Part shown: positions 1 to 27,074 of the stretch, in pieces | Layout: each line of letters starts with the position of its first letter | Position numbering within the stretch: the stretch's first letter is position 1 | IMG/VR virus record: IMGVR_UViG_3300029286_001264 | Coordinates: 1 to 27,074 of that record | DNA: 27,074 nucleotides | Source of the DNA: a virus | Reading direction: 5' to 3' (one strand) | The notes under the pieces: generated by a model | Told to the model about the DNA's origin: nothing | Databases searched by the model: none | What the model saw: only the letters and a program-made list of their open reading frames with translations | Program-made: the position numbers and the translations under genes

Positions 1-954
1 AAGGATCGTGGTTTGTGTCAGGCGGCGGCATTCCAGGGTGATGAGAAGATGCCACAGGTGCTCAACTGCCTGAACTGGGATATCGCTCTGGAGCGTCCCA
101 AGAAGGAAAAGACCTGCCCCATCTGCAAGTTGAATGCGGTGGCGAGAGCGGTTCTGGCCGAGAATCCCACGGATGAAGAGAAGAAGTTCTTCGAGGCTCT
201 TCGTGCGGCCACCAGGGCGACTACCGTCCTCAAGTGGAACATCATCGACCGGGATGATCCTTTCGTTGTCATTCAGGACAATGGCAAGGAGGAGAAGGTG
301 ATTGGATTCAAGATTGCGTCGGTCGGTCCGGAAGCCGCCAATGACATCTTCGGCATCTTCAAGCAGGTCGGCTACGACATCAATGACGCTGATCGTGGAA
401 TCGACATCGAGGTCGTTCGTGACTCCAAGGGTTCGAGGACCACATACTCGGCTCGTGCGGTGATCGAGGGAACCTCACTGAAGGTGACGCCTTTCACGGC
501 GGAAGAGCGGAAGATGGGACTGCACGATCTGAAGGTTCGTTGCGGCAAGCAGGTCGATGCGGAAAGGATCGTGGACGCACTGCATGAGGATCTCCTGGAG
601 ATCATCACGGTCAACGTGCAGGAATCGGCAACGGATGATGCATCGGTTGAGGCGGCAGTGGAAGAGGCCGTCGCTGAAGTGTCCGAACCTGCTCCCGCAC
701 CTGCTTCTGCTCCTGCTCCGAAGGCGGCACCATCTGTGGTCAAGCCGGCAGTGACTCAGGCGGCACCCCAGGCACCTCGGGCGTCTACGCCTCAAACCAA
801 ACCTGCGGCTCCGGTCGCCACCAAGGTTCCTTCCTCTGTGTTGGATCGTCTCACGAAGAAGACGGCGGCACCGGCGGAAGAGCCTGTTGATGTGATCGGA
901 GACGATGGTGACGGTGACGGCATTCTCGACGGCACAGGCGCAAAAAAAAAGTAG
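1..954 (+). CDS. gp32-like single-stranded DNA binding protein, zero-frame product (5' end probably outside window)
   Basis: The product should coat single-stranded DNA during replication and recombination; RecA follows directly. The frame is open from base 1. The first in-window ATG is at 49, but a cysteine before it (CQAAAF) suggests the true start lies upstream. Visible features are a CPIC knuckle after a preceding cysteine, a core with the NIIDRDDPFVVIQ strand, and the GIDIEVVRD...TTYSARAV pattern that I associate with phage gp32-like SSBs. An Ala/Pro-rich linker (about 660-830) and an acidic Asp/Gly stretch (about 885-935) follow, as expected of the flexible tail of an SSB. The frame ends at TAG 952-954, immediately after a run of nine A. 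The family call rests on motif memory, not on an alignment. A T7 gp2.5-like or unrelated zinc protein is less likely. Confidence 0.72.
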   Translation, partial: KDRGLCQAAAFQGDEKMPQVLNCLNWDIALERPKKEKTCPICKLNAVARAVLAENPTDEEKKFFEALRAATRATTVLKWNIIDRDDPFVVIQDNGKEEKVIGFKIASVGPEAANDIFGIFKQVGYDINDADRGIDIEVVRDSKGSRTTYSARAVIEGTSLKVTPFTAEERKMGLHDLKVRCGKQVDAERIVDALHEDLLEIITVNVQESATDDASVEAAVEEAVAEVSEPAPAPASAPAPKAAPSVVKPAVTQAAPQAPRASTPQTKPAAPVATKVPSSVLDRLTKKTAAPAEEPVDVIGDDGDGDGILDGTGAKKK

Positions 955-1015
955 TCGCTGAAAGCAGTGCAGTTCCGGAAATCACGGAAACTGCATCTTC
1001 AGACGATGCGACTAC
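942..1015 (+). promoter_or_regulatory. Candidate programmed -1 ribosomal frameshift signal in the SSB gene
   Basis: Nine A occupy 942-950, followed by G 951. In the zero frame this reads GCA AAA AAA AAG TAG, so A AAA AAG, the heptamer used by E. coli dnaX, sits directly before the stop. Downstream, GTAGTCGC 951-958 is exactly complementary to GCGACTAC 1008-1015. Nested inside, GCAGTTCCG 969-977 pairs with CGG 985-987 plus AACTGC 989-994, with one bulged A. The outer stem starts closer to the slip site than the usual 5-8 bases, so the ribosome would have to open part of it. Confidence 0.62.
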
Positions 1016-1154
1016 GAAGGACGAGGTCATTGATCCCGCAAACATACGTCCAGAGGAGTTCGTGTGTTTCGGGACTATCGATCCGAGTCATTCCGAGTGC
1101 CAGCAGTGTCAGTTCAAGGAAAAATGTCTCGCCAAGAGTGGGCGAGTGAATTGA
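951..1154 (+). CDS. Minus-one frame extension of the SSB: linker plus four-cysteine C-terminal motif
   Basis: If the ribosome slips back one base on the A run, reading continues from GTA 951 to TGA 1152-1154 and adds 67 residues. The first ~40 are acidic and Ser/Thr rich, like a continuation of the upstream linker. The end carries a compact cysteine motif, C-x10-C-x2-C-x5-C (CFGTIDPSHSECQQC then QFKEKC). I recall similar CFG...C..C....C tails on other phage SSB-like proteins. No start codon or ribosome binding site suits an independent gene here, and the composition matches the upstream protein, so I read this as the natural C-terminus of the long form. A single missing A in the assembly (nine instead of ten) would equally make one uninterrupted gene. 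Confidence 0.72.
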   Translation, partial: VVAESSAVPEITETASSDDATTKDEVIDPANIRPEEFVCFGTIDPSHSECQQCQFKEKCLAKSGRVN

Positions 1155-1190
1155 AACCAGACACAATGTGCCAACAGGGCAGATAACTAA

Positions 1191-1232
1191 GAGGGGGAGA
1201 GGTTGGGCGACTAGCCTTCTCCCCCCTGTTTT
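1191..1232 (+). terminator. Intrinsic terminator between the SSB and recA genes
   Basis: GGGGGAGAGG (from 1193) pairs with CCTTCTCCCCC (from 1215) with one bulged T. The loop is about 12 bases, and a short U-rich tail (TGTTTTC) follows. It lies after the -1 frame stop at 1154 and before the recA ribosome binding site, so it would limit SSB transcripts from running into recA. Confidence 0.72.
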
Positions 1233-1247
1233 CATTCCGGAGGATTT

Positions 1248-2384
1248 ATGGCCAAGACCAAGGATACACAAGCAGAACGAGAAGAACGGTTGAGCAAAAT
1301 CTGTGGAGCCATCAACAAGAGCGCATTCGGTGGGGAAAACAAGGATGCGGTTACGTGGCTGGGATCACGGGACGCCATCGACATCGAACGGTTTTCAACA
1401 GGTGATGTCGGGTTTGATGATGCCCTGGGTGGTGGATATCCCAAGGGAAGATTCGTCGAGATCTATGGTCCGGAGTCTGGTGGTAAGACGACGGCAATTC
1501 TGCATGCGATTGCGGAACACCAGAAGAAGTATCCCAATGAGGACTGCGCACTCATTGATACGGAATTCTCGTTCGACGAGTCGTATGCTGTCAAGTTGGG
1601 GGTGGACACCAAGTACCTCATCGTGCATCAGCCGGATTCTGGCGAACAGGCGTTGAACATCCTCAAGTTGCTCATCCAGAACGGAGTGATGTGCATTGTG
1701 GTGGACTCGGTGGCTGCCTTGACCACGAAGGCGGAGTTGGAAGGAGATATTGGAGACACGCATGTCGGAGAACAGGCTCGTCTGATGTCTCAGGCTCTTC
1801 GTCAACTGGCGGCAGAAGCCGGGAAGAGGCTGGCTACGGTGTTCTGGACAAATCAGATTCGAGAGAAGATCGGAATCATGTACGGTGACAAGACGACGAC
1901 ACCGGCAGGTCGGGCCTTGCGTCATTACGCATCGATTCGCATTCACATCCGTGCCATTGGGAAGGTCAAGGAGAAGGTTGGTGGCGTGGACGTGATCGTG
2001 TCGTCCAGAAACAAGATCGATGTGAAGAAGAACAAGACAGCGCCGCCATTCAGGACGGCCGAGTTCTGCATCTCGTTCGGTCATGGCATCGATACGCTTG
2101 CGGGGATTCTGGACATGGCCATTGCGATGGAGATCGTCAAAAAGCGTGGTGCATGGTTTGCGTATGGTTCCGAACAGATCGGACAAGGTCGGGCCATCTC
2201 TTTGGATTTCTTGCGGAAGAATCCAGACGTGGTTAAGAAGATATCCGACGACATTACGAAGGCGAAGGAAGCCGGAGTGAAGGCGAAGATCGCCGCTGAT
2301 GTCGAGGTTCAAGACCCGAATGCAGGGGCGGACCCGGATGCGGTGGATACTCCGGAAGAAGGGGCAGAGGTTGCGGATGCATAG
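1248..2384 (+). CDS. recA: RecA-family recombinase
   Basis: This ATP-dependent strand-exchange protein works on SSB-coated DNA in recombination-dependent replication and repair. The start ATG 1248 follows GGAGG at a good distance. The product is 378 residues, a normal bacterial RecA length. It carries Walker A GPESGGKTT (about 74-82), ALIDTEFSFDE (RecA usually has IDAEHALD), QPDSGEQAL, Walker B region CIVVDSVAAL, the KAELEGDIGD stretch, LMSQALRQLA, and NQIREKIGIMYGDKTTTPAGRAL (loop 2). These match bacterial RecA better than T4 UvsX. The C-terminus is acidic, as in cellular RecA. It overlaps the exonuclease start by 8 bases, so the two are probably co-translated. Confidence 0.95.
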   Translation: MAKTKDTQAEREERLSKICGAINKSAFGGENKDAVTWLGSRDAIDIERFSTGDVGFDDALGGGYPKGRFVEIYGPESGGKTTAILHAIAEHQKKYPNEDCALIDTEFSFDESYAVKLGVDTKYLIVHQPDSGEQALNILKLLIQNGVMCIVVDSVAALTTKAELEGDIGDTHVGEQARLMSQALRQLAAEAGKRLATVFWTNQIREKIGIMYGDKTTTPAGRALRHYASIRIHIRAIGKVKEKVGGVDVIVSSRNKIDVKKNKTAPPFRTAEFCISFGHGIDTLAGILDMAIAMEIVKKRGAWFAYGSEQIGQGRAISLDFLRKNPDVVKKISDDITKAKEAGVKAKIAADVEVQDPNAGADPDAVDTPEEGAEVADA

Positions 2385-3297
2385 CGGCCCAAAATTGCTC
2401 CTGATCGATGGCAATAACATGAGCCATCGAGTTTTCTGGACACATCAGGACCTTCAACACAAGGGGAGGTACACGGGAGTCTTGTATGGATTCTTCAGGC
2501 AACTGATCTTTCTTCGCAAGAAGTTCCCGGAACACTTCCTGGTGGTAGCCTGGGATCGTGGCTATGCTCGTCGGAAAGCCGAATCGCTCAAGGGCGTAGC
2601 GGCGGGCATAGTCCCATCTGCCTACAAGGAGCCTCGGGAAAAGGCAAAGGAGGAAGCCGATCCAAAGAGGTTGGAGGAGTTGGAATCTCTCAACACCCAA
2701 ATGGATCAATTGAGAGATGAGGCTCTCCCGTTGATTCGGTGCTCTCAGGCCATCGTGGACGGGACAGAAGCCGACGATCTGATCTATACCTACTGCAAGT
2801 ACGCAAAGAAATGGGGCGGACAGGCGGTGGTCGTGTCGTCGGATAAGGACTTCTATCAGGTTCTGGGAATGGGACCCGAGGTGATGATTTTCGACGCCAT
2901 GAAGGATGAAACTTGGACAGCGGAACGGTTTCAGATGGAGTTCAATTTCTCGCCGACATTGTGGGTCACGGTGGGAGCCTTGATGGGAGACAAGGGAGAC
3001 AACATCTTTGGCGTGGACGGATGGGGTCCAAAGACGGCGTGCGACTATGTCCGTGAGTATGGAACAGTCGAGGCCATTTTGGCGGCGGTACAGGCCAAGG
3101 ACAAGCGATCCAAGAAGGAACAAATTCTTCTGGATAGCGTTCCCAGGGTTGAACTGGCGAGGTCGCTGAAGCAGATGGACGAGATTCCGTATGTACCGAT
3201 GCCAAGAAGTCTTCCCAAAGACCCGAAGGTTCTCTATGCGAAGTTTATCGAACTGGGGTTCATGAGTCTGCTGAGGGATGTGAGACTATTGGCATGA
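2377..3297 (+). CDS. 5'-3' exonuclease / flap endonuclease (FEN, T4 RNase H or T5 D15 type)
   Basis: The likely role is removal of RNA primers and 5' flaps during lagging-strand synthesis, or resection for recombination. The start ATG 2377 is chosen because LLLIDGNNMSHR begins right behind it and a purine-rich site (GGGGCAGAGG) precedes it. The frame stays open further upstream inside recA, but that part has no family match. The product is 306 residues. It has the acidic metal-binding motifs in family order: LIDGNN, VAWDRGYARRK, DGTEADDLIY, VVSSDKDFYQVL and MGDKGDNIFGVDGWGPKTA, the last being the helix-hairpin-helix entry. The stop overlaps the next start as ATGA. The choice between replication exonuclease and structure-specific flap nuclease cannot be made from sequence alone. 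Confidence 0.92.
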   Translation: MHSGPKLLLIDGNNMSHRVFWTHQDLQHKGRYTGVLYGFFRQLIFLRKKFPEHFLVVAWDRGYARRKAESLKGVAAGIVPSAYKEPREKAKEEADPKRLEELESLNTQMDQLRDEALPLIRCSQAIVDGTEADDLIYTYCKYAKKWGGQAVVVSSDKDFYQVLGMGPEVMIFDAMKDETWTAERFQMEFNFSPTLWVTVGALMGDKGDNIFGVDGWGPKTACDYVREYGTVEAILAAVQAKDKRSKKEQILLDSVPRVELARSLKQMDEIPYVPMPRSLPKDPKVLYAKFIELGFMSLLRDVRLLA

Positions 3298-3905
3298 GCG
3301 TTGGAACATATATCAGTTTGAGACGGAAATCATTGATTGTTCCGGAAGGATTCAACTACAACATCAACAAGGCAGAGTCTAATCCGGAATTATTTGAGGA
3401 GTTTGTCGGATCAGTTCTTGAAAACGACAGTCTTCCTGCGGTAATATGGGAGCCGTTTGCTGGACATACGGGCAGGAGCAAGAATCAGGATTTCGCACAC
3501 GGGATCGGTCTAACCTTGATCTCATTCGATCTGATGCCTTGTGATGAAAGGGTGAGGAAAGAAGATTCGACGGTCACGGGGCCAGGGGGAATAGTCGGTG
3601 GTGTATTCTTTCATCCGCCGTACTTCGGTACAGCGCCACTATCGGAGGATGATCGGGACTTGTCATTGATCCGTGAATGGAATGCGTACGTTGAGGCATT
3701 GCAGAAGACGGTTCGGATTGCAAGTTTGGTGACGATGGATGGTGGATTGGTTTGTGCGGTTGGAAGGGACTACTGGCATGGATGGGATAGAATTCGGCTG
3801 GATCGGGAATACTTGAGGTTGTTCGAGGGGGATCATTTTGTGATAGAAGCGGTGATGGAAAGCGAGCCGGACGTGGCTATGATTTTCAGGAAGGTGGGAT
3901 CGTGA
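3294..3905 (+). CDS. DNA methyltransferase-like protein (N6-adenine/N4-cytosine type)
   Basis: The product is 203 residues. WEPFAGHTGRS (about 52-62) resembles the S-adenosylmethionine binding motif I, LISFDLMPCD resembles the following acidic strand, and FFHPPYFG (about 106-112) resembles catalytic motif IV, here HPPY instead of the usual DPPY. A DLS segment and a late VCAVGRDYW segment fit a small amino-methyltransferase without an obvious target-recognition domain. Such enzymes in phages usually modify their own DNA against host restriction. The gene starts in an ATGA overlap with the exonuclease and is coupled by GTGA to the kinase-like gene. The first Asp of motif IV is replaced by His, so an orphan, altered or RNA-directed activity remains possible. 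Confidence 0.62.
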   Translation: MSVGTYISLRRKSLIVPEGFNYNINKAESNPELFEEFVGSVLENDSLPAVIWEPFAGHTGRSKNQDFAHGIGLTLISFDLMPCDERVRKEDSTVTGPGGIVGGVFFHPPYFGTAPLSEDDRDLSLIREWNAYVEALQKTVRIASLVTMDGGLVCAVGRDYWHGWDRIRLDREYLRLFEGDHFVIEAVMESEPDVAMIFRKVGS

Positions 3906-4489
3906 AAAACATCAGAATCGGAATCGTGGGATGTGCCGGTACTGGTAAGTCATCAGTGGCCGAAGTCATTTCGGCTAGGTTGGGTATTCCCAATCTGAAG
4001 TCCAGGGCGATCACCGAGGACATTCTTCGTAGAGATGGATACGATTACGGTTCTGGGATTCAGATCGAGAGATTCCTGGCGAACACGGGGAGACAGAACG
4101 AGATCCTTCGGAGAACCATCGAGCAACAGGCGGTGCAGGACTTCGTGACGGATCGGACCGTGGTGGATTTGGCGGCGTATGCGGTCTGTGAGATGCATCA
4201 TTCAGACCCAATGGCTTTGAGACGGATTATCGCTACTTGTCGTAAGAATGTCTCAGTTTACACACATCTGGTGGTGTGCCCATGGAGAGATGTTCAGGTC
4301 GCAGACACGGGGAAAAGGACTTTGAACCCATGGTATCAGTATCTTATTCACATCACGGAACTCGGAATCTTGCAGGAGTGGGGATGTGAGTACGTGATTT
4401 TGAATACAGACGACCGGGATGGCAGGATGGTGGAGTTAGCGGCCATGTTCTCGGAAGAGGACATTCGGGTTAAACTGATCCATCGGTAG
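3902..4489 (+). CDS. P-loop NTPase, nucleoside/nucleotide kinase-like (NadR or AAA_28 type)
   Basis: The product is 195 residues and starts at GTG 3902 in a GTGA overlap with the methyltransferase stop. The N-terminal IRIGIVGCAGTGKSSVA holds Walker A (GCAGTGKSS, 10-18) directly behind strand 1. TDRTVVDLAAYA in the middle is the D-R-x-x-x-D-x-x-A-Y pattern I know from NadR-like and AAA_28 kinases. An arginine-containing LVVCPW segment and VILNTDDRDGRMVELA complete a kinase-like fold. The phage role is likely nucleotide salvage or NAD metabolism, but the substrate cannot be read from the sequence. Transcription probably ends or is re-initiated here, because the next module starts behind an AATTCTTTGATATT element only five bases after the stop. 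Confidence 0.66.
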   Translation: MKNIRIGIVGCAGTGKSSVAEVISARLGIPNLKSRAITEDILRRDGYDYGSGIQIERFLANTGRQNEILRRTIEQQAVQDFVTDRTVVDLAAYAVCEMHHSDPMALRRIIATCRKNVSVYTHLVVCPWRDVQVADTGKRTLNPWYQYLIHITELGILQEWGCEYVILNTDDRDGRMVELAAMFSEEDIRVKLIHR

Positions 4490-4493
4490 TCAT

Positions 4494-4507
4494 AATTCTT
4501 TGATATT
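4494..4507 (+). promoter_or_regulatory. AATTCTTTGATATT element, copy 1, with hairpin
   Basis: The 14-base sequence is identical to copies at 10302 and 17040. Ten bases later a perfect small hairpin, GGGTAG-GGG-CTACCC (4516-4530), covers the conserved GTAGG, and a GAGGAG ribosome binding site and ATG 4544 follow. I read it as a promoter or early mRNA element for the next two genes. No conserved -35 box is visible upstream of the three copies. Confidence 0.55.
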
Positions 4508-4543
4508 TGGCTCTTGGGTAGGGGCTACCCTGAGGAGAGTGCC

Positions 4544-4804
4544 ATGTATCGAAAGAATGTCACAGACAAGCAACAAGCCGATATCGAACAGATGGCAGAT
4601 CATTCCGCTGAACGTTTTGCCTGGTTTGACGGGAAGGCTATTCAGACTGGCTTGACGAAGTCTATCCCTGCGTTAGACCTTCAGGGGCAAGGCAATACTG
4701 GCGGCGTCACCACCAGTTCAAAGCGGGCGATTCCTGGCAGTGGTTCCGTTGTCGGATCACACAACGACAAACCTGCAACGTTTGAGACTCCTGGTAAGTC
4801 ATGA
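4544..4804 (+). CDS. Small unknown protein
   Basis: The product is 86 residues and I do not recognise it. ATG 4544 is preferred over the in-frame TTG at 4514 because CTGAGGAGAG sits 6-8 bases before it and because 4516-4530 forms a hairpin. The first half (KQQADIEQMADHSAERFAWF) is charged and looks helical. The second half is Gly/Ser/Thr rich and low in structure (GGVTTSSKR, GSGSVVGS). There is no signal peptide or membrane segment. The stop overlaps the next start as ATGA, so it is made together with the membrane protein downstream. Together they form a two-gene unit between two replication or repair genes, driven by its own element. Confidence 0.7.
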   Translation: MYRKNVTDKQQADIEQMADHSAERFAWFDGKAIQTGLTKSIPALDLQGQGNTGGVTTSSKRAIPGSGSVVGSHNDKPATFETPGKS

Positions 4805-5565
4805 ATCGTGTTGCTATGGCTGATAGGATCGTGGTGTCCTCTCAGGTTCTAGGCGGATTGCATCCATCTCAGATCCTGTTTGGTCATTATGATCATCTCA
4901 TGCGTGTTTCCAAGGTTGCTGGACAGTCCTATCTGGCGATGGAATATCGGAAAGCAAGAGATGAGATCGCCGGCGTGAATGAAGGATTCTTCTTCAATTT
5001 GGCATTTGCATCCGGGAAGACTATCGAGAGCATCATTCTGATGTTCAAGGATTCTCGCATTGTCAAGATGTTCAAGTTGGTGGGATGGAGTTTGGCTGGC
5101 CTTTGGAAGATGTTGAAAGTCGGGCATGGGGCCTATCGTTCACTTTATCGTGCGATTGCTGAATATGCCGACAAATCCAGGGTTGGAAAGTGGACGGAGG
5201 AGGAGTTGACGAAGTTGGACGATTTTCTTCGAGATCATCCGAATGTGAAGAGGATTGGTGGAGTCGTGCTCGGGGCAATGTTGTTGTATATGTGGTATAA
5301 CGAGGCATTTATCGGTGATCCAGATTTCGATTTTGACCTCTCTGAGGTTCTGGCGGCATTCTCTGGATCATTCTCTTTGGCTGATATCTTCTCTGGTGCG
5401 GAAGGATTCAAGTTGCTGGCGGCGTTTGCCGTTGGTATGGCAACGGGCCTATCCTTCCCGTGGCCAGGACCATCAACTATTCATTTTGCGATTGCAATCG
5501 TGTCAACGATAGCCAAGAAGATTGGTCATGTACTGAAGACTGGACCCGTACCGGAACCAACATAA
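4801..5565 (+). CDS. Unknown membrane-associated protein
   Basis: The product is 254 residues and no family is recognised. ATG 4801 overlaps the preceding TGA. The N-terminal half is helical and mixed (SQILFGHYDHLMR, MFKLVGWSLAGLWKML). The C-terminal half contains likely membrane segments: GGVVLGAMLLYMWY, LLAAFAVGMATGLSF and TIHFAIAIVSTIAKKIG, separated by an acidic stretch (GDPDFDFDLSE). The tail is Pro-rich. Without homologues, a role in lysis, exclusion or membrane anchoring is only guesswork. It is translated with the small protein before it, and the next gene has its own -10 box, so this pair looks like an independently acquired module. Confidence 0.68.
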   Translation: MNRVAMADRIVVSSQVLGGLHPSQILFGHYDHLMRVSKVAGQSYLAMEYRKARDEIAGVNEGFFFNLAFASGKTIESIILMFKDSRIVKMFKLVGWSLAGLWKMLKVGHGAYRSLYRAIAEYADKSRVGKWTEEELTKLDDFLRDHPNVKRIGGVVLGAMLLYMWYNEAFIGDPDFDFDLSEVLAAFSGSFSLADIFSGAEGFKLLAAFAVGMATGLSFPWPGPSTIHFAIAIVSTIAKKIGHVLKTGPVPEPT

Positions 5566-5601
5566 AGAGAAGATTTTTCCTCAGAATCCATTCCGGGTGG
5601 G

Positions 5602-5607
5602 TATAAT
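5602..5607 (+). promoter_or_regulatory. Candidate -10 box (TATAAT) for the SbcD-like gene
   Basis: GGGTGGGTATAATGAAAC holds a consensus -10 with an upstream TGGG. The start ATG 5613 lies only five bases behind it, so transcription would begin at or next to the start codon. No clear -35 is visible at 16-18 bases upstream. Confidence 0.45.
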
Positions 5608-5612
5608 GAAAC

Positions 5613-6536
5613 ATGACACGATTCCTGCATTTCACGGATCAACATCTGGCCGGGGAGAATCCTCGGCATCGGATTGATGATTTCCCTCGTGCTCTCATTG
5701 AGAAACAGCGGGAAGTCTATGCCATCGCTGAGGAGATGGGATGTGACTTTGTGACCTTTGGTGGGGACTGGTTTAACTACTATCGGATCTTCAATTACGA
5801 GATCATCGCCGACTCCATGGATATCGTTTGTGGGTCAAAACTTCAGACCTATGCTGTTGTCGGAGAACATGACATCTATGGACACAACCTGGGAACGTAT
5901 CCGTCATCCACTTTGGCTTTCTTTGTCAGGAGATGTGGGCGGATGACCATCCTCTGGGAACCAATAGAGGTGGCAGGAGTGGTTCTTCATGGGAAGCACG
6001 AGCCGGATAAAATGTCGGAGGTGTTGGAGAGGCCACTGAATGCAGACAAAGTCAATATCATGGTTTGTCACGAGTTAATCACCTGTACGGCGGCACCCTT
6101 TGAGATGATTAACACAAACACCCTCCACAACACGGGGTATGACCTGATAGTATCTGGTGATCTTCATGACGGATATCCGACTCACGTGGTTGACAACACC
6201 TGGTTTTGCAATCCTGGCAGTTTGGCCAGGAGATCGACGGCTGATGCTCATCGATGGCCGCAGGTTGCCATCATCACCATTGAAAAGGGACAGCCACCTC
6301 AAATCGAGATTCGCAAGTTGAAGTGTGGCCGGGCTGGCTCGGAAGTGTTTGGAGAGAGTATCGCCGAAGTGGCCAAGGATGGTGATGGTGGGCAGTCAGC
6401 GTTTACGACGGAACTTCTCCAGTTTGAGGCGGAAGCCACGGATGTTCATGATCTAGTACAGAAGGCTGGGAAAAAGGCTGGCTTGCGTCCGGCGACTCTG
6501 GATTATCTAGCCTCGAAGCGTACGGTTTCGAGTTAG
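5613..6536 (+). CDS. SbcD/Mre11-type metallophosphoesterase nuclease (T4 gp47-like)
   Basis: The product is 307 residues. The calcineurin-like phosphoesterase motifs appear in order: HFTDQHLAG (D9, H11), TFGGDWFN (D52), VVGEHDIYG (usually GNHD, here GEHD, 84-87), IMVCHE, and VSGDLHDG (usually GHxH, here GDLH). This is the nuclease half of an SbcCD, Mre11-Rad50 or gp46/gp47 complex that processes DNA ends and supports recombination, in line with recA nearby. The partner ATPase (SbcC/gp46) is not in this window. The substitutions in GEHD and GDLH change residues around the metal site, so activity may be altered. No strong ribosome binding site precedes the ATG, which fits the suspected leaderless transcript. 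Confidence 0.82.
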   Translation: MTRFLHFTDQHLAGENPRHRIDDFPRALIEKQREVYAIAEEMGCDFVTFGGDWFNYYRIFNYEIIADSMDIVCGSKLQTYAVVGEHDIYGHNLGTYPSSTLAFFVRRCGRMTILWEPIEVAGVVLHGKHEPDKMSEVLERPLNADKVNIMVCHELITCTAAPFEMINTNTLHNTGYDLIVSGDLHDGYPTHVVDNTWFCNPGSLARRSTADAHRWPQVAIITIEKGQPPQIEIRKLKCGRAGSEVFGESIAEVAKDGDGGQSAFTTELLQFEAEATDVHDLVQKAGKKAGLRPATLDYLASKRTVSS

Positions 6537-6550
6537 CGGAGGCTGGGAAT

Positions 6551-7681
6551 ATGAATGACGAACATGGCAATGCATTGTTGGTCGAGGATGACGAATTCCA
6601 CGGACTTGGTGACGATCTGCTCGGGAAGGAAGTTCCCCCGGATTTCGTGGCAATTCTGAAGAAAGGTCCACGGATCAAGAAGACGCTTCGTCAGAAGGCA
6701 CTTCGAGTAATGCTCAGGCGGTCGGGAATGGTTAAACCACCGCTGATTGAAAGAGTTCTGGAAGGTAAGACAGGGCCTCGCATTGCCATCTCCGAGATCG
6801 GGTTTTTGTCCAGTGATAAGCAATCTGATCCTCTTCTGGCAGAACTGGCACAAGAGTGTCAAGTCGGGAACAGACTCAATCGAGATGAGATCGTCAAGAA
6901 TCGGGTGTTGGTCGTCGGGACTGAGATTTTCAAGGCTCAGAAGATGTGGACTCCCATTCATGTACACAAGGATCTCATGGATGGTCGGTATGAGTGCGTC
7001 AGTGGACGGCATCGGTTGGCATTTCTGGCCATTGTCTATGGGACGAATCTGGAAGTCCCGGTATATCTGGAGCATTTGACGTTGAAGGCCGCCAGGGAGG
7101 CTACAGCGGTCGCCAATGACTCTCGCCCTGTCAAGGCATTGGAGAGGGCTTCATATGCGATTCTGAGGGCTGTAGGAGGGGATTCTGCGGCAGACCAGGA
7201 CAAACTCTATGCACGGTTGGCCAACCTCAAACCAAACATCGGGAAATACTGCGTTTACAGCGTCATTGAGCGTGGATATCCTGCCAAGTTGAACTTCAAA
7301 CTCTCCGAGAGGTCTTCTCGGCCAGACGGAGGCATCGTGACGGTCAGCAATATCGAGGTTTTCTGGGGAGAAGCACTTCTCTGGTCCAAGGAGATGAGCC
7401 GGAAGGATTTCGATGATGGGTTGAAGGAATCTGTTGTGTTCCTGAATGCTTTCGTATCGGCAATCAAGAAGATGCCTGGATTTGACCCGGATCAGCATTT
7501 GACGGCGAATGTGTTGGCGGCGGTTGGTAGGTACGATCAGACCTACAAGAACATCACGGGACGGAACGCCATCTTGATCTGTGAGACCTTGGCGAAAGCG
7601 GTAGTCGGGATGGGACAGACGGCCAAGAAGCAGCAGGGTGAGATTTACAATTCGATTGCTGGGTGTTTGGCACAGGCATGA
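6551..7681 (+). CDS. ParB/sulfiredoxin-fold protein
   Basis: The product is 376 residues. The key motif is YECVSGRHRLAFLAIVYG (about 148-165), the G-x-H/R-R box of ParB N-terminal and sulfiredoxin-fold domains, preceded by a region that would hold the ParB-fold strand (WTPIHVHKDLMDGR). The N-terminal 70 residues are charged and the C-terminal 200 are mostly helical without an obvious helix-turn-helix. Phage ParB-like proteins include partition proteins, nucleases and DNA-modification cofactors, so the exact role is open. It lies between the repair nuclease and the polymerase, and its stop overlaps the next start as ATGA. Confidence 0.66.
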   Translation: MNDEHGNALLVEDDEFHGLGDDLLGKEVPPDFVAILKKGPRIKKTLRQKALRVMLRRSGMVKPPLIERVLEGKTGPRIAISEIGFLSSDKQSDPLLAELAQECQVGNRLNRDEIVKNRVLVVGTEIFKAQKMWTPIHVHKDLMDGRYECVSGRHRLAFLAIVYGTNLEVPVYLEHLTLKAAREATAVANDSRPVKALERASYAILRAVGGDSAADQDKLYARLANLKPNIGKYCVYSVIERGYPAKLNFKLSERSSRPDGGIVTVSNIEVFWGEALLWSKEMSRKDFDDGLKESVVFLNAFVSAIKKMPGFDPDQHLTANVLAAVGRYDQTYKNITGRNAILICETLAKAVVGMGQTAKKQQGEIYNSIAGCLAQA

Positions 7682-8709
7682 AGAAGTACGGCTACGATCA
7701 GAGATCGGGAGCGATGTTCTCCTGGGAGTTTGACTTCCAGTATGAGGGCCGACCCGAGAGCGTTCCGGATCGATCTGGGGTCATCATCTCGGATGACCAA
7801 ATAGAAGATGAGATGGTCGGATGTGCTTTCATGTCAGGATGGACTGGGGACTTCATTCTTCTTCATTCTGACGGCAAGGATCATCACTACTATCTATTCG
7901 GGACGGATCTTCGAGTCGGAATGTGGAAAGGGAAGGAGATTGATACTGGGGATCTCAAGAAGATGACTTCTCGGATGCCGATCTGTATCTGTGGGAAGAT
8001 CGTGCAGTCATCGGAGCAAATGGCAAAGGTGTGTGCTTCGTTCCCCAATTCGAGAATGTATGCTTGTCCTTTGGTGGAGGAACTAGCCGCATTCGGTGCG
8101 TTGGCACGATTTGTTGGGAAACGGCCGTATCGTCCGTATCAGGTGTTATTTTCAGGAGAGAACAATGAGCCTCTGAATGCAGAATTCAGGGAATTTGACC
8201 CTTCTCTGGATGGTGACTCGATGGGGAGAATGGCCGAAATCGTAATGAGCGGTTTGCCCGTCGTAAACGAGATGAAGCGGAATGTCATTGGGGTGTCTTC
8301 ATTCTACGGCAAGACACTGCATAAGGACTGGAAACCAGGATGTCGGATGATTGTCCGGGTTGCGGAGGTAGATAAGTACTTCCCGGAGACTCCCATTTCG
8401 TCCAAGAACTATGTAGCGACTTCGGTTCCTGTTCAGATGGAAGTTTCAGAAACACTCCATTGGGAATCTGGGTATAATGAGAAGTTTTCGGATGTGTTTG
8501 TGGCAACCGACTATATGCCGGGAGTCAGCACCTTCATGCGGTTCTACAAGACATTCTCGGGGCGGGGATTTGTCTTTGTGTCAGATCAGGAAGAAGTGAT
8601 TCATGGGCCTATCGTTCCGGTCTTCCGAAGCGACAAGGCTTATCGAGTTCCAAGGGATAAGTATGAGCAATCTCACGGATTTCTACGAAGCGTCTGCAAC
8701 GCCCCCTGA
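7678..8709 (+). CDS. Unknown protein between the ParB-like gene and dnaE
   Basis: The product is 343 residues and not recognised. ATG 7678 (ATGA overlap) is preferred over the in-frame TTG at 7663. It is acidic to neutral, has no signal peptide or membrane segment, and carries short cysteine stretches (RMPICICGK and MYACP). The C-terminal ~45 bases overlap the dnaE start in another frame, so the two genes are tightly linked. A role near the replisome is suggested only by position. Confidence 0.7.
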   Translation: MKKYGYDQRSGAMFSWEFDFQYEGRPESVPDRSGVIISDDQIEDEMVGCAFMSGWTGDFILLHSDGKDHHYYLFGTDLRVGMWKGKEIDTGDLKKMTSRMPICICGKIVQSSEQMAKVCASFPNSRMYACPLVEELAAFGALARFVGKRPYRPYQVLFSGENNEPLNAEFREFDPSLDGDSMGRMAEIVMSGLPVVNEMKRNVIGVSSFYGKTLHKDWKPGCRMIVRVAEVDKYFPETPISSKNYVATSVPVQMEVSETLHWESGYNEKFSDVFVATDYMPGVSTFMRFYKTFSGRGFVFVSDQEEVIHGPIVPVFRSDKAYRVPRDKYEQSHGFLRSVCNAP

Positions 8710-10300
8710 TGATCGAATTTCATCAGAGAAGAACATTCTATTGGTTGTGCCTGACAAGAAGCACGACATAGGACCTGTTTTGGCGGAATTGGGTTTAGCC
8801 TCATCCGAGGTGGCCCTGACTTGGCCGAAGAAGACGGTGGAAGCATTTGCAGAGATCGCTGTCGCCGACGCCAAGATCGTCATCCAGGTTGATTGTCAGT
8901 TGTCCAGGAAGTACCCTGTAGTCACCAAGGAGACTGGATATTCAGGATTGGCGGCGTTCAGGGATCGGGTCAATGCCGCAGTGGCCGACACTTTCGTTGG
9001 ACTTCATCATCATGACGAATTCAGCATCAAGGATGGCCTGGGTGTCGTTGGGAAGTTTGACCTGAAGACGAAGAAGTGGACGGGATTGATTGGACTCTTG
9101 AAGGCTCAGAGGCGGTCGTTCTGCTCCATCACGAATCACGGCAGTGTGGGTGGGTGGATCAAGCAGTACAACGCCTGCAAGAAGGCGGGCATCAAGGCCA
9201 TCTTCGGAATGGAAGCCTACTTCTCCGATTATCGGGGAGACGATCCCGAGAAGAAGAAGGCTCATCGTTCGGCCAATCACCTCGTTCTGCTTGCCAATAC
9301 GATGGAAGGCTTCTACAACATCATTCGCATTCACAATGATGCACAACTTCATGGCTTCTACTACACGCCCAGGACCAACCGGGAGGCATTGGAGAAGTGG
9401 GGTAAGGGGATCGTCGCATCTTCGGCTTGCATGACGGGAGAGTTGCCCCAGTTGCTCATGGCAGGGAAGGAGGCGGAGGCCAAGGAGGCTTGGGAGTTCT
9501 ATAGTCGGGTATTTGACGCCTTCTATATCGAGATTCAGATCATCGAGCATGATGATCAGAAGGAAGCCAATCGTCGTCTGATTCAGTTTGCACGTTCGGT
9601 GGGAGCGCCTTTGGTCCTCGCTTGTGATAGTCACTATCTGGACCCGGAGTACGCTGAAAGTCACGACATCTTGATGTGTCTGCGCCAGTCAAAGACTCTC
9701 ATGGATAAGCGTGAGAAAGATGACGTGTGGAGTTTCGATGTCCGGAATATGTATTATCGGGATGCGGCTGCTATGCGGCAGGTCTTCGAGAATGGGTTTA
9801 CAGATGAACAGGGGAATCAGCACACACCATTCAAGGACGATGTGTTCACTGAGGAAGTGTTCGTCGAGGCGATGGCCAACACATTGAAGATTTCCAGGGG
9901 TACGGCTGACATCAAACTGGACTCTAAGATCAAGTTGCCCAAACTCTATGAGAATGGAAAGGAAGTTCTGAGGAAGAAGGTCAATGAGGGGTTTGCGGCT
10001 CGTGGGTTCATCAAGAAGGAGAATCGTGGCGAATATCTTGCTCGGATCAAGTCAGAGTTCGAGGCCATAACCAGGATGGGATGGGGTGATTACTTCCTTG
10101 TGATGGAGAGGATCATTTCGGACACCATTGCGAAGTGGGGGGAATGGGCCATAGGATACGGTCGTGGATCGGCTGCCGGATCATTGGTGTCATATTGTCT
10201 TGGATTGACGGAGATTGATCCCATCAAGTATGAACTCTTGTTTGAGAGATTTTTGGACGAGTCAAGATCGGGCGTGAGAGCATGCACGTTTGAGCTATAA
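8663..10300 (+). CDS. dnaE: DNA polymerase III alpha subunit, N-terminal piece of a split gene
   Basis: The product is 545 residues from ATG 8663 (AGGGATAAG before it). An in-frame TTG at 8603 would only add residues without a family match. The first ~110 residues are an unrecognised extra domain. A PHP domain follows: GLHHHDEFSIKDGLG, SITNHGS, IFGMEAYF and LACDSHYL, close to bacterial DnaE. The palm begins with GYGRGSAAGSLVSY (498 onward), which binds the incoming nucleotide, then GLTEIDPIKYELLFERFL. The family's next block, with the catalytic aspartates, is missing. Instead the frame reads eight foreign residues (VRACTFEL) and stops at the AATTCTTTGATATT element. The missing part is on the second piece at 11319. 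The two would have to assemble to make an active polymerase. Confidence 0.9.
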   Translation: MSNLTDFYEASATPPDDRISSEKNILLVVPDKKHDIGPVLAELGLASSEVALTWPKKTVEAFAEIAVADAKIVIQVDCQLSRKYPVVTKETGYSGLAAFRDRVNAAVADTFVGLHHHDEFSIKDGLGVVGKFDLKTKKWTGLIGLLKAQRRSFCSITNHGSVGGWIKQYNACKKAGIKAIFGMEAYFSDYRGDDPEKKKAHRSANHLVLLANTMEGFYNIIRIHNDAQLHGFYYTPRTNREALEKWGKGIVASSACMTGELPQLLMAGKEAEAKEAWEFYSRVFDAFYIEIQIIEHDDQKEANRRLIQFARSVGAPLVLACDSHYLDPEYAESHDILMCLRQSKTLMDKREKDDVWSFDVRNMYYRDAAAMRQVFENGFTDEQGNQHTPFKDDVFTEEVFVEAMANTLKISRGTADIKLDSKIKLPKLYENGKEVLRKKVNEGFAARGFIKKENRGEYLARIKSEFEAITRMGWGDYFLVMERIISDTIAKWGEWAIGYGRGSAAGSLVSYCLGLTEIDPIKYELLFERFLDESRSGVRACTFEL

Positions 10301-10301
10301 C

Positions 10302-10315
10302 AATTCTTTGATATT
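10302..10315 (+). promoter_or_regulatory. AATTCTTTGATATT element, copy 2
   Basis: It is identical to the copies at 4494 and 17040. It starts one base after the stop of the first dnaE piece, and GTAGG follows after 12 bases. It would allow transcription of the endonuclease and the second dnaE piece independently of upstream genes. Confidence 0.55.
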
Positions 10316-10358
10316 CTGTCTATTGATGTAGGATGTTTGACACGGAACTGGGGACAGA

Positions 10359-10598
10359 ATGAAAAAGAGTTGCATTGTGTGTGGAACGGCGATGGAGATT
10401 CCGAAGTGTTTGTCGAAAACGAGGAAGACTTGTTCGAGAAAATGTTCTGGCATTGCAAGGAGCAATCTCACCAGGAGGGTGGTCAGGTGTCGGACTTGTG
10501 GTGTTGAATTTTCAGTGACGAGTGGCAAGCAGAGAGGAAATTTTGCTCCCAAGTGTGTTATCAGAGGTATTGGAAAGGAAGAAGCATGGAGTAGGTGA
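10359..10598 (+). pseudogene. Zinc-finger endonuclease, broken N-terminal part
   Basis: The frame gives 79 residues from ATG 10359 with repeated Cys pairs: CIVCG...TCSRKC and CRTCG. The second finger then loses its expected end. Adding one T to the TTTT run at 10541-10544 restores it, FCSQVCYQRYWKGRSME, which matches the fingers further on (YCSHRCQYQA, YCSRQCYWKSM). That restored frame reaches TAG 10592-10594 and continues in phase into the next reading frame. The two parts therefore look like one gene broken by a one-base deletion and an amber codon. Alternatively they are two proteins coupled by the GTGA at 10595. Confidence 0.6.
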
Positions 10599-11341
10599 AG
10601 TGTCCGATTTGTGGAAATGTTTTTTCAAGGACGGCACACAATAAGGATAAGACTTATTGTTCTCATCGGTGTCAATATCAAGCACAAAGTTTGGGACTGA
10701 TTCGTAGTCATTGTCGAGGGAATTATGGTTATAGGGAAGACCTTGGACAGACGTTTAGGTCATCATTGGAGGCGAACTTTGCGAGAGTGTGTCAAAAAAA
10801 CGGATGGTTGTGGAAGTATGAGCAATCGTGTTTTGAAACTCCGTTGGGATTTTACACGCCAGATTTTTGGGTTGAAGAATGGAAAAGTTTTGTTGAGCTT
10901 CGAGGATTTCGTGGTAGGAGTTTATCAAAACCTATTATGGCATCAAGAAGGCACGGGTTTAATCTGAGGGTGATTTATGAGGACGAGTTTATTCGAGAAT
11001 GGGGTCATCTTCGGAGTAGCATCACAGGATGGGAAGACAACAAAGGCCCTATTTTCGGAATGGTTGATCCTGCCGTATATGAGAATAGAGTGTGCGTATG
11101 TGGTAAGAAATTTCTGCATCGAAAGTCCAGGTCTCGTGGTGGAACTTATTGCTCGATAGCGTGTGCTAATCAGAACAAATGGTCAAAAGCACATGGTTGG
11201 CACAAGAGAATAAAACGGGATGTTGTTTGTGGTTCTTGTGGTTGTTTGTTTGCCACAGTTGTTGGTGGTAAATACTGTTCAAGGCAATGTTACTGGAAAA
11301 GCATGAAGAGGAATGGCAATGTCGTCAACATCGGAAATTGA
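10595..11341 (+). CDS. PD-(D/E)XK/Vsr-like homing endonuclease with zinc fingers, C-terminal part
   Basis: The product is 248 residues from GTG 10595. It opens with a zinc finger (CPICG...YCSHRC). The nuclease core follows: FRSSLEANFARV (E59), WKYEQSCF, YTPDFW (D90) and SFVELRGFR (E101). This is the order E...PDF...E-x-K of PD-(D/E)XK and Vsr-like phage homing enzymes, with Arg where Lys is usual (ELRG). Two more fingers (CVCGKKF...YCSIAC and CGSCG...YCSRQC) close the protein and probably bind DNA. It would cut intact dnaE genes and spread the element. The end overlaps the start of the second dnaE piece in another frame. The broken N-terminus and the Lys to Arg change may mean it is losing activity. 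Confidence 0.7.
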   Translation: MKCPICGNVFSRTAHNKDKTYCSHRCQYQAQSLGLIRSHCRGNYGYREDLGQTFRSSLEANFARVCQKNGWLWKYEQSCFETPLGFYTPDFWVEEWKSFVELRGFRGRSLSKPIMASRRHGFNLRVIYEDEFIREWGHLRSSITGWEDNKGPIFGMVDPAVYENRVCVCGKKFLHRKSRSRGGTYCSIACANQNKWSKAHGWHKRIKRDVVCGSCGCLFATVVGGKYCSRQCYWKSMKRNGNVVNIGN

Positions 11342-13892
11342 AAAAATCTGTCGGGATCGCTTGTATAGTCTAGGTTTATCCTTAGACTCTCATTATATCA
11401 ATCGATTGCAGAAAGAGATGGAGGATTTGGATGCCTGGAATAGGTACAAATCAGAAGATCGTGCTGGTCAGATTCTTGAGAAGATTGGTCGTGACGGTTA
11501 TCCGGTATCAACAAACAAGTCAAACAGTCTAGTTTTATTTCTGACTGGACTTTCATCGGTTGATCCGGTCAAGGAAAAACGAGAATGTGCAACAGATGTA
11601 GTTGTGAGCGGAGATTGCCCGGATATTGACACAGATTTTGATCCCAGGATCAGGGATTGGGTGAAGGCACACATCGTGGAGATTTTCGGGGCTAACAAGG
11701 TGTGTTCTATTGGCACCTATGCGACTTACAAGACTCGTGCTGTCATTCTGGATGTGGCGAGAGCACTCGGAGAGAATACCGCCGAGGCGAATGCGGTGAC
11801 AAAGAGGATTGAACCCCTGCGAGCATTTGAGGATGAGACTGGGGAAGAGCAGAAGGTAGATCAGATGGATTTTGACGACATCTGTGAGCACTATCCAGAA
11901 TTGAAGGCGTATTTTGAGGCTCACCCGGAAGTTCGCAGGCATGCGGAGATTCTGAGGAATCAGGTCAAGAATATGGGGACTCATGCTGGAGGAGTCATCA
12001 TCTCTGACTTGGATCTACAAGATCGAATCCCGGTCTGCCGGGATAAGAACGGTCAGATTGTTTCAACCTGGGGTGAATCCGGAAGCGTGCAGGAGTTGAG
12101 TGCGGTTGGACTGGTGAAGTATGACCTTCTTGGTCTCAACAACCTTCCGATTATCTCAGATTGTGTGAAGTTGATTGAACAGACGACGGGACAGCATATC
12201 GCACGGGCTGATATCCCGATCAGTGACCGAGAAGCAATTTTACTGGGGTCCAAGAAGGATCTGGTTGGAATCTTCCAGTTCGAGAATCCGGTCACGAAGC
12301 CGATTGCGGATAAGGTTGGAATGGAGTCACTGATGGATATCGCCATCGTGACATCTCTAATTCGTCCTGGACCGATGGATGCGATGATCGGGACGGAAAA
12401 GGCACCTTTCGCATTTGCGGCAAGGAAGCATGGCGAGCCTTATGAGGCTCCAGAGTTCATCCGGACGGCTCTCCGGGAAACGTATGGAATTCTGGTCTTC
12501 CAGGAAGATGTGATGCGGCTGTCTCGGGTGCTTTCTGGGTTTACGGCACCCGAAGCCAACAAATTGAGGAAGGCGGCTGGCAAGAAGATCAAGGAACTGA
12601 TGGATTCGATTCGGGAGAGGTTTGTTTCAGGAGCACAGTCTCACATTGATGCTGGGGAAATCACGAAGCAGGAAGTGGAACTGATCTGGGAGCAGATTGA
12701 GACATTCGCAGGGTATGGATTCTGTAAGGCACATGCGGTCACGTATGGAGCGATTACGACGGTTGAATTGTGGCTGAAGCACAACTTCCCGATTCAGTTC
12801 ATAGCGGCTCTCGTCAACAACACGAAGTTGGGGAAGAAGAAGAATGGATCTGACAACATCCTTGCGGATTATCTCAACTATGCCAGAAGGAGAGAGATCC
12901 CGGTTCTGGGTCCGGACATCAATCTGAGTGGAGATGAGTTCAAGGTTGAGGGAAACTCCATCCGCTTTGCCCTGGGACATGTTAAGGGTGTCGCATCGGC
13001 GGCAAAACTCATCGAATCATTCCAGCCATTCACGAGCATGCAGGATTTCTATGATCGGGTGAAGGTTGAACCCAAGGACGAGGTGGAAGAGAAACCAGAG
13101 GTGGAGGCATCGGAGGAACCGGCACCCATCGATGAGGCGGATGAACCGAATGGGACTCCGGAGAGCGACGAGGAGTTCAAGAAACTGGTTGTTGAAGAAA
13201 TCGCCAAGCAAGCGAAGGGGAAAAAGGCTACTGCTCGCAGGCCGAATCGCAAGGTCGTGGAGAGTCTTATTGCGGCTGGAGCGTTCGACAAGTTTGGGAC
13301 TCGGAACGAGATGGCGATGGAGTACTGGCGTCTGCGTCAGAAGAAAAAGAAGTTGCCCGTGAAGGAAACGGTCGTTGAGCCAGTCGTCGAGGAAGAGGAG
13401 TCGACAGAATCGCTTTCTCCAGAGGATGCGGCGGCGGCAGAGGCAGAAGCGAAGAAGGCAAAGAAGAAGAAGGACCTTCCCCCGGATGATCGGACAGATG
13501 AAGAATGGCAGAGGGCAGAGTTTGAAGTGATCGGGATGTGTCTGTCTCGGCAGGTTCTGTTCAAGCAATACGAGGAGACGATTCGCAAGGAGGGATGGTA
13601 TCTCATCAACGAAATCGACCCGACAAAGAAGAAGGTGCTGGTCTTTGGCGAGATTACGTCAATCGATCATCACATTTCCAAGGCGGGAAATTCGATGCAT
13701 ATCGTTACGATGACGGATGGCATCGATTCGATGAAGTTCTTTGTATTCCAGGGTGGATGGGACCTATTCCGGGACAATTACAAGGCGGTGGGGGCTATCG
13801 GGGCGATCCCGTTGGCACGGTTTGATGACGGTGATGGCGGGACTCGGTTCTTCAATGATCGGGGACAGCCAAAGGTTCTCAGAAAAGGGTAA
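11319..13892 (+). CDS. dnaE: DNA polymerase III alpha subunit, C-terminal piece of a split gene
   Basis: The product is 857 residues. ATG 11319 is favoured over ATG 11313 because AAGAGGA ends at 11312, a proper distance only from 11319. Residues 1-98 are a divergent copy of the segment that ends the first piece: SLVLFLTGLSSVDPVK mirrors SLVSYCLGLTEIDPIK, but the GRGS loop and FERFL are lost. Then the true palm resumes: CPDIDTDFD (catalytic D102, D104), the third aspartate at D269 in GLVKYDLLGLN, fingers, HhH (RFALGHVKGVASAAKLIE) and an OB-like part (VFGEITSIDHHISKAGNS). Two charged linkers, Glu/Pro rich (~13070-13190) and Glu/Ala/Lys rich (~13350-13490), are inserted. No tau-binding tail is seen. 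GRGS is supplied only by the first piece, so the pieces look complementary. Confidence 0.88.
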   Translation: MSSTSEIEKICRDRLYSLGLSLDSHYINRLQKEMEDLDAWNRYKSEDRAGQILEKIGRDGYPVSTNKSNSLVLFLTGLSSVDPVKEKRECATDVVVSGDCPDIDTDFDPRIRDWVKAHIVEIFGANKVCSIGTYATYKTRAVILDVARALGENTAEANAVTKRIEPLRAFEDETGEEQKVDQMDFDDICEHYPELKAYFEAHPEVRRHAEILRNQVKNMGTHAGGVIISDLDLQDRIPVCRDKNGQIVSTWGESGSVQELSAVGLVKYDLLGLNNLPIISDCVKLIEQTTGQHIARADIPISDREAILLGSKKDLVGIFQFENPVTKPIADKVGMESLMDIAIVTSLIRPGPMDAMIGTEKAPFAFAARKHGEPYEAPEFIRTALRETYGILVFQEDVMRLSRVLSGFTAPEANKLRKAAGKKIKELMDSIRERFVSGAQSHIDAGEITKQEVELIWEQIETFAGYGFCKAHAVTYGAITTVELWLKHNFPIQFIAALVNNTKLGKKKNGSDNILADYLNYARRREIPVLGPDINLSGDEFKVEGNSIRFALGHVKGVASAAKLIESFQPFTSMQDFYDRVKVEPKDEVEEKPEVEASEEPAPIDEADEPNGTPESDEEFKKLVVEEIAKQAKGKKATARRPNRKVVESLIAAGAFDKFGTRNEMAMEYWRLRQKKKKLPVKETVVEPVVEEEESTESLSPEDAAAAEAEAKKAKKKKDLPPDDRTDEEWQRAEFEVIGMCLSRQVLFKQYEETIRKEGWYLINEIDPTKKKVLVFGEITSIDHHISKAGNSMHIVTMTDGIDSMKFFVFQGGWDLFRDNYKAVGAIGAIPLARFDDGDGGTRFFNDRGQPKVLRKG

Positions 13893-13915
13893 CACAACAA
13901 CAAGGGAGAAAGTCG

Positions 13916-14257
13916 ATGATTGAGAAGGGAATGTTGCTGCGGTGTAAGACGAAGACGGTGAATGACACATTCGGAACTGTCATATGGGAAGTCTTGGAGG
14001 TTGGACTGAAGGCTCCGGAGAGGGGTCGGGAAAACTTCCTTGACGGCGTGAAGGTCGTCATGTTGGGAGGCTCTGGCCCCAGTGCCAGGGAAGGTCTGAC
14101 TATCATTGATTCGGAAGATCACATTCTGAAGGACATTCGGGATGGTATCACGACTGTCGTTCCGGCAGATCAAAGGGCAACATCTTTGGCTCAATGCCAG
14201 AAGAAAAGTGCCGTGGCGATGCCCCGTCATGGAGGCACAGGTGTTGTCGAGATGTGA
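13916..14257 (+). CDS. Small unknown protein
   Basis: The product is 113 residues from ATG 13916, with AAGGGAGAAAG as ribosome binding site. It begins MIEKGMLLRCKTKTVND and looks like a small beta-rich domain (GTVIWEVLEVGL, DGVKVVMLGGSG). No family, signal peptide or membrane segment is seen. It overlaps the start of the sulfotransferase-like gene by 29 bases, so it could belong to the same transcript as either dnaE or the sugar cluster. Confidence 0.66.
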   Translation: MIEKGMLLRCKTKTVNDTFGTVIWEVLEVGLKAPERGRENFLDGVKVVMLGGSGPSAREGLTIIDSEDHILKDIRDGITTVVPADQRATSLAQCQKKSAVAMPRHGGTGVVEM

Positions 14258-14936
14258 TATTCTCGTGAGCCGTTGGCACGAGGCGATCCGGCGATACAGG
14301 GAGAAGATGGACCTGCAACGAGAGTTGTCAGGAGAACTTTCCCCGTATCGTCGGTTGATTGTCGTCACTGGGATGGCCAGAAGTGGAACATCCGTAACGG
14401 CCGCATTTCTCGGCAGTCACCCTGAAGTAAAACTGGTGATTGGGGGAGGATGTTGGCAGGTTTGTGAGACGGACCTGATTCGGATGGAGATGGGTGAACC
14501 AGACTGGCGATCCATCGACGAGTTGCTTCGGGATAACTATCCGAAACGGATATTGCTCAAACAGCCGTGGGTGATGAACAACTGGATGTTCGCACGGGCT
14601 ATTCGCCCTGCCAAGATTGTCGTTTGTCTGAGAGAACGAAGATCTCAGATTGGTGGCTGGCAGAATCGTCGGGATATGGTCTCGGAAAGATGCCAGAAAG
14701 AACCAGATACGGTCTATAATGAGTGTATTTCTCATCTTCCTCGATTGCTTTCAGAAGGGGCGACCTGGGTACATCAGGATCAGATGGATGCAGAGATGGC
14801 GCAACGAGTTGGAAGACATCTTGGGTTGGAACCTGCCGGATTTGATCTGTCGATTCTGGGGCGTAGGTGGAAGGAAGCGATGGAGAAGGATTGGTTGGAC
14901 AAGCACACCATCAGGAAGGAACGGAGAAGGCCATGA
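14229..14936 (+). CDS. Sulfotransferase-like protein
   Basis: The product is 235 residues from ATG 14229. The frame extends upstream, but that stretch overlaps the previous gene and has no family match. LIVVTGMARSGTSVTAAFLGSHPEV (43 onward) is the PAPS-binding P-loop of sulfotransferases (R-S-G-T-S). ILLKQPWVMNNW and KIVVCLRERRSQIGGW fit the second binding region with its arginines. The family transfers sulfate from PAPS to hydroxyls, here probably of a glycan made by the neighbouring genes. The usual catalytic base is not identified. The stop overlaps the next glycosyltransferase as ATGA, which ties it to that pathway. Confidence 0.7.
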   Translation: MEAQVLSRCDILVSRWHEAIRRYREKMDLQRELSGELSPYRRLIVVTGMARSGTSVTAAFLGSHPEVKLVIGGGCWQVCETDLIRMEMGEPDWRSIDELLRDNYPKRILLKQPWVMNNWMFARAIRPAKIVVCLRERRSQIGGWQNRRDMVSERCQKEPDTVYNECISHLPRLLSEGATWVHQDQMDAEMAQRVGRHLGLEPAGFDLSILGRRWKEAMEKDWLDKHTIRKERRRP

Positions 14937-15859
14937 GCGATCCCAGGGTGACAATTGCGGTCTGTTACAAGGCTGGCACGAAGGAGATGTTGAAAATATG
15001 GTTGGCTTCGGTGTTTGCCTACACCAAGTCTGATTTCAAGATCGTCGTTGTAACGGCGGACGATCCGTCTACTTGTGAGGCATTGGAAGTTCTAATACCG
15101 ACTCACAATGTCCGGGATATGGTGAAGGCGGCGAACGAGCCGACATCGGTGACAGAAGTTCGGTTATCAGCAGTCTCACCGGCGAGGATTCACGGGGCGA
15201 TGTTGGACGCCTTTCTAGCATCCAATCCGGTTACTACAGAGTTTCTGCTGACGATGGATTCTGACTGTTTCCCGGTTGCGGACGGCTGGCTGGATGATTT
15301 GGAAGGGATGATGGATAATGGGGCCAGGGTTGCGGGTATCCTCCATCCCTGGTCTCCGCCGCCGGCCGATATGGATCACAAGAAGATCGAATGGCGGGTA
15401 CGATCACAACATTGCTGGGAAACCACTCACGTTGCCTGCCAGATGATCCGTGTAGAGGACTTGAAGGAGTTAGGCGTCACATTTGCAGGGGGTGATGACA
15501 CGGGCCTGTTGATCCCGCTAGAGGCCAGGAAACGAGGATGGAAGGTGGACGGGTACAAGGTGACTCGGTGTGCCAAGCCCAAGGACGGGTCTGACCCGGA
15601 ATTCAATCGCTATGTCTGCCTGATCTTCGGAGATGCGGTGTATCATCATGGTGGATTCACACGGATTGCCACGGGTGGGGATAAGCCATTGATGGCGGAA
15701 GCCTATGGATGGGTTGGGACTGAGTTGACAATGCGCCGGGAAGCGGAATTTCTACTCTCTGACGAGTTCTCATATCGGTTCAAGTTCGACCGGGAAGAAG
15801 CGGTTGCGGCAGAGAAGATGGATCGTTTGTTTGGTGCGAAGACGATGAGCAAGACATGA
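14933..15859 (+). CDS. GT-A fold glycosyltransferase, paralogue 1
   Basis: The product is 308 residues from ATG 14933 (ATGA overlap, GGAGAAGG before it). The N-terminal VTIAVCYKAGTKEML...FKIVVVTADD fits a nucleotide-sugar binding Rossmann-like start. [15 protein letters not shown] (about 106-120) supplies the D-x-D metal motif. RVRSQHCWETTHVACQMIR, the acidic GGDDTG and LIFGDAVYHHGG with a late His pair follow. All of these recur in the gene at 16044, so the two are paralogues from a duplication. The exact sugar is not predictable. The protein is cytoplasmic and probably acts with the sulfotransferase and the nucleotidyltransferase. Confidence 0.75.
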   Translation: MSDPRVTIAVCYKAGTKEMLKIWLASVFAYTKSDFKIVVVTADDPSTCEALEVLIPTHNVRDMVKAANEPTSVTEVRLSAVSPARIHGAMLDAFLASNPVTTEFLLTMDSDCFPVADGWLDDLEGMMDNGARVAGILHPWSPPPADMDHKKIEWRVRSQHCWETTHVACQMIRVEDLKELGVTFAGGDDTGLLIPLEARKRGWKVDGYKVTRCAKPKDGSDPEFNRYVCLIFGDAVYHHGGFTRIATGGDKPLMAEAYGWVGTELTMRREAEFLLSDEFSYRFKFDREEAVAAEKMDRLFGAKTMSKT

Positions 15860-16050
15860 TGACTAGAACAGAGGTTTTCAAGGAGTGGATCAAGAAGGCT
15901 CCAACATCCCTGTTAATGGTTCATCTGGAGGCGATACGAGAAGGGTGGTATCCAAACCTATCTCGGAGACGACTGCTTGAATCTGTGCTTTGGAGTCGTG
16001 TCCCAACAGGATGTATCCTGGTTTGGAATGAGAAGAGGGTCAGATGGTAA
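15856..16050 (+). CDS. Small unknown protein between two glycosyltransferases
   Basis: The product is 64 residues, starting in an ATGATG overlap with the preceding stop. The end overlaps the next ATG (ATGGTAA). The sequence is basic and Trp-rich (EVFKEWIKKAP, AIREGWYPNL), with no known motif. The tight overlaps on both sides argue that it is a real gene and not chance. Confidence 0.6.
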   Translation: MMTRTEVFKEWIKKAPTSLLMVHLEAIREGWYPNLSRRRLLESVLWSRVPTGCILVWNEKRVRW

Positions 16051-16958
16051 CGATTCACATGGTCTTTGTATCTGGTGCGGAGAATATGTTACGGGTGGCT
16101 TTGCGGTCGCTGGTTCGTCATGATCCTGGGATTCCATATCATCTTCGTATCATTACGGACGTGAAGGACGAATTGGCAACGAGGTACGTTGAGGATTGGG
16201 AGGATGGGAATGAGGTGGTCTGTCTTGATGTTGGGACACCCAAGACGGGGAGCGGACAGCACGGGATGTTGCTGGATCGGGCAATGGAACTGGTGGATAC
16301 CGAGTTCTTCCTGACTCTGGACTCGGATTGTTTCCCGGTGGCTGATGGCTGGTTGAAGGCGTTGATTGACATGCAGGCGGACGATGTAGCGGCTTCCGGG
16401 ATTCTGTGGCCGTGGATTCCGGCTCCTGAAACAGTCGAGAAGAACACCCTGGAGTGGCGGATTCGGAATCATCACTGCTGGAACAACACGCAGCCAGCCT
16501 GTCAACTCATTCGTACGAGCCTGATGCGTGATCGGGGTTGGAAATTTGCAGATATGGATGGTGATGACACCAATCATGGGTTCTGTCTCAAGGCGCACGA
16601 AGCCGGGATGAGGATGGTGGGATGGAAGCCAACCAGGGGGCCTTTGCCGGATGACGACTTCGATCCGGAGGTGAATCGTCACGAGTCTTTGATTTTTGGG
16701 GATATGATGTATCATCATGTCGGTGCTTCGAGGGAAAGCCGGGGACTGAACGTTGGTCAGGTTGCGTATTTCTCTAAAGCCAGGCGACGGGTGTACAATG
16801 AGAACGGAGCCGAGTGGATGTTGAATCCTGGAAACTCCCATGTCTTCAGGTTTGACCAGGAGGAGCGTGTGGCTCAGGTCAAGATGGATATGTTGTATCG
16901 TACGGCCAGGGTGTTTTTGGAAACTCATGGAAGCCTATTCTGTAAGAATTGGGCATAG
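16044..16958 (+). CDS. GT-A fold glycosyltransferase, paralogue 2
   Basis: The product is 304 residues from ATG 16044 (AGAAGAGG before it). It shares with the gene at 14933 the blocks [15 protein letters not shown] (D-x-D near residue 92), [21 protein letters not shown], the GDDTNHGF acidic block (GGDDTG in the paralogue) and [12 protein letters not shown]. The N-terminal parts differ more, which suggests a different donor or acceptor. It is followed after eight bases by the abandoned 5' end of the nucleotidyltransferase gene, so originally these two genes were direct neighbours in one operon. Confidence 0.75.
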
Positions 16959-16966
16959 GAGGTCAT

Positions 16967-17041
16967 ATGAAGGGCGTGATTCTGGCGGGTGGGAATGGGA
17001 CTCGATTGTTGCCGCTGACCAAGGCAGTCAATAAGCAATAA
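16967..17041 (+). pseudogene. Abandoned original 5' end of the sugar nucleotidyltransferase gene
   Basis: From ATG 16967, behind an intact ribosome binding site (TAGGAGG), 24 codons read [20 protein letters not shown] then VNKQ and stop at TAA 17039. The protein matches the first 23 residues of the complete gene at 17888 almost exactly (N to Q and K to R changes only), but third codon positions differ widely. Identity at DNA level is complete again over the last 11 bases, GTCAATAAGCA (17027-17037), where the element was inserted. The short peptide may still be translated but cannot be active. Confidence 0.88.
17027..17037 (+). repeat. 11-base direct repeat flanking the LAGLIDADG element, left copy
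   Basis: GTCAATAAGCA is repeated exactly at 17948-17958. The longer imperfect repeat is 16967-17037 against 17888-17958 (71 bases, differences almost all synonymous). Confidence 0.85.
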
Positions 17042-17053
17042 TTCTTTGATATT
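17040..17053 (+). promoter_or_regulatory. AATTCTTTGATATT element, copy 3
   Basis: It begins two bases inside the inserted element, and GTAGG follows ten bases later. It is identical to copies 1 and 2. It would drive the endonuclease gene and, through it, the repaired nucleotidyltransferase. Confidence 0.55.
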
Positions 17054-17078
17054 TCTCCTAGAGGTAGGAGGGATCGTT

Positions 17079-17891
17079 ATGAACAAAGAAAATATTTATG
17101 ACCTGTATCACAACAGGGGGATGTCGCAGTCGGAGATTGCCGTTCAAATGGGCATTTCTCAAGGGATGATTTCCTATTGGATGAGGAAACTGGGAATTGA
17201 GAGGAAAGATCGGACTTGGAAGATCGCCGGATCGAGGGTCAAATATGCGTTTGATGATTCTAGGACGCAGAGAATGGATGAAGATTTGGCCTGGGTTCTT
17301 GGATGGGTAGTGGGGGATGGGAATGTCAGGACTGAGGGGTTGGAGATTCTTTTATCCGAGAGGGATGCAGATGTTCTTCACAAAGTGAGGGAGGTATTCG
17401 GATTTGGAGGACCGATCAAGAGTGGAGTTGTATTTCTAAAGAAGACTGGGAAGTGGTATCGGAGGGCGTCCTTGAGTATTCGGAGAAAAAGTCTGGCAAA
17501 CTGGCTCATTGAGATCGGTGTTCATCCGAGAAAGAGTCAGAGGGAAACTTACCCGTCTATTCTTGAGGGTTGCCCGAATGTTATTCATCGTGCGTTCATC
17601 AGAGGACTTTTCGAGGCAGATGGGACGATCACACGGTATTCCACGGGTCAAATGGTGTTTCAGATAGTTGGGACTAAGGAGTTGATGCGAAGGGTTCAGT
17701 CTCGATTGATTGGACTTCTTGGACTTGGTAGGACCAAACTTTACAGACAGAAGCGTAGTCGGAATCATTTTATGTTGAGGTATGTTGGGAATAAGCAGGT
17801 GCCTCGCATTATGGAGTTGTTGTATGCGGACGGAGGGTATCGGATGAACAGGAAGTATGACACATATCAATCACTAAGGAGGGCAGCGTGA
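17079..17891 (+). CDS. LAGLIDADG homing endonuclease with N-terminal helix-turn-helix
   Basis: The product is 270 residues. ATG 17079 has GGTAGGAGGG before it; an in-frame TTG at 17046 lies inside the element and is unlikely. Residues 15-40 (MSQSEIAVQMGISQGMISYW) form a resolvase-like helix-turn-helix. The two LAGLIDADG helices are LAWVLGWVVGDGN (D80) and FIRGLFEADGTI (D181), each ending in the metal-binding acid, so this should be a single-chain enzyme. Both acids are present, so it could be active. Its likely target is the start of the nucleotidyltransferase gene around GTCAATAAGCA. The stop overlaps the start of that gene as GTGA, so the enzyme and the repaired target are translated together. 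Confidence 0.88.
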   Translation: MNKENIYDLYHNRGMSQSEIAVQMGISQGMISYWMRKLGIERKDRTWKIAGSRVKYAFDDSRTQRMDEDLAWVLGWVVGDGNVRTEGLEILLSERDADVLHKVREVFGFGGPIKSGVVFLKKTGKWYRRASLSIRRKSLANWLIEIGVHPRKSQRETYPSILEGCPNVIHRAFIRGLFEADGTITRYSTGQMVFQIVGTKELMRRVQSRLIGLLGLGRTKLYRQKRSRNHFMLRYVGNKQVPRIMELLYADGGYRMNRKYDTYQSLRRAA

Positions 17892-18646
17892 AAGGAGTTA
17901 TCTTAGCCGGGGGACAAGGAACTCGATTACTTCCTCTTACTCGTGCTGTCAATAAGCATTTACTACCGGTGGGTGGAAAGCCGATGCTTCAGCACTGCGT
18001 CGAGAAGATGGTTGATGCACGATTGGAAGACATTCTGGTGGTCACAGGAGGTGAGCATCTCGGTGGTATAGCGGAGTTTCTTGGGAGTGGGAAGGACTTT
18101 GGGTGTCGGGTCACATATCGAGTGCAGGAGGCGGCGGGAGGGATTGCCCAGGCACTTGCTTTGGCGGAAGGGTTTGTCAGTCATGGTGAGCCGATGTGCG
18201 TCCTTCTGGGGGACAATATCTTCGAGTCAAGCATGAGTCCGTTGGTCGAGGAGTATGCATTGCAGGGTTTCTGCGGTGCTATGGTTGTATTAAAGGATGT
18301 CAATGATCCTCAACGGTTCGGCGTGGCAACTACTGATGTTGACACAACAAGTGTTCCTCGGAGGATGAGGATCACGAAGATCGAGGAGAAGCCGAAGAAC
18401 CCGGAGAGCAACCATGCTGTGACCGGCATCTACTTCTATGATCACAGGGTCTTCCAGATTATTCGGAAGTGCAAACCAAGTCGGCGGGGCGAATTGGAGA
18501 TCACGGATGTCAATAACTGCTACGTGAAATCAAGACTGCTGAGTTTCGTCCATCTGGATGGCTGGTGGACGGACGCAGGCACGCACGAGAGTTATCAGAT
18601 GGCGAATCAACTGGTGATGGGAGTATCTGCGCCACCTCACGGTTGA
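17888..18646 (+). CDS. Sugar-1-phosphate nucleotidyltransferase (RmlA type)
   Basis: The product is 252 residues from GTG 17888. [16 protein letters not shown] (4-18) is the nucleotide-binding signature, followed by NKHLLPVGGKPMLQH, GGIAQALALAEGF and VLLGDNIFE (acid for the metal). RITKIEEKPKNP and TGIYFYD complete the RmlA-like set. It makes an activated sugar, most likely dTDP-glucose from glucose-1-phosphate, for the glycosyltransferases around it. It is shorter than typical RmlA (about 290), lacking part of the C-terminal end. The first 71 bases belong to the inserted element and use A/T-ending codons; the rest resembles its neighbours. The fused protein looks complete. Confidence 0.85.
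   Translation: MKGVILAGGQGTRLLPLTRAVNKHLLPVGGKPMLQHCVEKMVDARLEDILVVTGGEHLGGIAEFLGSGKDFGCRVTYRVQEAAGGIAQALALAEGFVSHGEPMCVLLGDNIFESSMSPLVEEYALQGFCGAMVVLKDVNDPQRFGVATTDVDTTSVPRRMRITKIEEKPKNPESNHAVTGIYFYDHRVFQIIRKCKPSRRGELEITDVNNCYVKSRLLSFVHLDGWWTDAGTHESYQMANQLVMGVSAPPHG
17948..17958 (+). repeat. 11-base direct repeat flanking the LAGLIDADG element, right copy
   Basis: The exact copy of GTCAATAAGCA lies within the recoded 5' end of the working nucleotidyltransferase gene. The original gene sequence presumably continues right after it. Confidence 0.85.
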
Positions 18647-18683
18647 GACGCTGTTTCTCTATGTCATCAATCCCGATTGGATG

Positions 18684-18689
18684 TATAAT
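18684..18689 (+). promoter_or_regulatory. Candidate -10 box (TATAAT) before the 18719 gene
   Basis: GGATGTATAATCC in the 72-base gap after the nucleotidyltransferase is a consensus -10. GTAAGGAGGA and ATG 18719 follow. The -35 region is not convincing. It would allow the second half of the sugar cluster to be transcribed separately. Confidence 0.45.
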
Positions 18690-18718
18690 CCAAGTTTCGG
18701 GTGTAAGGAGGATAGACC

Positions 18719-19612
18719 ATGAACTTCACATTGCCATTCAGTGACCAGACAATCCGGGATATGGATGGAGGGACCTTCGTTCTCTCCGAGAATCACCGGA
18801 ATGAAGCATTCTTCAAGAGATTCTGGACGACACAGGTTCGTGGTGGAGGGGATATTGACCGGGGGCATTTTGAGGTTGTGGATGGGGTACTGAGACTCAA
18901 TGACAAGCAGGGTCTTTTCTGCGAGTTCTCGGGGCTTGAAACTCGGAATGGCGGCGTATTTGCGGTGGGTACATCAGCGCAGACTATCTCTCGGCACGGG
19001 TTTGATCGGATCGTATTGCACGAGAAGGTCGTTATGAAGACGGATGCCTTCGGGATCTGTATTTCCAGTCATGTGAACTATGCCAAGCACACACTCCCAC
19101 TTCTGCTCGACTCCATTCGCAAGGCAAAGTTCGACATGACGAAGGTTGTAGCGGTCGTGGGAGGATATCAGGGAGAAATGACGGCAGAGATGGAAGGGGC
19201 AAAAGTCGTATATACCTCGCCGGACGGCAAGGGATTTGGAGGTTTGACTGGAGCGAATCAGAGTCTTCCTTACTGGTTGCTCATTCATGACACCTGTGAG
19301 GCGGAGCGTTCTTTCCTCAAGGACTCTGCGAACATTGATATTGGCCTGAACCCAGATGTGGTTCGGCTTCAGTCGGATTCGACAGACTGGACCGGGTTCT
19401 ATCGGACGGCCTTCTTGAATGAGATTCTGGCTCGTTCGGGATCTATCGGGGAGTCAATTAGGCAGAACGCCAAAGTCGTCACATTCATGTCCGGCACAAT
19501 GGTCGAGGCAGGGATCAAGGACATCTATGGGACAGGAAATATCAGGAAGGTCGAGAAGTTGCCGATTGGCATCAGAAAGTTCCGGGGGGTCACTGGGAGA
19601 CAGATTCCATGA
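18719..19612 (+). CDS. Unknown protein, possibly glycosyltransferase-like
   Basis: The product is 297 residues with a strong ribosome binding site (AAGGAGGA). The first ~115 residues are unrecognised. From about residue 118, ICISSHVNYAKHTLPLLLDSI and MTKVVAVVGGYQGE read like the start of a GT-A fold. PYWLLIHDTCEAERSF (about 183-198) could hold the acid motif, though no clear D-x-D is present. A glycosyltransferase is suggested by context and these weak similarities only. The stop overlaps the next gene as ATGA. Confidence 0.55.
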   Translation: MNFTLPFSDQTIRDMDGGTFVLSENHRNEAFFKRFWTTQVRGGGDIDRGHFEVVDGVLRLNDKQGLFCEFSGLETRNGGVFAVGTSAQTISRHGFDRIVLHEKVVMKTDAFGICISSHVNYAKHTLPLLLDSIRKAKFDMTKVVAVVGGYQGEMTAEMEGAKVVYTSPDGKGFGGLTGANQSLPYWLLIHDTCEAERSFLKDSANIDIGLNPDVVRLQSDSTDWTGFYRTAFLNEILARSGSIGESIRQNAKVVTFMSGTMVEAGIKDIYGTGNIRKVEKLPIGIRKFRGVTGRQIP

Positions 19613-20403
19613 CCAAGACGTTCAAACATTCAGGTGCCAGAGGAGATCTGATTTATTCGCTCCCTGCTGTAATCGCATTGGGCGGTGGGATCTTGCGTGT
19701 CAATCGGAGTAAGGATCATTGGTTTCATTTCCCGGTAAATGATGTTGAGATGTTGAGCATCCAGGAATTTCTGCGGACACAATCGTACATCGAGGATGTC
19801 GAGGATTGGGCTGGGAGTGCTGTAGACTATGATCTGGATCTGTTTAGAAAACAGAACGTGTCAATCAATCTCCTGACGGTTGCTCATTTGAATAGTTTTA
19901 ACGTGGAATATGATCTGAGGGAGCCTTGGATTGAAGTGGGTGAAATTCCCGTGATTCATCGGGCGGAAATTGTGGTATCTCGGACTGCTCGGTATCATGC
20001 CTTCTCTTTCCCGTGGAATGAATTGTTGCCGTGGATCAGTCGGGCAGTCTTTGTGGGAACAAAGCAGGAGCACCAGGCATTTCAGTCAGAAGTGAAGTGT
20101 GATCTTCCCTGGGAGATGCCAAAGACCTGGACGGAACTTGCGGGGATGATTCGAGGGAGCAAATTGTTTATTGGGAATCAGTCGCTATCGTATTCAATGG
20201 CAGAGGGAATGAAAGTTCCTCGGATTCTTGAGGAATGCCCACATTGTCCGAATTGCCATCCACAAAGCGAGAATGGACACATTCGTTTGAATCAGGGGGT
20301 GATCCGGAAGTATTTGATGGGGGAGGAGTATCATGAGGATGACAAGTGGGCAGGGATGCAATCCTTCGGTGATCGGATGAGGATGGGATTGAGAAGGTGG
20401 TAG
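19609..20403 (+). CDS. GT-B fold glycosyltransferase-like protein (heptosyltransferase/GT9-like)
   Basis: The product is 264 residues from ATG 19609 in an ATGA overlap. KHSGARGDLIYSLPAVIALGG resembles the N-terminal GDL-x-x-S-x-P-A motif of heptosyltransferase-like enzymes. LAGMIRGSKLFIGNQSLSYSMAEGMKVPRI resembles their C-terminal donor-binding block (G-N-x-S...A-x-x-x-x-x-P). The C-terminus has a Cys/His cluster (CPHCPNCHP). The protein is shorter than classical members (about 330-350), so it may be a minimal form. It probably adds a sugar in the same pathway as its neighbours. Confidence 0.62.
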   Translation: MTKTFKHSGARGDLIYSLPAVIALGGGILRVNRSKDHWFHFPVNDVEMLSIQEFLRTQSYIEDVEDWAGSAVDYDLDLFRKQNVSINLLTVAHLNSFNVEYDLREPWIEVGEIPVIHRAEIVVSRTARYHAFSFPWNELLPWISRAVFVGTKQEHQAFQSEVKCDLPWEMPKTWTELAGMIRGSKLFIGNQSLSYSMAEGMKVPRILEECPHCPNCHPQSENGHIRLNQGVIRKYLMGEEYHEDDKWAGMQSFGDRMRMGLRRW

Positions 20404-20405
20404 GT

Positions 20406-21632
20406 ATGGCAAGTCTTCCGGTGATTTGTGTGTTTGGCGCTCAAGGCGTAAAACTTGTTTCATCTCTTTGTCCGGATTTTGAAACAAGGGATATGGATGT
20501 TCGTTGCTATGCGGATGACAGTAATCTGGGTACGGTACTGGCCAAGGATCGACCTTCTGCTGTCGTCTCATTTGGAGAGATGTCCAAGTTCCAGAATCTG
20601 AATCGTGCTCCAGAGTTCATTCGCCGCATGTGGATTCATTTCGACAATCCTCGGGATCTGGAAGAAAAGGGAAGTCTGGTCTTCAACTGCTTCTTTCATA
20701 ACGCTGTCTTTCAGACGTGTGATCGTCCCCTGGTTTCCGTGTTCACCCCGGCATTTCGTTCGGGAGACAAGATCGAGAAGCCTCTGCGATCCCTGTTATC
20801 TCAGACCTATGCAGATTGGGAATGGGTCATTGTGGATGACTCGGATGACGACGGCGAGACCTTCAAGAGACTCTCGGCAATAGCGGAACAGGACTATCGA
20901 ATCAGAGTCTACAAGGAGAGTCGGCCATCAGGTCGCATTGGGACGGTCAAGAGGACGGCCTGTGGGGTCGCCAGAGGGCGTTTCCTGGTGGAGTTGGATC
21001 ACGATGACGAGTTGACTCCCAAGGCGCTACAGTGGGTCGTAGAGGCTTTCCAGGCTCATCCGGAAGCAGGATTCGTCTATACGGACTTCGCAGAGTGCTT
21101 TGAGGATGGTTCTCCCTGGATTTATCAGCCGGGTTGGGGAATGGGATATGGGTCCTATCGGGAAGAGACTCATGGCGGCGTCAAGTACATGGTGGTCAAC
21201 TCTCCCAGGATCAATCCCAAGACCATCCGACACATTGTGGCGTCACCCAATCACATTCGGGCCTGGAGGAAGTCAGTCTACGATGAGATCGGCGGACATC
21301 GGGATCTGATGCATGTGGTGGATGATTATGAATTGGTTGTTCGGACATTTCTGTCGACTCGCATGGTTTTGGTTCCCAGGATGGGCTATGTCCAGTATCG
21401 AAATATGGACGGAACGGGGAACACGCATCAGGCTCGGAATCGGGAGATTCAGAGGTTGGTACGGTATGTGTCTATGATCCAGGATGAGAACATTCATCGT
21501 CGGTTGGTGGAACTAGGCGTGGAGGACTACTTGTGGAAGCCAGGGGCAAGTCCGTCATTCTTCCGGCTGTTGCAGGTGCCAAATCCGCCTGTGGAATCGC
21601 ATTGCACGATCATCTATGAGCCAAAGTCGTGA
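20406..21632 (+). CDS. Glycosyltransferase family 2 protein with extra N-terminal domain
   Basis: The product is 408 residues. ATG 20406 has GAGAAGG before it; an in-frame GTG at 20397 overlaps the preceding gene. Residues 1-105 form an unrecognised domain with a Rossmann-like start (PVICVFGAQGVKLVSSL). The GT2 catalytic domain follows: PLVSVFTPAFRSGDKIEKPL, QTYADWEWVIVDDSDDDGET, ARGRFLVELDHDDELTP (D-x-D-D near 198-201) and MHVVDDYELVVR (catalytic base region). It transfers a sugar from a nucleotide-sugar donor. It is the last clear member of the sugar cluster. The next gene starts in a GTGA overlap. Confidence 0.85.
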   Translation: MASLPVICVFGAQGVKLVSSLCPDFETRDMDVRCYADDSNLGTVLAKDRPSAVVSFGEMSKFQNLNRAPEFIRRMWIHFDNPRDLEEKGSLVFNCFFHNAVFQTCDRPLVSVFTPAFRSGDKIEKPLRSLLSQTYADWEWVIVDDSDDDGETFKRLSAIAEQDYRIRVYKESRPSGRIGTVKRTACGVARGRFLVELDHDDELTPKALQWVVEAFQAHPEAGFVYTDFAECFEDGSPWIYQPGWGMGYGSYREETHGGVKYMVVNSPRINPKTIRHIVASPNHIRAWRKSVYDEIGGHRDLMHVVDDYELVVRTFLSTRMVLVPRMGYVQYRNMDGTGNTHQARNREIQRLVRYVSMIQDENIHRRLVELGVEDYLWKPGASPSFFRLLQVPNPPVESHCTIIYEPKS

Positions 21633-21932
21633 GTCTCAAAACACAACGAGAGGCGGCAAGGTCTGGGGTCTCTGATCTGCCCGGTTTGCGAGAAGAGGCG
21701 GTTGCTGGTTGAGCATCATATTCACGGCCGGAATCATCCAGACAAGAACCGGAAGTGGAATCGGTGCTATATCTGCGCTTCCTGTCATGATGACATTCAC
21801 GCCGGGAATGTCATTCTGGAGGGTTGGGTGCTCACGTCTCAGGGCAAGAGGCTGATTTGGAGGCGATCTGGGGAGGCTCCGGTGGCGAATGAGGGGGCCA
21901 GTCCGAATCTCTACAAAGGCTCCGTATCTTGA
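21629..21932 (+). CDS. HNH endonuclease, apparently frameshifted near its 5' end
   Basis: The HNH core is clear: CPVCEKRRLLVEHHIHGR and CYICASCHDDIHAGN give two Cys pairs and the His residues of a zinc-bound HNH site. In its own frame this part has no ATG, only TTG 21702 or CTG codons. One frame over, GTG 21629 overlaps the previous stop (GTGA) and reads MSLKTQREAARSG, typical of a short HNH N-terminus, into a GGGG run at 21665-21668. Skipping one G joins the two into a natural ~100-residue protein. Either a +1 shift, a fresh mutation or a sequence error is responsible. Free-standing HNH enzymes in phages act as homing nucleases or in DNA packaging; this one stands alone next to a promoter. 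Confidence 0.68.
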
Positions 21933-21949
21933 CCGTTTTTCGGTAATGT
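21921..21949 (+). promoter_or_regulatory. Promoter-like repeat TCCGTAT-N16-TAATGT, copy 1
   Basis: TCCGTAT starts at 21921 and TAATGT at 21944. GGTGTAAGGAG and ATG 21970 follow, so the transcript would have a short leader with a good ribosome binding site. The same two boxes with the same 23-base offset occur at 22412, 23378 and 26110. Confidence 0.65.
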
Positions 21950-21969
21950 CATGGTGTAAGGAGATCATC

Positions 21970-22437
21970 ATGAAGTACGAAGTAAAAGCGGTGAAGGGAT
22001 TCATGGGAAGTGACTGTCCGGGCTACAATGCGACGTTGTATCGGGATGGGGTGAAGGTCGCCCTGGTCATCAACGAGGGTAGCGGCGGCGAGGAATTGGT
22101 CGAGTGGGTGGATCGTAACGCTCCTCGGGTTGAGGTTCAGACGACCGACCACAACGGCAAGCCCATGACCATGCGTTGCACGCCCGAGGAAGCGAAACTG
22201 ATGGAGTTCCTCGAAGGAAAGAAGATCGATCTGGGCGGCAAACTGGGGGAGTCGGAACTGACGCTCGGGCTGTTCGTGGCGGGTCTGGTGGATGATTTCG
22301 AGACCATCAAGCGGCTCAAGAGGGTCTGCTCGAAGAAGACGCTGTTTCGTGTCAAGGGCGACAATGAAGATATCGGGGCCGGTCCTGGGAGGGGCCGGCC
22401 TCAACTTTTTGTCCGTATTTGGTGGCCGGATTGGTAA
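21970..22437 (+). CDS. Unknown small protein
   Basis: The product is 155 residues from ATG 21970, with TAAGGAG before it; longer upstream starts would read through the promoter. It begins MKYEVKAVKGFMGSDCPGYN and contains TLYRDGVKVALVINEGSGGEE. No known family. The last ~25 residues are encoded by a terminator hairpin and the stop is the TAA within the next promoter's TAATGT, which is unusual. An out-of-frame TGA at 22365 lies just before the hairpin, so the true C-terminus may have been shifted by a one-base change. Confidence 0.68.
   Translation: MKYEVKAVKGFMGSDCPGYNATLYRDGVKVALVINEGSGGEELVEWVDRNAPRVEVQTTDHNGKPMTMRCTPEEAKLMEFLEGKKIDLGGKLGESELTLGLFVAGLVDDFETIKRLKRVCSKKTLFRVKGDNEDIGAGPGRGRPQLFVRIWWPDW
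22377..22410 (+). terminator. Intrinsic terminator
   Basis: GGCCGG 22377-22382 pairs with CCGGCC 22395-22400, followed by TCAACTTTTT. It lies inside the predicted 3' end of the preceding frame and directly before promoter copy 2. Confidence 0.65.
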
Positions 22438-22440
22438 TGT
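22412..22440 (+). promoter_or_regulatory. Promoter-like repeat TCCGTAT-N16-TAATGT, copy 2
   Basis: TCCGTAT at 22412 and TAATGT at 22435, directly behind a terminator. GGGTGTAAGAGGAG follows as leader and ribosome binding site. Confidence 0.65.
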
Positions 22441-22463
22441 ATGGGTGTAAGAGGAGAATGGCA

Positions 22464-22712
22464 ATGGGCATCATGGAAGACTCACGGAAGGCACCTGGGA
22501 AGATGGCGGCACGGCAGTTCGGAGCCGAGGCGTTCGCCAACGGTCGTAGCGTGATGAATGGCGAGGATCGGTCCAGCATCGCTTGGTACTACATCAAGGT
22601 CGGCGATGAGCCAAAGTGGACGGACATGACTTCTGAGCAGAGAGACGAGGCGTCGGCGGCTTTCTACGAGGGAGTGAAGGCTGAGCGGAAGGTCAGCGGG
22701 GGGATTCGATGA
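22464..22712 (+). CDS. Unknown small protein
   Basis: The product is 82 residues. ATG 22464 is chosen because AAGAGGAG ends at 22456; the alternative ATG 22458 is only one base away from it. The sequence is charged and includes FGAEAFANGRSVMNG and EQRDEASAAFYEGVKAE, probably helical. No family, signal or membrane segment is recognised. It is followed by an ATGA overlap with a 57-residue gene, so the two form a small operon ended by the terminator at 22888. Confidence 0.66.
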   Translation: MGIMEDSRKAPGKMAARQFGAEAFANGRSVMNGEDRSSIAWYYIKVGDEPKWTDMTSEQRDEASAAFYEGVKAERKVSGGIR

Positions 22713-22882
22713 ACTTGAACAACACACAGAAGGCGTTGCTGAGGTTTGCCAAGTGTGAGATCGATGACTTGGAGATCGAAATGAGCACGACGGAGAAAGC
22801 CAAGGATTTCAACGCCTACATGACATCTCGTGCAAGGCGTGAGGCATTACAGCGGGTCGTCGATCTGTACGACCGAAAATGA
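22709..22882 (+). CDS. Unknown 57-residue protein
   Basis: ATG 22709 overlaps the preceding stop as ATGA. The frame reads MNLNNTQKALLRFAKCEIDD onward and ends VVDLYDRK at TGA 22880-22882. It is highly charged and likely a single helical hairpin. The tight coupling and following terminator support it as a real gene despite its size. Confidence 0.55.
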   Translation: MNLNNTQKALLRFAKCEIDDLEIEMSTTEKAKDFNAYMTSRARREALQRVVDLYDRK

Positions 22883-22887
22883 CTTCG

Positions 22888-22944
22888 GGCTATGACCCCC
22901 GGCAGAGGACATTTTGAATCAGTGCCCTGCCGGGGTAGCCTTTT
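22888..22944 (+). terminator. Intrinsic terminator with long loop
   Basis: CCCCGGCAG 22897-22905 pairs perfectly with CTGCCGGGG 22927-22935. Outer GGCTA 22888-22892 and TAGCC 22936-22940 can extend the stem, and TTTT ends at 22944. The 21-base loop is longer than usual. Confidence 0.7.
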
Positions 22945-22956
22945 CTGGAGACGGCG

Positions 22957-23373
22957 ATGAGTGGCAAACACATGCATTTGGTCACGCACGAGCAAGATCC
23001 CAAGGTTCCAGAGGGGTACGCCTTGCTGTACATGGACGACAATGGGTGGGTAGGGACCAACAATGGATGGCCACATTGCGGGCAACCAGCACTCTTTCCT
23101 GAGCCGCAGGCACACGCTCTTATGTTGGTTTGGTCCTACGTGATGCTGTTTCATCCGAATTTGGACGAACTGCCGAATCCCGAGGCTGTTCCGGGGTCGG
23201 TGATGGCGTGGATCAAGGGGCGTCCTTGGGGCCTGGAACAGGTGGTCTATCTGGACTCGGACGGGAGCCGGAAGATCAAGGAGGTCTGGGCGAACGGGCC
23301 GGATCACGCTCTGGAACTCGTCTCGAAGATGCCAGGGGTTCAGGAGACGGTTTCTGTCGAGGAACCGGGCTGA
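22957..23373 (+). CDS. Unknown protein
   Basis: The product is 138 residues from ATG 22957, with CTGGAGACGG before it. It begins MSGKHMHLVTHEQDPKVPEG and contains LYMDDNGWVGTNNGWPHCG. It has many Trp and Pro, no signal peptide and no known motif. It sits between a terminator and promoter copy 3, but has no promoter of the repeated type in front of it, so it may depend on readthrough of the terminator. Confidence 0.66.
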   Translation: MSGKHMHLVTHEQDPKVPEGYALLYMDDNGWVGTNNGWPHCGQPALFPEPQAHALMLVWSYVMLFHPNLDELPNPEAVPGSVMAWIKGRPWGLEQVVYLDSDGSRKIKEVWANGPDHALELVSKMPGVQETVSVEEPG

Positions 23374-23377
23374 TTGC

Positions 23378-23406
23378 TCCGTATCCGTACGACTTTTCGG
23401 TAATGT
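23378..23406 (+). promoter_or_regulatory. Promoter-like repeat TCCGTAT-N16-TAATGT, copy 3
   Basis: TCCGTAT at 23378 and TAATGT at 23401. The ATG codons at 23407 and 23413 follow immediately, so the transcript would start at or very near the start codon. Confidence 0.62.
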
Positions 23407-23412
23407 ATGGGT

Positions 23413-23640
23413 ATGAAGACGAATCGTAGCGATCAGTTTGGCCGAAATGAGGTAGAGGCCAGGAAGTTGTTTGGCTCGGAACACGAGCGCAGTACGATCC
23501 TGCTGAAAGAGGGGGTTTGGATCGCCAGGAGCGGGTATAAACCGACTGTCGCTGATGCCAAGATGTATCTTTTTGGAGGCAGAGGGGGTATAGGCGTGTC
23601 TCGGCTACAGATCGTGACGATCAAGGAGGTGGTAAAATGA
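23413..23640 (+). CDS. Unknown small protein
   Basis: The product is 75 residues. ATG 23413 lies six bases after the -10 box; ATG 23407 touches the box and is less likely to be transcribed. It reads MKTNRSDQFGRNEVEARKLF and continues with alternating short strands (TILLKEGVWIARSG, LQIVTIKEVV). No family is recognised. No ribosome binding site is available, so it would be a leaderless message. The stop overlaps the start of the first secreted coiled-coil protein as ATGA. Confidence 0.58.
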   Translation: MKTNRSDQFGRNEVEARKLFGSEHERSTILLKEGVWIARSGYKPTVADAKMYLFGGRGGIGVSRLQIVTIKEVVK

Positions 23641-24704
23641 AGGCGATGAGGTGGATGATCGGGTTGATGGTGATGGTGACGCAGGTCGTAGGGGCGGCAT
23701 CTCTCGGAGAACTGAAGACCGCATACAGCAATGCTGTTGCCAAGATCTCTGCCGACAACCAGAAGATTAAGGACGACGCCTTGACACAGTATGGCAAGAA
23801 TCTCGGGATCGTCCTGGCGTCGCTCAAGCAGAAGGGCGATATCGACGGCTACACGGTCGTCGACCAGGAGTTGAAGCGATTCCAGGCGGAGAAGGAGGCT
23901 CTGACAAACACTTTCGTGTCAGTGATTGCCAATGTTGTCTCTGCGTACCAGAAGCAGATGGCCGCCGTCGAATCCGACTCGTCCCGTCGAACGGTTGATC
24001 TGCTGAAGCGGTACGTTCAGGCGCTGGACGGATTGGTGAAGAGTCTGATGGCACAAGATCGAACCGCTGACGCCAAGGCGGCTGGAAACGAGAGGAAGGC
24101 TGCTGAGTTCCTGTTGGCGGAGATTGAGACGGGATTGCCGAAAGCGGAAGTGAAACAGGCAGCACTCCCCAGGCTGACGATTGTCAAGGCGACCTTTGGG
24201 ACGCCTGAGAATGGTCTGGACTTCACGGAAAAAGTGAGGCTGATGGTCCGCAACAACCGATTGGAGATACCAGCGAGTCTCAACAAAATCTTTGGCGATG
24301 TGGCTCCGTACAAGGCAAAGGTGTTCAAGATGGATTACACGGATGGCATCAGCACAAATATCGTTCACAAGGAAGGTTCGGAGAAAGAGCCTGTTGTTGT
24401 CGAGATTACGGGGGCAATGAATGGGTCGGACACGCAGGCGAACCCCAAGGGACATCAGAAAGGCACACTCACGATTGTCAAGGCGACCTTTGGTGTACCG
24501 GGGAAGATGCGTGATGTGACGGATCGGGTCAAGGAACTGGCTGGACCGGACACGTTGGACCTTCCGGACGATAATGTGGTCTTGGGATATGACCCGGTGC
24601 CGAATCAGCGCAAGACGCTCACGATAGAATACACCGTGGGGGCCGGCCTTCTGAAGCGTCTCAAGAAGTCATTCATGGATGGGGAGCGGGTTGTTGTTCC
24701 GTGA
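23637..24704 (+). CDS. Secreted coiled-coil protein with two repeated beta domains, PVC type
   Basis: The product is 355 residues from ATG 23637 with AAGGAGG before it. A Sec signal peptide opens it (MKAMRWMIGLMVMVTQVVGA). Then a long coiled coil runs to about 170: LKTAYSNAVAKISADNQK, KQKGDIDGYTVVDQELKRFQ. Two copies of a small domain follow, each starting LTIVKATFG (from about 181 and 277) and ending in a K-x-x-x-x-x-Y strand. I associate this coil and the ATFG/DVT domain with cell-envelope proteins of Planctomycetes and Verrucomicrobia, so it may be host-derived. A role in altering the infected cell's envelope or blocking other phages is possible but not shown. It is paralogous to the gene at 24890. 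Confidence 0.7.
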   Translation: MKAMRWMIGLMVMVTQVVGAASLGELKTAYSNAVAKISADNQKIKDDALTQYGKNLGIVLASLKQKGDIDGYTVVDQELKRFQAEKEALTNTFVSVIANVVSAYQKQMAAVESDSSRRTVDLLKRYVQALDGLVKSLMAQDRTADAKAAGNERKAAEFLLAEIETGLPKAEVKQAALPRLTIVKATFGTPENGLDFTEKVRLMVRNNRLEIPASLNKIFGDVAPYKAKVFKMDYTDGISTNIVHKEGSEKEPVVVEITGAMNGSDTQANPKGHQKGTLTIVKATFGVPGKMRDVTDRVKELAGPDTLDLPDDNVVLGYDPVPNQRKTLTIEYTVGAGLLKRLKKSFMDGERVVVP

Positions 24705-24713
24705 GGCAAACCG

Positions 24714-24887
24714 GTGAACATCGCATTACACAACGTCAAGGGAGATGAGTGCTACATCGCTTCGCTCAAGATGGCGGCGAATGCGGACGGCTACATTGTT
24801 CTTCGCAAGCGGGTGAAGGCGGGACTGTCTGGGGCAACGAGGTGTGCCGCCATTCTCAAGACGACGTTAACCACCGTGGGGGCATAG
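24714..24887 (+). CDS. 57-residue truncated paralogue of the gene at 26145
   Basis: GTG 24714 opens a frame to TAG 24885-24887. The first ~33 residues (MNIALHNVKGDECYIASLKM then ANADGYIVLRKR) match the start of the 183-residue protein at 26145, DNA included, then the match is lost. It sits nine bases after the first coiled-coil gene and two bases before the second. It is best read as the remnant of a duplicated gene cut short, possibly still translated. Confidence 0.6.
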   Translation: MNIALHNVKGDECYIASLKMAANADGYIVLRKRVKAGLSGATRCAAILKTTLTTVGA

Positions 24888-24889
24888 CA

Positions 24890-26107
24890 GTGAATCCGAT
24901 CTCAACGTCAAGAACCACCGTGCTGACCATCATTGCCTGCCTTGCCCTCGCCTCGATGGCGATTGGGCAGACCACACCAGTCGCTCCCCTGGAATCCCTG
25001 AAGACCGCATACAGCAATGCCGTAGCCAAGATCGCCGCTGACACCCGCAGGCAGAGGGACGACGCACAAATTCAGTACGCCAAGAATCTCATAGCCGTTC
25101 AGGCGGCGCACAAGCAGAAGGGCGACATCGACGGCTACACGGTCGTCGACCACGAGTTGAAGCGGTTCCAGACTGACAAGACTGTGTTGACCAACAACCC
25201 CGGCATACTCATTTCCGATGCCGTCGATGCGTATCAGAAGCAGGTGGCAGCGGTTGAGACGGAGGCAGCACGACGGAATGCTGATCTCTTGAAGCGGTAT
25301 GTCGCTGCTCTCGGCAACCTGGTGAAGGACCTGATGGCGAGGGACAAGATGGCCGAGGCAAAGGCTGTCGGAGACGAGAAGAAGGCAACGGAGTTCATTC
25401 TGGCCGAATTGGAGACTGGGTTGCCGGAAGTGAAGGCTAATCTCGAAGTGAGGGTTGTCGATCCCGTGAAGCCAGATGAAGTGAAGTCGGTTGTCGGGAA
25501 GTGGCATCTTTACAGGCCCGATGGAACTCCAGATGTTGGGGTAGGAACTGATGCGGAGGTTTACAGAGACGGCCGGTTTGTGGTGGTGGGATTGGACGAT
25601 TGGAGCGGTTTTTACAGCTTTACAGATATGGAGAGGACGAAGATCAGGAGAACGTGCAAGAACGGTCAAACGAGGATAGGAACCTACGATAAGGTGACGG
25701 ACACGATCACATGGACGGATGGGTATACTTATCGGCGGGCCACGGAGTCGAGTTCCTCCAAAGCGCCACCACCGGCAGGCGTGACTCCGCTGTCAGCCAG
25801 TGGTTCGTTTGCCGACGTTGTGGGCAAGTGGAAGGTCAGTTACGACAACGGGTTCAGCCGCACGATCCAGATTGACAAGAAGGGGCATGTCACCGTGCTG
25901 GAGGCATCGTGGCCCTGTGTGGGGATCATGTTCGACACGGTGTGGGACAAGGCAGCGAAGAAGTATGTGGCGAAGGCGGCCGATCTGGGGATGGCAGAGA
26001 CCTATCGTGTTGTCGAGGAGAAGATGTCGGTTGAACGCTGGTCGGCGGCACAGTATCCGAAGGGTGCGCCAGCGAATCTCGGAACGGGCGTCAGGGTGAC
26101 AGATTGA
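24890..26107 (+). CDS. Secreted coiled-coil protein, paralogue 2, with two C-terminal beta domains
   Basis: The product is 405 residues from GTG 24890. Upstream in-frame codons lie in the overlapping 24714 gene and lack a signal, so the start is placed just before the signal peptide (TVLTIIACLALASMAIG). The coiled coil is closely related to that of the gene at 23637, with LKTAYSNAVAKIAADTRR and QKGDIDGYTVVDHELKRFQ. The C-terminal half is different: two domains each starting VVGKW (about 200 and 312) with Trp/Gly-rich beta strands, linked by a Ser/Pro stretch. The product is expected outside the cytoplasmic membrane. The shared front and different rear point to domain swapping after duplication. 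Confidence 0.7.
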   Translation: MNPISTSRTTVLTIIACLALASMAIGQTTPVAPLESLKTAYSNAVAKIAADTRRQRDDAQIQYAKNLIAVQAAHKQKGDIDGYTVVDHELKRFQTDKTVLTNNPGILISDAVDAYQKQVAAVETEAARRNADLLKRYVAALGNLVKDLMARDKMAEAKAVGDEKKATEFILAELETGLPEVKANLEVRVVDPVKPDEVKSVVGKWHLYRPDGTPDVGVGTDAEVYRDGRFVVVGLDDWSGFYSFTDMERTKIRRTCKNGQTRIGTYDKVTDTITWTDGYTYRRATESSSSKAPPPAGVTPLSASGSFADVVGKWKVSYDNGFSRTIQIDKKGHVTVLEASWPCVGIMFDTVWDKAAKKYVAKAADLGMAETYRVVEEKMSVERWSAAQYPKGAPANLGTGVRVTD

Positions 26108-26109
26108 TG

Positions 26110-26138
26110 TCCGTATCCGTGTTCTGTTTCGGTAATGT
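26110..26138 (+). promoter_or_regulatory. Promoter-like repeat TCCGTAT-N16-TAATGT, copy 4
   Basis: TCCGTAT at 26110 and TAATGT at 26133. GTG 26145 follows six bases after the box, so the message would be leaderless or nearly so. Confidence 0.62.
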
Positions 26139-26144
26139 TAGTCT

Positions 26145-26696
26145 GTGAACATCGCACTCCATAACGTAAAGGGAGACGAGTACTACATCGCCTCTCTCAA
26201 GGTGGCATCGAATGCAGACGGCTATATTGCCATTGGGAAGCGGATAAGGTCAGATGGGAGGCTGATTGCTCTTGGACAACCATCGTATTTCCCTCTAAAG
26301 GGTCTGGCGGAACGCAAGATCAGGGATCAGATCAAGATCAAGATCAAGCGTCGGGGATGGATCAGAGTCAATCTTGAAAGGTTGCCGGTGTCAGTTGTCA
26401 AGTATCTGGAAGTCCCTACGGAGATGCAGGTTACACCAGAAGAGTTGGTGATGGTGCTTCGGAATGCACAGGTCGAGCGGTATGTCATCTTCAAGGATGT
26501 GGTTGGGCTTGAGGATCTCTTCGATGCGGGAGTGGAATATCTCGGGTACGTGACGGAAGATGAGAACATCATCAAGGTCTTCGATAAGTTTGGGGTCTTG
26601 CGGGACTGTTTCACCCTGAGACTCTTGTCGTCGGAATGGACTGAAAGGGCTATCGAGGCGAAGGCTCATATGCTGGCAGTGGAGAGTAAGAAGTGA
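26145..26696 (+). CDS. Unknown protein (MNIALHNVKG family in this window)
   Basis: The product is 183 residues from GTG 26145. The N-terminus MNIALHNVKGDEYYIASLKV is repeated in the short gene at 24714. The middle is basic (KIRDQIKIKIKRRGWIRVNL) and the rest contains EELVMVLRNAQVERYVIFKD. No known family, signal peptide or membrane segment. It is the intact second partner of the duplicated coiled-coil unit. The stop overlaps the next start as GTGA. Confidence 0.68.
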   Translation: MNIALHNVKGDEYYIASLKVASNADGYIAIGKRIRSDGRLIALGQPSYFPLKGLAERKIRDQIKIKIKRRGWIRVNLERLPVSVVKYLEVPTEMQVTPEELVMVLRNAQVERYVIFKDVVGLEDLFDAGVEYLGYVTEDENIIKVFDKFGVLRDCFTLRLLSSEWTERAIEAKAHMLAVESKK

Positions 26697-26911
26697 AAGA
26701 TCGAGAGATGAAACAGTGGATTGATGAAGTTCGGAGCCGGTCGGACTTCATTGAGGATGCTCGGGCTGCTCTCAGTCAGTCGGTCGAATTTGCCACATTG
26801 GCTCATGCCTATGCGGCCGCTCCGAGTTCGATGAGGAAATCTGCACTGAAGCAGATGTCCGATTTTGCGGTTCGGTTCGTCGTGAAGCGGGAGGTCATCC
26901 ATGAGCGGTAA
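26693..26911 (+). CDS. Unknown small protein
   Basis: The product is 72 residues from GTG 26693 in a GTGA overlap. It is helical and charged (MKQWIDEVRSRSDFIEDARA, KSALKQMSDFAVRF) without recognised motifs. It overlaps the start of the zinc protein that follows by 11 bases. Confidence 0.62.
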   Translation: MKDREMKQWIDEVRSRSDFIEDARAALSQSVEFATLAHAYAAAPSSMRKSALKQMSDFAVRFVVKREVIHER

Positions 26912-27074
26912 GAAGCCAGTGGTCAAGCCGTGTCCGTGTTGCAAGAACAAGGACCTCTATCTCGGGGCAGAGTCCTCTGACGCTCAGATGGTCTGTTGTT
27001 GGACTCATGGGGGTGGGTGTGGCCTGAGGATGGTCGTGTGGTATCCGGTTACAATGGGGAAGTGCAAGACGATG
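26901..27074 (+). CDS. Lar-like zinc-ribbon protein, 3' end outside window
   Basis: ATG 26901, with GGGAGG before it, opens a frame still open at the last base (58 codons). KPCPCCKNKDLYLGAESSD and MVCCWTHGGGCGLRM give two cysteine clusters in the spacing of Lar-type restriction-alleviation and related phage zinc-ribbon proteins. In that family the protein reduces cutting by host type I restriction, but many relatives are of unknown role. Confidence 0.6.
   Translation, partial: MSGKKPVVKPCPCCKNKDLYLGAESSDAQMVCCWTHGGGCGLRMVVWYPVTMGKCKTM

Follow-up and report, generated by a model that had tools for sequence, protein, structure and literature searches.

The nucleotidyltransferase gene in this phage DNA, a sugar-nucleotide gene of the RmlA type, has two starts, separated by a gene for a LAGLIDADG homing endonuclease. 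The best overall explanation, and a probable one, is a homing element that brings along a substitute 5′ end for the gene it enters. A homing element in a coding sequence is normally tolerated through an intron, an intein or a split enzyme. Here, in a phage, it appears to be a substituted gene start that rescues the gene. The window referred to below is the whole stretch of DNA that was analysed, 27,074 nucleotides in length.

In the proposed mechanism, the LAGLIDADG enzyme would cut an unoccupied nucleotidyltransferase gene around codon 24, and an occupied copy would then serve as the template for repair, with the native stub as guide on the left and the remainder of the gene on the right. About 921 bp would be inserted. 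They would comprise the stop codon of the stub, the gene for the endonuclease and a foreign start that is complete and preceded by a ribosome-binding site of its own. The catalytic GGxGTRLxPLT nucleotide-binding loop would be retained, with the element as its supplier. Since the element supplies both the loop and a full start, neither RNA nor protein splicing would be needed. The replaced copy would encode the same protein from changed DNA near the target, a change that probably keeps the enzyme from cleaving the DNA that carries it. An earlier note on this DNA had proposed that the gene survives without an intron or intein, and this is borne out by the complete second start, the bases at the junctions and the stop codon of the stub.

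An element of this kind is a natural setting in which to test whether immunity to a nuclease can reside in silent sites. It also points to endonucleases as makers of hybrid genes in phages and provides a signature (stub, endonuclease, recoded start) with which genomes can be surveyed.

Organization of the occupied locus

The earlier note had described an original start of 24 codons that halts at the insertion, followed by the LAGLIDADG gene and a second start of the same gene, with both starts finishing in the same sequence. This order was confirmed, positions included, and the shared ending is an exact 11-bp direct repeat (Table 1). The stub is preceded by a good ribosome-binding site and closed by a TAA at 17039-17041; this stop codon and the last base of the preceding Gln codon are element DNA. 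Only 37 bases separate the stub from the endonuclease gene and none separate the latter from the second start, whose GTG at 17888 overlaps the endonuclease stop (17891). The 252-aa product of the reconstituted gene is a nucleotidyltransferase (PF00483, E 4e-57 in Pfam).

Table 1. Features of the nucleotidyltransferase locus in the window.
Feature	Position	Strand	Remarks
Native 5′ stub of the nucleotidyltransferase gene	16967..17041	+	ATG 16967, 24 codons + TAA
Left copy of 11-bp direct repeat GTCAATAAGCA	17027..17037	+	Insertion point directly after
Conserved left element end ATAATTCTTTGATATT	17038..17053	+	Source of the stub's stop codon
LAGLIDADG homing endonuclease gene	17079..17891	+	270 aa; ATG 17079; own ribosome-binding site
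Replacement nucleotidyltransferase start, recoded, probably element-borne	17888..17958	+	GTG, codons 1 to 24 in part
Conserved right element end CTTCCTCTTACTCGTGCTGTCAA	17930..17952	+	23 bases identical in L001; six successive T-ending codons
Right copy of 11-bp direct repeat GTCAATAAGCA	17948..17958	+	Exact match to left copy
Reconstituted nucleotidyltransferase gene, RmlA type	17888..18646	+	252 aa; host sequence from 17959 on

The endonuclease matches PHROG 4645 ("endonuclease") over residues 2-266 (E 2e-34) and Pfam LAGLIDADG_3 over residues 170-245 (E 1e-8). It has an N-terminal helix-turn-helix and two LAGLIDADG-type motifs, LAWVLGWVVGDG, which was assigned by eye, and FIRGLFEADG. The protein is thus predicted to have the fold with two acidic-residue motifs expected of the LAGLIDADG family, although the predicted structure is of low confidence (pLDDT 49). 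Its known relatives are found near phage DNA polymerase and recombinase genes; some are annotated as intron-encoded and some lie in interrupted genes.

A second occupied site is present in L001, a 21.5 kb viral contig that has the same three parts at the same codon: a stub ending in LTKAVNKQ and a stop, an endonuclease and a second start. The two endonucleases are 66% identical in amino acid sequence over their full length, and the motifs with their acidic residues (approximately 70-81 and 173-182) are invariant except for one residue. The two phages are syntenic but old relatives, with flanking proteins 33-58% identical. The identical layout in an independent contig rules out both chance and misassembly of a single contig as the source of the arrangement. 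These two loci, both on metagenome contigs of uncultured phages and belonging to one synteny group, are the occupied sites known. In both, the junction repeat is 11 bp long, and its single variable base is T in both copies in the window and C in both copies in L001. This agreement within each locus, although it is that of one base, suggests that the repeat is derived from the host gene.

The earlier note had called for a survey of genomes for duplicated, diverged gene starts beside endonuclease genes. L001 provided such a case. In the loci of ten other relatives of the endonuclease no flanking gene-end duplication beat all shuffles, the nearest being L020 (2/100). End duplication is therefore not a common trait of this endonuclease family. 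Scans of viral sequences with the endonuclease, the conserved segment and DNA and peptide patterns at both ends yielded only L001 as a further occupied site, and a search of GTDB genomes yielded distant relatives only.

Elsewhere in the window, dnaE, encoding DNA polymerase III alpha, is split (8603-13892). Its first part ends near FERFLDESRSG at 10300, and its second part picks up at DCPDIDTDF after about 100 extra residues. Inside the split lie two zinc-finger endonuclease-like ORFs (10359-10598 and 10595-11341), of which the second matches PHROG 1271 (HNH endonuclease). Taken alone, the extra stretch that opens the C-terminal half had no Pfam match, and its similarity to the upstream part was borderline (1-4/100 shuffles), so that dnaE was not counted as a second gene-start case. 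The dnaE of a related 133 kb record, L002, has no interruption at the corresponding point, and that of the L001 phage (L008, 3082-11317) has intein-like inserts at several sites, one of them with a LAGLIDADG endonuclease. Upstream of the nucleotidyltransferase are two tandem, related glycosyltransferase-like genes (14867-15859 and 16044-16958, the second without a Pfam match) that belong to a sugar gene cluster, the order of which is partly conserved in L001 and L002. Two adjoining genes at 23637-26107 have similar N-terminal regions, SLGELKTAYSNAVAKISADN and PLESLKTAYSNAVAKIAADT, an apparent tandem duplication.

Empty sites and the ancestry of the two starts

Empty sites, which the earlier note had wanted for comparison, were found in several relatives. 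L002 has the same gene order, with dnaE upstream, and a single uninterrupted nucleotidyltransferase gene; L003-L006 likewise have one uninterrupted gene each. The element endonuclease is absent from this site in all of these records (L002-L006); L002 has a distant relative of it (26%) at another position. In seven whole records searched, one full nucleotidyltransferase gene was found apiece, and the 24-residue stub was present solely in the window and L001. Two independent full genes around the site, a finding by which the earlier note would have been refuted, are thereby ruled out for these seven records. No nearly identical empty allele of either occupied locus was found.

The second start encodes nearly the same protein with different third positions, as the earlier note had it: over codons 2-23, 20 of 22 residues are identical between the stub and the second start, but only 5 of those 20 codons. 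The peptides score 106 against each other, compared with a shuffle maximum of 53. At the DNA level, 46 of 68 bases are identical between the two starts in the window and 45 of 68 in L001. Matches across loci reveal a different grouping. L002 matches the window stub at 50 of the 68 bases and the window second start at 40, while the second starts agree with each other at 56 and the two stubs at 51. The stub is thus closer to the gene of L002 and the second starts are closest to each other, which makes the stub the native start and the second start the element's own, foreign to the locus and travelling with the endonuclease, as judged from these 68 bases of sequence. The proposal that the second start is a brought-in replacement was upheld by this grouping of the second starts with each other and of the stubs with native genes.

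Codon use in the second start is atypical for the window, with a codon adaptation of 0.48 versus 0.77 for the stub and a third-position GC content of 0.23 versus 0.68. However, the five identical codons compare with 6.7 expected from codon usage, which is the level of unrelated lineages, and so do not by themselves prove directed recoding. Directed recoding across the whole start is unsupported: apart from codons 15-20, codons agree about as often as by chance. The first two codons for leucine past the junction, TTA and CTA at codons 25-26 (17960-17965), are those that the window uses least for this residue (3% and 6%), and recoding may extend a few bases beyond the junction in the window, though not in L001.

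Conserved ends, age and competing explanations

In the 1.77-kb alignment of the window locus with that of L001, no identical blocks are longer than the two ends of the element: 23 bases on the right (17930-17952) and 21 bases on the left (17033-17053), the latter consisting of ATAATTCTTTGATATT together with AAGCA. The right block contains the codons CTT CCT CTT ACT CGT GCT in both loci. Between the two second starts, codons 15-20 are identical at 6/6 (P ~2e-4 under codon usage), whereas codons 2-14 agree only at the level of chance. A 23-base identical run has a P of ~2.6e-4 within nine given codons and of 0.035 anywhere in 400 codons; the probability of drawing those six T-ending codons at random from the usage of the window is 2e-5, in a test framed post hoc. 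Chance agreement in codons 2-14 beside identical ends indicates that the DNA, and not the protein alone, is constrained at the ends.

The simplest reading of the conserved right end would be protection from the element's own enzyme. Protection by recoding has logic on its side, since the reading frame of the target is restored in the replaced copy. Unlike an intron, such an element would have silent recoding as the only simple way round self-cleavage. However, the 11 bp to the left of the junction are unchanged in the second start, so that protection requires the enzyme to read further left, and any 22-bp site with the junction at its centre would lack protection. For the enzyme to cut the empty site but not the occupied one, its target would have to cross the junction and extend more than 11 bp leftward, into the recoded part. 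The conserved left end may be an operator or a binding site, and its conservation is not explained by the replacement-gene model alone. A dedicated class of phage elements, with fixed DNA ends, an endonuclease and a start, with the T wobbles of the six codons as immunity and with the enzyme or its helix-turn-helix binding the left end, is a tentative idea, and rather less probable than not.

Silent sites between the window and L001 are near saturation (pS 0.86 in the endonuclease and 0.83 in the gene body). Between the stubs there are about 13.5 silent and 3.5 replacement changes (pS 0.77, pN 0.07). A stub that had been dead since the two phages split would be scrambled; it follows that either the insertions came later than the split or the stub is functional. 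The favoured reading of these two loci suggests insertions younger than the phage split, via homing from diverged donors, which in turn suggests mobility. An unlikely alternative is a single old recombination, by which a free-standing endonuclease gene upstream of another phage's nucleotidyltransferase was joined in once and has since been inherited vertically as an immobile unit. This would fit the occurrence of both occupied loci in syntenic phages and in the same gene, as well as the like divergence of endonuclease and nucleotidyltransferase (dN 0.27 and 0.26). Yet the stubs would then be expected to match the decay at silent sites (pS 0.77-0.86), when in fact their reading frames stay open as far as the last codon and nearly all their differences are synonymous. 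That the stub of 24-30 codons is instead a selected, working peptide gene in a stable operon, with no insertion scar, is very improbable: the ribosome-binding site in the window and the low pN between loci would agree with it, but the stub terminates exactly at the junction, at a stop supplied by the element, and amounts merely to the nucleotide-binding loop of a 250-aa enzyme.

Least probable of all is that the stub is joined to the gene body by splicing or ribosomal bypassing, with the second start being secondary. The stub does join in frame to codon 24 (CA plus T), and some relatives of the endonuclease lie in interrupted genes or are annotated as intron-encoded. However, an intron would not fit: only 37 bases precede the endonuclease gene and none follow it, its stop overlapping the second start. 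A group I intron is ruled out by the junction bases at all 12 offsets in the 11-bp repeat: at each offset, the base preceding the insert is the same as the end base of the insert, or the pair is A versus T, so that the required U and G ends are impossible. The locus had no Rfam match, which is weak evidence, since six other loci, including those of interrupted or intron-annotated relatives, had none either. An intein is ruled out because the stub closes with a stop codon (TAA, 17039) and the endonuclease has its own ATG and stop.

Comparison with known homing systems

The replacement element that we favour has its closest counterparts in fungal mitochondria. The mobile ORFs (mORFs) of atp6 in Allomyces macrogynus and of atp6, atp9, cox2 and nad3 in Glomus sp. 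consist of a LAGLIDADG or GIY-YIG endonuclease gene inserted together with a foreign C-terminal gene end, while the native end remains (PMC3630166). The copies of atp6 are 63.5% identical in nucleotide and 91% in amino acid sequence, with mostly silent divergence (PMC3630166). This description upholds the citation of Allomyces atp6 in the earlier note as a precedent for a duplicated gene end. The window locus resembles the mORFs as there described in having an endonuclease within a gene, a duplicated and diverged end with a native remnant, empty sites in relatives, a replacement end of foreign ancestry, and strong nucleotide divergence with little change in protein. The mORFs replace the 3′ (C-terminal) end of mitochondrial genes by a foreign end that becomes fused to the host gene, whereas in the window it is the 5′ end of a phage gene that is replaced, by an element that comes with a start codon and a ribosome-binding site. 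Conserved DNA ends are a feature of the window and L001 that the mORF passages in PMC3630166 do not describe. Similarly, endonuclease insertion with duplicated or displaced gene ends is known from atp6 and cox2 of Phlebia radiata and rps3 of Ophiostoma, where the displaced ends are C-termini, thus 3′ ends, and again mitochondrial (PMC4019555).

Among phages, mobE in nrdA of Aeh1 and mobA in gene 39/60 of T4 are likewise endonuclease genes within a coding region without an intron, but there the host gene is divided in two and both of its polypeptides are required (PMC2988022), with no duplicated gene end. T4 gene 60 may have been protected via a 50-nt bypassed insert (PMC5009743) and not by recoding. 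SegF and SegG are free-standing phage endonucleases that act in intronless homing, with co-conversion of flanking donor DNA (PMC2988022). Like the window endonuclease, they are encoded near their target gene; unlike it, they have no native stub and are not inserted inside the target reading frame. In the open-access literature searched, neither a replaced 5′ end nor an example from a phage was found. The window element thus works like the mORFs of fungal mitochondria, as a 5′-end, phage version of them.
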